From: Acidobacteriota bacterium
GTDB lineage: Bacteria > Acidobacteriota > Terriglobia > Acidiferrales > UBA7541
Length of the DNA: 64,000 nucleotides
Reading direction: 5' to 3'
Assembly: GCA_003224085.1 (NCBI GenBank)
Contig: QHYK01000048.1
Span: 62,001-126,000 of the forward strand
The notes beneath the pieces were generated by a model. It had not been told where the DNA came from. It ran no database searches and saw only the letters and a program-made list of their open reading frames with translations. Made by a program: the position numbers and the translations under genes. Shown one piece after another: positions 1 to 64,000 of the stretch; the stretch's first letter is position 1, and each line of letters opens with the position of its first letter.

Positions 1-513
1 GACGCTGAATCGTTTGAGTTCGGCCTGCTTTTCGGCGAGCGCCTGGCCGGCTTCCTTGTAGGCGCTGTCGGTGGCGAGCCAGATTTGGCGACGAAGCGCG
101 ATGGAGTCGTTATCAAGCGGGAGGATCATGGACTCGCCTTCGCCGCGCCCGTAGAAGCTGTCTTGCTTGTAGTCGCCGATGCGAACGACGACGCGCAGGA
201 CACGATAGTGCCCGTGTTGATTTTCGCGGAGGGCGCCAAAAGCGGCTTCGGCGGAATAGTCTTCGACGTCGCTGACACGATACTCGATGAAATAGGGCGG
301 CTGGACCTGGTCCATCTTGAGTTGCGCTTTGGAACGGTCGAGTTCTGTGAGCAGAGCTTCGAGAAGACCGTCGCCTTTAACGGCGACGTGAGCGGCAGCC
401 AGCGCGGGGTCGAGCGCGGGTTTCGAGTCACCGGAGGAGGCGCGGAGAGTATGCGTCATCGAAGTGAGGGAAAGAGCGAGCGCAAATGCCAAGTTGCGGT
501 AAAGCAGTGTCAT
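1..513 (-). CDS. Exported TldD/TldE-like protein, N-terminal part (cut by window edge)
   Basis: The gene starts at an ATG at 513 and runs off the left edge, leaving 171 codons. It begins with a hydrophobic signal-like segment (LLYRNLAFALALSLTS) and then a region similar to the N-terminal part of the next gene upstream, including a shared QPPYF/QPPYY stretch. I therefore read it as a paralogue of the TldD-like protease at 510-2336. Its ATG overlaps that gene's TGA (ATGA), so the two are probably translationally coupled. In known TldD/TldE pairs one subunit carries the zinc HExxxH motif and the other does not; this one may be the TldE/PmbA-like partner, but the diagnostic C-terminal part lies outside the window. 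Confidence 0.8.
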   Translation of the reverse strand, partial: MTLLYRNLAFALALSLTSMTHTLRASSGDSKPALDPALAAAHVAVKGDGLLEALLTELDRSKAQLKMDQVQPPYFIEYRVSDVEDYSAEAAFGALRENQHGHYRVLRVVVRIGDYKQDSFYGRGEGESMILPLDNDSIALRRQIWLATDSAYKEAGQALAEKQAELKRFSV

Positions 514-2336
514 GGCTTCACCCCCGCGTTGGTTTCCGTGGCGGTCTTTGCAGGAGGTGCGCTGTCTTCAAAGCCGGGCGGAGGCAACAGCGGCGGACGC
601 TCGTGCTGATGCGCGCGCTTTTGCACTTCCATTTCGGAAAAGAGCATGAAAGGCGCGACCGCGGCAACGGGAACCTGGCCACTTTCCGCGCCGCAGACGC
701 CGTTGAAGACATGCTCCTGATCGCCGGTGGTGAGGATACGAGTTAAAGCGGCCAGCGGTGTGCCAACGATGTCCACTCCGCGCACTAATTCATCGGGACG
801 GCCATCGGCGTAAACTTTGTAGACCATCACGGGCAGTACCTGAAACGCCTGCGGCAACTGGCGCGTGGTGATGGTGAAACCACCTTGTATGTCATCGAAA
901 TACAAGCCGTAGGGTTTGCCTTGCTTTTTCACTTCGTCGATGAGTTTCTGGCGCATCTGGGCTTCGGGGACCGTTTGCGTCGAAGTGACGATTAAGTTTC
1001 CCTGGCGGCCGGTGGGCATGAGGCCGGGCTGATTGCGGCCGTGACCATTGGAAACGCTGAAGTCTTTGATGGGCATGCGCGACATCAGGAAATTCTTGAG
1101 CACGCCGTCTTTGATGACATCGACGTGCCGGGCGGGTGTGCCTTCATTGTCGTAACCATAGGAGCCTGCTAGCTTGACGCCAGCAATTTCGTGGATGGTC
1201 GGATCGTCAACGACGCTTAGGAATTTCGGAAGAACTTCCTGGCCGATTTTCTTGGTGAAAGTCTGTCCTTCTTCTTCATCGCGTTGGCGGTGGCCTTCGA
1301 GGCGGTGGCCGAGGACTTCGTGGAAGAAGACGGCGCTGGCGCGCCCGCTTAAAAGAGCCGGGCCGTCATAAGGTTCGGCGACGGGAGCCTTGCGAAGATC
1401 GCTGAGGTCTGCGGCCATTTTTTCGATTTTGCTAGTGAGTTCGGCTTCGGCCGGCAGACCCGTGGCGTTGGGGCCCTGGAAAGTTTCGACACGGAGAAGG
1501 TCCATGCCATCGTCGGCGCGTGTTTGCGCTTCCATTACGAGGCGCGCGGAAGAAGTGGGCGAAACAAGAGTCGTGCCTTCGTTTGTGACCATGCGCGAAT
1601 TGGAATTCGAGACCTGAAGCACGACGCTGGCGAAATACACTTCGGGATACTTGCGGAAAGCTGCGGAGAGTCGCTTGATTTCGCTTTCCCAGGAGGCGCG
1701 ATCGAAAGGCGCGGCGGTGGCTTCACCGATATGCGTTTCCGGTTTTTCCTTGGAGAAGTCGGGGGACTTGTCCTCTTCTTCCGCGCGAACGGCGGTGTTC
1801 GTGCGGACGTTCATGAGAGCAGGAACTGCGCGCTTGTACTCGCGGTCGGTGAGTTCCCACAAGACACGGGCGAGGGCTTCCCGGTCATTGCCGAGAGGAA
1901 GGGTTCCGGAGGTGACGCCGCTCGAGCGGCTCTGGCCATGCGTGTTATCGAGGTCGGGAGCGCCGACGCGCATGGTGACGTCCGCAAAGCGGCGAGCAGC
2001 GCTGGTGTTGCCCAGGAGGCTGCCGTAAGCGCCGGAAAGCACGACAAAATCCTGATCGTAGACAGTGTAGCTGAGGTAGTAGGGAGGCTGCTCGGCCTTG
2101 CCGAGCTCGGCGACGGCGCGTGAGAGTTCCGTTTGCATCGCTTTCAAGACAGGGTCGTTCGCGGATACCGGGGTCGGAGCGGAGAGCGGAGTCGAGGTTG
2201 GCTTGTTGTCGGCGGCGGACCCCAGTGGGGGAAAGGCCAGCTGCCCTGCAAGGAAGCAGGCCGCGGCAACACGCAGAAGTTTAGATACGGCGGCAAATGC
2301 TCGTCCGCGATTTTGTGAGGATTCAAAGATGTACAT
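510..2336 (-). CDS. tldD: Exported TldD-like metalloprotease (peptidase U62 family)
   Basis: This is a 608-residue protein with a signal-like hydrophobic segment at about residues 20-42. The TldD/PmbA domain follows, with the zinc motif HEVLGH at residues 339-344. In the family, TldD and TldE form a heterodimeric protease that degrades unfolded peptides and trims some ribosomal peptides. The Escherichia coli proteins are cytoplasmic, so the N-terminal export signal here is a difference. The gene overlaps its paralogue downstream by four bases. The low-complexity Ser/Thr/Pro stretch at residues 46-60 looks like a linker after the signal peptide. Family assignment is firm; substrate and final location are inferred. 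Confidence 0.88.
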   Translation of the reverse strand: MYIFESSQNRGRAFAAVSKLLRVAAACFLAGQLAFPPLGSAADNKPTSTPLSAPTPVSANDPVLKAMQTELSRAVAELGKAEQPPYYLSYTVYDQDFVVLSGAYGSLLGNTSAARRFADVTMRVGAPDLDNTHGQSRSSGVTSGTLPLGNDREALARVLWELTDREYKRAVPALMNVRTNTAVRAEEEDKSPDFSKEKPETHIGEATAAPFDRASWESEIKRLSAAFRKYPEVYFASVVLQVSNSNSRMVTNEGTTLVSPTSSARLVMEAQTRADDGMDLLRVETFQGPNATGLPAEAELTSKIEKMAADLSDLRKAPVAEPYDGPALLSGRASAVFFHEVLGHRLEGHRQRDEEEGQTFTKKIGQEVLPKFLSVVDDPTIHEIAGVKLAGSYGYDNEGTPARHVDVIKDGVLKNFLMSRMPIKDFSVSNGHGRNQPGLMPTGRQGNLIVTSTQTVPEAQMRQKLIDEVKKQGKPYGLYFDDIQGGFTITTRQLPQAFQVLPVMVYKVYADGRPDELVRGVDIVGTPLAALTRILTTGDQEHVFNGVCGAESGQVPVAAVAPFMLFSEMEVQKRAHQHERPPLLPPPGFEDSAPPAKTATETNAGVKP

Positions 2337-2681
2337 GAAGAATGGACTCCCCTTCCGACGGTCGATCCAACAGTCGATCGATCCGTGTCAATCACCAAAA
2401 ACCACCCAGAATTGGAGTATGCCTCAGTGTTTTGACGTGCGCAAATGACCGCGTCCGAAACGTTCACTCGTTATTTGACAACCCGCGCCCGTGAAACGGT
2501 TGCGTGACCGGAGAATTGGTTCGCCCTTGACGCCTCCCGCGTGCTACCACTGGTTTTCCGCGCTTGTCTGGGGCTTGGCCTGTCTTTGCGGATCGCGATG
2601 GCGTTGCCCTTGGTCGCGCCGCCGGGGTTCCTGCTGGGGTGGAAAAGTATAAGAGGGGACGCTCACCCGTCTGGCAAAAAA
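2337..2681. other. Intergenic region between fmt and the tldD-like gene
   Basis: This stretch of about 345 bases separates the 3' end of fmt from the start of the tldD-like gene, both on the minus strand. I see no convincing gene, RNA or clear terminator. The promoter of the tldD-like pair should lie here, but no box is clear enough to place. Confidence 0.4.
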
Positions 2682-3659
2682 TCACGCGTCGCCGAAGCGT
2701 TCGCCGGGCTTGAGGCGGGCGCCGTTGGCGAATTCGGAGGCGGTGACTTGTTTGCGCCCCTCGAGTTTGACGGCTTGCAGGCGCAAGAAAGTTGCGTTGC
2801 CGCAAGAGACGAACCAATCGTTCTTTGCACCAAAGAGAGTGCCGGGAACAGAATGCGCGGCGGGGAGGGATGGGTCGGCGCGCACTGCAGGTAGAGACGA
2901 AGCTTCAGCTACCGGTTGACCCCAGAGATGGCAGGTCTGGCCACGGAAGGTCGTGTAAGCGCCGGGCCAGGGAGCGAAGCCGCGCATGCGGTTGTAAATT
3001 TCTTGCGCGAAACGGTTCCAGTCGATGCAGCCGTCTTCCTTTTTCAGGATTGGAGCGACGGTGGCTTCCCCATGGTTTTGCGGTCGCGGAACTATGGTGC
3101 CACCGGCTAAACCGCGCAGGGTTTCTTCCATCAAAGGTGGACCGGCCTCGGACATTCGCGCGGCGAGTTCGGGAGCGCTTTCGGCGGGACCGATTTCCAT
3201 TTCGTGCTGAAGCAGGATGTCGCCGGTATCCATGCCGGCGTCAATGCGCATGGTGGTGAACCCCGTGCGTGTTTCGCCGTTGGCAATGGCCCAGTTGATG
3301 GGGGCGGCGCCACGATATTTCGGAAGCAGGGATGCGTGCAGGTTAATCCAGCCGTGCTTGGGAATCGAAAGAAGGCGCGCAGGGATGATTTGCCCGTAGG
3401 CGATGATGACGATGAGGTCGGGAGCAAGCTTTTCGAGAAGTTGCTGAACTTCCGGCACGCGAATTTTTTCCGGCTGATGCAAGGGAATTTTTGCGGCCAG
3501 TGCGACTTCTTTCACTGGAGAAAAGAAAACTTGCTGCCCGCGACCGCGCGGGCGGTCAGGCTGCGTGATAACAGCCAAGACTCTGAAATCGGGCTTTGCC
3601 AACAGATATTTCAGAGTTGGGACGGCAAATTGTGGCGTGCCGCAAAAGACAAGGCGCAT
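2682..3659 (-). CDS. fmt: Methionyl-tRNA formyltransferase
   Basis: Fmt formylates initiator Met-tRNA with 10-formyl-tetrahydrofolate. The protein is 325 residues from the ATG at 3659, which matches the family length; a longer frame up to 3770 would add 37 unrelated residues. It opens with the Rossmann-type MRLVFCGTPQFAVP and has the formyltransferase motif HASLLPKYRGAAPINWAI, followed by TGFTTMRIDAGMDTGD. The C-terminal domain is present. It lies downstream of def and aroC on the same strand; the fmt-def pairing is classical, because deformylase removes the group Fmt adds. A perfect palindrome (3742-3765) sits in the def-fmt gap. Confidence 0.96.
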   Translation of the reverse strand: MRLVFCGTPQFAVPTLKYLLAKPDFRVLAVITQPDRPRGRGQQVFFSPVKEVALAAKIPLHQPEKIRVPEVQQLLEKLAPDLIVIIAYGQIIPARLLSIPKHGWINLHASLLPKYRGAAPINWAIANGETRTGFTTMRIDAGMDTGDILLQHEMEIGPAESAPELAARMSEAGPPLMEETLRGLAGGTIVPRPQNHGEATVAPILKKEDGCIDWNRFAQEIYNRMRGFAPWPGAYTTFRGQTCHLWGQPVAEASSLPAVRADPSLPAAHSVPGTLFGAKNDWFVSCGNATFLRLQAVKLEGRKQVTASEFANGARLKPGERFGDA

Positions 3660-3741
3660 GGGTTCAGACTTCCTTAGGTGCATAGGTGCAATGGAGGGCC
3701 CGCGGGGTGGGGAGAAGGCAGGCTTTGATGGCATGTCGGGG

Positions 3742-3765
3742 AAGGGCGCAGCCTGCTGCGCCCTT
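3742..3765. repeat. Perfect 10-bp palindrome in the def-fmt gap
   Basis: AAGGGCGCAG and its exact complement CTGCGCCCTT are separated by four bases. It lies in the 130-base gap between def and fmt, before the fmt start. It has no T-run, so it is more like a REP-type repeat than an intrinsic terminator, although a stem here could affect fmt expression. A related GGGCGCAG/CTGCGCCC stem occurs at 27271-27314. Confidence 0.6.
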
Positions 3766-3789
3766 ACCATGTCTGGTTCGTAGTCGAAG

Positions 3790-4377
3790 TCACCATTCTC
3801 CTTGTTTCTTGAGTTTTTTGATTTTGCGTTTGATGAGATCGCGCTTCAACATGCCCAAATGTTGTATGAAGAGGATGCCGTTGAGGTGGTCGATTTCGTG
3901 GCAGAAGGCGCGCGCCAGGAGATTCTCTCCGCGAATTTCAAAAGTCTCGCCCTTGACGTTTTGCGCTTTCACGGTGACAAACTGGGGGCGAATGACGTAG
4001 CCCCGAAAGCCGGGGATGGAAAGGCAGCCTTCTTCTTCCCGAACTTCGCCCTCGGCGTGGGTGATCTCGGGATTGGCTAAAATAATTTTGCCTTCCGGAT
4101 TTTTCCCCCCAGTGACGTCGACGACGGCGAAGCGCATGCTCTTCCCGATTTGCGGAGCAGCCAGGCCTACACCCTGCGCGGCGTACATCGAGGCGAACAT
4201 GTCTTCGGCAAGTTCTTCGAGTTCGGCATCAAATCTCGTTACCGGCGCTCCCGGCTTTTCGAGGATGGGATCGCCGTACTTGACGATGGGATAGATTTTC
4301 CGCGGCGGCGCAGACACCGGTGGCGTCTCGGTGGCAGTGGCCGCAGGCGCTTTAGAACTCCTCGATTTGTCGGACAT
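3790..4377 (-). CDS. def: Peptide deformylase
   Basis: Def removes the formyl group from nascent proteins using a bound metal ion. All three signature motifs are present: GVGLAAPQ at residues 69-76, EGCLS at 116-120 and HEIDH at 160-164. The N-terminal extension of about 27 residues is rich in Ser, Thr, Ala and Pro and precedes the usual fold start (KIYPIVKYGDPIL). The C-terminus is very basic (RDLIKRKIKKLKKQ), as in deformylases that bind near the ribosomal exit tunnel. The start codon lies inside the 3' end of aroC (26-base overlap), so translation is probably coupled. Confidence 0.96.
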   Translation of the reverse strand: MSDKSRSSKAPAATATETPPVSAPPRKIYPIVKYGDPILEKPGAPVTRFDAELEELAEDMFASMYAAQGVGLAAPQIGKSMRFAVVDVTGGKNPEGKIILANPEITHAEGEVREEEGCLSIPGFRGYVIRPQFVTVKAQNVKGETFEIRGENLLARAFCHEIDHLNGILFIQHLGMLKRDLIKRKIKKLKKQGEW

Positions 4378-5521
4378 AATTGTCGAAATTCCGCCGCATC
4401 TCTAGGAGAGAGTCTCCACCAAATTTTTGCAGAAAAGTATCCGCCAACACAAGAGCAACCATGGCTTCGCCCGCAACCGCGCCCGCGGGGACCACGCACC
4501 AGTCGGAACGCTCGTAAGCAGCCTGCACCGGCTCCTTGGTGACCAAGTTGGCGGTGCGCAGCGGCTTGCGCAACGTGGAGATGGGCTTCAAGTAGCCCCG
4601 AATGACGATGTCTTCGCCATTGGTGATGCCACCTTCGAGGCCGCCCGCCCGGTTGGTGAACCGGCGAAAACGATGTGCTGCCTTGTCGTAGGAAATCTCG
4701 TCCTGCACGTCGCTGCCGTGAGCGCCGGCAATCGATACGCCGTCGCCAATTTCAACTGCCTTGACGGCCTGGACGCTCATGAGCGCTTGTGCCAAGCGGC
4801 CATCGAGCTTCTCATCCCATTGGGCGTGGCTGCCAAGGCCGGGCGGAACATTGTGGGCGACGATTTCGAAGATGCCGCCGACCGTGTCATTGGCTTTGAG
4901 AACGGCGTCCACTTCCGCTTTCATTTTTTCTTGTGTGGCGGCGTCGGTGCAGCGCAGCGGCGAATCCAGGTCCGCGCCGACGGCGCGAATTTTCTTCCAC
5001 GGAGCTGGGCGCTCAAGGCGAATGTTGCCTACCTGAACGGTATGGCTGGCGATTTCGGTGCCGAATTCCTTCAACAGAATCTTGGCGAACGCGCCGGCGG
5101 CAACGCGTGCGGCGGTTTCGCGAGCCGAGGCGCGCTCGAGGACGTAGCGCGCGTCGTGATAATTGAACTTCAACGAGCCGGCAAGGTCGGCGTGGCCAGG
5201 GCGCGGCGCCACCAGCTTCTTAGCGCCAGGATCATCCTCGGATGGCTCCACGGGAAGGATTTTTTCCCAGTTGGCCCAATCACGGTTCTCGATGCGCAGC
5301 GCGATCGGGGCGCCGATGGTCTTACCATGACGAACGCCGGCAAAAATCTCAGCGCGGTCCTGCTCGATTTTCTGGCGTCCCCCGCGCCCGTAGCCTAGCT
5401 GGCGGCGGTGCAATTCATTGTTGATGAATTTGATGTCGATAGGAAGCTGCGCAGGAAGGCCCGAGACATACGCAAAAAGCGCCTGTCCGTGCGATTCGCC
5501 GGCGGTATAGAACTTGAGCAT
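4352..5521 (-). CDS. aroC: Chorismate synthase
   Basis: AroC makes chorismate from 5-enolpyruvylshikimate 3-phosphate, the last step of the shikimate pathway, using reduced FMN. The 389-residue protein begins with the typical FYTAGESHGQALFAYVSGLPA and contains GYGRGGRQKIEQDRAEIFAG, APRPGHADLAGSLKF, and the late FTNRAGGLEGGITNGEDI and PISTLRKPL segments. Length matches the family. It is the first gene of a minus-strand group with def and fmt and overlaps def by 26 bases. No other aromatic-pathway gene is in the window. Confidence 0.97.
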   Translation of the reverse strand: MLKFYTAGESHGQALFAYVSGLPAQLPIDIKFINNELHRRQLGYGRGGRQKIEQDRAEIFAGVRHGKTIGAPIALRIENRDWANWEKILPVEPSEDDPGAKKLVAPRPGHADLAGSLKFNYHDARYVLERASARETAARVAAGAFAKILLKEFGTEIASHTVQVGNIRLERPAPWKKIRAVGADLDSPLRCTDAATQEKMKAEVDAVLKANDTVGGIFEIVAHNVPPGLGSHAQWDEKLDGRLAQALMSVQAVKAVEIGDGVSIAGAHGSDVQDEISYDKAAHRFRRFTNRAGGLEGGITNGEDIVIRGYLKPISTLRKPLRTANLVTKEPVQAAYERSDWCVVPAGAVAGEAMVALVLADTFLQKFGGDSLLEMRRNFDNYVRQIEEF

Positions 5522-5672
5522 CCGCGCCTCTATCCTCGCGTGTTCTTTGGCAATTCATTCATGAGGAAGAGACAGTGTAGCGAGGGCCAGGGTTCGCCGT
5601 CCACCCGCGGAGCTTTAATGCCAGGCCAATCCTGAGGTTAGGCAGTTTCGAATTTGAGGCTAAGATGAAACG

Positions 5673-6458
5673 GTGCCCAAAGCTATCGTTGCAATCGGCG
5701 GCGGTGAAATCAGAACAAGAGGAACCGCCCTCATTGACCGGGAGATTATCCGGCTCTCGAACAAGAGACATCCGAAGCTTCTCTTTATCCCCACCGCGAG
5801 TTCGAACTCCGGAAGATACTGGAAGCGCGTGAGGGAATACTTCGGACACTTCCTGAAGTGCAAAACCGAAGTGCTTTTCCTCACCAAAGAACGACCGTCT
5901 CGAAAACAGATCCGAAAAAAGATCCTTGCGGCCGATATCATTTACGTTGGCGGTGGAAACACCCTGCTCATGATGCGCGTCTGGCGCCGCTGGGGCGTCG
6001 ATAAGCTGCTGAAATCCGCCTATGAGAAGGGAACCGTGCTGTCGGGCATCAGCGCGGGTGCGATCTGCTGGTTTGATTCCGGGCACTCCGATTCGATGTC
6101 TTTTTACAACCCCCGAAAATGGAAGTACATCAAGGTGAAGGGCCTTGGGCTCATAACCGGAATCCACTGTCCTCACTACAACAGCCTGACTCGGGGGATT
6201 CCCAGAAGAAAACACTTCCGGGAAATGATTCGGCGAATCGGCGGTGTGGGGATCGCGATTGAAAACAATTGCGCCATCGAGTTTGTAGACGGTCGCTTCT
6301 ACAGGGTGATTGGTTCCAAGAACTACGCGCGGGCCTACAAAGTGTATAAGCGCAACGCTGACGTGATTACCGAGCAAATCCGACGGGAGAAGCAGTTTGC
6401 GCCGATTACCTCCCTCACTCGACGAGACTTTCTTCACACAAGCCGAACAACACATTAG
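5673..6458 (+). CDS. Peptidase S51-like (peptidase E / cyanophycinase fold) protein
   Basis: A 261-residue protein with a GTG start. It has the S51 features: an N-terminal AIGGGEI, VGGGNT at residues 92-97, and the nucleophile elbow GISAGA with Ser127. Known relatives include aspartyl dipeptidase (peptidase E), cyanophycinase and similar Ser hydrolases with a glutamine-amidotransferase-like fold. The protein is unusually basic, especially in its C-terminal third, and the gene looks less GC-rich than its neighbours, a weak hint of transfer. It stands alone between divergent aroC and a broken DinB gene. Substrate cannot be told from sequence. Confidence 0.82.
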   Translation: MPKAIVAIGGGEIRTRGTALIDREIIRLSNKRHPKLLFIPTASSNSGRYWKRVREYFGHFLKCKTEVLFLTKERPSRKQIRKKILAADIIYVGGGNTLLMMRVWRRWGVDKLLKSAYEKGTVLSGISAGAICWFDSGHSDSMSFYNPRKWKYIKVKGLGLITGIHCPHYNSLTRGIPRRKHFREMIRRIGGVGIAIENNCAIEFVDGRFYRVIGSKNYARAYKVYKRNADVITEQIRREKQFAPITSLTRRDFLHTSRTTH

Positions 6459-6566
6459 CGCAGAACTTGTTGCAGCCATGGCACGTCAGTTAGAAAACAT
6501 CTCGGTGTTTCATCAAGGACCCGGCCAAGGTAATATTTTCGAAGCAATGGTCCGCCGCTGTTCTCC

Positions 6567-7057
6567 ATGACGAAGGCTGACATTCTCCTGCTCTTCGAGT
6601 ACGACTGCTGGGCGAACAATAGAGTTTTGCAAGCCGCCAGCGCGCTCAGCGATGAGCAGTTCGCGCGAGACACGCTCGTGCACATCATCGGCGGCGAGTG
6701 GGGTTGGCTTACTTATTGGAAAGAGAATTCCCCTAGCCCTGCATTCTTAGCCGATTTGTGGGATCGACACGACGCCCTTTTTTATCCGGATAGATTTCCA
6801 AACGTTGCCGCAGTTCGATCAAAGTGGGCAGAAGTTGAAAAAGAGCGGACCGAGTTCGTGAGTTGTGTGACCGAAGAAGCCCTGACAAGGATGCTTATTG
6901 TTCGCACCAAGCATGTCAGCCTGGGACGATGCAGTACCTGGTAAACCATTCCACCTACCATCGAGGTCAAATTGCTCTGATGATGCGGCAGCTTGGTGCC
7001 AAGCCAGTGACCACCGACTTCCCTCTCTTTTTGATCGAAGGCCGCGGCAAGCGCTAG
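6567..7057 (+). pseudogene. DinB-family protein, frameshifted
   Basis: The first part (6567 to about 6920) encodes a DinB-like four-helix protein. Its frame then ends with an unrelated tail at 6944. The expected DinB C-terminus, QYLVNHSTYHRGQIALMMRQLG, continues in another frame and ends at 7057. One lost base (or two gained) around 6915-6930 accounts for this. The histidines that bind metal in the family are seen at HIIGGEW and HSTYHRG, split between the two frames. DinB proteins are thiol-transferase or metal-dependent enzymes of mostly unknown substrate. A sequencing error is as likely as a true mutation. A second, intact DinB gene lies at 48260-48796. Confidence 0.75.
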
Positions 7058-7058
7058 G

Positions 7059-7391
7059 TCAGCGCTGGGTTTCTTTGCCGCCGACGTACAGTGGCATGAG
7101 GATTTGGATGGCAATACCCCGTCGACCCTGCCCCAGGTCATCGACGCGGACCACTTGGCCGAGCGATTCGCGATTAAGGGAGCCGGTTGCGTCGGAATAA
7201 GGAAAAGTGATAAACACGCGCATGCCCTCGACGTAGGTAGTGTTTTTCGACGCGAAGTAGACACTATCCCGCGTGGCGTTCAGCGTAGGAAGAATGTCAT
7301 CGAAGTTGAGATGAGCATCCGAAGGCCGCACGCGAACCACCTGTGGAAGTTTGAGCCGGGCTCGACGCCGGCGTTCTGGTGGATAGCCCAT
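7059..7391 (-). CDS. Small PilZ-like domain protein
   Basis: A 110-residue protein consisting of one PilZ-like beta-barrel. The arginine cluster ERRRRARLKLP provides the RxxxR half of the cyclic-di-GMP motif. The second half, expected as (D/N)xSxxG, is degenerate here (NATRDS), so ligand binding is doubtful. It ends two bases after the broken DinB gene and is convergent with it. It is one of four small single-domain PilZ-type proteins in the window. Function unknown. Confidence 0.65.
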   Translation of the reverse strand: MGYPPERRRRARLKLPQVVRVRPSDAHLNFDDILPTLNATRDSVYFASKNTTYVEGMRVFITFPYSDATGSLNRESLGQVVRVDDLGQGRRGIAIQILMPLYVGGKETQR

Positions 7392-7673
7392 AGTCTGCTG
7401 GTGAAGACAGAGTACCGGACGCTAGAAGATCCCGGAACGCCGTTCTGGGAGGACGTTGTTTAGTTGACAACGGTTCGCATAGCAATTCCGAAAAAGCCCG
7501 ATCTAACTTTGCGAGGCACTATTCGAATGAGTAGGTACCATGCGAGTACGGACAGAGTTTACGAAACCTACGCAGAATCGCTTACTTGACGCACGGTTGG
7601 CGCAAAGTTACGCTTCCTCTATAGCTGTTTCGGCGAGAAGTTCGAGGATGATGACGGGTGTGAATAAGGACTT

Positions 7674-8516
7674 GTGGCCGACACTCCGCTCCAGGTAGCA
7701 GGCAACCGTGCGAAACGGGAAGAGGTCCCTTCGGTCGTCGAAGTGCTGGAGGGCGCGACGAAACGGGCGGTGGCCGCCGTTCAGGATTACTCGCAGCTTT
7801 CCTTTCGAGCGCTGACAAATCTCGCGACATCCCCGCATTATTTTCAAGACACGCTCGAGCAAATGGACGACGTAGGAGTCGGCTCACTGCCAATCATCCT
7901 GCTTTCCGGATTCTTCATCGGCGGCGTCATGGTGCTGCAAACCGGAGCGCAGTTCGTGCGGTTTGGGCAAACTTCACTAACGGGAGACGTGGTGTCTCTC
8001 GCTCTGGTGCGCGAGCTTGCCCCGTCCATCACGGGCCTTCTTACGGCAGGGCGTTGCTCTTCGGGAATGGCGTCGGAGTTGGGTTCCATGCTCGTGACCG
8101 AGCAAGTGGATGCGATGCGGGCGATGGGCACGGACCCCAGCCGGAAGCTGGTGACGCCGCGAGTTCTGGCAACCCTGACGATGGTGCCGTTGCTGACGGC
8201 CCTGATGGTTTTCGTTGGTCTGCTGGGCGGATGCGTCGCATCGGTGTTTTCGCTGCAATTGAGCGCGGTGGAGTTTTGGCGGCGCGCGATCGACATATTG
8301 GAATTCTCGGACCTGATGCAGGGCTTTTCAAAGGCCATGGTTTTCGGGTTCCTTTTGGCCACTGTTGGGTGTTACAAGGGATTGACAGCGCGGGGCGGCA
8401 CACAAGGCGTTGGCCGAGCCACGACGCAGGCGGTGGTGATTTCGTCCGTACTTATTATTGTGGCGGATCTCTTTCTGACGAAACTTTCCCTCTACCTCGC
8501 CAACAGAGTCTTCTAA
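7674..8516 (+). CDS. mlaE: MlaE-type ABC transporter permease
   Basis: A 280-residue integral membrane permease of the MlaE/YrbE family, which works with the ATPase MlaF and the MCE protein MlaD to move phospholipids between inner and outer membranes. The conserved stretch VRELAPSITGLLTAGRCSSGMASELGSM and the later TEQVDAMRAMGTDP are typical. It starts at GTG 7674 with AAGGA about five bases upstream. Its usual partners are not adjacent: an S9 peptidase gene on the other strand (8521-10686) lies between it and mlaF. The 3' ends of mlaE and that peptidase gene are only four bases apart. Confidence 0.93.
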   Translation: MADTPLQVAGNRAKREEVPSVVEVLEGATKRAVAAVQDYSQLSFRALTNLATSPHYFQDTLEQMDDVGVGSLPIILLSGFFIGGVMVLQTGAQFVRFGQTSLTGDVVSLALVRELAPSITGLLTAGRCSSGMASELGSMLVTEQVDAMRAMGTDPSRKLVTPRVLATLTMVPLLTALMVFVGLLGGCVASVFSLQLSAVEFWRRAIDILEFSDLMQGFSKAMVFGFLLATVGCYKGLTARGGTQGVGRATTQAVVISSVLIIVADLFLTKLSLYLANRVF

Positions 8517-8520
8517 AAAA

Positions 8521-10686
8521 CTAATTCCCGCTCGCGATCGTTTCACCTTTGACCAGGATGCGTTCGAAAAAGTCTGCACAGGCTTTGTAGCCACGCACCC
8601 AGGAGCGCCATAGCAGAAAATCATGAATTTCGTCCGGGAAAACGATCTGTTCGAATGGGACTTTCTGCTCGCGAAGGCGCTGGACGAGGTCCACCATCTG
8701 GCTGAAATCCACGTTGCGGTCGTCATCGCCTTGAATCAACAGCACGGGCGACTTCCAGGTCTTGATGGAAGCATTGGGTGAAGATTCGAACGCTACGCGC
8801 ATGGCTTCGGCGCGGTCGGGAGGGCCGCCACCCTCCTGCGCGGATCCGCCCCGGAAGATGCCGCGCGCGGACCAGTCATGCACGCCGTGGAAGTCCACGC
8901 CCGCGGCGAAGATATCCGAATTGCGCGCGAGGCCCATTGCGGTCAGGAACCCGCCGTACGAGCCGCCCCACAGGCCAATTTTTTTTGCGTCCACGATCGG
9001 AAGCGTCTCGAGATACTTTGCCGCGGCGACAATGTCCTGATATTCCTCCGCGCCGCGTGGCCCGCCTTTCTCGCGCTCGCGGAAATCGCGGCCATACATA
9101 ATTCCCGTGCGGTAGTTGACCGAGAGGACGACGAAGCCGCGCGAAGCGAGGTACTGATTTTCGGCGTAGGCGTTGTGATAGTACTGCATGTAATGAAAGC
9201 CGAGCATCATTTGCCGGCGCGACCCGCCATGCATGAAAAGCAGGGCGGGACCAGCCGCAGTGCGTCCACGCGGGGCGAACAGTTGACCGTGAATCTGCAA
9301 CCCGTCCTCAGCCGGAAAAATGACTTGCTTGGGAACAACAAGCTGCGCGGCTGGAAACTCAGCAGGAAGTCCCGAGGCGGCCATCATCTCGCGCCCCGAT
9401 GGCGTTAGGTGATACGGCATAGCGGGTGACGTTGCGGTAGAGCCGAGGCAAACCACCGTGCGGCCGTCAGCCATCTCCGCGGCAGACCATTCCATCGTTT
9501 CACCCTTGCTCAGGACTTCGGGTTTGCCGCCCTCGATGCGCACGCGCCAAAGATGGCGGCGGTCGATATCGTCCTGGTTCGAGGAGTAAATCACCGAACG
9601 GCCATCGCGGGACATGGCGACGTCTTCGACTTCGAATTCGCCGGGAGTGAGAAGCATCGCAGCGCCTCCAGTCGCGGGAATGGAATAAAGATGGTTCCAG
9701 CCGTCCTGCTCCGAGGCGAAGACGATGCGGTTGCCCACGAAGTGAAAGGATTTGTTCTCCGTGAGATTTGGCAGAGAGCCGGTGAGCTGTTCTGTGCTGC
9801 GCCAGATGGCGTGCCCTTGGCCCGTAGAAGCGTCGGCGACGTAAATGGCCCAAGGATTAGGGCGAATCTGAAGAAGCGGAAGACGCTCCTCGAGTCCATG
9901 AATGCGGACGAACGCAATCTGCTTGCCGTCGGCAGACCAGCGAGGCATGGAGTCGCGGTCTACCGAAGGAGCTAGGTAGCGGAGCGATTCGCGCCCGAAA
10001 TTGTAAATAGCGATGAAGCTGTGGTCGCCGCGATGCGAGAGGAACGCAATCTCCGAACCGTCGGGCGACCATTGCGGAGAATCATTCTCCCCGCGCACGA
10101 AGGCGAGTTGATGCGCAGGCACTGCGCCGGAAACGGGTGCGACCCAAAGCTGCCCGCGGGCGGCCCAAACAGCCATCGTGCCGTCAGGTGAAAGCTCGAT
10201 GTCTTCGCAACCTTCGCGCGTGCAATTCAAGTCGCCGAGCAGGCGCGGCTCGCCTTGATCCACGTCGGCTGCCCAAACTTGCTGGTTTGGCCGTGCAACG
10301 TTGCTCGTGGGATCGGCCACTTCGCCGGCGGAGTTGAGTTCGCTGCCCCGCGAATAAACAACGGTGCGGCCGTCGGGAGTGAGCCGGAGGCTATTGAGGT
10401 CCATGCCGTCGTCGTCGGAATAGTGAGTTACTTGCCGGGCGGCAAAGCCGGGCGCGTCTGCAACCCACACGTTGCGCACGCCCTTGGCGTCAAAGATCCA
10501 GCCGATCCGGGGCGCACGCGCGGCGGCCGTCAAATCCTCTGGGAACGGCGAACTCATGATCTGCTCGACGGTGAAACCCTGTGCGGCAGAACTCGGCGGA
10601 ACAAGCAGGGCGCATGCGGCGCAAAAAAAGAGCGCGGCAAAATGCGAGGGGAGGAATGGAACGGCTAAACTTCTGATTGTTTTCAC
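8521..10686 (-). CDS. Secreted S9 family peptidase (prolyl oligopeptidase / DPP-IV type)
   Basis: A 721-residue protein with an N-terminal signal peptide (cleavage near SSAAQG, about residue 36). An N-terminal beta-propeller with WD40-like repeats (LTPDGRTVVYS, LSPDGTMAVW, SPDGSEIAFLS) precedes a C-terminal alpha/beta hydrolase domain. The catalytic serine is in GGSYGG (Ser576); the Asp is in QGDDDRN (about 655) and the His in DEIHD (688). These enzymes cut after proline or small residues near peptide N-termini. The gene lies between mlaE and mlaF on the opposite strand and is divergent from mlaF. Confidence 0.92.
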   Translation of the reverse strand: MKTIRSLAVPFLPSHFAALFFCAACALLVPPSSAAQGFTVEQIMSSPFPEDLTAAARAPRIGWIFDAKGVRNVWVADAPGFAARQVTHYSDDDGMDLNSLRLTPDGRTVVYSRGSELNSAGEVADPTSNVARPNQQVWAADVDQGEPRLLGDLNCTREGCEDIELSPDGTMAVWAARGQLWVAPVSGAVPAHQLAFVRGENDSPQWSPDGSEIAFLSHRGDHSFIAIYNFGRESLRYLAPSVDRDSMPRWSADGKQIAFVRIHGLEERLPLLQIRPNPWAIYVADASTGQGHAIWRSTEQLTGSLPNLTENKSFHFVGNRIVFASEQDGWNHLYSIPATGGAAMLLTPGEFEVEDVAMSRDGRSVIYSSNQDDIDRRHLWRVRIEGGKPEVLSKGETMEWSAAEMADGRTVVCLGSTATSPAMPYHLTPSGREMMAASGLPAEFPAAQLVVPKQVIFPAEDGLQIHGQLFAPRGRTAAGPALLFMHGGSRRQMMLGFHYMQYYHNAYAENQYLASRGFVVLSVNYRTGIMYGRDFREREKGGPRGAEEYQDIVAAAKYLETLPIVDAKKIGLWGGSYGGFLTAMGLARNSDIFAAGVDFHGVHDWSARGIFRGGSAQEGGGPPDRAEAMRVAFESSPNASIKTWKSPVLLIQGDDDRNVDFSQMVDLVQRLREQKVPFEQIVFPDEIHDFLLWRSWVRGYKACADFFERILVKGETIASGN

Positions 10687-10942
10687 GGAAATTTCCTTTT
10701 CAGTTCAAGAAAAGCGGCCTTATTGTACGCCTAGGTCATCCTCTAGCAGCGCGGCGAGGTGAAATCTGGTCGGCACCGCCCCGCGGGGGCGCTGCAGCTT
10801 CTCAATCGGCAGCCCTCCTTGGGCCTTATTCGCGACACCGTTCCTTCCTTGCGTTTCTCTGCAAACTCCTGCGCCTTTCCGGGCCAGTGCGCTTTGAGTG
10901 CTCTTCCCAGAAGAAAAAGCGAAATGTCGTTATAATCGTAAT

Positions 10943-11779
10943 ATGGCCGAAGACGGCTCTTTTCCCTTCGCGGAAGGAAGGTCTGCCATTGCGTTTGAAG
11001 GCGTGCGCATAGGCTTCGACGGAGGGGAAATCCTGCGCGGCGTATCGTTTTGTGTCCGCCAGCGCGAAACCGTGGTCTTGCTGGGAGAAACGGGGACGGG
11101 CAAGACACTTACTTTGAAGATGGCCGCAGGGTTACTGAAGCCAGACCGCGGCACCATTGACGTCCTGGGGCAAAAAGTTTCCGAAATGGCTGAAAGCGAC
11201 CTGCTGGCGTTCCGCCGAACGATTGGCTTCATGTTTCAAGAGGGAGCGTTGTTCGACTCGATGACCGTAGCGGACAACGTGGCCTACCGGCTTCATGAGG
11301 ATGGTGTTCGGGAGGAAGAGATTGAACCTCGCGTGCGGGAGGTCTTGCGCTTTGTGGAACTGGAGCACACCCTGGACCAGCTGCCTTCCGAGCTGTCGGG
11401 CGGCATGCGGCGTCGCGTTTCCATCGCGCGGGCGCTCATTAACCGCCCACCCATCGTTCTCTATGACTCGCCGACAGCGGGATTGGATCCGGTGACCTCG
11501 CAAACGATCATTACCCTGATTTTACGCCTGCGGGATGTGTACGGAGTGACAGGCCTCCTGGCGACACACCGTCTTCAGGATGGATTTGGCCTGGCAAACT
11601 TTCACTTTGATCCCCACACGGACCGCGTCGTGGCCAATTCCGAAAATGGAAGTGGGGCAGCAGCATTGGCTGCCCGGACGCGGTTTCTCGTGTATCGGGA
11701 CGGGGAAGTTTATTTTGAAGGTGGTCCCGAAGAAATGGTGAACTCGAAAGATCCGTATCTGAAGCGTTTTCTGGTGTAA
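10943..11779 (+). CDS. mlaF: MlaF-type ABC transporter ATP-binding protein
   Basis: A 278-residue ATPase that would power the Mla phospholipid transporter. It has Walker A GETGTGKT, the signature LSGGMRRR (the Met/Arg variant typical of the Mla family) and Walker B LYDSPTAGLDP. I chose the ATG at 10943 (MAEDGSF) because the upstream extension from a GTG at 10898 is unlike the family. An insertion of about 25 residues follows the switch His (GLLATHRLQDGFGL), as is common in these ATPases. mlaD follows after 41 bases; mlaE lies 2.4 kb upstream beyond an opposite-strand gene. Confidence 0.93.
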   Translation: MAEDGSFPFAEGRSAIAFEGVRIGFDGGEILRGVSFCVRQRETVVLLGETGTGKTLTLKMAAGLLKPDRGTIDVLGQKVSEMAESDLLAFRRTIGFMFQEGALFDSMTVADNVAYRLHEDGVREEEIEPRVREVLRFVELEHTLDQLPSELSGGMRRRVSIARALINRPPIVLYDSPTAGLDPVTSQTIITLILRLRDVYGVTGLLATHRLQDGFGLANFHFDPHTDRVVANSENGSGAAALAARTRFLVYRDGEVYFEGGPEEMVNSKDPYLKRFLV

Positions 11780-11820
11780 CTCTGCCGTAACTTTTTCTTG
11801 TTCCGTGGAGGAAAAACGAA

Positions 11821-12288
11821 ATGCCGCAGCGAAAACAACTTACCTGGACGGAATTGCGGGTGGGAATGTTCGTGTTAGTGGGTTTGTCCGTGCTGGCAGC
11901 CGGAATTTTTTATGTGACCGGTCAAGGAATTCTAGGGCCGAAATACCGGTTGAAAGCGTATCTGCCGGAAGTGTCGGGCTTGGCAAATGGAGCGCCTGTC
12001 CGCGTGGACGGCGTGGAAGTAGGAAACGTGGAATCCATAAAACTGATGCCGCGAGCCACCGGAAAAGCGACGGAGAAGAATAGAAATATCGAAGTCATCA
12101 TGCGTGTCGACCGGCGTTTCCAGAACTATATTCTGACGGACTCCGTGGCCAGCCTGGTGACCGAGGGCTTGCTCGGAAATCGCTACGTGAACATCAGTCG
12201 TGGGCTAACGGGTACGCCCATCTCCGATTCCGGTGAGATCAAAGGCGTCGAAGAGGAAGCGATGAAGGAAGACTGGGCAAAATGCTAA
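11821..12288 (+). CDS. mlaD: MCE-domain protein MlaD, N-terminal part (split gene)
   Basis: This 155-residue part holds a single N-terminal transmembrane helix (residues 13-35) and the MCE domain (LPEVSGLANGAPVRVDGVEVGNV to LLGNRYVNIS). MCE proteins sit in the periplasm anchored to the inner membrane and form a ring that carries phospholipid. The frame then breaks: after EEEAMK it reads a short foreign tail and stops. The rest of the protein continues in another frame from 12264 onward. Compared with the family pattern, roughly 30-35 residues linking the MCE domain to the repeat region are missing, so a deletion that is not a multiple of three is the simplest explanation. Confidence 0.85.
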   Translation: MPQRKQLTWTELRVGMFVLVGLSVLAAGIFYVTGQGILGPKYRLKAYLPEVSGLANGAPVRVDGVEVGNVESIKLMPRATGKATEKNRNIEVIMRVDRRFQNYILTDSVASLVTEGLLGNRYVNISRGLTGTPISDSGEIKGVEEEAMKEDWAKC

Positions 12289-12812
12289 CGGATGATCAGG
12301 CTTACAACCGCATGAACAACATGCTGGCAAAGGCCGACGCGATGATGACCAGTATTCGCGACGGGCAAGGCACCCTGGGGAAGCTGGTATCTTCCGATGA
12401 GCTGTACACGAAAGTGGACAAGGGCGTGGACAGCATGAACGTGATGCTGGGGGACGTGCGCGCCGGCAAAGGCACCCTCGGCAAATTGATCAACGACCCG
12501 ACACTCTACGACCAAACCAAGGAAGCCGTGGCGAATGGCAGCACCATGCTGCGCGACGTGCGTGCCGGCAAAGGGTCTCTGGGCAAGTTCGTGACCGACG
12601 ACTCCCTTTACCAGAAGTTGCATGAAACGAGCGCAAACTTTGCCTCTGCCTCCTCGAAGTTGAATGACAACACCACAACCGTGGGTAAGATGTTTACGGA
12701 CCCCAAACTCTACGACAACCTTGCGGGGCTCACCGGAGACATGCGCCTGTTAATCGGGGATTTCCGGCAGAACCCTAAAAAATTTCTGCACATTAAAGTC
12801 AGCATGTTCTGA
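12282..12812 (+). CDS. mlaD: MlaD C-terminal repeat region (split gene, second part)
   Basis: This frame starts at an ATG overlapping the stop of the first part (ATGCTAA) and encodes 176 residues. It contains at least three copies of a repeat of about 38 residues with the core GKGTLGKLINDPTLYD, and a terminal block LAGLTGDMRLLIGDFRQNPKKFLHIKVS. This is the usual tail of acidobacterial-type MCE proteins. In-frame codons upstream of the ATG read GRLGK, the expected residues of a further repeat, which shows it was once continuous with the first part. AAGGAAG lies about ten bases before the ATG, so separate translation is possible. Confidence 0.8.
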   Translation: MLTDDQAYNRMNNMLAKADAMMTSIRDGQGTLGKLVSSDELYTKVDKGVDSMNVMLGDVRAGKGTLGKLINDPTLYDQTKEAVANGSTMLRDVRAGKGSLGKFVTDDSLYQKLHETSANFASASSKLNDNTTTVGKMFTDPKLYDNLAGLTGDMRLLIGDFRQNPKKFLHIKVSMF

Positions 12813-12912
12813 AGACCCTCGGACTTTGCCGTAACGGCAGCAATATGCTGTAATGCGGCTGTAACAATCGTTGCATATGTTGCATTTCGGCCCCCCCTCT
12901 GCTCAGAGGCTC

Positions 12913-13674
12913 ATGGAGACTCAGGACGTGGTTCAAAAGCCGGCTCGCAGCGAGCCGGCAAAATCTACTCTTCCGCAACCGGGCCGGCCGGTTCCGAGCC
13001 GCGCCTATCCTGGTGCTTTGATTGTGGTCGAAGGCACGGACGGCTCGGGAAAAAGCACGCAACTGTACTTGCTCAAGCGTTGGCTGGAAATCGGCGGCTA
13101 CCGGCTGCATTTCACGGAGTGGAATTCTTCGCCGCTGGTAAAATCGGCGACGCGGCGCGGCAAACAGCGGCGACTCCTCACGCCCACGACGTTTTCGCTC
13201 CTTCATGCCGCGGATTTTGCGGACCGCTGCGAACGGCAAATCATGCCCTTGTTGCAAGGCGACTATCTGGTTCTCGCCGATCGCTACATTTACACGGCCT
13301 TTGCTCGCGACACGGCCAGGGGCTGCTCTCCGCGCTGGCTAAGAAACCTGTACCGGTTCGCGCCAATTCCCGACATCACATTTTATTTTCGCGCGCCGCT
13401 GGACGTGGCCGTGAATCGCATCTTGAGCGGCCGCCCGAAGCTCAAGTACTACGAAGCGGGCATGGACTTGGGGATGTCGTACGATCGCGCGGAGAGTTTT
13501 CGCTTGTTCCAGGCTCGCATTCTCGAGGAATACGACAAGATGGTGGAGACCGACAATTTCGTGGTTCTCGACGGCACCATGCCCGTCAACAAATTGCAAA
13601 AACAGATGCGCGACATTGTTGCTTCGAAAATCGATCTCAAGCGCTTCGCTCCGCGCGCGGAAGCGGCGGAGTGA
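12913..13674 (+). CDS. Thymidylate-kinase-like P-loop kinase, first of a tandem pair
   Basis: A 253-residue P-loop protein. The Walker A is EGTDGSGKST (Lys47 from the ATG at 12913), followed by a DRY motif (residues 123-125) as in thymidylate kinases, then PDITFYFRAPLDVAVNRIL. A further motif, YYEAGMDLGMSYD (from about residue 179), is shared with the next gene but not typical of housekeeping Tmk. The first 30 residues include a region encoded by a perfect palindrome (12939-12959), so the true start could be further downstream. Three bases separate it from the paralogue, and a Ppx/GppA phosphatase follows. It may phosphorylate a nucleotide, but its substrate is not shown by sequence. Confidence 0.8.
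   Translation: METQDVVQKPARSEPAKSTLPQPGRPVPSRAYPGALIVVEGTDGSGKSTQLYLLKRWLEIGGYRLHFTEWNSSPLVKSATRRGKQRRLLTPTTFSLLHAADFADRCERQIMPLLQGDYLVLADRYIYTAFARDTARGCSPRWLRNLYRFAPIPDITFYFRAPLDVAVNRILSGRPKLKYYEAGMDLGMSYDRAESFRLFQARILEEYDKMVETDNFVVLDGTMPVNKLQKQMRDIVASKIDLKRFAPRAEAAE
12939..12959. repeat. Perfect 9-bp palindrome inside the 5' end of a kinase gene
   Basis: GCCGGCTCG and CGAGCCGGC flank three bases. The element is translated as part of KPARSEPAK if the upstream ATG is used. It resembles REP-type palindromes and may have been inserted into a tolerant N-terminal extension, or it may mark untranslated leader. Confidence 0.6.
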
Positions 13675-13676
13675 CC

Positions 13677-14519
13677 ATGCCCGAGCCAGAAAAAGAAAAA
13701 GCAGCAACGTCAGCGCCCCCGGTCGAGGCGCCCACCCCTCCGGCCCCCGCGCCGCCGAAAGCCGTATCCGCACCGGAAGAAGCCGGCTCGCAATATTTTT
13801 TTGGCGAACCTCTCGTCGGGTTTGATCCCAGCGAAATCACCGGCAGCCTGATCGTGATTGAGGGCATGGACGGGTCAGGCCGCTCCACCCAAATTGCCCT
13901 GTTGCAGGAGTGGCTCGAATCCGAAGGCTTCGCGGTGCAGACCAGCGGTTTGCGGCGCTCTAATCTGGTTGGGCGCGACATCGATGAGCTGTTGGCCAAG
14001 AATGCCGTCACCCGGTTGACTCTGGCTCTGATGTACGCCACCGATTTTTTTGACCAAATCGAGCACCGTATCCTGCCCGCGCTGCGCTCCGGCACGGTCG
14101 TGCTCGCGGACCGTTATATTTTCACCTTGATTGCCCGCGGCGTCGTGCGCGGCATCAATCGCGATTACATGAGCGGCCTCTACGCCATGGCACTCCGGCC
14201 GCATCTGACCTTCTGGCTAAACGTGCGCCCGGAGACCGCGTTCGCCCGCGAATTCCGCAAAGCGCAAGCCATAAGTTATTGGGAAGCCGGGCGCGATATG
14301 TCTCTTTCGCATGATCTGTATTGGTCCTTCATCCGTTACCAGACTATGATTAAGCGGGAATTCGAGGTCATGGCGAAAAGGTTCAACTTCATCGAGCTGG
14401 ACGGCGAGGCCAGCGTTCCTGCCGTCAACAAACTGCTCCGGCAGCGCATCGCGGAGCAACTCGGCATTCGTGCGACGAAATACTCTCCCTCCGCAGCCCT
14501 GTCTCACCTCTGGCGGTAA
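13677..14519 (+). CDS. Thymidylate-kinase-like protein with altered P-loop, second of a tandem pair
   Basis: A 280-residue paralogue of the preceding kinase. An N-terminal tail of about 50 residues rich in Pro, Ala and Glu comes first. The P-loop reads GMDGSGRST, with Arg69 where kinases have the catalytic lysine. The DRY motif is at 145-147, and the pair-specific motif appears as YWEAGRDMSLSHD. The Lys-to-Arg change suggests weak or no phosphotransfer, perhaps a regulatory partner of the first kinase; that is inference. It starts two bases after the first gene's stop and is followed eight bases later by the Ppx/GppA gene, so all three are likely cotranscribed. Confidence 0.8.
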   Translation: MPEPEKEKAATSAPPVEAPTPPAPAPPKAVSAPEEAGSQYFFGEPLVGFDPSEITGSLIVIEGMDGSGRSTQIALLQEWLESEGFAVQTSGLRRSNLVGRDIDELLAKNAVTRLTLALMYATDFFDQIEHRILPALRSGTVVLADRYIFTLIARGVVRGINRDYMSGLYAMALRPHLTFWLNVRPETAFAREFRKAQAISYWEAGRDMSLSHDLYWSFIRYQTMIKREFEVMAKRFNFIELDGEASVPAVNKLLRQRIAEQLGIRATKYSPSAALSHLWR

Positions 14520-14527
14520 ATTCGCCG

Positions 14528-16114
14528 ATGCCTGAGCCGGTCCACATTGCGGCCATCGACGCCGGTTCCAACGCCGTACGCCTTTCTGTCGCGCGCGCCT
14601 ATTCCGCCTTGGACATCGAACCGCTGCAAACCGAGCGCTACCCGCTGCGCCTGGGAGAAAATGTTTTTCTGCGGCCGCGCTTCAGCGAGGAGGTTTTCAA
14701 GAGGGCCGCAAAAGGGTTTCGCTATTTTCGCGAAGTGATGGACGATTTCGGCGTGGCCAAGTACCGCGCGGTGGCCACCAGCGCCACGCGCGAAGCGCAA
14801 AATCGCGACGCTTTTGTTCGAGCGATGAAGAGAAAGTCGGGCATCGTGCTGGAAGTGATCAGCGCTGCGGAAGAATCCCGGCTTGGCAGGGAAGCCGTTC
14901 TTGCAGCCCTCGGTCCGGAAGCGGTGCCGCGCTGCATCGTGGATTTAGGCGGCGGCAGTCTGGAGATCAGTATCCTCCGGGATCACAGCGTGAAACAAAG
15001 CGCTCAGTTGCCTGTGGGCACCGTGCGTCTCATGACCACTTTGGATTTGCCGGGGGTAATTCATTCCACGCAAGCCGAACAGGTTCGAAAGTATGTGCGC
15101 GCCCTGCTGGAGTCGAAGCTCGTGCCGCGGCCCAACCTGAACGACGGCATCGCCGTGGCCTTGGGAGGCAATGCCGAAACGCTTGCCGAAATCGCCCCGG
15201 GAGAACGCGTTCACGGCATGCAAACCATCGAGCTGTCCCTGTTGCGGGAACGGCTCCCGGCCATTCTTGAGCGCGATGTCCGCGAACGAATGAAGACCTA
15301 CGGCGTGCGACGAGACCGCGCCGATGTGATGGGCATCGCCGCCATCACTTTTGTCACGCTGGGACGCTATTTGAACCTTCGCCTGTTGGCCGTACCGGGC
15401 GTCGGGGTTCGCGAGGGGCTTCTGCAGGAGATCGCGCACGAACTTTTCTCCCGCAAGGAACCGCATCGCTACAATGGCGCAGCGCGTCAATTGCTCATGG
15501 GCACACGCAGTTTTGCTCGGCGCCTTGAATACGACCAGCAGCACGCAGAACACGTGCGCGAGCTGAGTCTTCAGCTCTTTGACCAGTTGCATCCCGTACA
15601 CCGTTTGCCCCCGCAAACTCGCGTCCTCCTGGAAGCGGGTGCTTTGTTGCACGACACGGGACACATGGTCAGTCATCGTGGACACCACAAGCACGGAGAG
15701 TATCTCGTCCTGAATGGCGACATTCCCGGCCTGGAGGGGCGCGAGCGCGCCATCGTCGCGGGCTTGGTTCGCTATCACAATCGAAAATCCGAACCCACAG
15801 CTCATCATCCCGCCTATTCTTCTTTGGACGATGCCGATAAGCCCATTCTGCGCAGACTGGCGGCGATTTTACGCATCGCCGAGAGTTTCGATCACTCGCA
15901 CCGGCAGCGTATCGTGAAAATTCACGCCACGTTTCAGCGCGGCGCCGTCGGATTGGAAGTGCAGTCCCGCGGCGATGCCAGCGAAGACCTCCGCGACGCG
16001 GGCCGCAGCGCGGAGTGGTTTGAGAAAGAGTGCCACGTTAAGGTTTATTCGCGCCCGACTCCTAGCATCATGAATCGAATCCGGCGGTTTCTCCGCCCGT
16101 CGTCGGCCTCGTGA
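14528..16114 (+). CDS. ppx: Ppx/GppA phosphatase with C-terminal HD domain
   Basis: A 528-residue exopolyphosphatase / pppGpp phosphohydrolase family member. The ASKHA fold is seen in AAIDAGSNAVRL (residues 8-19), ATSATREAQN, EESRLG with the catalytic Glu115/116, and the phosphate loop DLGGGS (139-144). The C-terminal half is an HD domain with HD at 375-376 and HRGHHKHG after it. Such enzymes remove phosphate from polyphosphate ends or convert pppGpp to ppGpp. Its neighbours (SixA and CHAD) favour a polyphosphate role. It follows the two kinase-like genes with an eight-base gap. Confidence 0.92.
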   Translation: MPEPVHIAAIDAGSNAVRLSVARAYSALDIEPLQTERYPLRLGENVFLRPRFSEEVFKRAAKGFRYFREVMDDFGVAKYRAVATSATREAQNRDAFVRAMKRKSGIVLEVISAAEESRLGREAVLAALGPEAVPRCIVDLGGGSLEISILRDHSVKQSAQLPVGTVRLMTTLDLPGVIHSTQAEQVRKYVRALLESKLVPRPNLNDGIAVALGGNAETLAEIAPGERVHGMQTIELSLLRERLPAILERDVRERMKTYGVRRDRADVMGIAAITFVTLGRYLNLRLLAVPGVGVREGLLQEIAHELFSRKEPHRYNGAARQLLMGTRSFARRLEYDQQHAEHVRELSLQLFDQLHPVHRLPPQTRVLLEAGALLHDTGHMVSHRGHHKHGEYLVLNGDIPGLEGRERAIVAGLVRYHNRKSEPTAHHPAYSSLDDADKPILRRLAAILRIAESFDHSHRQRIVKIHATFQRGAVGLEVQSRGDASEDLRDAGRSAEWFEKECHVKVYSRPTPSIMNRIRRFLRPSSAS

Positions 16115-16163
16115 AACTGGTAAGCGATCCCCAGGTAAAGTAGAAAACGTATAGGAGAAGAAG

Positions 16164-16661
16164 ATGGAGCTCTATGTCGTCCGGCACGGCATCGCGATTG
16201 ATCGCGAAGACCCGAAATGTCCCCCCGATCCAGAAAGATATTTGACCGATGAAGGTGTGGAGAAAACCAAAGGCGTCGCGAAGGGCATGGCCGCTCTTGG
16301 CATAGATCCGGGATTGTTCATCAGCAGTCCTTACACTCGTGCCTTGCAAACGGCAGAGGTTTTCGCGGACGCCCTCGACTACTCTAGGCAGAAAATCCAG
16401 CGCAGCGAATTGCTGCTGCCGGGCGCGGAACCCACCCTGTTATACCGCGAACTCGCCCGCGAAAGGGCTTCATCGATTTTTCTGTTTGGACATGCGCCCC
16501 AGCTCGACGACGTCATCGCCACAGCTCTGGGGGCCAAGAAGCGCGTCACCTCCTTGAAAAAAGCCGGGGTCGCCCTGATTGATCTGAAGCGCATCTCTCC
16601 GCCGATGGGGCAGCTTGTGTGGCTGGCTATTCCAAGGATGCTGCGCCGCGTCGGCAAGTAA
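16164..16661 (+). CDS. sixA: SixA-type phosphohistidine phosphatase
   Basis: A 165-residue member of the histidine phosphatase superfamily. The catalytic RHG is at the N-terminus (YVVRHGIAID), the second Arg is in SSPYTRALQTAE, and the second His is in LFGHAPQLDD. SixA of Escherichia coli dephosphorylates phosphohistidine on a phosphotransfer protein. In many genomes SixA homologues sit beside CHAD and Ppx genes, as here, which suggests a link with polyphosphate or phosphohistidine turnover. GGAGAAGAAG precedes the ATG. Its 3' end faces the convergent CHAD gene 16 bases away. Confidence 0.9.
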   Translation: MELYVVRHGIAIDREDPKCPPDPERYLTDEGVEKTKGVAKGMAALGIDPGLFISSPYTRALQTAEVFADALDYSRQKIQRSELLLPGAEPTLLYRELARERASSIFLFGHAPQLDDVIATALGAKKRVTSLKKAGVALIDLKRISPPMGQLVWLAIPRMLRRVGK

Positions 16662-16677
16662 TTTTTCAGTTGTTTTC

Positions 16678-18264
16678 TCAGTCGGAGGCCACGGAGAACT
16701 GCGGTGCCTGCGGCGTCGGCAGCGGAACAACCTTGCCATGCTTGACCGCAGGCTTCAGGATCAGCGGAATTCCAAGATATTCCTCAAGCAGATGCTTGCC
16801 CGCCCCGAGGCGCGCGGCGGTCTCCACGTCGTCAACCAGTCCTCGAACGTGAAGCACGATGGTCTCTTCGGATTTTTCTGCCCGAAGCCCCGCGCCGCTC
16901 TCTACGCCGCATTTGCGAAGGGCCAAGGCCAGTCGCAAGACTCCGGTCAATGCGCGAACGCGATTCTGCCGCTCGGCGGACAATTTGGAAAACGGACCCG
17001 ACTTCTCCGACGGTTCGGTCCCCCGGTGATAGCGGACCACGGCTCCCAGCAATTCCCACTCTTCGTTGTTCCAGCCGGGAGGCAACGGCAGACCAAGAAT
17101 AAATTTGCGCGCAGCCTTTTGCCGGGACTTGTCCGTATTGGCCGCGCCTGCTCCGTGGAGCCGTGCCGCTGCCAGCAAGATGCGCCTCAGCGGTGGCTCG
17201 CGAAATGCCATGCCGGCGTTCGCGCGTTTCAACGCTTCGTAAATTGCCACGGCAATTCGAGAGATTTGTGACGTGCGGTTCGCGTCCGGGTCGACAGCGC
17301 GGGCTGTCGCCCGCAACCGAGCCTCTGCAGCGGCCTCGACCCGTCCGTTCGTTGGCAGCCCGGCTCGCCAGACATTCCAGAGGCTCGTTTTTCCTAACGT
17401 GAGTTGGCGGTAAGTGCGCAGGCGCTCCTGCCGCTCGCGCCCGATGATTTCGGCCCAGAGATTCAACGAGTCTTCTGTTTCGACGAAATCCGACTTCTTG
17501 ACAACATCCGACAGGACGTCCAGGTCGTGAACTTCTCCTAGCAAATCCTGGACGCGCTTAAGGTTCTCGCTCCATATCGCGTAGTGCTCCGGAAGCAGGC
17601 TCTCAACCGTATATCGGAACCGTTTCAGGCTAATGCGCAATGCGTGCCACGGCTTGGGCTTTTCTGTGCGCAACGCTTTTGCGTGAAGCTCCTTCGCGTC
17701 TTGGAATCGCTCCAGCGCCAGACATTCAGCCGCCAGCCCGCCCGCTGGCACCTGGCGGCTATGTTTCCGCAAAACCCGCGCTAGGTGTTTCCAAGACTTT
17801 ATGTCGAACTTTGCCACGGCGTGCAGCGCCACCGCGCGCAGTTGCGCCTCCTGCGCTTTGAAGTATCCCTCCAAATGCGCGCGGACCGGATCGTTTTCTG
17901 GTCCGAACTTCTTGACCAATTCCTCCATCACTTGCGCGTCGCGGAGCGCGCCAAGCGCCCGGAAAAGTTTTCGCGCTGCTCTACGCATCGCCGGCCAGAC
18001 CGGGTCGGGATCCATTTCCTCCATGGCCGCGGCGACCGAGCGGCATCGGCGAATGGCCACGCGAAGATCATGGACAGCGTCTGGGCTTGGCGACGCGCGC
18101 ACCAATTCCCGTTCTTTCAGGACTTGTTCCATCCAGAAAGACAAATCACGGTGCTCCGCGTGACCTCCCGCAGAAACGGGAGTAACGATGGATACGGATC
18201 TCCTCAAGATGCCCGCCCGGATGTTTCCTGGCGAGACGGAAACCCCTGCCGAGCGAGGAAGCAT
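16678..18264 (-). CDS. CHAD-domain protein fused to a degenerate Ppx-like C-terminal domain
   Basis: A 528-residue protein. Residues about 35-330 form a CHAD domain (conserved histidine alpha-helical), starting with HDLRVAIRRCRS (65-76) and rich in Arg and His on its helices; CHAD domains bind polyphosphate. Residues about 345-500 resemble the C-terminal HD-like domain of Ppx/GppA (ARKFILGLPLPPGW, VVRYHRGTEP, VLRLALALRKCGVE, KHLLEEYLGIPL). The HD catalytic pair is lost (LHGAG at 369-373). It is convergent with ppx and sixA. The fusion suggests the protein uses the Ppx-like part for binding or dimerisation rather than catalysis. Confidence 0.85.
   Translation of the reverse strand: MLPRSAGVSVSPGNIRAGILRRSVSIVTPVSAGGHAEHRDLSFWMEQVLKERELVRASPSPDAVHDLRVAIRRCRSVAAAMEEMDPDPVWPAMRRAARKLFRALGALRDAQVMEELVKKFGPENDPVRAHLEGYFKAQEAQLRAVALHAVAKFDIKSWKHLARVLRKHSRQVPAGGLAAECLALERFQDAKELHAKALRTEKPKPWHALRISLKRFRYTVESLLPEHYAIWSENLKRVQDLLGEVHDLDVLSDVVKKSDFVETEDSLNLWAEIIGRERQERLRTYRQLTLGKTSLWNVWRAGLPTNGRVEAAAEARLRATARAVDPDANRTSQISRIAVAIYEALKRANAGMAFREPPLRRILLAAARLHGAGAANTDKSRQKAARKFILGLPLPPGWNNEEWELLGAVVRYHRGTEPSEKSGPFSKLSAERQNRVRALTGVLRLALALRKCGVESGAGLRAEKSEETIVLHVRGLVDDVETAARLGAGKHLLEEYLGIPLILKPAVKHGKVVPLPTPQAPQFSVASD
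17728..17760. repeat. Nested inverted repeat within the CHAD gene
   Basis: AGCCGCCAG (17728-17736) and CTGGCGGCT (17752-17760) form a 9-bp stem, with a second inner stem GCCAGC/GCTGGC. It encodes a Gly/Ala/Pro-rich stretch between CHAD helices (VPAGGLAAECLALE). It resembles other palindromes of this window that lie inside reading frames. Confidence 0.45.
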
Positions 18265-18573
18265 AGACTAGCTCTATGCAACGCGCGCGTCCAGTCGGCC
18301 TGTGGGTGCTCTGTGGAAATCTTGAAACCGAAGCGAACCGGTCAATCCAATCCGGCGGCCACGCCAGTGTTTTCCTGAGTGCCGCATCGTGATATGCTAT
18401 TTTTGTTTATCCACCCGGAGTGGTGTTATTGGCACAACTGGTGACAATCGGATTGGCCACATCAACCGACCGCGTTCTTTACAAGCCGCATAAACACAGG
18501 GGTGTTTGTCAAGGTAGCTTCGAATCGGTAGTCGAACCTCAATGAAACGCGGCAGCGGTTTTTCAACAGATTT
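18265..18573. other. Region between the CHAD gene and tRNA-Leu
   Basis: About 309 bases upstream of the CHAD gene and downstream of the tRNA, both on the minus strand. I see no gene. The CHAD promoter should be here but no clear -35/-10 pair stands out. Confidence 0.4.
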
Positions 18574-18660
18574 TGGTGCCCGAGAATGGGGTCGAACCAT
18601 CACGGCCTTGCGGCCACCGGATTTTGAGTCCGGCGCGTCTGCCAGTTCCGCCACTCGGGC
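18574..18660 (-). tRNA. tRNA-Leu (anticodon CAA)
   Basis: The 87-base minus-strand sequence folds as a class II tRNA. The acceptor stem pairs GCCCGAG with CTCGGGC, followed by A and an encoded CCA (18574-18576). The anticodon arm is CCGGA-CTCAAAA-TCCGG, giving anticodon CAA for leucine UUG codons. A long variable arm (TGGCCGCAAGGCCGTG) and the T-arm GGTTCGACCC are present. Confidence 0.95.
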
Positions 18661-18871
18661 AGATCGGCAGGATACCACAGGGGTGGAGCCTTAGCCTATT
18701 CCCAGGGCGCTGTGCTATTTTTTCTTGGGAATATGTGGGAATATGTCGGATCTGCAGCCAGTCCAATGAAAAGAAAGAACCGCAACTGCGACCAGGCGAC
18801 CGGAGTGAATGGGTCGGCAGGCAGAACTTCCTCGGCGGCGCAATACCGCAATAATGCTGCTTTTGCTGGCT

Positions 18872-19030
18872 TCAATCATGGTGGTGTTCCCGAGCGCAGA
18901 CCTCAGCGCTGCAGCAGGCAATCCCTTTCTTGGGCGTCACCAATCGGGACGCGACGACGGTTCCCCCTATGACGATGAGGAGAAATACGAGCACTCTAAA
19001 TGGCACGTTCACTGGTGACAGGCGCTTCAC
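18872..19030 (-). CDS. Possible small single-helix membrane protein
   Basis: A 52-codon frame from GTG 19030 with AAAGGA a few bases upstream. It encodes a basic N-terminus, one strong hydrophobic helix (FRVLVFLLIVIGGTVVAS) and a tail with two adjacent cysteines and three histidines. No family is recognised. The surrounding DNA is decayed, so this may be chance; the hydrophobic run and ribosome-binding site are the only support. Confidence 0.3.
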   Translation of the reverse strand: MKRLSPVNVPFRVLVFLLIVIGGTVVASRLVTPKKGIACCSAEVCAREHHHD

Positions 19031-19229
19031 TTCTATCCTTTCCCCTTCGAGCGTCTGGCAGAAACGACAGGATATTGCGCGAACCTGCGACAGCGAATGG
19101 CCCCACGGTACTGCCGCGCCAGTACTTTCGGCAGTGCCCCGGCACTCGCTGGTACGGGAATACGAAGCACGGAAAATACGTAGGTGAATGTGCGGCGATC
19201 CAGGATGGGAATCGGCCTGCATATGGGAA

Positions 19230-19516
19230 GGCGTGCGGGTCGAACTGCCAGTCGGTGGAAGCCACGGCTCCTTCTTCCTCACCTTCAGCCAAGGCAACAA
19301 ACGAAGTAGACGAGCGGACCATCCGAAGCATGGTGGACCAGGCAGTCGCTCGCCTTAATAAAGGGGATGTCAGCTTTGGACGACTTTTGGGATGAGAATG
19401 CCGATTACGTCGGAGTTGATGGAACGCCCATCAAAGGGAGGGGGCAGATTGAATCGGGTTTGCGCATGATGGCCTGTACTTGCTCAATCAAACCTCCGTG
19501 TCAACACTGTAGGTAA
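19230..19516 (+). pseudogene. NTF2-like (SgcJ/SnoaL type) fragment with a frameshift
   Basis: In one frame the sequence reads DERTIRSMVDQAVARLNKGDV, and after a one-base skip near 19372 it continues ALDDFWDENADYVGVDGTPIKGRGQIESGL before stopping at 19516. Together this matches the first half of small NTF2-like enzymes that start with a helix and a GDV-DFWDENADYV-DGT pattern. The second half of the fold is missing, so it is a remnant and not just a sequencing slip. Confidence 0.6.
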
Positions 19517-19987
19517 AGTCTTACGCAAAAAAATCATGTTCGCTGACAGACGGCAAATCACCGCCGCAGTAAATGAGAGCGGCGTTGCAGATCGTCCTTT
19601 TCCCGGATTTGGTTCAAATGGAGACTGTGTTGCAGATCCTGCTTTTCCGGGCGTGGCTTAACCTGAAATTTCCTGCTGTCGCCCAGCCGCTTTATGTCGA
19701 AGGGCTCAGGAATTGCCCCTCGCTCTTTCTTTCCGAGCGCGATTACGCCCGCCATTGCGCGGCGCGGTGGAGCCTCGGCTTAGAGCCGATTTCCCGTAAG
19801 GCGGCAGCCCAGCCAAGACTAAACAACAAAGCTGACGCAGCCGGATTTCTTGGTTGATTTTTTGTGGGTCGTTTCTTCCGCCCCTTAGAAGATTCCTGAT
19901 AAATTCGCTCATCCTATGCCAAACAGTCTAAATTGGTGCGATAATCTCCCCACTGTCCCTGATAGCTCGTCCCCAGTTGGTGAGTGA
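19517..19987. other. Intergenic region with no recognisable gene
   Basis: About 470 bases. Two related segments, GTTGCAGATCGTCCTTTTCC (19584-19603) and GTTGCAGATCCTGCTTTTCC (19630-19649), form an imperfect direct repeat. Short frames exist on both strands but none shows family similarity or a convincing ribosome-binding site. Confidence 0.4.
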
Positions 19988-20257
19988 ATGCGTCTACCTT
20001 ATTGCATCCTTAGTGTGCTCGGCGACGTTCTCGACGACGGAGGGCTATATTTCGTAGAGGCAGCGCAAAGCCTCGACGCTGCAAAAGCGCGTGTGCAAGC
20101 ACTCGCGGAGTTGTGGCCAGGCGAATATGTTATTTATGACGAGGCGACCGGAGAGCGAGTACTTATTATCGCAGCCTCGTCCGCATCGGCAGAATCGCAC
20201 GGGCGCTTAGAAACTGTGTGGTCAATCAAAGAGGTTGTGGGTTTGTTGCCACTCTGA
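19988..20257 (+). CDS. Hypothetical protein, 89 residues
   Basis: A short frame with an ATG at 19988 that encodes a compact, mostly acidic protein with a mix of helix- and strand-like stretches (YFVEAAQSLDAAKARVQALAELWPGEYVIYDEATGERVLI). The segment YVIYDEATGERV looks like a beta-hairpin. I do not recognise the family. It is followed on the same strand by a PilZ gene about 285 bases later. The coding call rests on composition only. Confidence 0.45.
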   Translation: MRLPYCILSVLGDVLDDGGLYFVEAAQSLDAAKARVQALAELWPGEYVIYDEATGERVLIIAASSASAESHGRLETVWSIKEVVGLLPL

Positions 20258-20541
20258 CGATACGAGACATTAGCACACCTGGTTTGACAATCTGCGAAAT
20301 TCCAAATAGAAGCCAGCGCCAAAGGCAAGTAGTCCATGCCGAACCTATTTTCATGTTGCAATCGGATATCACTAAGTCCATTATGTACCCGCTGTTGTCC
20401 CCTCAGTTTAGAGGCGGGAACTGGTCAACGGTAGCCGCCATCAGTTCCGAAGACGTATCGTTCGCAACGATTCCCGCCCGTAAAGTCCTGCGCGCTTATA
20501 CATTCCGCCATCTTTGGCAAGGCCGCAGGCGGTGGTCGCAC

Positions 20542-20877
20542 ATGTCGCAGCAATCCGTTTTCCAGTCAAGGAGGTTCACACCCCGAGTCGACACGCAGGA
20601 GGGGGTCTTCGTCGATTGGTGCTGTTTTGGACTTGAAGACATTTCACGAGTTCGGAATCTGAGCCTGGATGGTCTGTTTGTCGAGACACGCAAGTCAAGG
20701 AGTATGGGTTCGACGGTCAAGCTTGAATTTCTTGTCCAGGAGGGACAGATCAGGGCCCACGCAGTTGTGAAGCGTACAGAGCCCGGTAGTGGATTGGCAA
20801 TGAAGTTCACGGCAGTAACTGAGGAAGATCGTCTGCGACTGGGAGCATTGATAAACAGGTTTCGCTATTCGTCGTAA
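20542..20877 (+). CDS. PilZ-domain protein
   Basis: A 111-residue single PilZ domain. Both halves of the cyclic-di-GMP motif are intact: RFTPR (RxxxR) near the N-terminus and NLSLDG in the middle. It should therefore bind cyclic-di-GMP, as far as motifs tell. I chose the ATG at 20542 because PilZ homology starts right after it; the frame stays open upstream to 20218 without similarity. The closing helix (EEDRLRLGALINRF) is typical. A long inverted repeat begins nine bases after its stop. Confidence 0.75.
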   Translation: MSQQSVFQSRRFTPRVDTQEGVFVDWCCFGLEDISRVRNLSLDGLFVETRKSRSMGSTVKLEFLVQEGQIRAHAVVKRTEPGSGLAMKFTAVTEEDRLRLGALINRFRYSS

Positions 20878-20885
20878 TTTCCCGG

Positions 20886-20959
20886 TTACCAAATGGAGCC
20901 TTATGTCCCCATGCCTAAAGAATGCCTAAAGGCCGGGGCTTTACGGCTCCATTTGGTAA
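20886..20959. repeat. Long inverted repeat with an IS605-like inner hairpin
   Basis: A 15-bp perfect arm TTACCAAATGGAGCC (20886-20900) pairs with GGCTCCATTTGGTAA (20945-20959). Inside are two copies of ATGCCTAAA and a GCCTAAAGGC palindrome flanked by CCCC and GGGG. The same GCCTAAAGGC core with a following G-run occurs at 61015-61029, beside the TnpB remnant. It could be a small palindromic mobile element or the scar of one; a terminator for the PilZ gene is another reading. Confidence 0.6.
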
Positions 20960-20967
20960 GCCAGTAG

Positions 20968-21210
20968 GGTAAGCCAGCCTGCGGCATATGGTGGACCTGG
21001 GATGCGCGGCTGACAACGACTTTCATCCTATGGCTACTCTACATTTCATACCTTCTTCTCCGCGGGATGGTAGAGGATACTGATCGGCGTGCGAGAATCT
21101 CCGCGGTATTTGGGGTTTTTGCTTTTCTGGATGTCCCGTTGGTCTATGTGTCGACTGCAGTCTTTTTCGGCGGCCCAGAAGCGACGATTTCGAGGTGGGG
21201 CCAAGCGTGA
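20968..21210 (+). pseudogene. ccmC: ccmC (heme exporter subunit) C-terminal fragment
   Basis: An open frame of 80 codons bounded by a stop upstream (20965) and TGA at 21208. It contains the heme-handling signature WWTWDARLT followed by two hydrophobic helices (TFILWLLYISYLLLRGM and AVFGVFAFLDVPLVYVS), as in the C-terminal half of CcmC. The N-terminal four helices are absent and no start codon is suited, so it is a remnant. No other cytochrome c maturation gene is in the window, which implies displacement or deletion. Confidence 0.75.
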
Positions 21211-21436
21211 ATAATCCTCCGCGAAAAATTCGGCTTAAGAGAATTATTTCATCTGGCTTATCAACTCCTCGTGGACAATTTCATATTCTGGCCAAGACCA
21301 CCGCCTGCGAGTGTTCTCTTGCTCTCAAAATAATCCGAGGCCTCGCCATTGAATCGGTTTAATATGCTCCGTGCGGCTCGCCCGGGCGGCGTGCACGGCT
21401 ATGCCGCTGTAACTCTGGACTCCCAGGAGGGGTTTC

Positions 21437-24097
21437 TTGCGACGCTCGATTGGCATTTTCTTCTCGATGGTTTCTGCAATCGCCATTTCCTTTGCGATTC
21501 CCAATTTCGCAATAGCCGCTGACTCCAGTGGTTCCGCAAACCGAACCTATCTGCACAAGAATTGGGAGCTTCAGTCTTCCTGCGAAGTGAAAGCCACCGG
21601 CGACCAAATTTCGCAGACGGGCTTCGACACTGCCGGCTGGCACAAGACCGACATTCCTGCTACGGTGGTCGGCGCGCTGGTCACAGACAAAACTTATCCC
21701 GATCCCAACTACGCCACGAATCTCGATTCCTTCCCGGGGATCAGCCATTCGAACATACGCGTTTTCGCCAATGAGGACATGCCCGAAGGCAGTCCTTTCA
21801 AATGTTCCTGGTGGTACCGAACCGAGTTTTCTTCGCCCGCCGACACAAGCAAGAATGTCTGGCTCAATTTCCTCGGCATCAACTACCGCGCCAACATTTG
21901 GGTCAACGGCCAGAGAATCGCTGACACCAATGATGTCGCCGGGACCTACCGCGCTTACGAATTCGACATAACCAAGTACCTCAAGCCCAGCGTCGCTAAC
22001 GCCCTGGCGCTCGAGATTTTCGCCCCCGACAAATACGACCTCGGCATTACTTGGGTCGACTGGAACCCTACCCCTCCCGACAAAAACATGGGCATTTGGA
22101 AAGAAGTGTTCCTTACTACCTGCGGCCCGGTCGCGTTGCGAAACCCCTTGGTCTCTTCAAAGCTCGACTCTGAGTACAAGACGGCCGAATTAACCATCAG
22201 CGCGGAAGTCCGGAACACTTTCAAAGAAGCAGTCAAAGGCGTGCTCCACGCACAGCTGGACACCGTCGCTCTCCGGCAGCCAGTGGAGCTCGCCGCCGGC
22301 GAATCCAAAATTGTCAAATTCTCTCCGGAGCAATTCCAAAAGCTCAAACTTGCGCGTCCCAAACTTTGGTGGCCCTATCAAATGGGCACGCCAAATCTCA
22401 AGACCGCGCATCTTCGCTTCGAAATCGGCAAGCAGGTATCGGATACCGCCAGCGTCACCTTTGGCATTCGCGAAGTCACCTCCGAACTCACCGACAAAGG
22501 CTATCGCCTTTTCAAAATCAATGGCCGCAAAATTTTGATTCGCGGCGCGGCCTGGGCTCCGGATCTGCTCTTTCGCTGGTCTTCCGCAAAGTTTGACGCC
22601 GACCTCGCTTACGTGCGCGACATGCACTTGAACACCATTCGCCTCGAAGGACGCCTCGACCGCGACGAGTTCTTCGACAAAACCGACAAGCTAGGAATTC
22701 TCGTCATGCCCGGCTGGACCTGCTGCGATGCTTGGGAGCGCTGGAAGTATTGGGAGGGAGATCAGAATCGCGTCGCCGCCGCTTCTTTGCGCGATCAAAT
22801 CACGCGCTTGCGCAACCATCCCAGCGTCTTTGTTTTCCTCAACGGAAGCGACAATCCGCCGCCTGCCGACGTCGAACAAATGTACTTGGCCATCGAAAAA
22901 GAATTGGATTGGCCCAATCCCATCGTGTCGTCAGCCTCCGAGCAAAAGACCACCTTGACCGGCGCGTCCGGCGTTAAGATGACCGGCCCCTACGAATATG
23001 TTCCGCCACACTATTGGCTCGAAGACACCCAAGCCGGTGGCGCCTATGGTTACAACACGGAAACAAGTCCAGGGCCGGCGATTCCTCCAATGGAATCTCT
23101 CGAAAAGTTCATCCCCAAGCAACATCTCTGGCCTATCGATGACGTCTGGAACTATCACGCGGGCGGCGAGCGCTTCACCAACGTAAACATTTTCACTGAC
23201 GGTTTGAACCGCCGCTACGGCGAGGCCACTTCCCTCGAGGACTACGAACGCAAAGCCCAGGCCATGACTTACGACGGCGAACGCGCCATGTTCGAAGCCT
23301 ACGGCCGCAATAAGTACACTGCAACCGGCGTGATTCAGTGGATGCTGAATAACGCCTGGCCTTCTCTGATCTGGCATCTCTACGACTACTACCTCGTTCC
23401 CGCCGGCGGGTATTTCGGAACCAAAAAGGCGTGCGAGCCTGTCCATGTGCAGTATTCCTACGACGACAATTCCGTCAACGTGGTTAACAGCACCTACGAA
23501 GCTCGGAAGGGAATGAAGGTTTCCGCGAAAATCTACAACATCGATGCAAAAGAAAAAGCCACGCGAAACGCAACCCTGGACATAGCTGCAGATAGCAGCA
23601 CCAAAGCCTTTGACCTGCAAGCTCCCGACGGACTCTCTACAACTTACTTCCTCAAGCTTCAGCTCCATGATGCCGCGGGAAAACTCGTCAGCGACAATTT
23701 CTATTGGCTTTCCACGAAGCCCGACACGCTCGAGTGGGCCGAGAGAAAAGACACCGACTACACGCCGCAAAAGGATTTCGGTGACCTGACCGGACTGAAC
23801 AGCCTGCCAAAAGCTAAGGTAACGATTGCCAAATCAACGCGGGCGAGCGGATCGAATCAGTGGGTCACCGTTTCCGTAGCCAACACTGGCGATAGGGTGG
23901 CCTTCTTGGTTCACCCCCGCCTCACTCGCGGCAAGAACGGCGATGACGTGGTTCCTGTTTTCTGGAGCGACAACTACTTTTCCCTGCTGCCCGGAGAAAA
24001 AAAATCTGTCACCGCGCAGTTTGACAGCTCTTCGCTTGCAGGGGCCCCTCCTAAACTCGTTGTGGACGGCTGGAACCTCGATCCGGTGTCACCATGA
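21437..24097 (+). CDS. Secreted glycoside hydrolase family 2 protein, exo-beta-D-glucosaminidase-like
   Basis: An 886-residue protein with a signal peptide ending near residue 28. A GH2 jelly-roll sugar-binding domain (about 35-230), an immunoglobulin-like domain (about 230-345), a TIM barrel (about 345-660) and C-terminal beta domains follow. The catalytic acid/base appears as Asp472 in NGSDNPP and the nucleophile as Glu542 in YNTETSPGP, matching the layout of exo-chitosanases such as CsxA (Asp469/Glu541). Such enzymes release glucosamine from chitosan ends. AGGAGG lies a few bases upstream of the start. The 3' end overlaps a convergent regulator gene by 47 bases. Confidence 0.88.
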   Translation: MRRSIGIFFSMVSAIAISFAIPNFAIAADSSGSANRTYLHKNWELQSSCEVKATGDQISQTGFDTAGWHKTDIPATVVGALVTDKTYPDPNYATNLDSFPGISHSNIRVFANEDMPEGSPFKCSWWYRTEFSSPADTSKNVWLNFLGINYRANIWVNGQRIADTNDVAGTYRAYEFDITKYLKPSVANALALEIFAPDKYDLGITWVDWNPTPPDKNMGIWKEVFLTTCGPVALRNPLVSSKLDSEYKTAELTISAEVRNTFKEAVKGVLHAQLDTVALRQPVELAAGESKIVKFSPEQFQKLKLARPKLWWPYQMGTPNLKTAHLRFEIGKQVSDTASVTFGIREVTSELTDKGYRLFKINGRKILIRGAAWAPDLLFRWSSAKFDADLAYVRDMHLNTIRLEGRLDRDEFFDKTDKLGILVMPGWTCCDAWERWKYWEGDQNRVAAASLRDQITRLRNHPSVFVFLNGSDNPPPADVEQMYLAIEKELDWPNPIVSSASEQKTTLTGASGVKMTGPYEYVPPHYWLEDTQAGGAYGYNTETSPGPAIPPMESLEKFIPKQHLWPIDDVWNYHAGGERFTNVNIFTDGLNRRYGEATSLEDYERKAQAMTYDGERAMFEAYGRNKYTATGVIQWMLNNAWPSLIWHLYDYYLVPAGGYFGTKKACEPVHVQYSYDDNSVNVVNSTYEARKGMKVSAKIYNIDAKEKATRNATLDIAADSSTKAFDLQAPDGLSTTYFLKLQLHDAAGKLVSDNFYWLSTKPDTLEWAERKDTDYTPQKDFGDLTGLNSLPKAKVTIAKSTRASGSNQWVTVSVANTGDRVAFLVHPRLTRGKNGDDVVPVFWSDNYFSLLPGEKKSVTAQFDSSSLAGAPPKLVVDGWNLDPVSP

Positions 24098-24524
24098 CGT
24101 GCCGGTGAGTCTCTCGCGAAAGATTGTGACTGCTTGCCTCAACGGACGCATTTGTCGCGGGCACCGTAACCGCCAGGTGATTCCTGTTCACCCGCTCCAC
24201 CGGCGCGACAAAACAATAGCCCAGTCTCGGGCGCGTCTCGATAAATCGCGGGCTTTGCGCCGTGTCCCCCAGGACGCTGCGGAGCTTGTTGACCGCCGTA
24301 TTCAAGCTGTGGTCGAACGCAACATAGGTGTTTGGCCAGAGTTTTTCGCAAAGCGCCTTTCGCCTTACCACTTGTCCAGCGCTTTCAACTAGCATCTCCA
24401 GGATTTGGAAGGGTTTCTCTTCCAGTTGGATGCGCATGCCATGCTTACGAAGTTCTCGCGATTCGAACGACACTTCAAACGTGCCAAATCGCACAACCAA
24501 GGGCAAGCTCTTCACGTCATTCAT
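24051..24524 (-). CDS. Winged-helix DNA-binding protein (CadC/OmpR C-terminal type)
   Basis: A 157-residue protein whose residues about 10-105 form a Trans_reg_C winged helix: RFGTFEVSFESRELRKHG, LEEKPFQILEMLVE, VRRKALCEKLWP, DHSLNTAVNKLRSVLGD and PRFIETRPRLGYCF. Relatives with this type of N-terminal domain usually carry a transmembrane helix and TPR or WD repeats after it. Here only a polar tail of about 50 residues follows, so the sensor part is missing. Its 3' end overlaps the GH2 gene convergently, which may have truncated it. It has no obvious target; the nearby GH2 gene is a guess. Confidence 0.8.
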   Translation of the reverse strand: MNDVKSLPLVVRFGTFEVSFESRELRKHGMRIQLEEKPFQILEMLVESAGQVVRRKALCEKLWPNTYVAFDHSLNTAVNKLRSVLGDTAQSPRFIETRPRLGYCFVAPVERVNRNHLAVTVPATNASVEASSHNLSRETHRHVMVTPDRGSSRPQRV

Positions 24525-24860
24525 GGGCTCTACCCGGGGGACGTCCCTGGCCTCGACCCAGGTTGCCCGCCGATCCTTTCTGCTTGAGTTTTTGGCCTAA
24601 GTCAGTATTTCCGAGACCTCCTGACAGTGATAAAGACTTGACCTCCTCCTGATTTATTCCCGCCGCTTCGGCGGAAACTCGGCAGCGAATCGGGCTTCGC
24701 TGGCTCCAAGGATCACAAATTACGCGGAATTGACACCGCGGAGACACCGCTCAGACAACTCACCTCAGCTCTTGCCATACGCTTTTCTTGGAATGTGATC
24801 ACACAGCGTTCGAGAGTCCGCGTTGCGTGCTCGCCAAAACTATTTAAGGGGGAAATTCAA
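24525..24860. other. Intergenic region upstream of the ferritin-like gene
   Basis: About 336 bases between the divergent winged-helix gene and the ferritin-like gene. Promoters for both should lie here. I see no gene; the only clear element is the ribosome-binding site AAGGGGGAA just before 24861. Confidence 0.4.
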
Positions 24861-26081
24861 ATGGAGCATCCAATTCGGCAGGTTTCTCGGCAACAACACA
24901 CCAACCGACGTTCATTCCTGAAGGGAGGTGCTATCGCTGCAGGCGCTGCAACGCTGGGCGCGGGAATGCTGACCAACCCAAATCCGGTCTTTGCACAGGA
25001 GGCCGGCGGTTTCCCGGTCACACGGGGCGACATCGCTATTCTTCGCTTCCTCAGCGCCCTCGAACAAGTCGAGGCCGACTTGTGGATTCAGTACACCGAA
25101 CTCGGCGGCGCGACCAACCAAGGACTCTCCGCGATTGACTTCGTGCAAAACGGCAGAAAAATCAGCACTGGCCTCGCAGCGAATTATGTGACTGCGCTCG
25201 AGGTGCTCGATGGCGACATGCCCCAGTACATCGTGGACAACACCGACGATGAAATCAGCCACCATGCCTTTCTCAATCATTACGTCGCCTCTCTCGGAGC
25301 AAACCCCGTCGATCTCAGCCATTTCGCTATTCTTCCACCCAGCCAAGTCACCGGCGTGCCGCAAACCGGCCGCCTGACGAATCTGAAGCAGCTCAAGGTA
25401 GACACCTCTTGGTGGACGCGCTACCGGAGCGCGGTCCAAAATCCCGACCTCGGCGGAACTTTTGAAAATGCTGTCCCGGATCTCGCCTCGCATCCGCACA
25501 CGGCAATTCCTTTGAATAACGATGACTTGCAGCTGAATCCGGACGGCTCCATCCCCAACCATCTTCAGGCCATTGCCAACACCGCCGGATTCCACTTCGC
25601 TTTCATCGAGCAGGGCGGCACCAGCTTGTACCCCAGCCTCGCTCAGAAGGTGACCAATCTTCAGGTGCTGCGCGTCCTGCTCAGCATCGGACCCAGCGAG
25701 ACCATGCACTTCCAGGTCTGGCACGATAAAGCCGGCAACGCTCCCGCCATCACCGACGGCAACCTCAGCTTTCCCAACCTCAATCTCGGCACCGACCCCA
25801 ATACGGGTTTGACCACCGCCGGGGAGGGAAACACCTCGACTCCCGCGCCCGATCTATTCCAGACCAACCTGATCATGCCCGAGCCGACCGTCTTTCTGAA
25901 CTCCAAGTTCGGGCCAGTCTCCATCATTCGCCCGACCGACCCACACTTGGCTGCCCAGAGCGCCGTCCAGTCCTTCGTGGATGATGGGTTGTTCCTGGAC
26001 GCATCCGGCCAAAATAGCCCCATCGTTCCCGTTCTCATGCGGCTCGCAGAAGAGGCCGACGAAGCGCGGCGCGGCTTCTAG
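24861..26081 (+). CDS. Tat-exported ferritin-like domain protein
   Basis: A 406-residue protein. The ATG at 24861 has a strong ribosome-binding site (AAGGGGGAA). A twin-arginine signal (NRRSFLKGGAIAAGAATLGAG) directs it through Tat, meaning it is exported folded, perhaps with a metal. Residues about 55-200 form a ferritin-like helical bundle (ILRFLSALEQVEADLWIQY, TALEVLDGDMPQYIVDNTDDE, ISHHAFLNHYV), continued by FHFAFIEQGG and ETMHFQVWHD. Several Glu and His residues could bind a metal pair. Related exported ferritin-like proteins (Ferritin_2 type) have no settled function. It stands alone. Confidence 0.85.
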   Translation: MEHPIRQVSRQQHTNRRSFLKGGAIAAGAATLGAGMLTNPNPVFAQEAGGFPVTRGDIAILRFLSALEQVEADLWIQYTELGGATNQGLSAIDFVQNGRKISTGLAANYVTALEVLDGDMPQYIVDNTDDEISHHAFLNHYVASLGANPVDLSHFAILPPSQVTGVPQTGRLTNLKQLKVDTSWWTRYRSAVQNPDLGGTFENAVPDLASHPHTAIPLNNDDLQLNPDGSIPNHLQAIANTAGFHFAFIEQGGTSLYPSLAQKVTNLQVLRVLLSIGPSETMHFQVWHDKAGNAPAITDGNLSFPNLNLGTDPNTGLTTAGEGNTSTPAPDLFQTNLIMPEPTVFLNSKFGPVSIIRPTDPHLAAQSAVQSFVDDGLFLDASGQNSPIVPVLMRLAEEADEARRGF

Positions 26082-26401
26082 ATCAATTTGCAGAGAGCGC
26101 GAGAGCAAAGAAGCCAGCCAACACAAACTCGCGATAAAAGTGTAGTGCAGAAAAGGGCTCAAGCTTTTTGCCTGGGCCCTTTCCTTTCTAAGGCTTACAC
26201 CTCCCCCCAAGCGCTCCCCGACTGAGAAAACGGAAGACCAAATGCCCTCGGGCATGGGTTTCTTTCCGTCGAGGAACAATCTACAGATCGCGCAACCCTT
26301 CCGCAGCGTCGGAACATCCAATGCAGTAGAATAGGCTAGCGTTCCGTTGGGGGGACGTCGGGTCACGTGCGATTGTGAATCTGCGATGAGAGAGGGGAGT
26401 T
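26082..26401. other. Intergenic region with a possible terminator
   Basis: About 320 bases. AAAGGGC (26152-26158) and GCCCTTT (26176-26182) form a stem with a 17-base loop followed by CCTTTCT, a possible terminator for the ferritin-like gene. Nothing else is recognised. Confidence 0.4.
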
Positions 26402-27220
26402 ATGCGTAACGTGAAGCGTTTTTTTGCAGCCGCCTTGGCGGCGTTGTTCTTCGTAGGTGTGGCCGCTGCCGACACTCTGGAACTCAAGAGCGGCAAAGTC
26501 ATTCAAGGAAAATATCTCGGCGGCACCGCTGCCGTTCTTCGCTTTGAAGTGAACGGGGAAGTGCAAACCTTCAGCACCAATGACATTGTCGCATTGACCT
26601 TTACCGGCCGTTTGTCGGCCTCGGCAGCCATGGCGCCTCCGGCCCCTGCTGCAGCCGCCGCAGCGCCTACTCCGGCTCCCGCAGCCGCCAGCGCTGATGG
26701 CGACGTAACAGTTCCCGCCGGCCAGTCCGTACTCATCCGCATGATTGACGGTGTGGATTCTTCCAAGAATCATCCCGGTGACATTTTCCACGCGAGTCTC
26801 GAGACCGATTTGACGGTTGGCAACTCCGTCGTTGCGCGAAAGGGAACGGATGTCTACGGACGGCTGGCGGAAGCGCAGAAGAGCGGAACTTTTACCGGCA
26901 AGTCCGAGTTGCAGCTCGAATTGACGCGAATGGTCATTGACGGCAAGGACTATCCCGTAGTCAGCAGCGACTACACGCTCCAAGGCAAGGGCCAGGGTTC
27001 CTCCACGGCAAAGAAAGTTGGCGTGGGGGCGGTTGCCGGAACCATCATTGGTGCCATTGCTGGTGGCGGCAAAGGTGCGGCGATCGGGGCGGCTGCCGGT
27101 GGAGCTACCGGCGGCGCCGTGCAAGTCATGACCAAGGGCGCGCAGGTCAAGGTGCCCAGCGAAACTGTGCTCGAGTTCCGCCTGCAGCAGCCCGTAACGG
27201 TAACGCCGGCTCGCGGCTAG
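26402..27220 (+). CDS. Exported glycine-zipper envelope protein of unknown function
   Basis: A 272-residue protein with a signal peptide ending near AAADT (residue 23). A short domain follows (TLELKSGKVIQGKYLGGT, resembling an SH3-like fold), then a linker of alanine and proline (about residues 75-98) and a beta-rich domain. A glycine zipper (VGVGAVAGTIIGAIAGGGKGAAIGAAAGG, about residues 206-236) could insert in or cross the envelope. The domain arrangement is common in Acidobacteria-type proteins of unknown function. GAGAGGGGAG lies upstream of the ATG. No partner is evident. Confidence 0.75.
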   Translation: MRNVKRFFAAALAALFFVGVAAADTLELKSGKVIQGKYLGGTAAVLRFEVNGEVQTFSTNDIVALTFTGRLSASAAMAPPAPAAAAAAPTPAPAAASADGDVTVPAGQSVLIRMIDGVDSSKNHPGDIFHASLETDLTVGNSVVARKGTDVYGRLAEAQKSGTFTGKSELQLELTRMVIDGKDYPVVSSDYTLQGKGQGSSTAKKVGVGAVAGTIIGAIAGGGKGAAIGAAAGGATGGAVQVMTKGAQVKVPSETVLEFRLQQPVTVTPARG

Positions 27221-27569
27221 CCGGATTCATTCAAGTTGGTTAAAGCCATCTGCATAACTAGTTCGTTGTCGGGCGCAGCTTTACGCCGGGCAAAGCCGGA
27301 GGGACACTGCGCCCTCTGTTTGAAAACTGAGCTCGCCTTCCTTCCTCCCCAGGGGCATTTCTGCTTTCTTTTCCGCCTTCTTCCTTCTGCCTTTGCCTTC
27401 TGCTCTCTGCCCTCGCTTTCTGCCTTTTCAGGTCATATCCGCGGCACGTGCCTCGGCAGGCAGTATTGCCGCATTAGAACCATTCCCCGCACTTTCTCTC
27501 TTGCCACTCCTACTGTTAGCCATTAAGATAACCCCCTCAATTGGGTGTCCATTATCAAGCGGGGAGACC
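27221..27569. other. Intergenic region with a nested stem-loop and a pyrimidine tract
   Basis: About 349 bases. GGGCGCAG (27271-27278) pairs with CTGCGCCC (27307-27314) and encloses a smaller CCGG/CCGG stem; this could end transcription of the preceding gene. From about 27361 to 27430 there is a low-complexity tract made of CTTCTGCC/CTTTGCC units. No gene is seen. Confidence 0.5.
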
Positions 27570-27989
27570 ATGCCTAAAGAAAAGCCTCGGGTGAATATCG
27601 GCGAAGTCATCAAGACCTATCGCAGCCAGCGCGGCCTGTCGCAAGGCGACATCGAGCGTCGCACCGGGTTGTTGCGCTGCTACCTTTCGCGCGTCGAGAA
27701 CGGTCACACCGTGCCCTCGCTCGAAACGCTCGCAAAAATCGCCGAGGCCATGGACATTTCGCTGGCCGACTTTTTCCCCGGCACCGAGACGCCCCGTGAC
27801 CGCGAAACGCAGAAAGCCCTGGGCGAACTTTCTCAAGACGAAATTCGCTTCCTCGCGGAGATCAAGAAGTACACCAACACTCTTTCCGACGGCGACAAGC
27901 GCCTGGTGCTGGCCATGATCCGCAAAATGGCCACCCTGATTCCTCCGGCCGCCGCCAAGAAAATCATCGCCCGCCGGCCCACTGCCTAG
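27570..27989 (+). CDS. XRE-family helix-turn-helix regulator
   Basis: A 139-residue protein. The Cro/C1-type helix-turn-helix covers residues about 8-65 (IGEVIKTYRSQRGLSQGDIERRTGLLRCYLSRVENGHTVPSLETLAKIAEAM). The C-terminal part is helical and charged. The ATG at 27570 follows GGGGAGA; a longer frame to 27393 lies in low-complexity DNA and is unlikely. It may repress its own promoter. It is a stand-alone gene, and no prophage or toxin neighbour is visible, so its regulon is unknown. Confidence 0.85.
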   Translation: MPKEKPRVNIGEVIKTYRSQRGLSQGDIERRTGLLRCYLSRVENGHTVPSLETLAKIAEAMDISLADFFPGTETPRDRETQKALGELSQDEIRFLAEIKKYTNTLSDGDKRLVLAMIRKMATLIPPAAAKKIIARRPTA

Positions 27990-28128
27990 CCGCCGACATT
28001 CCCTTGCAGGGACGCAGCAGTGCTGCCTCTTGCGCGTCCGCCCCCGTGGAGCTGTTCGCCGACACCCGGGAGATTCGGTCAAGGCTGTGTGCGGCGATTC
28101 GCCGGTTTCCAATTTCGCGGTGCTGCAC

Positions 28129-28506
28129 TCAGGCGGCGGATTCGGAGCGGAAGACGCGCTGGAAGCGCGGGCCGGTAAACTGTACGCCGACAAGCTTCTC
28201 CCCAACCGATGCGGCATCGCGGACATGGATCACGCGCCCGTAGGTGGCGAAGTCCGCTTCGGCGCGGCGGCAGGCGTAATTGGAGAAAGGAATGCGGATT
28301 TCGAGGTTGGAGCCGACGGCCACGTCGAAGCGCGTGAGAAACGCGGCCCCGCTGCGGCAAAGATTTTCGCTGGAAGTATCTTCTTCGAAGGTGATCCCGC
28401 GGGTGTCGCATCCACGAACGCGCATGGGCAGGTGCACGGCGATTCTACGTTCCGAGCGTTGCCTCGAGACCGACGTGCTGACGGGGACCATGGGCGGGGT
28501 CCTCAT
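28129..28506 (-). CDS. PilZ-domain protein overlapping dus
   Basis: A protein of about 125 residues with one PilZ-like domain: RSERRIAVHLPMRVRG supplies the RxxxR motif and the second motif is altered (NLCRSG in place of the usual D/NxSxxG). Its start lies within the 3' end of the dus gene (about 62 bases of overlap), so it is likely the last gene of the run from hldE. The exact start could be the ATG at 28506 or 28491. Ligand binding is uncertain because of the Ser-to-Cys change. Confidence 0.7.
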   Translation of the reverse strand: MRTPPMVPVSTSVSRQRSERRIAVHLPMRVRGCDTRGITFEEDTSSENLCRSGAAFLTRFDVAVGSNLEIRIPFSNYACRRAEADFATYGRVIHVRDAASVGEKLVGVQFTGPRFQRVFRSESAA

Positions 28507-29554
28507 TTCCGCCGGCCCCCCTTGGGCTGGAGCCAGCCAAAGCAGCCGCACGGCCCTCGAAAAAACTCTCCACCCGGGAAAGGATTTCGGCGGGCGTTCG
28601 CGCCGCGTGTACGATTCTGCGAAGCTCGCTGCCGTTCCCCACGCTATGAGTAAACCAGCAGGCGAACTGTTTCATTTTGCCCACACCGTCGGGGAGGTTG
28701 GCGACATAAATTTGTTGATAGTAGTCCAAGAGTAAACGACGGCGATCGGCCTCAGTTGGGATGGCATAGCAGCCAGCTTCGGCGAATTGCTGCATTTGCC
28801 GGAAAATCCAGGGGTTCGTGGCTGCGGCGCGGCCAATCATCACGGCGTCGCAACCGGTTTCGCGGAACATGCGCACGGCGTCTTCGGGGCGGTTGATGTC
28901 GCCATTGCCGATGACGGGAATCTTCACTGCTTGCTTGACGGCGGCGATGATGGACCAGTCCGCCGCGCCGGCGTAGCCCTGCATGCGCGTGCGCGGGTGC
29001 ACGGCGACGGCCTCCACGCCAACGCTTTCGGCAAGCTTGGCGACATCGACCGCGACAATGGATTTTTCGTCCCAGCCGGCGCGCAGCTTGATGGTGAGAG
29101 GAATTTTGACCGCCGCGCGCACAGCGCGAAAGATTTGCTCGAGCAGCGGAAGGTCGCGCAGCAGGCCGGAGCCGCCGCACTTCACCACTTTTTTGGCGGG
29201 GCAGCCGAGGTTGATGTCCACGGCATCGTAGCCGAGGTCTTCGACCATTTTTGCGGCTTGCGCCATCACGGCTGGGTTCGCGCCGAAAAGCTGCGCGGTG
29301 ATGGGATGCTCGTCTTCCTGGAAATACAAGTAGCGGAGTGTTTTTGCGGCGCTGCGCGTGATGCCTTCGGAGCTGGTGAACTCGGTCATGAGCAGGCCGC
29401 AGCCGCCCAGGCCGCGAATTACGCGGCGGAAAAGCGTGTCCGTCACGCCCGCCATGGGCGCAAGGACCGCCGCCGGGAGAATGGCCAGGTTTCGAACTTG
29501 GAGCGTCGCAGGAAACATCAAGTTCAGTTTAGTGGCAGTGAAGTCTTCGGGCAA
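28445..29554 (-). CDS. dus: tRNA-dihydrouridine synthase
   Basis: A 369-residue FMN-dependent enzyme that reduces uridines in tRNA. The TIM barrel starts with LAPMAGVTDTLFRRVI; catalytic Cys118 lies in INLGCPAKKV; other family stretches are TIKLRAGWD, AVAVHPRTR, VIGNGDI and GCDAVMIGRAAATNPWIF. It is closest in pattern to DusB. A C-terminal tail of about 40 residues rich in Gly, Ala and Arg is extra. It lies 34 bases downstream of the YhaM-like gene and overlaps the PilZ gene. Confidence 0.93.
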   Translation of the reverse strand: MPEDFTATKLNLMFPATLQVRNLAILPAAVLAPMAGVTDTLFRRVIRGLGGCGLLMTEFTSSEGITRSAAKTLRYLYFQEDEHPITAQLFGANPAVMAQAAKMVEDLGYDAVDINLGCPAKKVVKCGGSGLLRDLPLLEQIFRAVRAAVKIPLTIKLRAGWDEKSIVAVDVAKLAESVGVEAVAVHPRTRMQGYAGAADWSIIAAVKQAVKIPVIGNGDINRPEDAVRMFRETGCDAVMIGRAAATNPWIFRQMQQFAEAGCYAIPTEADRRRLLLDYYQQIYVANLPDGVGKMKQFACWFTHSVGNGSELRRIVHAARTPAEILSRVESFFEGRAAALAGSSPRGAGGNEDPAHGPRQHVGLEATLGT

Positions 29555-29588
29555 GACAGAAAGCGCTTAGCAAGCGAAAGGAGTAGCT

Positions 29589-30575
29589 TCACTTCTTATC
29601 GGGAGGTGAGAGGTCGAAATCCTTCAGAAATTCTTCCAGGCGCAGGAATTTGCGTCCCAGCGCGCCGGAATAGGCAGACCATTCCAGGTCCCCGGTATCT
29701 GTCGCCAGGGCAGAGCGGACGGCCGCGAGCTTCGAGTCGAGATCGTCGAGATAGTGGAAGACAAGCGCTTCGCGAATCATCGGCAGCTTTGGCGAGCCGA
29801 ATTCGTATTCGCCATGATGGCTGATGAGCAGGTGCTGGACCACAGTTTTCAGATTGGGCGGAAAGCCCTCGATCGCGCTCAGTGCTTTCGAAACGGTTTC
29901 GAGCTCCATAACGATGTGGCCGAGGAGGTGGCCTTCGACGGTGTAACCAATGGCGCGTTGGTAGCACAACTCGTCGAGTTTGCCGACGTCGTGGAGGATG
30001 GCCGCCGTCAAAAGCAGATCCAAATCGAGTTCGGAATAATGTTCGGCGACGAGCTTGGCCAGGCCGCAAAGGCTGACGACGTGTTCGAGTAAGCCACCGA
30101 GATAAGCATGGTGCATGACTTTCGCGGCGGGCGCGCGTTTGTATTTCGCGGCGATGGCTGGATCGCTAAGAATCCCAGTTACCAGATTTTTCAGCCAAGG
30201 ATTTGAAATGGACGCCGCGTATGCCAACAATTCCCCATACAGCTTCGCAACGTCGGCTTTGGTCTGGGGCAAAAAATCGGCCAGGTCGATTTCTTCGGGC
30301 TTGGCGAGGCGCACTTGGATTACGGAAAGTTGCGCCCGGTTTTTGTAAATCTCGACGCGCGCCTGGACTTTCACGAAATCGTCGCGGTGAATGCCTTTAG
30401 CCGCGGTTTCAAACTGGTCCCACATGCGGGCTTCGATGGTTCCGCTGCGATCGCCCAGCTCGAGGCGCAGGTAAGGCTTGCCTTCGCGCGTGTTGCGAAT
30501 CTCTTTTTCGCAGACCAGGAAAAATGTGGTGATGTTCTGCTCGGAATTCAGGTCAGAGACGAGGGGTGTCTTCAT
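29589..30575 (-). CDS. YhaM-like 3'-5' exonuclease (OB fold plus HD domain)
   Basis: A 328-residue protein with an N-terminal OB-fold nucleic-acid-binding domain (about residues 15-95, with YLRLELGDRSGTIEARMWD) and a C-terminal HD domain. The metal ligands are HH at 155-156, HD at 195-196 (AAILHDVGKLDE) and the later SHHGEYEFGSP. YhaM of Bacillus subtilis degrades RNA and single-stranded DNA from the 3' end. It lies in the minus-strand run between the SurA-like and dus genes, with 56 and 34 bases of spacing. Confidence 0.88.
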   Translation of the reverse strand: MKTPLVSDLNSEQNITTFFLVCEKEIRNTREGKPYLRLELGDRSGTIEARMWDQFETAAKGIHRDDFVKVQARVEIYKNRAQLSVIQVRLAKPEEIDLADFLPQTKADVAKLYGELLAYAASISNPWLKNLVTGILSDPAIAAKYKRAPAAKVMHHAYLGGLLEHVVSLCGLAKLVAEHYSELDLDLLLTAAILHDVGKLDELCYQRAIGYTVEGHLLGHIVMELETVSKALSAIEGFPPNLKTVVQHLLISHHGEYEFGSPKLPMIREALVFHYLDDLDSKLAAVRSALATDTGDLEWSAYSGALGRKFLRLEEFLKDFDLSPPDKK

Positions 30576-30631
30576 CGGGCGGTATTCTAGCCTAGGTTAT
30601 TCATCAAGAACATATCTGACAGCGGAAATCT

Positions 30632-31903
30632 TCATTTCCCGGAATCGGCGCCGGATTTTGCGGAACTCGAACCGGACCGCTTGCCGAAAAGCAGGAATTT
30701 CTTGTGGCCTTTCTTTTGCTTGCTGACTTCTGGAGTGGCGCTGACTTCCTGAATCTCCGAGCCGCCTCCACCCGCGATGTCCTGGTAGCCTGGCTTGATG
30801 ATGACGTAGCTTTGCTCGCGAAGCGTCCTGAGGTAGGCGCGCACGGCGGGCTCCAAGCGTTCGTTATAAAGCTTCTCGGTGATTTCATTTCTGACTTTGT
30901 CGAGAGACTGCTGGCCTTCGTCGTAGTGCTCGAGCACCTGAAGAATCAGGTAACCCTGCTTGGTCTCCAGAACGTCGGTAAGCTGGTTGCGCTTCATGGC
31001 GAAGACTTTGTCTTCGAGTTCCTTGGCCAGTTCACCGCGCTTGTAAACGCCCAGAAAGCCACCCTGGTCCTTGGTGCTGCTGTCGGAGTAGCGCTTGGCG
31101 ATTTCGCCGAAGTCTTCGCCGTCCTGAACGCGCTTAAGAGCCGTTTCCGCTTTTTTCTTTAGGGCAGGAAGTTCATCCGCGCTCTTTCCTTGGGTGTTGA
31201 CTTGAATTTCTCGCAGCGCGACCTGCTCCGGGCGAACAAATTCCGATCTGTGCGCCTGGTAATACTTCTGGATTTCGTCGTCGGTGATGGTGATGTGCGA
31301 GCCGACTTCGCTGCCAATGACCTTCTGCGTGAGCAGGTGGTTTTCGATGTTGCTCTGGAAATCCTCCCAGTTCATGCCTTCTGAAGTTACCGCTTTTTCG
31401 AGTTCGTCAATGCTCGCCAGCTTGTTTTGCGTGCGAATCTGGTCGAGCTGCTTGATGACTTCGGGTTTGACGCTGACGCCCATATCTTTGCCGCGCTGGA
31501 CGAGCAAAGACTGGTCGATGAGGTCGCGCAGCACGTTCTTCTGGCGCTCTTCGATATCCGTCTGCAACTGTTCTGGTGTGCAGCGGCCCTGGCATTCCAG
31601 CTTGGCGTCCTCTGCAGCGCTCTGCTTTGCCTTTTCGTATTCGGAGAGCGTGATGATTTCGTTGTTGACGCGCGCTATGATTTCTTCGATGGTCTTGCCG
31701 GCGTTCGGATCAACGGGCTGCGTCGGCGCCGAACCCCTCAGCTTCTGGGCGGGAGGAGGCGGAACAGGCTTCGTTGGTGCTGCAGCAGGCGGAGGCGCTT
31801 GCGAGCTGGATTTCTTGTCCTGGGATTGCGCCTGGCCGTTGGTAGGCAAGGCCGCGAGACATAGTGCGGCGCAAAGCATCAGGATTACGACAAGTTTTCT
31901 CAT
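30632..31903 (-). CDS. SurA/PpiC-type peptidyl-prolyl isomerase
   Basis: A 423-residue exported protein with a signal peptide (KLVVILMLCAALCLAALP), a Pro/Ala-rich linker, a SurA-like N-terminal chaperone region (EEIIARVNNEIITLSEYEKAK onwards) and a parvulin domain (VALREIQVNT to VLETKQGYLILQV). The tail is very basic (KQKKGHKKFLLFGKRSG), which is unusual for SurA. Such proteins help outer-membrane proteins fold in the periplasm. I use the ATG at 31903, preceded by GGGGGAAGG. It lies 21 bases downstream of mfd, likely cotranscribed. Confidence 0.9.
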   Translation of the reverse strand: MRKLVVILMLCAALCLAALPTNGQAQSQDKKSSSQAPPPAAAPTKPVPPPPAQKLRGSAPTQPVDPNAGKTIEEIIARVNNEIITLSEYEKAKQSAAEDAKLECQGRCTPEQLQTDIEERQKNVLRDLIDQSLLVQRGKDMGVSVKPEVIKQLDQIRTQNKLASIDELEKAVTSEGMNWEDFQSNIENHLLTQKVIGSEVGSHITITDDEIQKYYQAHRSEFVRPEQVALREIQVNTQGKSADELPALKKKAETALKRVQDGEDFGEIAKRYSDSSTKDQGGFLGVYKRGELAKELEDKVFAMKRNQLTDVLETKQGYLILQVLEHYDEGQQSLDKVRNEITEKLYNERLEPAVRAYLRTLREQSYVIIKPGYQDIAGGGGSEIQEVSATPEVSKQKKGHKKFLLFGKRSGSSSAKSGADSGK

Positions 31904-31924
31904 GCCTTCCCCCAACTGATAAGT

Positions 31925-34900
31925 TTAGCCTTGCCCTTGAAGGCCGAGCAATACGTTTCTTAAGACTGCCGGAACGGATTCGCCGCGCTTCAATTCGATC
32001 CAAAGCACGCCGCTCGGATCGGGCTTGATGCCAACGCGCGAGCGCACCACGCTCACCAGCCTGGCCGGGTCGAGGGTGGTTTCCGGGTGGAAGCGCACCG
32101 CAACGCGGCTGCCCTGTCGCTCGACCGAAGAGATGCGCAGGCGCTCGCACATGGATTTGAGGACGGCATAATCCAAAAGGTTTTCCACCGAAGAAGGAGG
32201 CTTGCCGAAGCGGTCTACGAGTTCCTTGCGGACGTCCTGTTTTTCCTCCTCGGTGGCGATGGTGGAGATTCGCTTGTAAGTTCGAAGCCGCAGGTTCTCG
32301 CTGGGGATGTAATCCTGCGGGATGCGCACATCCAATCCCAGATTGAGAGTGGTGCGCAAATCGGGAGCAGCTTCTCCGCCTTTGAGCTTGGCCACGGCGC
32401 GCTCCAGCATCTGGCAGTACATGTCGAAGCCGATCGCTTCGATGTGGCCGTGTTGCTGCCTGCCGAGCATGTTGCCCGCGCCGCGGAGTTCCAGATCGAG
32501 CGCGGCAATACGGAAGCCAGCCCCTAATTCGCTGAACTCCTTCATGGCTGCGAGACGCTTGCGCGCAATGTCGGAAAGTGTGGTTTCCGGGGGGACTAGC
32601 AAATAAGCATACGCGCGCTGGCTGGAGCGGCCCACGCGGCCGCGGAGTTGGTAGAGCTCCGCTAATCCCAGGCGATCGGCGCGATTAATGAGGATGGTGT
32701 TGGCGCGGGGGATGTCCAGGCCGTTCTCGACGATGGTTGTCGCGACGAGGACGTCGGTTTCGTCGCGGATAAATTTCAGCATCACGCTTTCGAGTTCTTT
32801 TTCGCCCATTTGGCCGTGGCCGACGACCACTCGCGCGTTGGGAACAAGCTTTTGGACCATCGAAGCGACCGAATAGATGGACTCCACGCGATTGTGGATG
32901 AAATAGACCTGGCCATCGCGAGCGAGTTCGTTTTGGATGGCGCTGCGCACCAGTTCTTCCTTGAAGGGCGCGACCACCGTTTGGATGGCGAGACGGTCGC
33001 GCGGCGGCGTTTCGATCAGCGACATGTCGCGCAGCCCCACGAGCGACATGTGCAGTGTCCGAGGGATCGGCGTGGCCGATAGCGCTAAAGCGTCCACGTT
33101 TTTGCGCATTTCTTTCAGCCGCTCTTTGTGCGCCACACCGAAGCGCTGCTCTTCGTCCACGATGAGCAGGCCGAGGTCGGCGAATTTCACGTCTTTCGAA
33201 AGCAAGCGATGTGTGCCGATAACAATATCGACCTTTCCGGCATCGAGGTCGGCGAGGACTTTCTTTTGCTCGGCCGTGCTGCGGAAGCGGCTAAGCAATT
33301 CGATACGCACGGGAAAAGCCGCGAAGCGCTTCTTGAAAGTTTCGAAGTGCTGGAAGGTGAGGACGGTGGTTGGCGCGAGCAGGGCGACTTGCTTGTTGTC
33401 ATTGACGACTTTGAAGGCGGCGCGCATGGCCACTTCCGTTTTGCCGTAGCCGACATCACCGCAGAGGAGGCGATCCATCGGCTCGCTCTTCTCCATGTCC
33501 TTCTTGATGTCGGTGATGGCGGCGATTTGATCGGGCGTTTCTTCGAATTCGAACGCGTCTTCGAATTCGCGCTGAAAATTTCCGTCCGGAGAAAACGCAA
33601 AGCCGGGAGTGGTCTTGCGTTGCGCGTAAAGGGCAAGAAGCTGCTCGGCCATGTCTTCGAGCGACTTGCGGACGCGCGTTTTGCGTGTGTTCCAGCCGGT
33701 GCCGCCGAGTTTGTCGAGCGCAGGGTGCGCGCCTTCGAGAACGCGATAGCTCTGCACCAAATCCATGCGCTCCAAGGGAACGTAGAGCCGCGCATCCTCG
33801 GCGTAGCGCAAAAGCATGAATTCGCCGCGATGGCCATCGGATTCAATCTGGCGAAGGCCTTCGAATTGGCCGATGCCGTGATCCACATGCACGACAAAGT
33901 CACCGGGCTTGAGCTCGGCAAAATCGCTGAAAAAACCGGAAGTACGGATTTTGTGGCTGGGCCGCTCCTCGGTGGGGGTGACGTCGAAGAGATCGGCGTG
34001 GCCGTAAATCGTGAGATTCGCTTCGGGAAACGTGACGCCTTCGGCGAAGGGCGCGCGAATCAGAAGCATGCCGGCGGATTCTTGCGCACCTTCGGCGGTA
34101 AAACCGGCAGCAGCCTCTTCCGATTCGCCGAGAACGTACGGCACTTCGTATTCGCGGCAGATATCGGCAAAGCGCTCGATCTCGCCGGTGCTGGCGGCGG
34201 TGAGAAACACGCGACCACCGGAAGCCAGTTGTGACTTCACGTCGCCCATGCAGGCGACGACGTCGCCGTGGAAGCGCGCGCTGGGGCGGGAAGAGATTCC
34301 GAATTGCGGCGCGGAGCCAATGCTTAACGCGAGTTGTTCGAGATGAATCTGGGACGTTTTGGCGAGGGCTGCGGCAATTTGTTCTTCGGTCCAGAAGTAA
34401 TGAGATGGGGCCGGGGAATTGGCATGTCCGTGGCGTTCGTACACTTCGGTTGCGATGGCGAGATGCTTCGGGGCGGCTTGGCGCAGAGCTTGCGGTTCGT
34501 CGAGAAAAACGATGGGGCGAAGCGAACTTTCGGACAATTCGAAAAGAGAAGCTGTGCCAGGTTCTCGCGCTGGTCCAAACGCCGGGGCGGGTTCTCCATT
34601 CCTGGAGTCATCGAGGATTGCAGTTTCGGGCGAAGGTACGGCCCATTCGGTTAACGGCAGCAGCGTGGTCCGAACGACCGGGGCAATCGAGCGCTGCGTG
34701 CGGGCATCGAATTCGCGCACAGATTCCACGGTGTCTCCCAGCAGCTCGATGCGCACAGGACGCATGGCTTCGGGCGAAAATACGTCGATGATGCCGCCGC
34801 GCACGGCGAACTGCCCCGGAAGCTCCACCATTTCCGTGCGCGTGTAACCCACGGAGCCGAGATGCGTGATCAATTCCTCGTGGCCAATCTCCGTGTCCTT

Positions 34901-35359
34901 TGCGAGCGTTCGCGTTAGATACAGATACGCCGCAGGATCTTGATAGCGCCAGAGCGCCGCGGCCATCGGCGCAATCACCAGAGAAATTTGACCGTCCGCC
35001 AGGCGAAAAAGCGTCGTGGCGCGCCGCTCGAGAATGTCCGCGTGCGGGCTCTGCGGCTCCCACGGCAGCCGGTCAAAAGAAGGAAGCGTGCCGACGCTTC
35101 CCCATGCTCCTGGAAAAACGGCGGCGAAGAAGCGCAATGTTTCCGCGAGCGCTTCGGCTCGGCGGTTTGAATCCGTAACGAAAAACGCGGGGCGCCGCAG
35201 CGCATGGGCGAAATAAACCGCAACCAGTGCTTTGGCGACGTCGTGCAGCCCAGTGACCGAAACGAGGCCCGCGTTTGCGCCGAGCTCCGCCAATGCGCCT
35301 TCCATCGCAGGATGGCGCAGCAAAGCCTCCAATCTTTCGCGGACCGCCGGAAGTATCAT
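31925..35359 (-). CDS. mfd: Transcription-repair coupling factor
   Basis: Mfd displaces stalled RNA polymerase and recruits UvrA/B. The 1144-residue protein has the expected parts: the UvrB-like N-terminus, the RNA polymerase interaction domain (GDFVVHVDHGIGQFEGL), the RecG-like helicase with Walker A GDVGYGKTEVAM, the box VDEEQRFG, the motif ALSATPIPRTL, RVGRSSQRAYAYLL and the C-terminal TRCF domain. Length agrees with the family. It begins 10 bases after the hldE-like gene and is followed by the SurA-like gene. Confidence 0.97.
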   Translation of the reverse strand: MILPAVRERLEALLRHPAMEGALAELGANAGLVSVTGLHDVAKALVAVYFAHALRRPAFFVTDSNRRAEALAETLRFFAAVFPGAWGSVGTLPSFDRLPWEPQSPHADILERRATTLFRLADGQISLVIAPMAAALWRYQDPAAYLYLTRTLAKDTEIGHEELITHLGSVGYTRTEMVELPGQFAVRGGIIDVFSPEAMRPVRIELLGDTVESVREFDARTQRSIAPVVRTTLLPLTEWAVPSPETAILDDSRNGEPAPAFGPAREPGTASLFELSESSLRPIVFLDEPQALRQAAPKHLAIATEVYERHGHANSPAPSHYFWTEEQIAAALAKTSQIHLEQLALSIGSAPQFGISSRPSARFHGDVVACMGDVKSQLASGGRVFLTAASTGEIERFADICREYEVPYVLGESEEAAAGFTAEGAQESAGMLLIRAPFAEGVTFPEANLTIYGHADLFDVTPTEERPSHKIRTSGFFSDFAELKPGDFVVHVDHGIGQFEGLRQIESDGHRGEFMLLRYAEDARLYVPLERMDLVQSYRVLEGAHPALDKLGGTGWNTRKTRVRKSLEDMAEQLLALYAQRKTTPGFAFSPDGNFQREFEDAFEFEETPDQIAAITDIKKDMEKSEPMDRLLCGDVGYGKTEVAMRAAFKVVNDNKQVALLAPTTVLTFQHFETFKKRFAAFPVRIELLSRFRSTAEQKKVLADLDAGKVDIVIGTHRLLSKDVKFADLGLLIVDEEQRFGVAHKERLKEMRKNVDALALSATPIPRTLHMSLVGLRDMSLIETPPRDRLAIQTVVAPFKEELVRSAIQNELARDGQVYFIHNRVESIYSVASMVQKLVPNARVVVGHGQMGEKELESVMLKFIRDETDVLVATTIVENGLDIPRANTILINRADRLGLAELYQLRGRVGRSSQRAYAYLLVPPETTLSDIARKRLAAMKEFSELGAGFRIAALDLELRGAGNMLGRQQHGHIEAIGFDMYCQMLERAVAKLKGGEAAPDLRTTLNLGLDVRIPQDYIPSENLRLRTYKRISTIATEEEKQDVRKELVDRFGKPPSSVENLLDYAVLKSMCERLRISSVERQGSRVAVRFHPETTLDPARLVSVVRSRVGIKPDPSGVLWIELKRGESVPAVLRNVLLGLQGQG

Positions 35360-35369
35360 GCGTGGACGA

Positions 35370-35906
35370 TCAGGAATCCGCGCGCGAGGCGCGCTCCCCT
35401 CGGCGAATTTTTTCGATAATCTCGGTAGTGGAATAACCCTTCAAGATGGGCGCCCTTACAACCTTTCCGCCGGCTGCCTGCACCTCCGCTCGACCAACAA
35501 TCTGATCGAGGGGCCAGTCTTCGCCTTTTACCAGGACGTCTGGAAGCAGGCGGGAAATCATTTCTCGTGGGGTCGGTTCATCGAAGATGACGACGGCATC
35601 CACCGATTCCAGAGCGGAGAGAATCTCCGCGCGCTCATCTTCGGACATTAGCGGCCGGTCCGGGCCTTTTAGCCGGCGGACGCCCGAATCGCTATTGAGG
35701 CCAACAATCAATATGTCCCCTTGGGCCCGCGCGAACTCAAGCTCACGGATGTGCCCCGGGTGGACCAGATCAAAGCAGCCGTTGGTGAAAACGACGCGGC
35801 GGCCATTGCGTTTCTCGGGGCCAAACCGCAAAATCGCTTCTTCAAGCGTCAAGGCTTTCGAATGCAAGGGAGCTCCATGCAGGCACAGAAAAGAAATCGG
35901 GACCAC
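35370..35906 (-). CDS. hldE: HldE C-terminal-type heptose-phosphate nucleotidyltransferase
   Basis: A 178-residue single-domain adenylyltransferase (RfaE domain II). It has the cytidylyltransferase-like motif [17 protein letters not shown] with Hx[16 protein letters not shown], and LVKGEDWP near the end. It would join ADP to D-glycero-D-manno-heptose 1-phosphate in lipopolysaccharide inner-core synthesis. The kinase domain found fused in HldE is absent here, as in many two-gene systems (hldA/hldC). The start is a GTG at 35906 and could be later. It opens the run towards mfd and is divergent from the hydrolase gene. Confidence 0.9.
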
Positions 35907-35965
35907 GTCTGGACTTTCATTTTATCACGAGCGCCAGGCCGGCGCTCAGGAGCCCGCGTTCCACG

Positions 35966-37486
35966 ATGAAATCACGAAAAACCGCACGCGCCGTCGCCGG
36001 AATCCTTCTTTGCGCCGCAGGTTTCTGGCTGGTATTTCCCAGGAGCTATCGCGAGAGAACTTATCTGATTCCCGCGGGCAGCTGCCGCCTGGAAACCACC
36101 ATCATCGAGAAAAAGGAGGGCGCGCCGCAAGGAACTGTCCTTCTTTTCCCTGGGCTTGTTGCCAACAAGAAAGTCATGGCCTATCTCGCCGACGGATTCG
36201 CAGAACAGAACCAGCGAGTCTTTGTGCCGGATTTGCCTGGACATGGGCACAGCCCGGGCCCATTTACACCCCAGCGCGCGGAAGACTGCGGGGAAGCACT
36301 TCTGACCGAGTTGATGCGCCGCGGCATGGTTGAACTCGACCGAACCATACTAGCGGGGCATTCGATGGGAGGGGCCATCGCGTTACGCGTCGGTGCGAAG
36401 ATTCCGGTAGCGGAAGTCGTGGCCATTTCGCCAGCGCCGATGCGGAGCGCGCACGGCGTGCGGCCGGAAATGCTGCTCTATCCGGATCCCGGACCGCTTC
36501 CGCAGCGGTTCGTGGTCATCGACGGTTCCCTCGAGCCGGAACCGATGCGTGCGAATGCGGCGGACCTAGTTGCTTCGCGAAAGGACGAAACGGCGCATTT
36601 CGTCTTGATCCCGGGCGCCACGCACGGAAGCATTATCTTCGACCCTCGCGTGGTGCGCGCTTTTCAAGATTGGACCGCCAAAACGCTGCAACTCCACGGC
36701 ACGCCCGGAATGCCATCGCTGCGCCAGCTCTATGGTGCGCTCGCGGGATTTGCCGGATTGCTATTGCTAGCGAACCCGTTTTTGCGCGAAATCGTGGGTG
36801 GAAAACAGAACGGCGAGAAAGAAGAAAAGCCGGCGGACAGGGGCAATTCCTTGGGGTGGGGCCGGATGGCGCTCGAATTTGCCGTTGCAGCAGTCGTCGG
36901 TGTGATCTTGCTGCGCTTCTGGAATCCTCTGCGCGCGATCCGATTATTCGAAGGGGATTATCTCGCTAGTTTTCTCCTGATTTTGGGGATCGCGCTCGTT
37001 CTCATGCATTTGCATCTTTTCCGCGAGCAGCTTTCTGGTTGGAGCAAAGGATTGGGGGGAGCACTGTTTGGCGGGATGATTTTGTTTCTTCTGTTTACCG
37101 CCTGGCTGGACCTCTCGCTTTATGAAGCGTGGTTGACGCCTGCAAAGTGGGTGCGCTTCCCGTTTCTCTTTCTCGCGTTCATCCCGTATCACATCGCCGA
37201 AGAGATTTGTCTCCTACCGTCGGCGCCGCGAGGCGCCGCACGGCGACTCATGGCTGGATTGTCACTTCGCCTAGTGGCGTGGGGCGCGCTCGCCGCGGGC
37301 GTTCTCTATTTGCACAGCGGCGAAATCCTCATGGTGCTGCTCACGCCCTACTTCGTGCTCTTGCATGTGCTGCAGAGGAGGGGGATGGATATTGTGCGAC
37401 AGGAAACCGGTTCGGTTGCGGCAACCGCCGTATTCGGTGCTATACTCCTGGCTGGTTTTTGCCTGGTGATTTTCCCCGTCACCTGA
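35966..37486 (+). CDS. Alpha/beta hydrolase fused to a polytopic membrane domain
   Basis: A 506-residue protein. One N-terminal hydrophobic segment anchors an alpha/beta hydrolase (about residues 40-240): VLLFPGLVANKK, the nucleophile elbow AGHSMGGA, and a late GATHGSI for the catalytic His. The second half (about 265-506) has eight or so membrane helices, for example LASFLLILGIALVLMHLHLF and FLFLAFIPYHIAEE. The whole resembles lysophospholipase-like enzymes joined to an unknown membrane module. It lies 59 bases from divergent hldE and is followed by a flavoprotein gene. Substrate unknown; a lipid is plausible. Confidence 0.8.
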   Translation: MKSRKTARAVAGILLCAAGFWLVFPRSYRERTYLIPAGSCRLETTIIEKKEGAPQGTVLLFPGLVANKKVMAYLADGFAEQNQRVFVPDLPGHGHSPGPFTPQRAEDCGEALLTELMRRGMVELDRTILAGHSMGGAIALRVGAKIPVAEVVAISPAPMRSAHGVRPEMLLYPDPGPLPQRFVVIDGSLEPEPMRANAADLVASRKDETAHFVLIPGATHGSIIFDPRVVRAFQDWTAKTLQLHGTPGMPSLRQLYGALAGFAGLLLLANPFLREIVGGKQNGEKEEKPADRGNSLGWGRMALEFAVAAVVGVILLRFWNPLRAIRLFEGDYLASFLLILGIALVLMHLHLFREQLSGWSKGLGGALFGGMILFLLFTAWLDLSLYEAWLTPAKWVRFPFLFLAFIPYHIAEEICLLPSAPRGAARRLMAGLSLRLVAWGALAAGVLYLHSGEILMVLLTPYFVLLHVLQRRGMDIVRQETGSVAATAVFGAILLAGFCLVIFPVT

Positions 37487-37593
37487 GGGTGTGGCGCTCC
37501 ACGAGCGCTTTGTCTCTTGTCTTCCTTAGCAAAGGGTCCCGGGCCGCGTTTGCGCATCGGACAGAGGATTCGAGGGGTAAACCAAGAAAATTC

Positions 37594-38784
37594 ATGGCAG
37601 AAATTGCAATCATTGGCGGCGGGCCTTCCGGCGCCATGTGCGGTGAGCAGCTGGCCCGCGCGGGGAACAAAGTAAGACTATTGGATGAGCACCTCGCTTG
37701 GGAAAAACCCTGCGGGGGCGGGTTGACGCACAAAGCCATTCAGTGTTTCCCATTTCTGCTCGACAATTCCTATCCGAAGAAGCTGGTTCACTCCGTTGAG
37801 CTGATCAGCAGCCAGGAGCATCACGCCACTCTGGAAATGCCGCATCCCATCGTGATTTATTCGCGCAAGGTGCTGAATGGGCTGCTGTTGGAGCGCGCGC
37901 AAGCAGCCGGCTGCACGGTGCAGCGCTCTCGCGTGATGAGCGTGGACATCGAAAAAACAAAGCCGAGGTTCTGCGTCGAAGGCCAATGGCACGAAGCGGA
38001 CTTCTTGGTGCTGGCGGCGGGCGCGCGCAATCAGTTGGTGCCGGGGAGCCGCGCGCTCGAGCGCGACGAACTGGAGATGACCCAGGGCTACTTCGTGCCG
38101 CAGAGCGCGGACTCCATTACGATCAAGTTTCTTCCGCAGTTTGAAGGCTACATCTGGTCTTTTCCGCGCAGCGATCATCTCTCGGTGGGAATCTGCGGCA
38201 GCATGTGCTCGCATACCAGCGCGCAGCTTCGGGGACATCTGCAAACTTTCGTCGAGAAGGAGAACATTCCGACCGAAGGTGCAAAGTTTTACAGCCACGT
38301 GCTGCCCTCGCCGCAAGAGCGCACGCTTTCGCAGCGCAATGTCGTGGGCAAAAACTGGGCCCTGGTCGGAGACGCCGCCGCCCTGGTCGATCCCCTCACC
38401 GGCGAAGGACTGTTCTATGCCATTCGCTCCGGCGAACTTCTCGGGCGCTCCCTGGCGCAGGGATGCCCTGAAAAATATCCCGCGTGGCTTAAAGCGGCGT
38501 TTTCCAGCGAACTGGAATTTGCCGCGCGCATCGTGCGGCGCTTTTACCGCGGGTCGTTTTTGGGAAATGCGGTGACCACCCGCATGGTGCAGTTTATTCG
38601 CCGGAACGCCATCTTTCGGCAGTTAATGGCCGACCTCTTCAGCGGCGCGCAGAACTATTCCACCCTGAAACAGCGGCTCTGGGGACACCTGGGTGTCACC
38701 ATCAGCGATTTCGTCGCCAGTGTGCTGAACCTGGAACGCCCCGCGAGCGCGGATGCCGGGAGTACGGGCGCCGTGGGCGACTGA
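37594..38784 (+). CDS. FAD-dependent oxidoreductase, geranylgeranyl-reductase type
   Basis: A 396-residue flavoprotein. The dinucleotide fold opens at IAIIGGGPSGAMCGEQLARAG, with the second FAD motif GDAAALVDPLTGEG near residue 265. The PCGGGLT segment after the first fold is typical of geranylgeranyl-reductase-like enzymes, which hydrogenate isoprenoid chains. Related proteins also act as halogenases or monooxygenases. The ATG at 37594 starts the domain directly; a longer frame upstream overlaps the hydrolase gene and is not used. It follows the hydrolase gene and precedes an ABC exporter. Confidence 0.88.
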   Translation: MAEIAIIGGGPSGAMCGEQLARAGNKVRLLDEHLAWEKPCGGGLTHKAIQCFPFLLDNSYPKKLVHSVELISSQEHHATLEMPHPIVIYSRKVLNGLLLERAQAAGCTVQRSRVMSVDIEKTKPRFCVEGQWHEADFLVLAAGARNQLVPGSRALERDELEMTQGYFVPQSADSITIKFLPQFEGYIWSFPRSDHLSVGICGSMCSHTSAQLRGHLQTFVEKENIPTEGAKFYSHVLPSPQERTLSQRNVVGKNWALVGDAAALVDPLTGEGLFYAIRSGELLGRSLAQGCPEKYPAWLKAAFSSELEFAARIVRRFYRGSFLGNAVTTRMVQFIRRNAIFRQLMADLFSGAQNYSTLKQRLWGHLGVTISDFVASVLNLERPASADAGSTGAVGD

Positions 38785-38914
38785 CCTTAAATTGCCGGCG
38801 GTGCGCGTCCCAATTTGCTTGCTGAATTGCCAAATTCAGCGGTTTCCTTCAATGTAGTTGCATCAGCCCGCCCGGCATCCAACGGCAAGGGCTCCGGATT
38901 TTGTGCCCCGACGC

Positions 38915-40816
38915 ATGGCTACTGAGACCGCCGACGCAGCTGTGTCGAAACAGAAGAAGCGCAAAAACGCGTGGAAGAATCTTCCCGACGTTTGGGCGCT
39001 GATGAAGCCGCGCCGCGGGCTGTTAATTCTGGGCTTCGTGCTCATGGCCATCAACCGCGTCTCCGGATTGGTGCTGCCCGCGTCCACAAAATATTTCGTC
39101 GATAACGTTGTGCTTCACAAGCAGCTTCACCTGCTGACCTCGCTCGCGCTGGCCGTCCTCGCTGCGACGGTTATCCAGGGCCTGACGTCGTTCAGTCTGA
39201 CGCAGTTGGTTTCGAAATCCGCGCAAAAAATGATCACCGAGTTGCGGCAGAAAGTGCAGGCGCACATCGGTCGCCTGCCGATTGCTTTTTACGACGCGAA
39301 CAAAACGGGCGTGCTCGTTTCGCGCATCATGAGCGACGTGGAAGGCGTCCGAAATTTAATTGGCACGGGCTTGATCGAGTTTGTCGGCGGACTGATGACC
39401 GCCGCGATCGCGCTGGTCTATCTGATTCACACGAGCGTGATGATGACTGCCGTGGCGTTCAGCATCCTGGTGTTTTTCGGCGTCGGCATCAGCCTGGCGT
39501 TCAAAACGATTCGCCCGATTTTCCGCGCCCGTCCGAAAATCAATGCGGAAGTCACCGGCCGGCTCACGGAATCTCTGAGCGGAGTGCGTGTCGTCAAGGG
39601 CTATCACGCCGAGGAGCGCGAGGAAAAAGTGTTCTCGGCCGGCGTGCAGCGCTTACTGGACAACGTGCTCAAGACGCTCACGGCAACGTCGCTGATGAGC
39701 CTTTCAGGCGCGATGCTGCTGGGCATCGTGAGCGTGCTCATGATGGAATTGGGCGGGCACAAGATGCTCGCCGGAACCATGACTCCCGGCCAATGGTTCG
39801 CCTACAGCGCCTTCTTAGCCTTTCTCATCGCACCCGTTTTTCAGATTGTGGCTATCGGCACGCAAATCACCGAAGCCATCACCGGCCTCGAGCGCACGCG
39901 CGAAATTCTCAACGAGAAGCCGGAAGACGAAGCCCCGGGCCGAACCGTGACTCTGGACCGGGTCAAAGGTCTGGTCCAAGCGGTGCATGTCAGCTTCTCG
40001 TATGAAGAGAGGAAGGAAGTGCTGCACGACATCAGCTTCGTTTCCGAACCGGGGACCGTGACCGCGCTCGTCGGCCCTTCCGGCGCGGGAAAATCCACCA
40101 TCATTGGCTTGATTGCCGCCTTTTACGTTCCTTCGAGCGGGAAAATGCTGGTGGACGACGTGGACCTGGCCACCGTAAAACTCAGCTCCTTCCGCACGCA
40201 GCTCGGCGTGGTGTTGCAAGAGACTTTTCTTTTCGACGGAACGATTCGCGAAAACGTGGCGTTTTCTAAACCCAACGCCACGGAAGAAGAGATCCTCGCG
40301 GCGTGCCGGATCGCGCGCGTCGATGAATTCGCGGAGTCGTTCGAACAAAAATATGACACCGTGGTGGGCGAACGCGGCGTAAAACTTTCCGGCGGGCAAA
40401 AGCAGCGTGTCTCCATCGCTCGCGCCATCCTCGCCGATCCGCGCATCCTTATTCTGGACGAGGCCACTTCGAGCCTGGACTCGGAGTCCGAGGCTCTGAT
40501 TCAAGAGGGCTTGCGCTACCTGATGCGCGGGCGCACGACCTTTGTCATCGCGCATCGTCTTTCGACCATCCGCCGCGCTGACCAGATCCTCGTTGTCGAG
40601 GCGGGCCGCATCATCGAGCGCGGCACGCACGAAAGCCTCTACGCGCTAGGCGGACGCTACTATGACCTCTACACGAAGCAGCACGCCATCGAGACCAATC
40701 TCTTTCTCGCGCCTGGTGAGAGCACGGTACTCGAAGAAGCCGCCGAGTCGTCCACCGGCGGCGACGAGGCCGGGCTTCCCGACGCCATCCGCTTCCTTCG
40801 CGGCCAAAGCAACTAA
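38915..40816 (+). CDS. MsbA-type ABC transporter (fused membrane and ATPase domains)
   Basis: A protein of about 633 residues with an N-terminal six-helix exporter domain (TM segments from LLILGFVLMAINRV on) and a C-terminal ATPase: Walker A GPSGAGKST, the Q-loop VVLQETFLFDGTIREN, the signature LSGGQKQR, Walker B LILDEATSSLDSE and the switch H in IAHRLSTIRRAD. MsbA flips lipid A or phospholipids, and others export drugs. The ATG at 38915 seems best; an upstream TTG at 38858 gives a longer frame. It stands after the flavoprotein gene. Confidence 0.9.
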   Translation: MATETADAAVSKQKKRKNAWKNLPDVWALMKPRRGLLILGFVLMAINRVSGLVLPASTKYFVDNVVLHKQLHLLTSLALAVLAATVIQGLTSFSLTQLVSKSAQKMITELRQKVQAHIGRLPIAFYDANKTGVLVSRIMSDVEGVRNLIGTGLIEFVGGLMTAAIALVYLIHTSVMMTAVAFSILVFFGVGISLAFKTIRPIFRARPKINAEVTGRLTESLSGVRVVKGYHAEEREEKVFSAGVQRLLDNVLKTLTATSLMSLSGAMLLGIVSVLMMELGGHKMLAGTMTPGQWFAYSAFLAFLIAPVFQIVAIGTQITEAITGLERTREILNEKPEDEAPGRTVTLDRVKGLVQAVHVSFSYEERKEVLHDISFVSEPGTVTALVGPSGAGKSTIIGLIAAFYVPSSGKMLVDDVDLATVKLSSFRTQLGVVLQETFLFDGTIRENVAFSKPNATEEEILAACRIARVDEFAESFEQKYDTVVGERGVKLSGGQKQRVSIARAILADPRILILDEATSSLDSESEALIQEGLRYLMRGRTTFVIAHRLSTIRRADQILVVEAGRIIERGTHESLYALGGRYYDLYTKQHAIETNLFLAPGESTVLEEAAESSTGGDEAGLPDAIRFLRGQSN

Positions 40817-40853
40817 TCTCGAAGCTTTGTGAGCTCTCCTTGCAGCCCGTCTC

Positions 40854-41873
40854 CTAACGCCCGAGAAACATGCTGAGATACCAGGTATTTCCGAAGGGGT
40901 CTTTCACGCCGGATGAGCGGTCGCCGTAGGGTTTGTCTATCGGCGGCTCGGCGGAAGTTGCTCCCGCTCGCAGCGCCTGCGCGTACATCGCATCGACGTC
41001 CGGCACGTAGATGTGCAAGTGGCAGGGCTTCGGCTGATACTCTCCGTGCGCCTCATCGATTTCAAGCGTGGCGTTCCCAATCCGCATGGTGGCATGCATG
41101 ACCATTCCCCGAGGCGATTTGTGCACGCCCATCGCTTCTGCTCCGAATGCTGCTTCCATAAACGGAATCATCTTGTGCGCCTCGCGAAGGTGCAAATACG
41201 GCTGTACGCTGCGCAGGCCTTCCGGCCCTGGAGTCCAGCCTTTCGGCGTCGCGATATACCAACGATTGCCAAAACGGTCTTTGAGCGCGCCCCAGCGATC
41301 GCCCGAAGGATGGTCGTCGGTCGGCCTGTAAATCGCGGTAGCGCCGGCCTGCAGAGCGCGGTCAAATGTGGCGTCGGCGTCTTTGACGTACACATGGATG
41401 TCGGCCGGGGCCGGTGGAATCTGTTCATTCGCATCCCCGGTCTCGATCATGCCGTTGCCAATGGCTACCTCCGCATGCATCAGGGAGCCATCTGGTGCCG
41501 GCACGCGCAGCCGTTCGACGCCTTCAAAAGCTTCTTTCAGGAATTCGATGAAGTCCGATGCGCCCTTCACGATGATGTAGGGCGTGATGGACGTAAATCC
41601 AGGACGCATGTGGAGCGCCTTTGCGGGGGCCGTGGCTGCACGAGAATCAGTTCCTTCCTTCGTAGACATGGATGCCCTCCTCTGCAATTCAGATTTGAGT
41701 GCTGATCGAAATTCCTGTCGCGGCAGGTAACGCAGCTCGCGCGCAATCGCTGCCAGCGGCGCAAGGTCGCGATGCGGGGCCTTTTCCGGCCGCGGCTGCA
41801 GCGACACAAGCATCGCTTGCACAACTTCTTCCACTTGTTCGGCGAGCGTTCGTTTAGGAAGGCGCTTAGGCAT
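40854..41873 (-). CDS. VOC (glyoxalase-like) protein with two domains and a helical N-terminus
   Basis: A 339-residue protein. Residues about 1-70 are helical and charged (LAEQVEEVVQAML, LPRQEFRSALKSELQR). Two vicinal-oxygen-chelate domains of PhnB type follow, each with ITPYIIV or VQPYLHL, HAEV or HATM, and PxGNRWYI or PFGNTWYL. VOC domains usually bind a metal and small metabolites. The start overlaps the stop of the sigma factor gene (ATGCCTAA), so the two are coupled. The N-terminal region could be a partner of the sigma factor; that is inference. Confidence 0.8.
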   Translation of the reverse strand: MPKRLPKRTLAEQVEEVVQAMLVSLQPRPEKAPHRDLAPLAAIARELRYLPRQEFRSALKSELQRRASMSTKEGTDSRAATAPAKALHMRPGFTSITPYIIVKGASDFIEFLKEAFEGVERLRVPAPDGSLMHAEVAIGNGMIETGDANEQIPPAPADIHVYVKDADATFDRALQAGATAIYRPTDDHPSGDRWGALKDRFGNRWYIATPKGWTPGPEGLRSVQPYLHLREAHKMIPFMEAAFGAEAMGVHKSPRGMVMHATMRIGNATLEIDEAHGEYQPKPCHLHIYVPDVDAMYAQALRAGATSAEPPIDKPYGDRSSGVKDPFGNTWYLSMFLGR

Positions 41874-42468
41874 GGTGGCCTCCCATCTGGGCTCGCAGGC
41901 GCTCGAGCGCGCGCAATTGCAATTGCTTGATGGCTCCCTCGCTCTTGCCGAGGCGTTCGGCAATTTCACGGATGCTGCGCTGGTCGACGAACCGCTCATG
42001 AACCACACGACGCTGGGTTTCGGGAAGTTGATTCACCAGCCGGAACAGCCGGGCGCGATGTTCAATGCCGCGCATGTCCGGCGCAGCGCTTGGATCGTGC
42101 GGCTTGTCGCCCATGGAGTATTCGCGAGGCGCGCGTTGCGAGCGATCGATGACGGCGTTCGCGGCGATTCGCAACAGCCATGCTGCGAACGGAACGCCGC
42201 GCCATTCATAACTCTTTAAATTTGCAAGTGCTTTGTAGAACACTTCCGACGTTAGGTCCTCGGCGGTAGCGCGGTCATGCACGCGGCCGGCGATGAAACC
42301 GTAAACGCGTTCGAAATGGAGTTCGTAGAGCGCGTCGAACTTTGAAGGATCGGACCGCGCTGCTTCCACAAGCAGGCGCTCCTCCGCTTTTGCCGCGGCG
42401 TCCACCTGCCCTGACGCAGCGCTTTGCGGCGGAGCTTTCTTCCTTCCGGCGGGTCCGGTGGCGGTCAT
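41866..42468 (-). CDS. ECF-type RNA polymerase sigma factor
   Basis: A 200-residue sigma-70 family factor. Region 2 (FDALYELHFERVYGFIAGRVHDRATAEDLTSEVF, FAAWLLRIAANAVIDRSQR) and region 4 (LPETQRRVVHERFVDQRSIREIAERLGKSEGAIKQLQLRALERL) are present with no region 3, as in extracytoplasmic-function factors. The first 30 residues are an Ala/Lys-rich tail. Its gene overlaps a VOC protein gene rather than an obvious anti-sigma factor. It may control its own promoter, but no motif is clear in the 168 bases upstream. Confidence 0.9.
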   Translation of the reverse strand: MTATGPAGRKKAPPQSAASGQVDAAAKAEERLLVEAARSDPSKFDALYELHFERVYGFIAGRVHDRATAEDLTSEVFYKALANLKSYEWRGVPFAAWLLRIAANAVIDRSQRAPREYSMGDKPHDPSAAPDMRGIEHRARLFRLVNQLPETQRRVVHERFVDQRSIREIAERLGKSEGAIKQLQLRALERLRAQMGGHHA

Positions 42469-42636
42469 CGCTCTGTGAATAATAACTGGCCGCCCGGAAA
42501 AAGGTTACGCAACCTCCTTGTGCAGAGACCGGTTCCGGTGTACGGTCTGTGAGTCTTCACACAGCTTTAACAATTCATTGCTAGTGTCGCCTCGCCTGAT
42601 TCCGGCCTTTGGTCCGCTAGCAACTCCTTTAAGACT

Positions 42637-42963
42637 TTGACCAACGACAATACCCGCGAGCGAAGAGCCAATTCCCGGCGTGCCGCCGACTGGCGCGCCT
42701 TGTTTGGACCGCCGGGGGACCTTTCACCGGGATTGCTGGCGGACTTGAGTCCTATCGGGGTGAGTATTCTGAGCGAAAGGCAATTCCCCGTCGGAACCGC
42801 GATCGAGGTTCATTTGGGGGCTGAGGAATCGGAAGTCCGCGGGCGACTAAAGATGCGCGCCATCGTGCGCCATTGTGAGAGGCGCAGAATCGGCGTTCAT
42901 CTTGTGAACGTGGGGCCCGAACAGCGCGATGACTGGTGGAAAATCATGCGTAGCGAGTCATGA
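42637..42963 (+). CDS. PilZ-domain protein
   Basis: A 108-residue single PilZ domain with both cyclic-di-GMP motifs: RANSR (RxxxR) and DLSPIG (DxSxxG). The C-terminal part holds LKMRAIVRHCERRRIGVHLVNV, typical of the fold. The start is a TTG at 42637, with no good ribosome-binding site, so the true start is uncertain. Divergent from the sigma factor gene. It is a candidate cyclic-di-GMP receptor with unknown target. Confidence 0.7.
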   Translation: MTNDNTRERRANSRRAADWRALFGPPGDLSPGLLADLSPIGVSILSERQFPVGTAIEVHLGAEESEVRGRLKMRAIVRHCERRRIGVHLVNVGPEQRDDWWKIMRSES

Positions 42964-43009
42964 CCGCGCAGGCGTCTTCCCCTCACCCTTCCATTCGCAA
43001 TTCGTCGGC

Positions 43010-44782
43010 TTACCTGGCGCAGACGCCAGTGGTGACCACTTTCTTGTTGGGTTTCAGCTGATAGGTGAAATAGGGGACGCCCACGCGGAAGGATTGCGGG
43101 TCGTTATTGGCGCAATGACCGGGACTTTGCTGTGAGCAGAGCGGGCTCGCAAGATGGTCGTCCGCGTAAGCAATATTGGCGCGGTGCTGGCTGTCCAGAG
43201 CCACTTGGAAGAAGTCCGCCAGGGAACGGCTATCGCCATTGGAGCAACCCGTGCCGGCAGTACAAACGGTTCCCGCATGGATGATGTGGTCGCTGGCAGC
43301 GTGCTGAGTGAATGTTGGGGCCCCCGCATTGCCATTAAGGCTTTCCGCCGCGTAAACATTCCATTGTGCCCAGCAATCTGTTGTTCCACCCGCACATGGC
43401 GGCTGCATTGCCGCAACATCGTTGGAGTTACCAGCGACGCTCGCTCCCAACCAGGTCACGACCAAGTGACCATTTGCATCTGCCGCGACCCATGGAAATA
43501 CGTTCGCCTTGCCCACCGTGGATCCGCCATTCACACGCACCGGTGCAGTCCAGGTATTGCCCAAGTTTGTGGACGAAGAGAGGAAAATGTTCTCATTGTC
43601 CGACCACACCGTATAAACGTTCCCGAAGTCATCGACCGCCAGAGCAGGGAAGATGTTGTTGTTGCCATTGGTCGCTCCGGCTGAGCCCGCTGGGCTTGTG
43701 AACACTTTGTGATCTGTAAAAGTAAAAGTCGGAGCGCCCAGGCCCGCATCGGTAGAGACTCCGACATACACCGTGCGCTGAGGCCCACCATGGGTGTTTT
43801 CTATGGCGTTGTCCGGAGCGGTAAATGCGACATAGAGGTTACCTTGGCTGGGGCACGCGGTGTGGTCCACCTTGATTTGCGCAGCGGTGTTGGCGCTGTC
43901 CGTGGGCGCCAGGCTGCCCGCCGCGGGAAGCGTTGCGAAATCGATCGCTTCTCCGGCACCTGCCGTGTACGTCAGCCCGCCATTGTTCGAGCGCTGCACG
44001 TTGATGTTGAACGTCGAAAGGTCATGGTAGGCGACGTAAACCGTGGAAACATCATTGAAGGCATCATTCCACATCCGGTCGTCGGCGGGTACTAATGGCG
44101 CAACCCCATTCGGCGGAGTGAAGAATGTATCTCCGCGGTTTCTGGAATTCGTCGCGGTAAAACCTGGTACCACCGTTAGGCTCGTCATGGCCACATTGGG
44201 GATCGCCGAATTGTTCGGGTCGGGAGCGTTCACCGCGATATCCGCATCGCCCCCTCCCAGCGCCACCCCGAGGTTCGTCGGACTCCCTACGTTATTGTCG
44301 CAGCCCCCGCCGGTCAGTCCGAAAACGCCGCAATTGTCCGGCTGTCCCTCGTATTTGAAAGGCAAAGTTCCGTTGGCGTTGGGCGCGCCGTCGATGGATT
44401 GATCCCAGCGCCAGAGGTCAATGCCGCCAGGAACGCCGCGAATAGACTCCACGTACACTGTGCCTTGGGAATCGACGCGGTCACCGGGCTCCAGGCCTTG
44501 GACAATAAAAGCCAACGGGCTCGCCCCCGTGGGTACGGGAGCCAATTGCGGAAGGCACAGGCTTTGATTAGGACTGAATCCGTCAGTTCCAGGACCGACG
44601 TAAGCGGGAATCGCTTCCGCGCCACCGCCTGCGCCCGTTTGACTTGGACAAGCGTGTTCGCCGGCAGGGTCGGGATAGATAGCCTGAGCACTGACGCTGC
44701 GGCTGTCGTTCATGGAGAATAGGGAGATCAAAACGAGCAGGATGACGGCTTCGAACAACAGCAAGGGTAACAGTTTGCGCAT
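43010..44782 (-). CDS. Secreted sialidase-like beta-propeller protein
   Basis: A 590-residue exported protein with a hydrophobic signal segment (LLPLLLFEAVILLVLISLF). The body has repeated propeller-like blades with NNGGLTYT, STDAGLGAPTF and SSSTNLGNTWTAP (BNR/Asp-box pattern S-x-D/N-x-G-x-T-W), like sialidases or exo-acting secreted proteins. No full set of sialidase arginines is seen, so an enzyme role is doubtful. The ATG at 44782 is preceded by AAGGAG. It contains about 14 cysteines, many in the C-terminal half, perhaps in disulfides. Stand-alone. Confidence 0.75.
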   Translation of the reverse strand: MRKLLPLLLFEAVILLVLISLFSMNDSRSVSAQAIYPDPAGEHACPSQTGAGGGAEAIPAYVGPGTDGFSPNQSLCLPQLAPVPTGASPLAFIVQGLEPGDRVDSQGTVYVESIRGVPGGIDLWRWDQSIDGAPNANGTLPFKYEGQPDNCGVFGLTGGGCDNNVGSPTNLGVALGGGDADIAVNAPDPNNSAIPNVAMTSLTVVPGFTATNSRNRGDTFFTPPNGVAPLVPADDRMWNDAFNDVSTVYVAYHDLSTFNINVQRSNNGGLTYTAGAGEAIDFATLPAAGSLAPTDSANTAAQIKVDHTACPSQGNLYVAFTAPDNAIENTHGGPQRTVYVGVSTDAGLGAPTFTFTDHKVFTSPAGSAGATNGNNNIFPALAVDDFGNVYTVWSDNENIFLSSSTNLGNTWTAPVRVNGGSTVGKANVFPWVAADANGHLVVTWLGASVAGNSNDVAAMQPPCAGGTTDCWAQWNVYAAESLNGNAGAPTFTQHAASDHIIHAGTVCTAGTGCSNGDSRSLADFFQVALDSQHRANIAYADDHLASPLCSQQSPGHCANNDPQSFRVGVPYFTYQLKPNKKVVTTGVCAR

Positions 44783-45322
44783 GAAGTCTCCTTCGGACAA
44801 TTCTTACAGGGCTGAGGAGGGCCCCTGGCGCGTTGCCGGCTTGCTCTTGCGACTTTTGGCGAAGCGGGTGGTCATCCACTGTTCAAGGAGGCACGGACCC
44901 GAAGGACAGCTCTTGGCCACCCGCTTCTTGAGGCACACGGTAGCTATAAAAGGAGAGGGCATGGCGGACAATTCGGTGGATACCCCAAACCGAAGCCCCG
45001 TAAATACCTGAGGCTTACGGGTAGGGAATTACATCCAGTTACAAATCCTGAATCACTGCTGGCAAGAAATTTTCGAGAAAATTTGAAAATCGCGCAAACT
45101 TTTCTGACGGCTCCTTCGTCACTCCAATACCAGCCAGAAATCTGCAACTCGCTGGATGCGCTAAGAGAGTCTGCCCTGCCGGTTTCGATAGCGGGGGGGC
45201 TTCTAGCGCTCTAGTGGAGTCGCGCGATCGCTCAGTACTCCGAGTGTCTCCTTTCTTCCGGTGGTCCCGTCGGGAGATGAACGGAAACTTGAGGCTCGTA
45301 TTTGTCCACAAGGGGGACCACT
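44783..45322. other. Long intergenic region between two divergent secreted-protein genes
   Basis: About 540 bases. Both promoters should lie here. The only item I can point to is a 16-codon frame at 44961-45011 with a strong ribosome-binding site. No other gene or structure is evident. Confidence 0.45.
44961..45011 (+). CDS. Possible 16-residue peptide with a strong ribosome-binding site
   Basis: ATG at 44961 is preceded by AAAGGAGAGGG at good spacing. It encodes MADNSVDTPNRSPVNT and stops. It may be a leader peptide for the Sel1-like gene 312 bases on, or chance. No family is known. Confidence 0.2.
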   Translation: MADNSVDTPNRSPVNT

Positions 45323-46291
45323 ATGGACTCGCCGGTTCGATCTTCTATTCCTGTTCTGAGCTTGCTGTTCGTTTTGCTTGTGACCTTAGCCGCTGCCTGC
45401 CCTTGCCCTGCCCTACCACAGTCTCCGCAAAGCGGAACTACGGCTTCATCGCTCGCTACCTTGAAATCCCGCGCCGAAGCGGGCGACGCCGGCGCGCAGC
45501 TTAAACTCGCGGCCGACTCTCTGCGCAGCAATCCCGCTCCAGATTACGGGTCGGCCATAAAATGGCTGCGCGCCTCAGCCGCACAAGGAAATACTCAGGC
45601 ACAATTCCTGCTCGGTTATCTCTATCAAAATGGGGAAGGAACGGAACGAGATTATGCCAAGGCGGCTGAGAGCTATCAGGCCGCGGCTGCCCGGGGATAC
45701 GCGCCTGCAGCCAACAATCTCGCTTTTCTCTACCACCGGGGCCTGGGCGTTCCCAAGAATCCCGCCAAGGCCTTTGAACTTTATCAATTTGCAGCGCAGG
45801 CAGGCGATTTTGCGGTTCAGTGCAATCTAGGCAGCATGTACTACTACGGCTCAGGCACTCCTCGCGACTACGCTCTTGCCGCCAAATGGTTTCGCGCCGC
45901 CGCCGAACAGGGTGACCCCCGCGCCCAGCACAATCTCGGTTTCCTCTATTTCAAGGGCCTCGGCGTCCCCTCCGATTACAAAGAATCCGCTCATTGGGAG
46001 CGGCTTGCCGCGGAGCAAGGTGAGCCCCACGCGCAAACCGACCTCGCTTATCTCTATGAATCGGGCCGGGGGGTTCCGCTCGATTACGTTGCTGCTTACG
46101 CCTGGTATTCCCGGGCCGTCGCCAGCGGAGACAACACGGGCGCCGAGCGTCGCAAGAGCCTCTCTGGCATTTTGACCCGAAGGCAGCTCGACGCAGCGAA
46201 TGCTCTGGTTGCTGCGGGATCTTCTGAAATGCCACGGCGTCACAAGCAGCCAACGACCGCTGCCCTGGCGTTGCTAGAAGCGCTCCGGTAA
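45323..46291 (+). CDS. Exported Sel1-repeat protein
   Basis: A 322-residue protein with a signal peptide (VLSLLFVLLVTLAAAC; a cysteine at its end could be a lipobox, though LAAAC is not ideal). Five or so Sel1-like repeats of 36 residues follow with patterns such as AQFLLGYLYQNGEGTERDYAKAAE and AQHNLGFLYFKGLGVPSDY. Such repeats form alpha-solenoids for protein contacts. The ATG at 45323 has AGGGGGA five bases upstream. The 3' end lies 13 bases from the convergent cupin gene. Partner unknown. Confidence 0.85.
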   Translation: MDSPVRSSIPVLSLLFVLLVTLAAACPCPALPQSPQSGTTASSLATLKSRAEAGDAGAQLKLAADSLRSNPAPDYGSAIKWLRASAAQGNTQAQFLLGYLYQNGEGTERDYAKAAESYQAAAARGYAPAANNLAFLYHRGLGVPKNPAKAFELYQFAAQAGDFAVQCNLGSMYYYGSGTPRDYALAAKWFRAAAEQGDPRAQHNLGFLYFKGLGVPSDYKESAHWERLAAEQGEPHAQTDLAYLYESGRGVPLDYVAAYAWYSRAVASGDNTGAERRKSLSGILTRRQLDAANALVAAGSSEMPRRHKQPTTAALALLEALR

Positions 46292-46304
46292 GCCACCCGC
46301 CGCA

Positions 46305-46896
46305 TTATTCAGGCAGGATCACCGGCTTCCTGCGCGGCGGCGCGTCGAGCGTCGCCTTGTCCGGGTTCAGGTGTGCAGCGACAAGTTCCGGCGGCGTGTG
46401 CGACAGCCACTCTGAGAGAGCTAGGTCCTGGTAGTAGCTGCTCTTGAACATTTCCAGGAATCTTGGTTCTGTGTTGCCGGTGTTCTCGACGTAATGCGGA
46501 AGCGTTTTTAGGACGTAGCCCACGTCACCGGCGTCGAAATCCATGGTGGCGCGCGCGGCCGCCCGTGGCGAACACCGTCATGCGCGCCTTGCCGCTGATG
46601 AAAAACTGCCACTCATCCGCGTTCGGATGCCAGCGCAATTCGCGGACGCCTCCGGCGGTGAGCCGCATGTTCACCCCCGCGAGCGTTCTCGAAGCCGGCA
46701 GTTCGCGCACGGTTACCTCGCGTGACCATCCGCCTTCGTGCAGCCGCTTGTGAGCGATCGAAAAAGGATACTTGACGTTTGGACCTGGCTTTGTGCCGCA
46801 GCGTTGTGGCGGCGACATCCCGGCGGCTAGCGCCGCTGAGCTTGCTCCCAGGAATCCACGCCGCGACCACCGCTGTTTTTCCAATTCGTTGGCCAT
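46305..46896 (-). pseudogene. Tat-exported cupin (oxalate-decarboxylase-like), frameshifted
   Basis: The gene starts at ATG 46896 with a GGAGG site, a Tat signal (WSRRGFLGASSAALAAG) and the first part of a cupin (RLTAGGVRELRWHPNADEWQFFISGKARMTVF). It then changes frame near 46550: the first frame ends in HHGFRRR while the cupin continues as MDFDAGDVGYVLKTLPHYVENTG and ends with WLSHTPPELVAAHLN, as in bicupin oxalate decarboxylase tails. One extra base between ARHH and MDF accounts for it. Only one cupin domain is present. It may be real inactivation or a sequence error. Confidence 0.75.
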
Positions 46897-47124
46897 GTTG
46901 TGCCTCCGGCTCAATTCTAATCCAGCGCTTTCTGGCGCTGGCTGCCCGGTACCCTGCCTTGATAACCGTCTTCGACACCATCCCAGGATTTCCGCCATAC
47001 GATTTTGAGCCATGGCGGGGAGCAGGTTCTGCCTTAGCAGGATTAAGGGCGTTCCTTAATTCAATTGCATGAGTTTCCTGATTGTCCTCGAGGGGCCTTC
47101 CTTGGCAAATTACCTGCCAGTTCA

Positions 47125-47652
47125 ATGAAAGTGCTAATACCCGATGATCGGCGCGGTCATCGGGATTGTTTACGCAAACTTCTCCAGCAGGAGCGCAAGG
47201 CCCAGGTCAGCGGGGTCGCTGAAGAAGCGGAGAGCGTTCCTGGCAGCGTGATTGCGCGTGAACTGCGGCGCACTTTGGATGGCTGCCCCATCTGTGACGG
47301 CAGCTACCGCGATCATTCGTATGTGGTTCTAGCTACGGTGGCCATGGAGCCGCAATGGGAGTGTCCCCTGCGTGTCAAGCAATATTACGATCTACTTCAT
47401 GAACGCCGCTGGCAGGAACTTTTGCGCCTTCGGGAATGGAATCACGACGCGGATGCTCTTGTGGGCTTTGCGTTTCGTTGCGCCGAAGGACGCGTGGGAA
47501 TCGTTACCATACTCAGCCCGGCTAAACCCGGTCTGCCCGACACGCCTCTGCACTACTTGATTCTTCCCGAGGAAGAAGGGAACAGTCTGCTGGGGCTTCT
47601 TCCCCCGGAAAAGTGGTGTCCCCTCCGGTCCGTTTCTACTCTTGCCGAGTAG
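47125..47652 (+). CDS. Unknown protein with a receiver-like N-terminal piece
   Basis: A 175-residue protein from ATG 47125. The first 40 residues resemble the start of a response-regulator receiver domain (MKVLIPDDRRGHRDCLRKLLQ, then VSGVAEEAES), but the phosphoacceptor region and the rest of the fold do not follow. Two closely spaced cysteines (CPICDG) and a region with several Trp and Leu (LLHERRWQELLRLREWN) come next. It does not match a family I know. Possibly a truncated receiver joined to another module. A small YgiN-like gene follows 24 bases on. Confidence 0.55.
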   Translation: MKVLIPDDRRGHRDCLRKLLQQERKAQVSGVAEEAESVPGSVIARELRRTLDGCPICDGSYRDHSYVVLATVAMEPQWECPLRVKQYYDLLHERRWQELLRLREWNHDADALVGFAFRCAEGRVGIVTILSPAKPGLPDTPLHYLILPEEEGNSLLGLLPPEKWCPLRSVSTLAE

Positions 47653-47676
47653 GCTATACTCGGCGAGAGGCCCGCC

Positions 47677-47967
47677 TTGCCGCTGCACACGTTTGTCCGC
47701 TTTGAGCCGCAGCCTGGGAAAGAGCAAAAGCTTCGCGAGGAGTTGAAGCTCCTGCTGGAACCCACCCGCGCGGAGCCCGGCTGTATCGGCATTCATCTTT
47801 ACGAAGCGCTGCGCGAGCCGCTGATGTTTTATATCCACTCCGAGTGGGTGGACGAAGCAGCTTTCGATGCCCATCCCAAGCTGCCCCACATGACGCGCTT
47901 TCTCGGCCTGGTCAGCGGACTCACCACTTACCCCGTGAAGGGCATCCGCACCAAACAAATCGGTTAA
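47677..47967 (+). CDS. YgiN-like (ABM) monooxygenase family protein
   Basis: A 96-residue ferredoxin-fold protein of the antibiotic biosynthesis monooxygenase (ABM) superfamily. Typical features are HTFVRFEPQPGKEQKLREELKLLLEPTRAEPGCIGIHLYEA, then FYIHSEWVDEAAFDAH. YgiN-like members act on quinols. The start is a TTG at 47677; no ribosome-binding site is strong. It lies just after the previous gene and could be in one transcript. Confidence 0.75.
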   Translation: MPLHTFVRFEPQPGKEQKLREELKLLLEPTRAEPGCIGIHLYEALREPLMFYIHSEWVDEAAFDAHPKLPHMTRFLGLVSGLTTYPVKGIRTKQIG

Positions 47968-48097
47968 TGCTTCCCCCCGTCCGTCGCGCCCTCATCGGCG
48001 GGCAGAGCGCTCTTGCCGGGTTCTTCCTGGCATTTCCTGCTAGTGCGCCGTCACCGAAATTCGTACAAAGATCCTTCCCCGGGAAGTCGCTGTAGGG

Positions 48098-48115
48098 GGT
48101 ACGACATGTCGTGCC
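48098..48115. repeat. Near-palindrome in the gap between two convergent genes
   Basis: GGTACGACATGTCGTGCC is an 18-base near-palindrome (one mismatched pair) followed by CTCTTTTATG. It could be a terminator serving the convergent YgiN-like and DinB genes. The T-run is short. Confidence 0.4.
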
Positions 48116-48259
48116 CTCTTTTATGTCACGAGCGATGGTTACGGGGACTCCAGAAAGACGAGATTTCAGAGAGCAGCAGCGAGGAATCTCTCCTTTCAGG
48201 CAGTTCTCACACAAGCTCTCAGTCCGTGAAGTCACCCAGGAGGATTTTTTCACTAGCCG

Positions 48260-48796
48260 CTAGGCTTTTGCCGCGCGCATCTGCGCCACTCGCTCCTGGA
48301 ATTGCCTCGTCAGATGCGGCACGATTCCCAAATGCCGCTCGATGAGCATCAACTGCGCGCGATGATGCATTTCATGTTCCTTTGCTCCTAATAGTCTCTC
48401 GAAGCGCGTCTTCGTGCTCTTTCCGTCGGGTTCGGTCACGGTTTCTGCCAGAAACTCGGGCGTCAGCGTCTCCATCCACGCCGCAAACTGCTCACCCTCG
48501 GTTCGCAGCAGCTCCAGAATCTCCTTCTTTGTCCTCGGCTTGGCCTCCTCGGCTTGGAACTTGTCTAGCATCCCAAAGAAGTCGAAGCCCACCAGCGTGC
48601 TCAGGCGCTTCTTTTCGATTTCTTCCCAGCTTCGCGTGGCGATCGCCACGTGCGTCAGCATGCGCGCGACGGTTCGGACTTCCGGAGCTGCCACGAAGCC
48701 GTACCGGTCCTCCGGAATGTCCTGGGCCACCTGAATGGTGTTCTTGCGCACCGTGCGAAAGGCCTTCGCCAATTCTTTTCCGCCATAAATGCTCAT
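48260..48796 (-). CDS. DinB-superfamily protein
   Basis: A 178-residue four-helix bundle protein. Family metal ligands appear as HVAIAT and HEMHHRAQLMLIERHLG. The start at ATG 48796 has GAGGTG upstream; longer frames are unsupported. Such proteins may be thiol-dependent transferases (bacillithiol/mycothiol type) or metal hydrolases. An intact counterpart to the frameshifted DinB gene at 6567-7057. It lies near rsmI on the same strand, 99 bases downstream of it. Confidence 0.85.
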   Translation of the reverse strand: MSIYGGKELAKAFRTVRKNTIQVAQDIPEDRYGFVAAPEVRTVARMLTHVAIATRSWEEIEKKRLSTLVGFDFFGMLDKFQAEEAKPRTKKEILELLRTEGEQFAAWMETLTPEFLAETVTEPDGKSTKTRFERLLGAKEHEMHHRAQLMLIERHLGIVPHLTRQFQERVAQMRAAKA

Positions 48797-48895
48797 GGAG
48801 TCACCTCGTTGTGGGATCGTCCGCTCTGGGCAGGGCAGACTCGCTTGCTTCGATGCGCGGCCTTCTCCGCTTGTCACGCGTTCGAAGGTTCTTTT

Positions 48896-49801
48896 TCAGC
48901 CTTCGTCGCCGCTGCTTGCCCCGCGGGCTTGGCCCTGAACGATTTGATTGTACGCCGCACGACGCGTCATCCCGCGCTCCTTGGCGGCCAACTTCAGCGC
49001 CTCTTTGCGGTCCAGCTTGGCTTGGTGCATCAATTCTTCGACGCGCGCTGCCAGCGATTGGGCTGAGTCCCCTTGCACGCGGCCTTCGGCGGCATCCGGC
49101 GGTCCGATGACGAGCGTGAGCTCTCCTCGCGCCGGCCGCTGCTCCAAAGCGGCGGCAATCTCCGAGAGTTTGCCGCGCACAAATTCTTCGTGGAGCTTTG
49201 TCACTTCGCGTGCCAGGCATGCGGGCCGGTCGCCAAGAATTTCCATCGCGTCTGCGATGCATTCCTCGACGCGGTGCGGCGCTTCGTAAAGAATGATAGT
49301 GCGCTCTTCAATGCGGAGACGTTCGAGGGCGCGCCGGCGCTCGCCGCTTCGCGCAGGCAAGAATCCCACAAAGAGAAACTCCTCCGTAGGCATGCCGGAA
49401 GCGGAAAGGGAAGCGAGCAGCGCCGACGGACCTGCAATCGGTACGACGGGGATCTGGTGCCGCAGGCAAAGCGTTACCAGACGGTGCCCCGGATCGGAAA
49501 CCAGCGGCATGCCTGCGTCGCTTACCAGCGCGATTTTCGCGCCCTGCTCCATGGCCATGATCAATTCTGGCGCCCGCGTCATTTCATTGTGTTCATGGTA
49601 GCTGACCAACGGCTTGCGAATCTCGTAGTGCGCGAGCAATTTCTGCGTGTGCCGCGTGTCTTCACACGCGATTTGATCCGCTTCCTTGAGGGTGCGCAGC
49701 GCGCGGAGCGTAATGTCTTCGAGGTTGCCAATGGGTGTCCCCACAAGGTACAAACAGCCCGCGGGGCTTTGTTGGTCTGTCGCTGGATTCCTGGCGGCCA
49801 T
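48896..49801 (-). CDS. rsmI: 16S rRNA (cytidine-2'-O)-methyltransferase
   Basis: RsmI methylates the 2'-hydroxyl of C1402 in 16S rRNA using S-adenosylmethionine. The protein has about 301 residues and the classical TPIGNLEDITLRALRTL, CEDTRHTQKLL, LVSDAGMPLVSDPG, PIAGPSALLASLSASG and FLPARSGERR stretches. The ATG at 49801 begins just before the fold. The gene is divergent from fmdB. A lysine-poor, Arg-rich C-terminus with KERGMTRRAAYNQIVQ is usual for the family. Confidence 0.95.
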   Translation of the reverse strand: MAARNPATDQQSPAGCLYLVGTPIGNLEDITLRALRTLKEADQIACEDTRHTQKLLAHYEIRKPLVSYHEHNEMTRAPELIMAMEQGAKIALVSDAGMPLVSDPGHRLVTLCLRHQIPVVPIAGPSALLASLSASGMPTEEFLFVGFLPARSGERRRALERLRIEERTIILYEAPHRVEECIADAMEILGDRPACLAREVTKLHEEFVRGKLSEIAAALEQRPARGELTLVIGPPDAAEGRVQGDSAQSLAARVEELMHQAKLDRKEALKLAAKERGMTRRAAYNQIVQGQARGASSGDEG

Positions 49802-49955
49802 GGCGACCAGTCTAGCATGCGCTCTGGGTGCGGCGGTGAACGGCGAGTGAAACTCGACCGGCAGAGAAGTTCGCTGTACCAAAGCGCCCTCGCGCATCGG
49901 CATTTTCGCAGCAATGCTATACTTCATTTTCTGAGCACCAGGAGGAGGAACGTCT

Positions 49956-50264
49956 GTGCCCCTGTACGAGTACCAATGTCAAAAGTGTGGCCGGCGAACC
50001 GAGAAAATTGAAAGTGTGGACGGACCGCACTTGAAGAAATGTCCGCACTGTGGCGGCAGAGTCGAGCGTTTGCTGGCGCCACCCGCCATTCAATTCAAAG
50101 GCGCGGGCTGGTACGTGACCGACTACGCGGGGAAGTCCGCTGCTGGCGATTCCGAAAAGCCTGCACCCGGAGCAGCCGACGCGGCGGGCAAAGATAAGAG
50201 CGACGGCGCGAAAGACACCGCTTCCATAGAATCCAAAGAAAAGAAATCCGCAAAGAAAAAGTAA
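49956..50264 (+). CDS. FmdB-type zinc-ribbon protein
   Basis: A 102-residue protein. The N-terminal zinc ribbon has two CxxC pairs, CQKCG and CPHCG, within MPLYEYQCQKCGRRTEKI. The second half is low-complexity, rich in Lys, Ala and Asp, and looks disordered. FmdB was named as a regulator in methylotrophs, but most members have no known role. It starts with GTG after AGGAGGA. It lies 18 bases upstream of galU and may be cotranscribed. Confidence 0.85.
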   Translation: MPLYEYQCQKCGRRTEKIESVDGPHLKKCPHCGGRVERLLAPPAIQFKGAGWYVTDYAGKSAAGDSEKPAPGAADAAGKDKSDGAKDTASIESKEKKSAKKK

Positions 50265-50282
50265 ATCACGCGAGGAGCGGGA

Positions 50283-51197
50283 ATGGCCGACGCAACGCAA
50301 GGGCAAAGTGCCGCACCACGCAAAGTGCGCAAAGCGGTTTTGCCGGCTGCGGGGCTTGGCACGCGCTTCCTGCCCGCCACGAAGGCGCAGCCCAAGGAAA
50401 TGCTCACCGTTGTGGACAAGCCGCAGATTCAATACGTCGTCGAGGAGTGCGTTGTTTCTGGGATCGAGCACATCATCATCGTTACCGGAAAAGGCAAAAA
50501 CTCCATCGAAGATCACTTCGACTATTCGCCCACGCTGGAGCGCTTCCTGGAAGAAAAAGGAAAAAAAGAACAGGCGGCTATGGTGCGGGAGATTGGCGAC
50601 ATGGTGCAGGTAAGCTACACGCGCCAGAAAGAGCCGCTCGGCCTGGGGCACGCTGTCCTGGTGGCGCGAGATCTTGTGGGCGACGAGCCCTTTGCCGTTT
50701 TACTGGGCGACGTGCTGATTCCCGGTCAGAATCCGGCCACCAAGCAACTCATTGATGTGTACGCCGCGACGGGCGTCGGAGCAATCGCCGTCGAAGAAGT
50801 GCCCAAGGAGCGAACGCACCTCTACGGCATCATCGATGGCGAACCCGCCCCGCAGCCGCCGTTCGGGGCGCGCTTGCTTCGGATTCGCGATGTTGTGGAG
50901 AAACCCAAACCGGAGAAAGCTCCCTCGAACCTCGCCATCACCGGGCGGTACGTCTTGCCGCCGGAGATTTTTGATTGCCTGGCGCGGACCAAGCCGGGCG
51001 CCGGAAACGAGATTCAATTGACCGACGCGCTTCGAATCCTCGCTCAGGAAGACGGGCTCTGGGCGTACATTTATGACGGCGTCTCCTACGATGCGGGCGA
51101 CAAACTGGGATTCTTGAAGGCCACCGTGGAAATCGCGCTGCAGAACAAAGAACTTGGCGGCGAGTTCCGGCAGTACCTGAAAGGCTTAAAGCTCTAA
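50283..51197 (+). CDS. galU: UTP-glucose-1-phosphate uridylyltransferase
   Basis: GalU makes UDP-glucose, a donor for polysaccharides. The 304-residue protein has the nucleotidyltransferase start VLPAAGLGTRFLPATKAQPKEML, DKPQIQYVVEE, and LLGDVLIPG and VEKPKPEKAPSNLAITGRYVL further on. Length fits the family. It is preceded by fmdB (18 bases) and followed after about 100 bases by tsaD. The N-terminal 15 residues (MADATQGQSAAPRK) are an added tail. Confidence 0.95.
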   Translation: MADATQGQSAAPRKVRKAVLPAAGLGTRFLPATKAQPKEMLTVVDKPQIQYVVEECVVSGIEHIIIVTGKGKNSIEDHFDYSPTLERFLEEKGKKEQAAMVREIGDMVQVSYTRQKEPLGLGHAVLVARDLVGDEPFAVLLGDVLIPGQNPATKQLIDVYAATGVGAIAVEEVPKERTHLYGIIDGEPAPQPPFGARLLRIRDVVEKPKPEKAPSNLAITGRYVLPPEIFDCLARTKPGAGNEIQLTDALRILAQEDGLWAYIYDGVSYDAGDKLGFLKATVEIALQNKELGGEFRQYLKGLKL

Positions 51198-51295
51198 TGC
51201 GTTACGAAAAAACGATACCGGAGTGTCCTTCCGAGCGCACGAGGAATCTGTTTTTGTTTTGGAGATGGGATAGTCAGTAGCTCATAATTTCTCCC

Positions 51296-52423
51296 ATGAG
51301 CACGCGCATCTTAGGAATTGAATCTTCGTGTGACGAGACTGCAGCGGCCGTAGTCGCCGACGGCCGCGAAATTCTGTCGAGCGTCGTGGCCTCGCAAGTC
51401 GACGTGCACCGAAAATATGGCGGCGTGGTGCCCGAGCTGGCCTCTCGTGAGCATTTGCGGCAAATCGTTCCCGTGGTGCGCGAAGCGCTCGCGCACGCGC
51501 ACATGAGGCTCGAGGACGTCGACGCTATCGGCGTAACGCAAGGACCGGGTCTGGTTGGCGCGCTGCTCGTGGGAATCACTTACGGGAAGACGCTGGCGCA
51601 ATCGCTTGGAAAACCCTTCGTGCCCGTGAATCACCTGGAAGGGCACGTCCACGCCGTTTTTCTCGAGGCGCATAAAGCGGGAAGTAGGCCCAAACTTCCG
51701 GCGGTTTGCTTGATTGTGTCTGGTGGCCACACCGTTTTATACGCGGTGAGCGCTGCGGATTCCGGCGCGCGGGATGCGACGGCCCTCTTTCACTACCGCA
51801 AGCTGGGCCAGACGCGCGATGACGCAGCGGGCGAAGCCTACGACAAAGTGGCAAAGCTGCTCGCCCTGGGCTATCCCGGCGGCCCGATTCTCGACCGGTT
51901 GGCAGCGGCCGCCGGCGGTGCGCCCGCGCCGGTGAAATTCGGTCCAACGAAAACGCGCGGCAATCCGCTTGACTTCAGCTTCAGCGGATTAAAAACCGCC
52001 GTGCTCTATCATTTGCGCGAACATGCGGAATATTCCGCAGAGCTTCGAAAGCGCGAAGAGGCTCTTGCGCGTGGCGAGCGAAAATTCGACCAACTCCTTC
52101 CGCTCTGCAGCCCAGCCACCCTCGGGCTCGTGCGCGAATTTCAAAATGCTGTGATCCGCGATCTAGTGGGCCGCACCATGGCCGCTACGGAAGAACTCGG
52201 CGTCGAGAGTATTCTGGTCTCTGGAGGAGTCGCGGCCAACAGTCAGTTGCGCGCGACCTTCGAAGAACGTGCCAAGGCTGCCGGCGTCGAAGTATTTTTC
52301 CCGAGCCGTGCGCTCTCTACCGATAACGCCGCCATGATCGCTGCGGCCGCGTATCCACGCCTTCGCGCCGGCATTCTCGCCGATCTTATGCTGAACGCCG
52401 ACCCCAGCCTTGCGCTTGCCTGA
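51296..52423 (+). CDS. tsaD: tRNA threonylcarbamoyl-adenosine synthase subunit TsaD
   Basis: TsaD transfers the threonylcarbamoyl group to A37 of tRNAs that read ANN codons, with TsaB and TsaE. The 375-residue protein has ESSCDETAAAVV near the N-terminus, the metal site HLEGHVHA (His113 and His117), the glycine-rich SGGHTVLY, and the late VSGGVAANSQLR and STDNAAMIAAA. tsaB is in the same window at 57294. A secreted glycoside hydrolase follows 24 bases after. Confidence 0.97.
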   Translation: MSTRILGIESSCDETAAAVVADGREILSSVVASQVDVHRKYGGVVPELASREHLRQIVPVVREALAHAHMRLEDVDAIGVTQGPGLVGALLVGITYGKTLAQSLGKPFVPVNHLEGHVHAVFLEAHKAGSRPKLPAVCLIVSGGHTVLYAVSAADSGARDATALFHYRKLGQTRDDAAGEAYDKVAKLLALGYPGGPILDRLAAAAGGAPAPVKFGPTKTRGNPLDFSFSGLKTAVLYHLREHAEYSAELRKREEALARGERKFDQLLPLCSPATLGLVREFQNAVIRDLVGRTMAATEELGVESILVSGGVAANSQLRATFEERAKAAGVEVFFPSRALSTDNAAMIAAAAYPRLRAGILADLMLNADPSLALA

Positions 52424-52447
52424 GAAGCAAATGAGGGGAATCCATTC

Positions 52448-53584
52448 ATGAACACAGCGAAATCTCTTTTCTTGATAGCCATTCTTCCCTTCGCTGCCTC
52501 TCGAGCGAGTGCAGCCGGGGCGCGGCCAGTTCGCTGGACCGAGCAAAAGGCAAACGAATGGTACACACAGCAGCCGTGGCTGGTGGGCAGCAACTATATT
52601 CCGCGCTCTGCCATCAACGAACTGGAAATGTGGCAGGAAGCAACCTTCAATCCGGAACAAATCAACGAAGAATTGGGCTGGGCGGAGTCTCTGGGCATGA
52701 ATACCATGCGCGTGTTCCTGCACGACTTGCTCTGGCAACAAGATGCTGAGGGGTTTAAAAAACGCATCGACCAATTTCTGACGATTGCTGCGAAGCATCA
52801 CATCCGGCCGCTGTTTGTGCTCTTCGATTCCTGCTGGGACCCCTTGCCTCATTCGGGACCGCAGCATCCGCCGATTCCAGGGGTGCACAATTCCGGCTGG
52901 GTACAAAGCCCTGGCGCCGCGGGGCTCGCGGACCCCAAACAATTTCCGCGCTTGAAAGCGTACGTGGAGGGAGTAGTCGGCGCGTTCGCCAAGGACGATC
53001 GGATTCTTGGCTGGGACATCTGGAACGAACCCGGCAACAGCAACATGGGCAGCTACGCGAAAGAAGAATTGAAAGACAAGACCGCGCGCGTGTTGGTGCT
53101 CTTGCCGCAGGCGTTCGAATGGGCGCGCGAAGCCAATCCCACGCAACCCCTCACCAGCGGCGTTTGTTGCGTGGACCAGGCGCCGGATGCGGCTCACCTT
53201 GGCAAAATTGAACAAATCCAACTCCGCGAATCCGACGTGATCACTTTTCACAACTACACTTGGCCGGAGTACTTCAGGCGCGAAATCGGCTGGCTGAAAA
53301 AATACAACCGGCCGGTCATCTGCACGGAATTCATGGCGCGCTCGGTCGGCAGCACGTTTGACACGATTTTGCCGATTGCAAAAGAAGAAAAAGTAGGAGC
53401 GATCAACTGGGGATTCGTGGCAGGCAAAACGCAAACGAACCTGCCGTGGGAATCGTGGGAGCACCCTTACATCCAAAATCAGCCGCCGGTGTGGTTCCAC
53501 GAAGTGCTGCATCCGGACGGGAAACCTTATCGCCAGGCCGAAGCAGATCTGATCCGTGAATTAACGGGGAAGCCAGAGAAGTAG
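52448..53584 (+). CDS. Secreted glycoside hydrolase, GH5-like
   Basis: A 378-residue exported protein with a signal peptide ending near ASA (residue 22). It is a TIM-barrel clan A hydrolase: acid/base Glu194 in DIWNEPGN and nucleophile Glu294 in ICTEFMAR. The pattern resembles GH5 cellulases or mannanases, and the PWLVGSNYIPRSAINELEMW start is typical of a large acidobacterial subfamily. Substrate is not shown. It follows tsaD by 24 bases, with TGAGGGGAA upstream. Confidence 0.85.
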   Translation: MNTAKSLFLIAILPFAASRASAAGARPVRWTEQKANEWYTQQPWLVGSNYIPRSAINELEMWQEATFNPEQINEELGWAESLGMNTMRVFLHDLLWQQDAEGFKKRIDQFLTIAAKHHIRPLFVLFDSCWDPLPHSGPQHPPIPGVHNSGWVQSPGAAGLADPKQFPRLKAYVEGVVGAFAKDDRILGWDIWNEPGNSNMGSYAKEELKDKTARVLVLLPQAFEWAREANPTQPLTSGVCCVDQAPDAAHLGKIEQIQLRESDVITFHNYTWPEYFRREIGWLKKYNRPVICTEFMARSVGSTFDTILPIAKEEKVGAINWGFVAGKTQTNLPWESWEHPYIQNQPPVWFHEVLHPDGKPYRQAEADLIRELTGKPEK

Positions 53585-53644
53585 CGACTGAACTCTAGGC
53601 TCTGCGCGTTTTTCGCATGGGGCCTGCGTTATACTTTCGCGGAC

Positions 53645-54385
53645 ATGCCCACCAAAGAAAGCCGCCGGGCGCGAGTCGAACGCGCAAGTGATCAGTCGTT
53701 GCTCATTTACTTCGACCAAGAGGCGAAGAAAAGCCGGGCTAAAGCCCGGCCTCCAAGCCGCCAATTCACAATCCGAGCGAATGAGCAGGTTAGAAAATTG
53801 TTGCGGTTGCTGGAGCAGGGGCCCATCGCCGGAGTGCGCAATTTGCATCCGGCGTATTGCTCCATTCTCGTAAAGTTTGACCCACTGAAGTGGACGCACG
53901 ACAAACTCGGAAAAGAGCTGCGCAAATATCTCGGCCGGTTAAACGAAGTGAGGTTGCCGGAACCTCGGCACGTGGAAATTCCAGTGTGCTACGGCGGAGA
54001 GTATGGTCCCGACCTCGACGAAGTGGCCGCGACGCACGGGATCACGCCAGAGGGCGTCATCGAGTTGCACACCTCGGCCACCTACCTTGTTTACTGTCTG
54101 GGATTCGTGCCGGGATTCGCGTATCTCGGCGAACTGCCACCGGGACTGGTGACGCCGCGCCTGCCCGCGCCGCGGAAACAAGTTCCCGCCGGAAGCGTGG
54201 GCATTGCGGGGAACCAGACGGGCGTGTATCCATTCGAAACGCCCGGCGGCTGGAGATTGCTGGGCCGCACGCCGCTCGCAATGTTTCGCACGGACCGCCA
54301 GGGCTTGAGCCTCTTGTCCATCGGCGATCGCGTGCGGTTCGTTCGCATTTCGCGGGAGCGGTTCGCGGAGTTGCAGGGCGCATGA
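53645..54385 (+). CDS. pxpB: 5-oxoprolinase subunit PxpB (KipI-like)
   Basis: PxpB, with PxpC and PxpA, hydrolyses 5-oxoproline to glutamate using ATP. The 246-residue protein has the C-terminal KipI fold: VPVCYGGEYGPDLDEVA-like (ours IPVCYGGEYGPDLDEVA), FVPGFAYLGELP, PRKQVPAGSVGIAGNQTGVYP and PGGWRLLGRTP. The N-terminal half contains about 12 extra residues (KKSRAKARPPS) encoded by a palindromic repeat (53733-53750). It overlaps pxpC by four bases (ATGA). The gene is the first of the three-gene set. Confidence 0.93.
   Translation: MPTKESRRARVERASDQSLLIYFDQEAKKSRAKARPPSRQFTIRANEQVRKLLRLLEQGPIAGVRNLHPAYCSILVKFDPLKWTHDKLGKELRKYLGRLNEVRLPEPRHVEIPVCYGGEYGPDLDEVAATHGITPEGVIELHTSATYLVYCLGFVPGFAYLGELPPGLVTPRLPAPRKQVPAGSVGIAGNQTGVYPFETPGGWRLLGRTPLAMFRTDRQGLSLLSIGDRVRFVRISRERFAELQGA
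53733..53750. repeat. REP-like palindrome inside the pxpB reading frame
   Basis: GCCGGGC and GCCCGGC flank a TAAA loop, a perfect 7-bp stem. It is translated as part of RAKARPP, within a stretch where PxpB relatives have no residues. It looks like a short palindrome inserted in frame in a surface loop. Confidence 0.65.
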
Positions 54386-55431
54386 GAGTAATCGAAGTGC
54401 TGTCTCCCGGATTACTCACGACAGTACAAGATTTGGGGCGCGAAGGCTTTGGGCCCATGGGCGTTTCGCCGTCAGGCGCGGCAGATCCTATCGCGCTCCG
54501 AATCGGGAACAGACTGGTAGGAAACGCTGAGGGCGCAGCCGCGCTCGAAATGACTTTACTGGGCGGAACGTTCGCGTTCCCCCAAGGCGCCGTGGGAGCT
54601 CTGGCAAGCTCGGATTTCGGCGCGACCTTGGATGGCGTTGCCATACCGTCGTGGACCTCATTTGAAGTGAAGCCCGGCCAAAGGTTGCGCCTCGGGCCGA
54701 CGCGTACGGGCGCGCGTTGTTATTTGTGCGTGCGGGGCGGACTCGCGGTCGAACCGTTTCTCGGCAGTGCTTCGACACATCTCCTCAGCGGCCTTGGCGG
54801 CCACGAGGGGAGGGCGCTGCGCAAGGGCGACGTGCTGAAAATTGGCGATGCGGTTAGTTCGAGTAGAACAGACACTCTTGCCTGTTCCCCTGCGCCTAGC
54901 AACCCTCGCGACCCGTCGAGTAGACCTGGCATTCCTGCGTCTCCTCTCGCTTCAAGTGCTGCTCCCCCTTCCTTGATCGGTCGAAAAGTTGCTCCAATAA
55001 TCCTGGAGCGCCTTGCACTGCGTAAGACCCTGCGCGTAACGCCCGGGCCGCAAAGTGACTGGTTCTCCAAAACCGTTCAGAGAACTTTCTATAACGCCAC
55101 GTATCGCGTCTCCGAAGAGGCGAACCGCATGGGGCTGCGCCTGGAAGGGCCCGCGATCCCCGGCGGCTCGCATGGAGAAATGATCAGCGAAGGCGTTTCC
55201 CTTGGCGCCATTCAGATTGCAGCGGGAGGTCTGCCGATTATCTTGTTTGTAGAGCAGCAAACCACCGGCGGCTATGCGAAGATTGCGAACGTCATTTCCG
55301 CGGACCTGCACAGCTTGGGGCAGCTCCGGCCGCGCGATGAGATTCGCTTTGGAAGCGTGAGTTTCGATACCGCGCTCAAGTTGCTGATCGAACAGGAGAA
55401 GTTGCTGGCCTCCGAGGATCTGATTGTGTAG
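54382..55431 (+). CDS. pxpC: 5-oxoprolinase subunit PxpC (KipA-like)
   Basis: A 349-residue protein of the biotin-dependent carboxyltransferase-like family. Conserved stretches are VLSPGLLTTVQDLGREGF, SGAADPIALRIGN, GNAEGAAALEMTLLGG, RCYLCVRGGL, FLGSASTHLLSG, RMGLRLEGPAI and IILFVEQQTTGGYAKIANVI. Between about residues 160 and 195 is a Ser/Pro-rich insert encoded partly by palindromic DNA (54867-54886), which the family does not have. It starts at the ATG that overlaps the pxpB stop. pxpA follows after 160 bases. Confidence 0.92.
   Translation: MRVIEVLSPGLLTTVQDLGREGFGPMGVSPSGAADPIALRIGNRLVGNAEGAAALEMTLLGGTFAFPQGAVGALASSDFGATLDGVAIPSWTSFEVKPGQRLRLGPTRTGARCYLCVRGGLAVEPFLGSASTHLLSGLGGHEGRALRKGDVLKIGDAVSSSRTDTLACSPAPSNPRDPSSRPGIPASPLASSAAPPSLIGRKVAPIILERLALRKTLRVTPGPQSDWFSKTVQRTFYNATYRVSEEANRMGLRLEGPAIPGGSHGEMISEGVSLGAIQIAAGGLPIILFVEQQTTGGYAKIANVISADLHSLGQLRPRDEIRFGSVSFDTALKLLIEQEKLLASEDLIV
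54867..54886. repeat. Imperfect palindrome inside the pxpC reading frame
   Basis: AACAGACA and TGCCTGTT form an imperfect stem around CTCT. It is translated within the extra Ser/Pro-rich segment. Repeats of the AACAGAC-type are a plausible family in such genomes; membership cannot be checked here. Confidence 0.45.
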
Positions 55432-55539
55432 CCGCGGCCTGGCTGCTCAGGCAGTGGTATCTTAGCCCGGATGATTCAGGAACCCGAAAAGAACGGGTCT
55501 GAACACCCGCCACTACAAAAGCTGAAGAAGGTCGAAGAT

Positions 55540-55558
55540 GCCACCGTAAAGGGGTGGC
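55540..55558. repeat. Short palindrome before the pxpA start
   Basis: GCCACC (55540-55545) and GGTGGC (55553-55558) form a stem, in DNA that a long upstream frame would translate but that PxpA relatives lack. Similar CCGCCACTACA/GTGGCGCTACA motifs flank it. Confidence 0.5.
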
Positions 55559-55590
55559 GCTACATGGAAACCTTGATGGTGGTATGCGAG

Positions 55591-56346
55591 ATGACGTGCA
55601 TCGATTTGAACTGCGATATGGGCGAGCTGCCGGAGGCCATCGCCGACGGCACGCAGGAAGCGCTCCTGCGCTCCATCACTTCCGCCAACGTGGCCTGCGC
55701 CGGACATGCCGGCGACGAACACACCATGCGAGCGACCATCGAGCAGGCTGTGAGGGCCGGGGTCGCAGTTGGAGCGCATCCGGGTTATCCCGACCGCGAG
55801 AATTTTGGCCGCCTCGAGTTGAAGATGCTACCGCAAGCCGTCGCCGACTCGGTATACCAGCAGGTGCGCGTGCTGGCCGAGGTCGCAGCGAAATGCGGCA
55901 CAAAGCTGGTCCACGTAAAACCGCATGGCGCGCTCTACAATCAGGCGGTGAAGAATCGCGAGTTGGCCGAAGCCATCGCCCAAGGGGTGGCGAAGTACAG
56001 CAAGAAGCTATTCCTTATGGGATTGGCGGAATCGCCGATGCTGGACGTTTTTCGCGAAGCGGGCTTTGCCGTCGCCGCCGAAGCCTTCGCCGACCGCCGC
56101 TACGAACCTGACGGGACTTTACGCTCCCGAAAATTCGAAAACGCGCTGATCCGCGATCCCGCTGAAGCCGCCAGGCAAGCCTTAAGCATCGCCCAGCGCG
56201 GCCTTGTAACCGCGCACGATGGCACCGAAGTGAAACTAAGCGCCCAAACCATCTGCATCCACGGCGACACGCCGGGCTCGGTCCAAATTGCCGCTTCTGT
56301 CGCTCGCACCCTGCGCGATGCCGGGGTCACACCGGCTGCGCGATGA
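55591..56346 (+). CDS. pxpA: 5-oxoprolinase subunit PxpA (LamB/YcsF family)
   Basis: PxpA performs the hydrolysis step with PxpB/C. From ATG 55591 the protein has 251 residues, the usual size: IDLNCDMGELPE, SANVACAGHAGDEHTM, GAHPGYPDRENFGR, VKPHGALYNQ, EAFADRRYEPDG and ICIHGDTPGSV. Frames open to 55471 would add 40 residues over a palindrome and are less likely. The terminator at 56418-56445 ends the operon. Confidence 0.93.
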   Translation: MTCIDLNCDMGELPEAIADGTQEALLRSITSANVACAGHAGDEHTMRATIEQAVRAGVAVGAHPGYPDRENFGRLELKMLPQAVADSVYQQVRVLAEVAAKCGTKLVHVKPHGALYNQAVKNRELAEAIAQGVAKYSKKLFLMGLAESPMLDVFREAGFAVAAEAFADRRYEPDGTLRSRKFENALIRDPAEAARQALSIAQRGLVTAHDGTEVKLSAQTICIHGDTPGSVQIAASVARTLRDAGVTPAAR

Positions 56347-56417
56347 AGTGCGCCGAAGCGAATGAATCGATCTGATTCAAGTCGGTGGGTGCGAAAGTTT
56401 GGGCCTCTGGAAACGAA

Positions 56418-56445
56418 AAAGCGGGCAACGTGAGTTGCCCGCTTT
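56418..56445. terminator. Bidirectional intrinsic terminator between pxpA and carD
   Basis: AAAGCGGGCAAC and GTTGCCCGCTTT form a perfect 12-bp stem with a four-base GTGA loop, preceded by AAAAA on one side and followed by TTT on the other. It lies between the convergent pxpA and carD genes and can serve both. Confidence 0.85.
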
Positions 56446-56484
56446 AAACTCGAACCAAAACTGCGCCCAAACGCGGCGCGATAG

Positions 56485-57006
56485 TTAGTCGAACTTTTCC
56501 GTCATCACCGGAAACTGCAGCTTAGCCTTGGCGAGGGACTTGATGACCATCCCCTCGGCGCTTTCGGCAGTGGTGTTCTTGGCGGTGGCCATTTCGCTGA
56601 CGAGCAGATACTTCGCGCGCTCGAGCATTTTCTTTTCGCGGAAGGAGAGGGGCTTGCTGCGGCTGAGGGAAACCAGGCTCTTGAGGACGGCGGCAACTTC
56701 AATGAGTGATCCCGTGCGCATGCGCTCGGAATTTTCCTTGAAGCGGTGCTTCCAATCCGGATGCGAGTTGAGTTTGCCCTTTTCGAGGAAGCCCAGGACT
56801 TTGGTGGATTCATTCGAGCGAATGACCGATCGTAGCCCCACCGTGCCTGCGTTGGACTGCGGGACCATCACGCGCAAGCCGCTGGAAACAATCCGGATCA
56901 TGTAGTAACGCTCGGTTCTGCCGTTCAAGACTCCGTAGTTGATTTGCTCGACAACGCCCACACCATGATTCGGGTAAACAACTTTGTCACCGATCTTGTA
57001 GTCCAT
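56485..57006 (-). CDS. carD: CarD-family transcription regulator
   Basis: A 173-residue protein. The N-terminal RNA-polymerase-interacting domain is seen in YKIGDKVVYPNHGVGVVEQI, YYMIRIVSSGLRVMVP; the C-terminal helical region includes WKHRFKENSERMRTGSLIEVAAVLKSLVSLSRSKPLSFREKKMLERAKYLLVSE, which in CdnL/CarD binds DNA near the -10 box. CarD-type proteins stabilise open complexes at rRNA and other promoters. Single gene, ending at a terminator shared with pxpA. Confidence 0.95.
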   Translation of the reverse strand: MDYKIGDKVVYPNHGVGVVEQINYGVLNGRTERYYMIRIVSSGLRVMVPQSNAGTVGLRSVIRSNESTKVLGFLEKGKLNSHPDWKHRFKENSERMRTGSLIEVAAVLKSLVSLSRSKPLSFREKKMLERAKYLLVSEMATAKNTTAESAEGMVIKSLAKAKLQFPVMTEKFD

Positions 57007-57293
57007 AATTTTTGGATGCCCCCCCAGGCAGCGAACTCACTATAGGATGTTGTGCTGAAAGAGTCAAGATATATCCAGCAGAATGAATAGGTTAGGGAAA
57101 AAATTGATGCAAATTTGGCACTCGAATTGCTGTGATCGGAGCCCCCGCCTAGGCATCGGTGTGAACCACACGATCCCACGAGACCTTCCCTTCAGGGGTC
57201 GAAATTGGCTCAAGAGTTTGTGAAACACCTGTTTCTTTTCGACTCCCGATTGAAATTTGCGGGTAGGATTCCGAGCTAGGTTACAATGCGCAT

Positions 57294-58010
57294 GTGCTTG
57301 TCCTGTCGATAGATACGTGCGATTTGCGCGGCAGTGTCGCGCTGCTTAGGGATGAGGCCGTTCACGAGCTGCTAGCACACGAGACCAAGGAGGAGTACTC
57401 CTCTTGGCTACTTCCCGCGGTGAATAAAGTTCTCCAAACGGCGCGCGTTCGGATGGGCGACGTGGAAGGGTATGCGGCGGCTGCAGGTCCAGGATCGTTC
57501 ACTGGCGTGCGCGTTGGACTGACGACGGTAAAGGCTTGGGCGGAGGTTTATGGCAAGCCGGTGGCGGCCGTTTCTCGGCTGGAGGCGATTGCTTCACAGG
57601 GAACCGGCCCGGGGAAATGTGTGGCTGCCTTCGTCGATGCCCAGCGCGGACAGGTGTTTGGAGCCGTCTATAGAAAAGAGGGCGCCGCTCTCGTAAGGGT
57701 CGGCGAAGAGATGGTGATGGCCCCGGGAAAATATGTCGAGACCGCGGCGGAGCTGGCGGCCGGAGAGAAAATCTCCTGGGCTTCGCCTGATGCTAGGTTG
57801 CTTTCCCATGAAGGCGCTTGGAAAAGCCGCGAAAGGCTCGGCGAGGGCGTCGAGCAAGTTTCCGCGACACTGGCTGGAATCATCGGACGAATGGGCGTGA
57901 AGCAGTTGAAAGAAGGAAGAACGACGGATGCGCTGGGCCTCGATGCGAACTATGTGCGCCGCTCGGACGCGGAGCTTTTCTGGAAAGGTGGCGCGGCGCA
58001 TGGCCACTGA
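57294..58010 (+). CDS. tsaB: TsaB (YeaZ) subunit of tRNA t6A synthesis
   Basis: A 238-residue ASKHA-fold protein that partners TsaD. It has LVLSIDTCDLRGSVALL near the start, and YAAAAGPGSFTGVRVGLTTVKAWAEVYGKPVAAVS, the classical YeaZ stretch. The start is GTG 57294. Its 3' end overlaps rimI by 11 bases; TsaB-RimI pairing is common. tsaD is at 51296, so two of the t6A genes are close together in this window. Confidence 0.94.
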   Translation: MLVLSIDTCDLRGSVALLRDEAVHELLAHETKEEYSSWLLPAVNKVLQTARVRMGDVEGYAAAAGPGSFTGVRVGLTTVKAWAEVYGKPVAAVSRLEAIASQGTGPGKCVAAFVDAQRGQVFGAVYRKEGAALVRVGEEMVMAPGKYVETAAELAAGEKISWASPDARLLSHEGAWKSRERLGEGVEQVSATLAGIIGRMGVKQLKEGRTTDALGLDANYVRRSDAELFWKGGAAHGH

Positions 58011-58476
58011 GCTACGCCGGGACCAGGGAAGAGCCTCACTCCGAAGACTTCGCGCCGAAGACGCTGGGGCGGTCGCGGAGATTCTGCGCCAGTCACCGGA
58101 GGCGGTGTTTTGGCCTGAAGCGAGCGTGCGCGAAGTTTTGGAATGGCAGGGAATCCTTGGCATCGCCAGCGAGGCAGCCGGAAAACTGTCGGGATTTCTG
58201 ATTGGCCGGCAAACGAAAGACGAGGCGGAAGTTTTGAACTTGGCCGTGGCGCCAACAAACCGCCGCGGCGGCGAAGGCGGAGCTTTACTGCTTGCGGCCA
58301 TCGAAGAGTTTCAAAGAAGAGGCGCAAGTCGCTTGTTTCTGGAAGTTCGCGAATCGAACGCCAACGCAATCGCCTTCTACGTGAAGCACGGCTTTTCCAG
58401 GAGTGGTCGACGCGAGGGCTATTACCGCGACCCAATCGAAGCGGCCATCGTCATGGAGGGGAAGCTGACCCACTAG
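58000..58476 (+). CDS. rimI: Ribosomal-protein-S18-alanine N-acetyltransferase RimI
   Basis: A 158-residue GNAT acetyltransferase. The acetyl-CoA loop motif occurs as PTNRRGGEGGALLLAAIEEFQRRGASRLFLEVRESNANAIAFYVKHGF, the RimI pattern, with a Tyr before the end (EGYYRDP). The ATG at 58000 lies in the tsaB end, and the two are translationally coupled. RimI acetylates the N-terminal alanine of S18 in Escherichia coli; other substrates are possible. Confidence 0.92.
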   Translation: MATELRRDQGRASLRRLRAEDAGAVAEILRQSPEAVFWPEASVREVLEWQGILGIASEAAGKLSGFLIGRQTKDEAEVLNLAVAPTNRRGGEGGALLLAAIEEFQRRGASRLFLEVRESNANAIAFYVKHGFSRSGRREGYYRDPIEAAIVMEGKLTH

Positions 58477-58486
58477 GCCCCAGACG

Positions 58487-58519
58487 CGTCATTTCGAGCG
58501 AAGGGAGAAATCCCTCTTA
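58487..58519. repeat. REP-like palindromic sequence after rimI
   Basis: CGTCATTTCGAGCGAAGGGAGAAATCCCT contains AGGGA/TCCCT and ATTTC/GAAAT arms. This GTCATTTCGAGCGAA pattern resembles dispersed repeats of many bacterial genomes. It may act as a terminator or repeat after rimI. Confidence 0.5.
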
Positions 58520-58637
58520 GTTTTTGTTTGGTTCATCGTTGCGGTGCTCGACTGAACATCACAACTGCTCTCCGTAGAAACGCATAAAACGCACGAAATC
58601 TGATACTGTTTCCCTCCGCTGATTCACGGAGGTAGAA

Positions 58638-60995
58638 ATGGTTTGCTCGGGATTGCTATCGGATGCCACGCCTCGCACGGCGAAAGGGAGGCGACATCTT
58701 TCCGCAATAGCTTTGATTGCGGCCTGCCTCGTGACGGCAATTGCACTTCCTTCGAGCGCCTCTGCTCAACTCCGCGAATCCGCCGCGAAACTGATCGCCC
58801 GCACCATGGGTACTCCCGAATTCCGGCCGAGGTCCTTTCGAGGCGGCACTTGGCTGGGGAACGGCGATGCGTATCTGGATATAGAGCCGTCAGCCTCGGG
58901 AATCGGCAGCGACATCGTGAAGTACGAGACCGCTACGGGCGCAAGAGAAGTTTTCGTTGCTACCAGCCGCTTGATTCCCGCGGGCGAGAAAACACCGCTG
59001 GACGTCGAGCACTACAGCATGTCCCTGGACGGACATCGCGTTCTGGTGTTCACAAATTCGAAAACCGTGTGGCGCCAGAACACGCGCGGAGACTACTGGG
59101 TGCTCGACCTGGCAAGCGGCGCGTTGCGTAAGCTTGGAGGCGACGCTCCCGCGTCCAGCTTGATGTTTGCCAAGTTTTCGCCAGACAACGGCAAGGTCGC
59201 TTACGTTCGCGGAAACAACGTGTACGCGGAAGATTTAGCAAGCGGAAAAATCACGCAACTGACCCACGACGGCTCTGACACCATCATCAATGGAACGTCA
59301 GACTGGGTGAATGAAGAAGAATTCGATATACGGGATGGCTTTGCCTGGAGTCCCGACAGCCGCTCGATTGCTTTCTGGCAGTTCAACATCAGCGGCGTCC
59401 ACAAATACACGCTGATTTACGACCTCGGCGCGCCAAGAGGCGAGATCGTCACTAACATTCCTTATCCGAACATAGGACCCTATCCGCAGACGTTGGAATA
59501 TCCGTATCCACTGGCGGGAACACAGAACTCCGCGGTTCGCGTCGGGGTGGTGAGCGCCGCCGGTGGGCCGGTCGTTTGGATGGAGACGACGGGAGATCCG
59601 CACAGCCGTTACATTCCGGAAATAGGCTGGGCGGATTCCAGCCACGTGCTTCTGCAACACATGAACCGGCTGCAGAACAGAAATGAATTTTTGCTGGCTG
59701 ACGCGTCCAGCGGCGCCTCGCGCGCGGTGTTTGTGGATGAAGACAAAGCCTGGGTGGATGTGAATCGGGACATTGCCTGGATTAATCACGGGCGCGAATT
59801 CCTGGTGACCAGCGAGCGCGATGGTTGGCGCCATTTGTATGGCGTGGCACGCGATAGCGGTAAAGCCCGATTGGTCACGCGCGGCGACTTCGACGTCGTC
59901 AGCGTGGATCGCCTCACCCCGGACGAGAAATGGGTCTTCTTCATCGCGTCGCCTGAAAATGCGACGCAGCGCTACCTCTACCGCGCGCGGCTGGACGGAA
60001 CGGCTGTGCCCGAGCGCTTGACGCCGAAAGTGCCGGGCACGCACTCGTACACGATTTCGCCGAATGCCCAATGGGCCTTTCATACCTACTCTTCGTTCGA
60101 TGTGCCTCCCGCTTTTGACGTGGTGCACCTCCCCGATCACGGAGTGGTGCGAAAGACGGTAGATAACGCCACCATTGCAGACCGCGTGAAGCCGCTGTCG
60201 GGCGGGCCGGCGGAATTTGTGAAGGTGGATGCGGGAAATGGCTTGCTGGTGGATGCGTGGCTGCTGAAGCCGCCCGATTTTGACGCTTCGAAGAAATACC
60301 CGCTGATTGTTTATGTGTACTCGGAGCCTGCCGGACAGACGGTTGCAGACCGCTGGGCGTCGATGTTTGATCGCGCATTAACCAGCGCCGGTTATTTGGT
60401 GGCCAGTTTTGACAATCAGGGAACGCCCGCTCCGCGAGGCCGCGAGTGGCGCAAGATCATCTACGGAAATCTGGGGGCCCTCTCGTCACGCGAGCAAGCC
60501 ACGGCGCTGCAATCGCTGGCAAAGACTCATCCTTATATCGATTCGAAACGCGTCGGCGTGTGGGGATGGAGTGGAGGCGGAACGGAGACGCTCAATCTGA
60601 TGTTTCGCTACCCCGAAGTCTACAGCGTCGGCGTGTCGGTAGCGTCGGTGCCCGATCAGCGGCTCTATGACAGTATCTATCAAGAGCGCTATTTAGGTTT
60701 GCCGCAGGATAGCCCGAAAGCTTACGAACAAAGCTCTGCAATCAATTTTGCTTCCGGCTTGCGCGGCGATTTGCTCGTGATACAGGGCACCGGCGATGAC
60801 AACGTGCATTTCCAAGGATTCGAATTGCTGGTCAACAAACTGATTTCGCTTGGCAAACAGTTTGACATGCGCGTGTACCCGGGCCGCACGCACTCCATCT
60901 CGGAAGGGAAAGGCACGAACCAGGATGTGTTCACTAATATTCTGGGATACTTTGAAGAGCACCTTCCGCCCGATCCTTCCTATTTGTCTCATTGA
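58638..60995 (+). CDS. Secreted dipeptidyl-peptidase-IV-like S9 peptidase
   Basis: A 785-residue protein with a signal peptide ending near SASA (residue 43). An eight-blade propeller of the DPP-IV type is followed by the hydrolase domain. The family double-Glu region shows NEEEFDIRDGFAWSPDS. The catalytic serine is in GWSGGG (Ser645), the Asp in GTGDDNVH (about 721) and the His in GRTHSI (752). The usual GWSYGG Tyr is replaced by Gly. Such enzymes remove X-Pro dipeptides. GGAGG lies eight bases upstream of the ATG. An IS remnant follows. Confidence 0.92.
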   Translation: MVCSGLLSDATPRTAKGRRHLSAIALIAACLVTAIALPSSASAQLRESAAKLIARTMGTPEFRPRSFRGGTWLGNGDAYLDIEPSASGIGSDIVKYETATGAREVFVATSRLIPAGEKTPLDVEHYSMSLDGHRVLVFTNSKTVWRQNTRGDYWVLDLASGALRKLGGDAPASSLMFAKFSPDNGKVAYVRGNNVYAEDLASGKITQLTHDGSDTIINGTSDWVNEEEFDIRDGFAWSPDSRSIAFWQFNISGVHKYTLIYDLGAPRGEIVTNIPYPNIGPYPQTLEYPYPLAGTQNSAVRVGVVSAAGGPVVWMETTGDPHSRYIPEIGWADSSHVLLQHMNRLQNRNEFLLADASSGASRAVFVDEDKAWVDVNRDIAWINHGREFLVTSERDGWRHLYGVARDSGKARLVTRGDFDVVSVDRLTPDEKWVFFIASPENATQRYLYRARLDGTAVPERLTPKVPGTHSYTISPNAQWAFHTYSSFDVPPAFDVVHLPDHGVVRKTVDNATIADRVKPLSGGPAEFVKVDAGNGLLVDAWLLKPPDFDASKKYPLIVYVYSEPAGQTVADRWASMFDRALTSAGYLVASFDNQGTPAPRGREWRKIIYGNLGALSSREQATALQSLAKTHPYIDSKRVGVWGWSGGGTETLNLMFRYPEVYSVGVSVASVPDQRLYDSIYQERYLGLPQDSPKAYEQSSAINFASGLRGDLLVIQGTGDDNVHFQGFELLVNKLISLGKQFDMRVYPGRTHSISEGKGTNQDVFTNILGYFEEHLPPDPSYLSH

Positions 60996-61010
60996 GATGT
61001 TGACGACTCC

Positions 61011-61035
61011 GCACGCCTAAAGGCGGGGGATTCCT
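61011..61035. repeat. IS200/IS605-type terminal hairpin beside the TnpB remnant
   Basis: On the minus strand the sequence reads GGAATCCCCCGCCTTTAGGCGTGC, containing the GCCTTTAGGC stem common to right ends of IS200/IS605-type elements. It lies about 75 bases downstream of the TnpB stop, the expected place of the right end. Confidence 0.6.
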
Positions 61036-61097
61036 CGGAGTTACTATGCGACATGGCCACCTACCTCCGACGATGTTTCCTGCTTCACGGGCCCACG

Positions 61098-61115
61098 CCT
61101 AAACTCGCGTTTAGG
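61098..61115. repeat. Perfect hairpin overlapping the TnpB stop codon
   Basis: CCTAAAC and GTTTAGG flank a four-base loop (7-bp stem) at the very end of the tnpB frame. In IS605 elements the guide (omega) RNA is made from tnpB's 3' end through the right end; this stem would be in that region. Confidence 0.6.
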
Positions 61116-62265
61116 TCTTACCGTGCCTCCACAGGCTAATACCGAGCGTCCCTCGGCTAAGATTCTCAAACCCTCGACGGAGGGAAATGTTTACGACGGC
61201 ATTCTCGTCCCGCTGATGTTCGGTATGGCAACTCGAACACGTCCAACGGTCTTGGAGTTTGAGGTCTACCTTCTTTTGGTGACAAATGCAGCACAACTTT
61301 GATGACGGGAAGAACCTAGCTACTTTGACGAGCGTTCTTCCAGGCCACTTGCACTTGTATTCCAACATGCCAACGAACTCACCTGTGCCCGCATCCGAGA
61401 TGGCTCTGGCTAAGCGGCGATTCTTAAGTAGGTTCTTGGTGCCGAGCGTCTCAACCATAATCACTTGGTTTTTGTGAATCAGTTGAGTGCTCAATTTCTG
61501 AAGAAAATCCGTGCGCATGCGTTCTTCGTAACGGACTCCCTGATGCAGGATCAACCAGATTAGCCGACACTGTCGATGGGCGATGGCCCCAATGGCTTGA
61601 TTGTGTCCCAGGCGCGAGACGGAGCGGCGATACACGATCTCGAAGATGCTTCCTTTGGTCCTGGCTGCGGCGCTCGCCGCCTGATTGAGTAAGCGTCGCA
61701 TGTGACGGTTACCCTTCGGAGAGCGGTGGCTGTAGTTTATGCCTGCGCTCTCGTCGTCGCCCGGGCAGGCACCGACCCATGAGGAGAGACACTTCTCGGA
61801 GGGAAAGGTCGCCGCGGTGGGACCGACTTCGGCAATGATCTGTTGCGCCGAGTCCACACCCAGACCGGGCACCTCCGCCAGTCGCTCGACGGCGTCCTGG
61901 TGCTGGCTGAGTAGGCTGGCCATCTCTTTGTCCAATTGGCCAATCTGCTGTCCGAGGAATTGCAACTGCTCCAGCGCCATCTTCAGAAGCCGCCGGTACA
62001 CCGGCTTGAGGTCCGTGCACGCGCCGAGTGCATCACACAATTGTTCTGGCGTGGCGCGCAAGTTCCGATCGGCCAAAGCGGCCAGAGCCGCCGGGTTGGT
62101 TTCCCCGTCAGCGAGCGCCTTCAGCATGCGCCGGGCACTAGCACCTAGCAGATCCGAGACGAAGCTGGACAACTTTTGATAGCTAGAACGAAAATACCCA
62201 ATTGTTCCCTCTTGACGTGGGACTGCGAAGTGGTATTGTGCGCTCATGTAGGATTCACATTCCAT
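61111..62265 (-). CDS. Chimeric IS110 transposase / TnpB reading frame
   Basis: A 384-residue frame. Residues 1-29 are non-homologous. Residues 30-249 match the C-terminal half of IS110-type recombinases: QKLSSFVSDLLGASARRML, a helical middle, EVPGLGVDSAQQIIAEVGPTAATF, SSWVGACPGDDESAGINYSH (with the Ser of the second active site), KGNRHMRRLLNQAA. Residues 250-384 match the TnpB C-terminus: RTDFLQKLS, the RuvC glutamate in IMVETLGT, EYKCKWPGRTLVKV, a zinc finger (CCICHQ, CSSC), and RDENAVVNI with the last RuvC Asp. The IS110 DEDD domain and the first TnpB RuvC aspartate are absent, so neither catalytic centre is complete. It may not be expressed. Confidence 0.8.
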   Translation of the reverse strand: MECESYMSAQYHFAVPRQEGTIGYFRSSYQKLSSFVSDLLGASARRMLKALADGETNPAALAALADRNLRATPEQLCDALGACTDLKPVYRRLLKMALEQLQFLGQQIGQLDKEMASLLSQHQDAVERLAEVPGLGVDSAQQIIAEVGPTAATFPSEKCLSSWVGACPGDDESAGINYSHRSPKGNRHMRRLLNQAASAAARTKGSIFEIVYRRSVSRLGHNQAIGAIAHRQCRLIWLILHQGVRYEERMRTDFLQKLSTQLIHKNQVIMVETLGTKNLLKNRRLARAISDAGTGEFVGMLEYKCKWPGRTLVKVARFFPSSKLCCICHQKKVDLKLQDRWTCSSCHTEHQRDENAVVNISLRRGFENLSRGTLGISLWRHGKT

Positions 62266-62289
62266 TCACGAAGTCGTCAGGAGGAACGC

Positions 62290-62547
62290 ATGGCAAGCGC
62301 GCAGCGGGCACCTCGGGACGTGCTTCTCCAGGCAGACGCTGAGTATCGGCGTCTGGCTGAGCAGCACCGGCAGTATGATCTGGAACTTCAACGCATCTCC
62401 AAATCCCCCTACCTGAACGCAGAAGACCTCCTCGAAGAAATCCGATTGAAAAAGAAGAAGCTGCACTGCAAAGATGAAATGGAGCGGATTGCTGCGCGCA
62501 TTCTGCGCGAGCAGCGAGATCCAGGCAATACGAGCTTTGCGGCGTAG
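62290..62547 (+). CDS. DUF465 (YdcH-like) small helical protein
   Basis: An 85-residue helical-hairpin protein. The pattern AEYRRLAEQHRQYDLELQRISK, YLNAEDLLEEIRLKKKKLHCKDEMERIA is the DUF465 signature, with a conserved LKKKKL. Function unknown in the family. AGGAGGA precedes the ATG, the best ribosome-binding site around. The gene is divergent from the IS remnant, whose frame extends over its leader. Confidence 0.88.
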   Translation: MASAQRAPRDVLLQADAEYRRLAEQHRQYDLELQRISKSPYLNAEDLLEEIRLKKKKLHCKDEMERIAARILREQRDPGNTSFAA

Positions 62548-62624
62548 AAAACTGGCGTAGAATGGCCATGCTTGCCCGCGGCGGCTGAGCCGTGGGCGAT
62601 GAAGTGGAGGTCTACTCCGTTCGA

Positions 62625-63317
62625 ATGGTCAAAGAAGGCTTTTTCTTTGGGCTGCCGCCGCTGGTGTTAGGCGGCGGAGCTTTTTTGCTTCACTGGAATG
62701 TCACCGCGGCAGTTCTAGCGTTGCTGGCCTTATTTGTTTTTTTCTTCTTTCGTGATCCAGAGCGCGTGATCCCTTCCGAACCTGGCGCAGTGGTGTCGCC
62801 CGCAGACGGGCGCGTTGTGGTTGTTACGGAAGAAGAGAATGCGGGGCGCCCGGGGCAGCGCCTGAGCATTTTCCTGGCGGTCTGGAACGTGCACGTAAAC
62901 CGCGCGCCTGTGTCTGGAACCATTACAAAAATGGATTACCGGCCGGGGAAATTTTTTGCGGCAATGCGGGAACGCGCTTCGTTCGAAAATGAGCAACAGG
63001 TGTTTACGCTTTCGAACGAAGCGGGCGAAATGGTCTTCAAACAGATTGCCGGACTCATCGCGAGGCGAGTAGTCTCTTGGAAAAAGCAAGGCGAGCAGGT
63101 CTTGCGAGGAGAACGTATCGGGCTGGTGCGATTCGGATCCCGCGTGGATGTGTGGCTGCCAAAAGGTGCTGAGATTCTGGCGAAAGTGGGAGAGAATGTC
63201 AAAGGCGGGGCCAGCGTGATTGCCAGGTGGCCGGCGCACCGCGCGTTTGAGCAAACGTCCACGAAAAACGCGGCAGACGCGGAAGCGAACTTGATTGCAG
63301 CCGGAAAGCGATCGTAA
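62625..63317 (+). CDS. psd: Phosphatidylserine decarboxylase, short (archaeal-type) form
   Basis: Psd turns phosphatidylserine into phosphatidylethanolamine. The 230-residue form has an N-terminal membrane helix pair (LPPLVLGGGAFLLHWNV, AVLALLALFVFFFF), RDPERVIP, VSPADGRV, WNVHVNRAPVSG and the self-cleavage site RFGS (Ser172), which yields the pyruvoyl group. The start may also be the GTG at 62592. pssA follows after two bases, the usual pair for PE synthesis. Confidence 0.93.
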   Translation: MVKEGFFFGLPPLVLGGGAFLLHWNVTAAVLALLALFVFFFFRDPERVIPSEPGAVVSPADGRVVVVTEEENAGRPGQRLSIFLAVWNVHVNRAPVSGTITKMDYRPGKFFAAMRERASFENEQQVFTLSNEAGEMVFKQIAGLIARRVVSWKKQGEQVLRGERIGLVRFGSRVDVWLPKGAEILAKVGENVKGGASVIARWPAHRAFEQTSTKNAADAEANLIAAGKRS

Positions 63318-63319
63318 CC

Positions 63320-64000
63320 ATGTTCGAAGATCAGCAGGAGATTCCCTTCGAGGAACGGCGCTACCGGAATCAGAAATTGCGCCGCAGGGGAATCTTTCTG
63401 ATTCCCAGCCTCTTCACGGTCGCCAATTTGTTGTGCGGCTATTACGCAGTGGTGGCCTCGTTGCTAGGCGGGCCTGAACATTTTGATTATTTTGACCGAG
63501 CGGCCAAAGCCATCGGCTTTGCGATTTTGTTCGATTCGCTGGATGGCCGTCTCGCCAGGCTACTGAAAGCGAACACGGATTTCGGCGTGCAGTTTGATTC
63601 TCTCGCGGACGTTGTGAGTTTCGGAATCGCGCCGGCGATATTGGCGTACGCCTGGGGACTGCGCGGCTTGCCCGGAGAAGGCAGCGTTGCGTTCCAGCAG
63701 GTGGGAGAATTTGCCTGGGTCTGCTGTTTGGCGTTCCTGATTTGTTGCGCATGGAGACTCGCGCGGTTTAACGTGCAGGGCATGGCGCCCGGCGGGTCGA
63801 AATATTTTATAGGCATGCCCACACCTGCGGCGGCCGGCATGATCGCCGCGCTTGTGCATGGCTTCAAGCAGCCCTTGCAGGACTGGCGCTGGTCCGTTGC
63901 ATGGTTTTTACTGGCGGCTGGACTCGGAGCATTAATGACCAGCACCATCCGCTACTACAGCTTTAAGGACGTTCCCTTGACCCGAAAGCAGCCGTCGCTT
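63320..64000 (+). CDS. pssA: CDP-diacylglycerol-serine O-phosphatidyltransferase (cut by window edge)
   Basis: PssA joins serine to CDP-diacylglycerol to make phosphatidylserine, the substrate of Psd just upstream. The frame starts at ATG 63320 and runs off the right edge at 227 codons. The CDP-alcohol transferase motif DG-AR-G-D-D appears as DSLDGRLARLLKANTDFGVQFDSLAD. The N-terminal 25 residues are charged and followed by the first membrane helix (FLIPSLFTVANLLCGYY). Further helices follow (AWVCCLAFLICCAW and later). The missing end should be short. Confidence 0.94.
   Translation, partial: MFEDQQEIPFEERRYRNQKLRRRGIFLIPSLFTVANLLCGYYAVVASLLGGPEHFDYFDRAAKAIGFAILFDSLDGRLARLLKANTDFGVQFDSLADVVSFGIAPAILAYAWGLRGLPGEGSVAFQQVGEFAWVCCLAFLICCAWRLARFNVQGMAPGGSKYFIGMPTPAAAGMIAALVHGFKQPLQDWRWSVAWFLLAAGLGALMTSTIRYYSFKDVPLTRKQPSL

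Follow-up and report, generated by a model that had tools for sequence, protein, structure and literature searches.

A lysine/arginine pair of thymidylate kinase-like genes beside polyphosphate-related genes in Acidobacteriota

Two adjacent kinase-like genes differ at the Walker A lysine

Within the window (the whole 64,000-nucleotide stretch of DNA analysed here), two genes for thymidylate kinase (Tmk)-like proteins lie in tandem, with the first, A, stopping two bases ahead of the start of the second, B. The features of the locus are as follows.

12871..13674, + strand: A (candidate subunit A), Tmk-like kinase with Walker A Lys61, from its PF02223 match and a reading of the P-loop
13030..13059, + strand: Walker A of A, EGTDGSGKST
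13677..14519, + strand: B (candidate subunit B), Tmk-like protein with Arg69 at the Walker A Lys position
13860..13889, + strand: Walker A of B, EGMDGSGRST, with the Arg69 codon CGC at 13881-13883
14109..14117, + strand: DRY motif of B (D145-R146-Y147), of which D and R are kept in all B
14283..14297, + strand: EAGRD lid segment of B (E203, G205, D207), common to A and Sulfolobus tokodaii ST1543
14528..16114, + strand: Ppx/GppA phosphatase family protein, exopolyphosphatase-like (PF02541, 153.8 bits; PF21447, 98 bits)
16164..16661, + strand: SixA-like histidine phosphatase (PF00300, 32.6 bits)
16678..18264, - strand: CHAD protein with an additional Ppx-GppA domain III (PF05235, 117.7 bits; PF21447, 44.7 bits)

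Residues of A are numbered from the TTG at 12871; a later ATG may be the true start. B translates to 280 amino acids. The initial annotation had pointed to an arginine in the P-loop of B where the neighbouring EGTDGSGKST has lysine, and translation confirms it as Arg69; the DRY and other motifs described there as remaining are present too, as D145-R146-Y147 and a set of well-kept active-site-like residues given below. PF02223 (Thymidylate_kin) scores 74.7 bits for B and 71.3 bits for A (cut-off 27), and the PF02223 and TIGR00041 matches of the pair lie narrowly over the curated cut-off. Pfam scans gave neither protein a match to PF03976 (PPK2) at E 0.001 or to PF02503 (PPK1). Four genes of the same genome match PF02223, namely the pair, L001, which scores above it at 85.8 bits, and L004, which is weaker at 30.3 bits. 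No fusion of A to B occurred among 424 ORFs, and the one ORF with two domain stretches (L208) is a single B protein with a split match. The search for plasmid carriage returned a single weak match, annotated as dTMP kinase.

The lysine/arginine pairing is fixed in Acidobacteriota

Across Acidobacteriota, the Walker A position holds Arg in 139/139 distinct B sequences and Lys in 136/136 distinct A sequences. These counts cover distinct ORFs from loci L035-L226 and the window that scored >230 bits and whose P-loop could be recognised by its shape, with any residue allowed at the Lys/Arg position; this shape requirement would drop any broken-P-loop B homologues from the 139. A separate tally of P-loop matches, with duplicates included, gave 161 R, 161 K and 3 partial; several of loci L141-L157 derive from the same genomes as L035-L082. 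Other letters of the B P-loop vary (GSG, GAG, GVG, AVG, SVG) around the constant Arg. The two genes share a strand in 135/135 loci tested, and A is upstream in 134 of these, the exception (L068) being an artefact of stop-to-stop ORF ends. The orthologue alignment proposed in the initial annotation thus finds Arg fixed, rather than the mostly Lys-bearing orthologues that would have marked Arg69 as a local change. We therefore reject a mutation or sequencing error confined to one genome, an explanation for which we found no favourable point and which is exceedingly improbable.

Thirteen further positions (E62, G63, D65, G68, T71, D145, R146, R154, R158, R191, E203, G205 and D207) are 99-100% conserved among the 139 distinct B sequences. 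Because these active-site-like residues are kept, B is no relic or decayed gene but a protein that has been maintained, with a single conspicuous change. The same conservation favours a reading in which A and B are both active and Arg69 of B substitutes functionally for Lys, with polyphosphate itself as one conceivable alternative donor. However, replacement of the Walker A Lys by Arg commonly allows binding and impairs turnover in P-loop proteins, and B homologues with a broken P-loop occur in loci with the same two-gene layout (L252, L253) and in a sister family. Two active subunits are, on this balance, quite unlikely.

The pair is common in its own lineage. In the order of the source genome, 92/95 genomes match B at E 1e-5, a count to which A and ordinary Tmks contribute. 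At class level, 191/399 genomes match at 1e-15, and the pair was called in 174, by a best E of the B query ≤1e-44; counted as having no pair were genomes with A only (G085, G096, G136, G142) and 13 weak matches. In a phylum-wide sample, 45/297 genomes match the B profile at 1e-30. Several genomes of genus g11 (G067-G072, G074, G075, G081, G086) have two A/B pairs each, one orthologous to the window pair and the other more distant, together with PPK1.

The pair forms a separate branch of the thymidylate kinase superfamily

In a 65-row tree, B forms one clade (100/99), A forms one group with moderate support (76/90), and ordinary Tmks are separate (100/93). Also distinct are A' and B', each one clade (100/100), which make up a sister two-gene family (L209-L216, L169-L171). 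In this family, a Lys-type kinase, A' (AFEGPDGSGKTT), is followed by B', an A-like protein without P-loop and without DR motif; B' was not found at L209. A Porin_O_P gene lies near A'/B' in L212 and L213, and L212 also has a CotH kinase gene. The archaeal protein ST1543 joins A and A' (93/86), beside B. If this placement holds, the split between A and B would predate the parting of bacterial A from archaeal ST1543. An old split of this kind would predict an Arg-type partner in Sulfolobales.

ST1543 (PDB 2plr, 4nzy, 4rzx, 5h70) is the best PDB sequence match of both A (205 bits) and B (134 bits). It has the EWNSS and EAG.D motifs, as does A, and it is Lys-type, in contrast to B. The structural model of B (pLDDT 81.5, pTM 0.82; residues 51-59 and 153-167 (lid region) below 50) has ST1543 as its best fold match (Z 22.8, rmsd 2.6, 188 aligned), with other Tmks within about 1 Z unit, which is a tie by the rule of the tool. 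PPK2 was absent among the best 50 entries listed, which excludes nothing. The AlphaFold model of A was poor (pLDDT 41.3) and was left out of the analysis. The pair is a separate branch of the thymidylate kinase superfamily, nearest in structure to ST1543.

The fold, the Walker A region and the DR motif are common to the pair and to Tmks; the two-gene unit, the Arg in Walker A of B and the separate clade set the pair apart. The Walker A Lys is found in the A' sequences, in ST1543 and in 12/12 ordinary Tmks compared, so that by this Tmk feature A conforms and B, with Arg in 139/139, does not. Ordinary Tmks also have the Pro of the EPGG region and one particular Arg in 12/12 sequences, and the Glu in 75%. 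At the E-P positions A has W-N and B has other letters, and at the Arg position both have F. In Tmks the conserved Arg contacts thymine and, with the E-P of the EPGG region, has a role in thymidylate recognition. A simple duplication of an ordinary Tmk is disfavoured by the separate clade and by the missing E-P and Arg.

These comparisons bear on the most conventional reading, in which the pair is a nucleotide kinase (for dTMP, or for a wider range of NMPs or dNMPs) with a regulatory Arg-type subunit, and the polyphosphate neighbours are incidental or merely co-regulated. The PF02223 and TIGR00041 matches, narrow as they are, speak for it, as does ST1543, whose PDB entries were deposited as dTMP kinase with ADP-bound crystals. 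Against it, A and B are without the E-P and the Arg just described, and a further Tmk-like gene of the genome, L001, clusters with the ordinary Tmks. A nucleotide kinase would also leave the gene neighbourhood, the PPK1 pattern and a Ppx fusion, all described below, unexplained, and we consider it unlikely.

A P-loop fold is also common to the pair and to PPK2 (PF03976). Membership of A and B in PPK2 was rejected for want of a PF03976 match. In the structural comparison given in PMC4748334 for F. tularensis PPK2, the closest structures after other PPK2s are two thymidylate kinases, of which ST1543 is named first.

Polyphosphate-related genes recur beside the pair

The Ppx/GppA, SixA-like and CHAD genes follow the pair directly downstream. 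The Ppx/GppA protein reaches 195.3 bits against TIGR03706, below the cut-off of 307, and the SixA-like protein 67.2 bits against TIGR00249, just below the cut-off of 74.5. CHAD domains bind polyphosphate (PMC6537752). Ppx, CHAD or SixA genes flank the pair in 46/46 loci of its own order; at least one of the three lies within about 4 kb in 53/60 class pair loci and within about 5 kb in 22/29 pair loci of the phylum sample, whose 38 loci comprise these 29, 8 A' loci and one locus with B only (L217). The flanks of the 8 sister-family (A'/B') loci hold none of them (0/8). Gene order and strand of these neighbours differ between families, so that the association goes beyond the inheritance of a single arrangement. 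No Ppx, CHAD or SixA gene was found in the flanks of 14/89 class and phylum pair loci, and no recurrent element emerged from Pfam scans around two pair loci of this kind (L189, L190).

Just upstream of the pair lie genes for MlaE (7674-8516), an MlaF-like ATPase (10898-11779) and MlaD (11821-12812), and in other lineages an ABC ATPase with a match to the MlaF profile is found repeatedly close to the pair. In the window, the MlaD-like protein is divided between two overlapping frames, 11821-12288 and 12282-12812. The division has the look of a frameshift or of an error in assembly, since both halves occur in a single ORF in 37/68 ORFs that match the second half.

An anticorrelation between the pair and PPK1 recurs in two phyla

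The genome that carries the window has one PPK2 and no match to PPK1 (PF02503). PPK1 occurs in 227/399 class genomes, and its distribution runs opposite to that of the pair: 43 genomes have both, 131 the pair only, 184 PPK1 only and 41 neither (odds ratio 0.073, p 3.7e-31). The pattern persists after removal of the pair's own order and of 106 PPK1 genomes of family f11 (both 18, pair only 75, PPK1 only 77, neither 28; odds ratio 0.087, p 1.2e-14). It is also seen within family f7, where 39 genomes have the pair, 67 have PPK1 and 9 have both, and where p is 5.5e-6 even with all 28 'neither' genomes outside the own order assigned to f7. The own order shows no pair-PPK1 anticorrelation (both 25, pair only 56, PPK1 only 1, neither 13; p 0.10). 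G034, a 99% complete genome of the same genus, lacks the pair as well as PPK1 and so is a useful natural negative.

In Chloroflexota, 47/251 genomes match at 1e-25, nearly all with adjacent pairs. With the pair called as at least two matches at this threshold (46 of the 47 genomes; G782 has one), 10 genomes have both, 36 the pair only, 108 PPK1 only and 97 neither (odds ratio 0.25, p 1.4e-4). All of these p-values overstate independence, because the tests ignore relatedness, and genome incompleteness may add false absences of the pair or of PPK1; the repetition of the anticorrelation in a second phylum is a stronger point than the p-values themselves.

Lys/Arg pairs make up 18/20 Chloroflexota loci (17 standard; L254 has a divergent second gene). 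In the other two, the first gene keeps Lys and the second has a degenerate P-loop and is fused to a Ppx-GppA_III domain (L252:5572-6978, 36.9 bits; L253:4299-5690, 30.0 bits; cut-off 27.3). Ppx, CHAD or SixA neighbours are found in just 7/20 Chloroflexota loci, a weaker association than in Acidobacteriota; the two loci with the Ppx-GppA_III fusion come in addition to these 7.

These data also bear on the direction of the reaction. The pair might consume polyphosphate, phosphorylating nucleotides as PPK2 does, instead of making it; the adjoining Ppx and CHAD genes and the fold kinship with PPK2 would suit such an activity. On the other hand, an anticorrelation with PPK1, the synthesising enzyme, better fits a maker, and the genome already has a PPK2. 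Consumption is rather unlikely on these grounds.

A proposed two-subunit polyphosphate enzyme

We think it somewhat probable that A and B are the two subunits of one heteromeric enzyme, either a polyphosphate kinase or a polyphosphate-nucleotide phosphotransferase, in which A is catalytic and B binds phosphate and is probably non-catalytic. By analogy with other P-loop kinases, A would bind nucleotide and transfer phosphate by means of Lys61, D137-R138 and the lid, and B would hold phosphate or a stretch of polyphosphate through R69, R146, R154, R158 and R191. B would thereby complete, shape or regulate the active complex, probably transferring no phosphate itself. The complex would most likely make polyphosphate from nucleoside triphosphate; alternatively, it might run in reverse as a polyphosphate-nucleotide phosphotransferase. 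The physical complex, the inactivity of B, the substrate and the direction of reaction are all inferred.

The division into an active and an inactive partner is supported by the second genes of L252 and L253 and by sister B', in which the P-loop has been lost and the first gene keeps Lys; the tethering of the L252 and L253 homologues to a Ppx domain further supports a non-catalytic B. In most B, the Walker A Lys is the sole motif residue replaced, with fuller loss seen in L252, L253 and B' alone. B may still be active, since it keeps D145, R146, R154, R158, R191, E203 and D207. The initial annotation had proposed an active/inactive pair and possibly a heterodimer. The pairing itself proves to be fixed, which makes a heteromer plausible, and B is likely to be inactive.

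The function is more likely to involve polyphosphate than thymidylate, an assignment that draws on genomic context and that was absent from the initial annotation. It is supported by the Ppx, SixA and CHAD neighbours, by the anticorrelation with PPK1 in two phyla and by the fusion of B to Ppx/GppA. Further support comes from the kinship of the pair to ST1543, the structural likeness of ST1543 to PPK2 and a comparable gene cluster in Sulfolobales: the Fig. 2 legend of PMC10892726 places SixA, PPX, dTMP kinase and CHAD genes together in biomining archaea of this order. Counting against the assignment are the deposition of ST1543, the closest solved relative of A, as a dTMP kinase, the lack of PPK1 anticorrelation in the own order, the PPK2 of the genome itself, and the loci without polyphosphate neighbours (14/89 in class and phylum, with neighbours in only 7/20 in Chloroflexota).

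The archaeal literature offers a possible parallel. Sulfolobales are reported to be without PPK in PMC7831078 and PMC6864096, and the crenarchaeal polyphosphate-making enzyme is described as unidentified in PMC10892726. PMC13318637 credits Hofmann et al. 2026 (J Biol Chem 302:111283) with a distinct PPK-type enzyme of Sulfolobus (Crenarchaeota). The pair is possibly of the same family as that crenarchaeal polyphosphate kinase, with the difference that the pair described here is bacterial. The Sulfolobus work reportedly concerns Tmk-like genes beside ppx. Our literature search, whose coverage lay outside Hofmann et al. 2026 (the likeliest relevant source), found no bacterial Lys/Arg pair, and we do not claim absence from print.

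Many organisms that hold polyphosphate have no known kinase for it, and the title of Whitehead 2014 states that most bacteria synthesise polyphosphate by unknown mechanisms. The pair may be an overlooked two-part polyphosphate enzyme. With its polyphosphate neighbours, and commoner where PPK1 is absent, it is a concrete candidate of two genes, amenable to expression and assay. More tentatively, an asymmetric bacterial two-subunit polyphosphate kinase could replace PPK1 across large parts of Acidobacteriota and Chloroflexota, where annotation as 'thymidylate kinase' would conceal it, and in some lines its partner subunit would have lost the P-loop altogether; we hold this broader proposal with some doubt. 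B would also be a naturally occurring example of how one subunit of a P-loop kinase becomes a partner and yet keeps its fold. As a separate observation on the architecture of B, the B frame of one genome (G263; L184:1330-2835, the same gene as in L167) continues into HAD-phosphatase-like sequence, in which a DLDGT motif was recognised by eye.

What the first reader, a model, noticed from the sequence alone, without database searches (positions are those of the whole stretch)
61111..62265. In-frame fusion of an IS110 recombinase piece with a TnpB C-terminus
One reading frame joins the second half of an IS110-type recombinase (the Ser-bearing domain) to the final third of TnpB (RuvC motifs II and III and a zinc finger). 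Both source families are guided by RNA in their complete forms: IS110 by a bridge RNA and TnpB by an omega RNA. The junction lies at codon 250 (about 61518), after the IS110 motif RYEE and before TnpB's RTDFLQKLS. Catalytic residues are incomplete in both parts, so activity is unlikely; but the open frame of 384 codons with no stops is notable for a relic.
Basis: partly seen in the sequence, partly recalled or inferred. Interest (0 to 1): 0.6.

Follow-up and report, generated by a model that had tools for sequence, protein, structure and literature searches.

The report
Accidental in-frame join of two transposon fragments
Two broken pieces of ordinary jumping genes happen to lie end to end in one reading frame in a soil acidobacterium; nothing suggests that the joined frame makes a working protein, so this is ordinary genome debris.

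Summary
ORF 61111-62265 (-), 384 codons, joins an internal IS110 recombinase fragment (about codons 31-249, the serine "Tnp" domain) to a TnpB C-terminus (codons 250 to about 360, RuvC-II/III and zinc finger), at 61518/61519. It is best read as young transposon debris, not a domesticated protein.

(1) The join occurs only here. In 101 related genomes, 25 other matches to a 161-bp junction probe all stop at or just short of the join; none crosses it.
(2) Five congeners have an insert-free intergenic region between the same two host genes. Codons 1 to about 29 are antisense to the conserved promoter and leader of the neighbouring DUF465 gene, so the start codon belongs to neither transposon and has no ribosome-binding site or promoter.
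(3) The TnpB half carries no private substitution against ten other copies, but has a private 4-bp insertion that puts its last ~24 codons out of frame.
(4) dN/dS of the IS110 half (0.13 to its nearest relative) equals that among the relatives, so it records selection before the join.
(5) The same genome holds another in-frame mosaic (TnpA start joined to internally deleted TnpB).

The likely history is two adjacent same-strand insertions followed by two deletions.

The parts
60998..61110 (-). Right end of an IS200/IS605-type element (end ...GGAGTCGTCAAC), directly abutting the dpp stop codon; continues the tnpB fragment
   Evidence: Aligns to the same terminus in the other full-right-end copies in this genome, after which flanks diverge
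61111..61518 (-). 3' part of tnpB (codons 250-384 of the ORF); retains the RuvC-II Glu, RuvC-III Asp and a four-Cys zinc finger; a private 4-bp insertion near codon 360 puts the last ~24 codons out of frame
61519..62175 (-). Internal fragment of an IS110 recombinase gene (Tnp domain with ESAG serine; the whole DEDD half and the last ~40 residues are missing)
   Evidence: Nucleotide matches of 72-89% to complete IS110 genes covering 61519/61520-62175; protein alignment A1
62176..62265 (-). Codons 1-30 of the fused ORF: a few junction bases, then antisense of the host promoter and leader of the DUF465 gene; not transposon coding sequence
   Evidence: From about 62182 conserved upstream of the DUF465 gene in five congeners without the insert
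62212..62239 (+). Sigma-70-like promoter of the DUF465 gene (TTGACG, 16 nt, TATTGT, TG before the -10), conserved in relatives
62290..62547 (+). DUF465 gene, right host flank
   Evidence: PF04325, E 5.4e-8; synteny
58638..60995 (+). Dipeptidyl peptidase IV / S9 peptidase gene, left host flank
   Evidence: PF00930 and PF00326; synteny

Best explanation
This is insertion-sequence debris. Inferred history: an IS200/IS605-type element (LE-tnpB-RE) inserted just after the dpp stop codon, with tnpB on the minus strand. An IS110 element inserted beside it in the same orientation. One deletion joined the inside of tnpB (codon 250 of the present ORF) to the inside of the IS110 gene, removing the tnpB 5' part, the left end and the IS110 3' end. 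A second deletion joined the inside of the IS110 gene to host sequence just upstream of the DUF465 promoter. The two remnants fell in the same frame by chance (1 in 3), and the frame ran on for about 30 codons through the antisense of the host promoter to an arbitrary ATG. The frame is open because both pieces are young. No expressed or functional fusion protein is expected. Shown: the parts, both junctions, the insert-free state in relatives, the uniqueness of the join, the frameshift and the youth of the TnpB half. Inferred: the order and number of deletions.
For: Two separate homologies. Full-length tnpB copies continue upstream of the join with tnpB sequence, and IS110 copies continue downstream with IS110 sequence. 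None of 25 other junction-probe matches in 101 genomes crosses the join, and no locus has it. Five congeners keep dpp then DUF465 without any transposon, and the ORF's N-terminus is antisense to their conserved promoter region. The minus strand shows no promoter-like site; the AGGAGG there belongs to DUF465 on the other strand. A private 4-bp frameshift lies in the tnpB part, with 0 private substitutions. dN/dS of the IS110 part against relatives is 0.09-0.14, against 0.09-0.13 among relatives. The same genome holds many truncated tnpB copies and a second in-frame mosaic, Y1_Tnp start plus TnpB.
Against: The frame has no stop over 384 codons, and the retained Ser, Glu, Asp and Cys residues are intact. 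Both are expected for young fragments. No expression data could be examined.
Confidence: 0.95

Rival explanations
1. A domesticated IS110-TnpB fusion protein kept by selection, for example as a DNA- or RNA-binding regulator.
For: Open frame with the IS110 serine motif, TnpB RuvC-II/III residues and zinc finger retained.
Against: Join found in one genome only; start region is antisense to a host promoter, with no ribosome-binding site and no promoter-like site on its strand; C-terminus frameshifted against all other copies; RuvC-I, the TnpB N-terminal part that binds RNA and the DEDD domain are all missing.
Confidence: 0.01
2. Assembly artefact: repeat copies of the IS605-type element and the IS110 element were wrongly joined in this draft genome.
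For: Multi-contig draft assembly (159 contigs); the tnpB element is multi-copy and several copies lie at contig ends.
Against: Both flanks are the two neighbouring host genes seen in five congeners; no long shared repeat at either junction; the IS110 piece has no close copy in this genome (best 81-85%); the private 4-bp insertion marks a distinct copy.
Confidence: 0.04

Closest known systems
IS200/IS605-family TnpB (ISDra2 type, PDB 8BF8/8H1J)
   Same: Residues 249-361 align to the RuvC-II, zinc-finger and RuvC-III part, with Glu, Asp and four Cys kept
   Different: The N-terminal two thirds, including RuvC-I Asp, are missing, and the real C-terminus is frameshifted
IS110-family recombinase (IS621 type; PMC11208158)
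   Same: Carries the PF02371 Tnp domain with the ESAG serine motif
   Different: The whole DEDD domain PF01548 and the C-terminal ~40 residues are missing; in IS621 mutation of any DEDD residue or the serine abolished recombination (PMC11208158)
TldR, domesticated nuclease-dead TnpB-like regulators (PMC13418256)
   Same: Would be a TnpB descendant without nuclease activity
   Different: From general knowledge, TldRs keep the RNA- and DNA-binding body and recur across genomes; this piece lacks that body and occurs once

Membership tests
TnpB nuclease | RuvC-I, II and III catalytic residues (D, E, D) | tested here: not met
   Only the RuvC-II Glu and RuvC-III Asp lie in the aligned part; the region before residue 249 is IS110
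TnpB nuclease | C-terminal TNB / zinc-finger domain | tested here: met
   PF07282, 295-360, E 4.2e-18
TnpB nuclease | N-terminal helix-turn-helix and RNA-binding lobe | tested here: not met
   PF12323 is found in the full copy L009 and absent here
IS110 recombinase | DEDD RuvC-like domain PF01548 | tested here: not met
   Present in L062 residues 6-169; absent from P0001
IS110 recombinase | Tnp domain PF02371 with conserved serine | tested here: met
   PF02371 127-208; ESAG motif invariant in alignment A1. That this is the S241 equivalent is inferred; no IS621 hit was obtained
Domesticated fusion gene | Junction conserved between genomes | tested here: not met
   25 other probe matches in 101 genomes, none crosses the join
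Domesticated fusion gene | Purifying selection after the join | tested here: inconclusive
   0 private substitutions in the TnpB half; 5 S and 3 N in the IS110 half, undated
IS200/IS605 element | Both ends (LE after TTAC, RE) flanking the genes | tested here: not met
   RE intact at 60998-61000; no LE match at this locus, though LEs were found for other copies

The most novel reading that the evidence does not exclude
The relic keeps the tnpB 3' end and an intact element right end, the part that in related elements supplies the omega RNA. It might still be transcribed as a solo guide RNA that serves TnpB made by other copies in the same genome.
Probability: 0.03. Interest if true: 0.4.

Novelty: already known. 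Interest (0 to 1): 0.06.

Why it matters
It matters little by itself. It is a clean example of how decaying insertion sequences make open chimeric frames that look like fusion proteins of two RNA-guided families, which is a trap when mining genomes for new fused effectors. If it were a kept protein it would be a new kind of fusion, but the evidence goes against that.

Tried and rejected
Longer protein hits on actinobacterial plasmids that seemed to cover both halves (H1, H7) were checked: both are plain IS110 genes; the H1 extension runs past a stop codon into unrelated sequence, and the re-run H7 match ends within IS110. The idea that the TnpB piece is a mobile unit ending exactly at the join was rejected: most other copies continue upstream with tnpB sequence. 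One copy (L003) is internally deleted within a few bases of the same site, taken as coincidence, because its left side is the element's own left end. Rfam gave no match in 60500-62700. Searches for a solved IS110 relative by sequence found none. Paper searches found no described IS110-TnpB fusion. No structure prediction was run, since a chimeric relic would give no useful test.

Full report
What is there. The minus-strand frame 61111-62265 is open for 384 codons. Pfam places the IS110 Tnp domain (PF02371) at residues 127-208 and the TnpB TNB domain (PF07282) at 295-360. phmmer against solved structures aligns residues 249-361 with ISDra2-type TnpB, keeping the Glu of RuvC-II (IMVETLG), the Asp of RuvC-III (HQRDENA) and the four cysteines. 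Alignment with complete IS110 recombinases shows that the IS110 part starts within the protein (KLSSFVSDLL, residue 171 of the 429-aa relative in L062) and ends at RYEER, about 40 residues before their C-terminus. The whole DEDD domain, found in the relative by PF01548, is missing. In IS621, mutation of any DEDD residue or of the serine abolished recombination (PMC11208158), so the piece cannot be an active recombinase. TnpB's first two thirds, with RuvC-I and the helix-turn-helix found in a full copy of this genome, are also missing.

Anatomy of the insert. Reading the plus strand: the stop codon of a dipeptidyl peptidase gene (60993-60995), an IS200/IS605 right end (from 60998), the tnpB 3' part (to 61518), the IS110 fragment (61519-62175), then host sequence from about 62182 with the promoter and leader of a DUF465 gene. 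In five congeners the same two host genes are neighbours with no transposon between them. The region antisense to the first ~29 codons of the fused ORF is conserved there, including TTGACG-16-TATTGT with a TG before the -10. The ATG at 62265 thus lies antisense in the leader of DUF465. The AGGAGG there serves DUF465 on the other strand, and the scan shows no promoter-like site on the minus strand. The fused ORF has neither transposon's start.

Uniqueness of the join. A 161-bp probe centred on the join was searched in 101 genomes of the genus, family and beyond. Apart from the locus itself there are 25 matches: those on the IS110 side end at or before probe position 81, those on the TnpB side begin at position 82 or later, and none crosses. 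A protein search of 61 genomes and a scan of the species genome collection that included the junction peptide as a pattern also gave only separate halves. Neither junction shows a long shared repeat, as expected of illegitimate deletion and not of homologous recombination or simple repeat misassembly.

Age and selection. Against ten other tnpB copies (eight in this genome, one in G030 and one in another acidobacterial assembly) the TnpB half has no private substitution before the frameshift, and differs from its nearest copy, L003, at 3 sites. It has one private change that matters, a 4-bp insertion near codon 360, after which the ORF reads the tnpB tail in the wrong frame. The IS110 half shows dN/dS of 0.13 to its closest relative and 0.09-0.14 to others, the same as intact relatives show among themselves (0.09-0.13). 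That ratio was set while the gene was a live transposase. So the proposed Ka/Ks test cannot show selection after the join, and the openness of the frame needs no selection.

Likely history (inferred). Two elements inserted side by side on the same strand between dpp and DUF465. One deletion fused the inside of tnpB to the inside of the IS110 gene, and a second fused the inside of the IS110 gene to host DNA just above the promoter. Agreement in frame has a 1 in 3 chance. In-frame mosaics of this sort are not rare here: on the same contig a 307-codon frame (L015) joins the first 57 or so residues that match IS200 TnpA (Y1_Tnp) to an internally deleted TnpB, and the genome holds about 28 further matches to the tnpB 3' and right-end region, many truncated.

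Verdict. Observation confirmed; the fused frame is an accident of decay. The most novel reading left open is that the retained right end still gives a guide RNA used by TnpB from other copies; there is no evidence for it and I put it at 3%.

Noticed in passing
L147 (G000:C91, about 30413-30694) and L148 (G000:C45, about 23008-23287): Two near-identical miniature elements of about 285 bp at unrelated places: IS605-type left end after TTAC, a short middle, and the right end with the tnpB-tail region, but no gene. They look like non-autonomous derivatives (MITE-like) that keep the presumed omega RNA region.
   Followed up: partly
L015 / L155 (G000:C131, about 47866-48786): A second in-frame mosaic ORF of 307 aa: IS200 TnpA N-terminus (Y1_Tnp) joined to an internally deleted TnpB.
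   Followed up: partly
L003 / L154 (G000:C43:37570-38141): Internally deleted element: the left end is joined directly to the tnpB 3' part within about 4 bp of the breakpoint seen in the window; it is also the nearest copy to the window's TnpB half.
   Followed up: partly
window 20894-20959 (-): A 74% match to the IS605-type left end, a possible further remnant.
   Followed up: no
L060 (CAJCHZ010000099.1) and L032 (G006:C99): A contig titled Betaproteobacteria has the same length as, and appears identical to, contig 99 of G006, which the genome set places in the window's own acidobacterial genus; the record title looks wrong.
   Followed up: no
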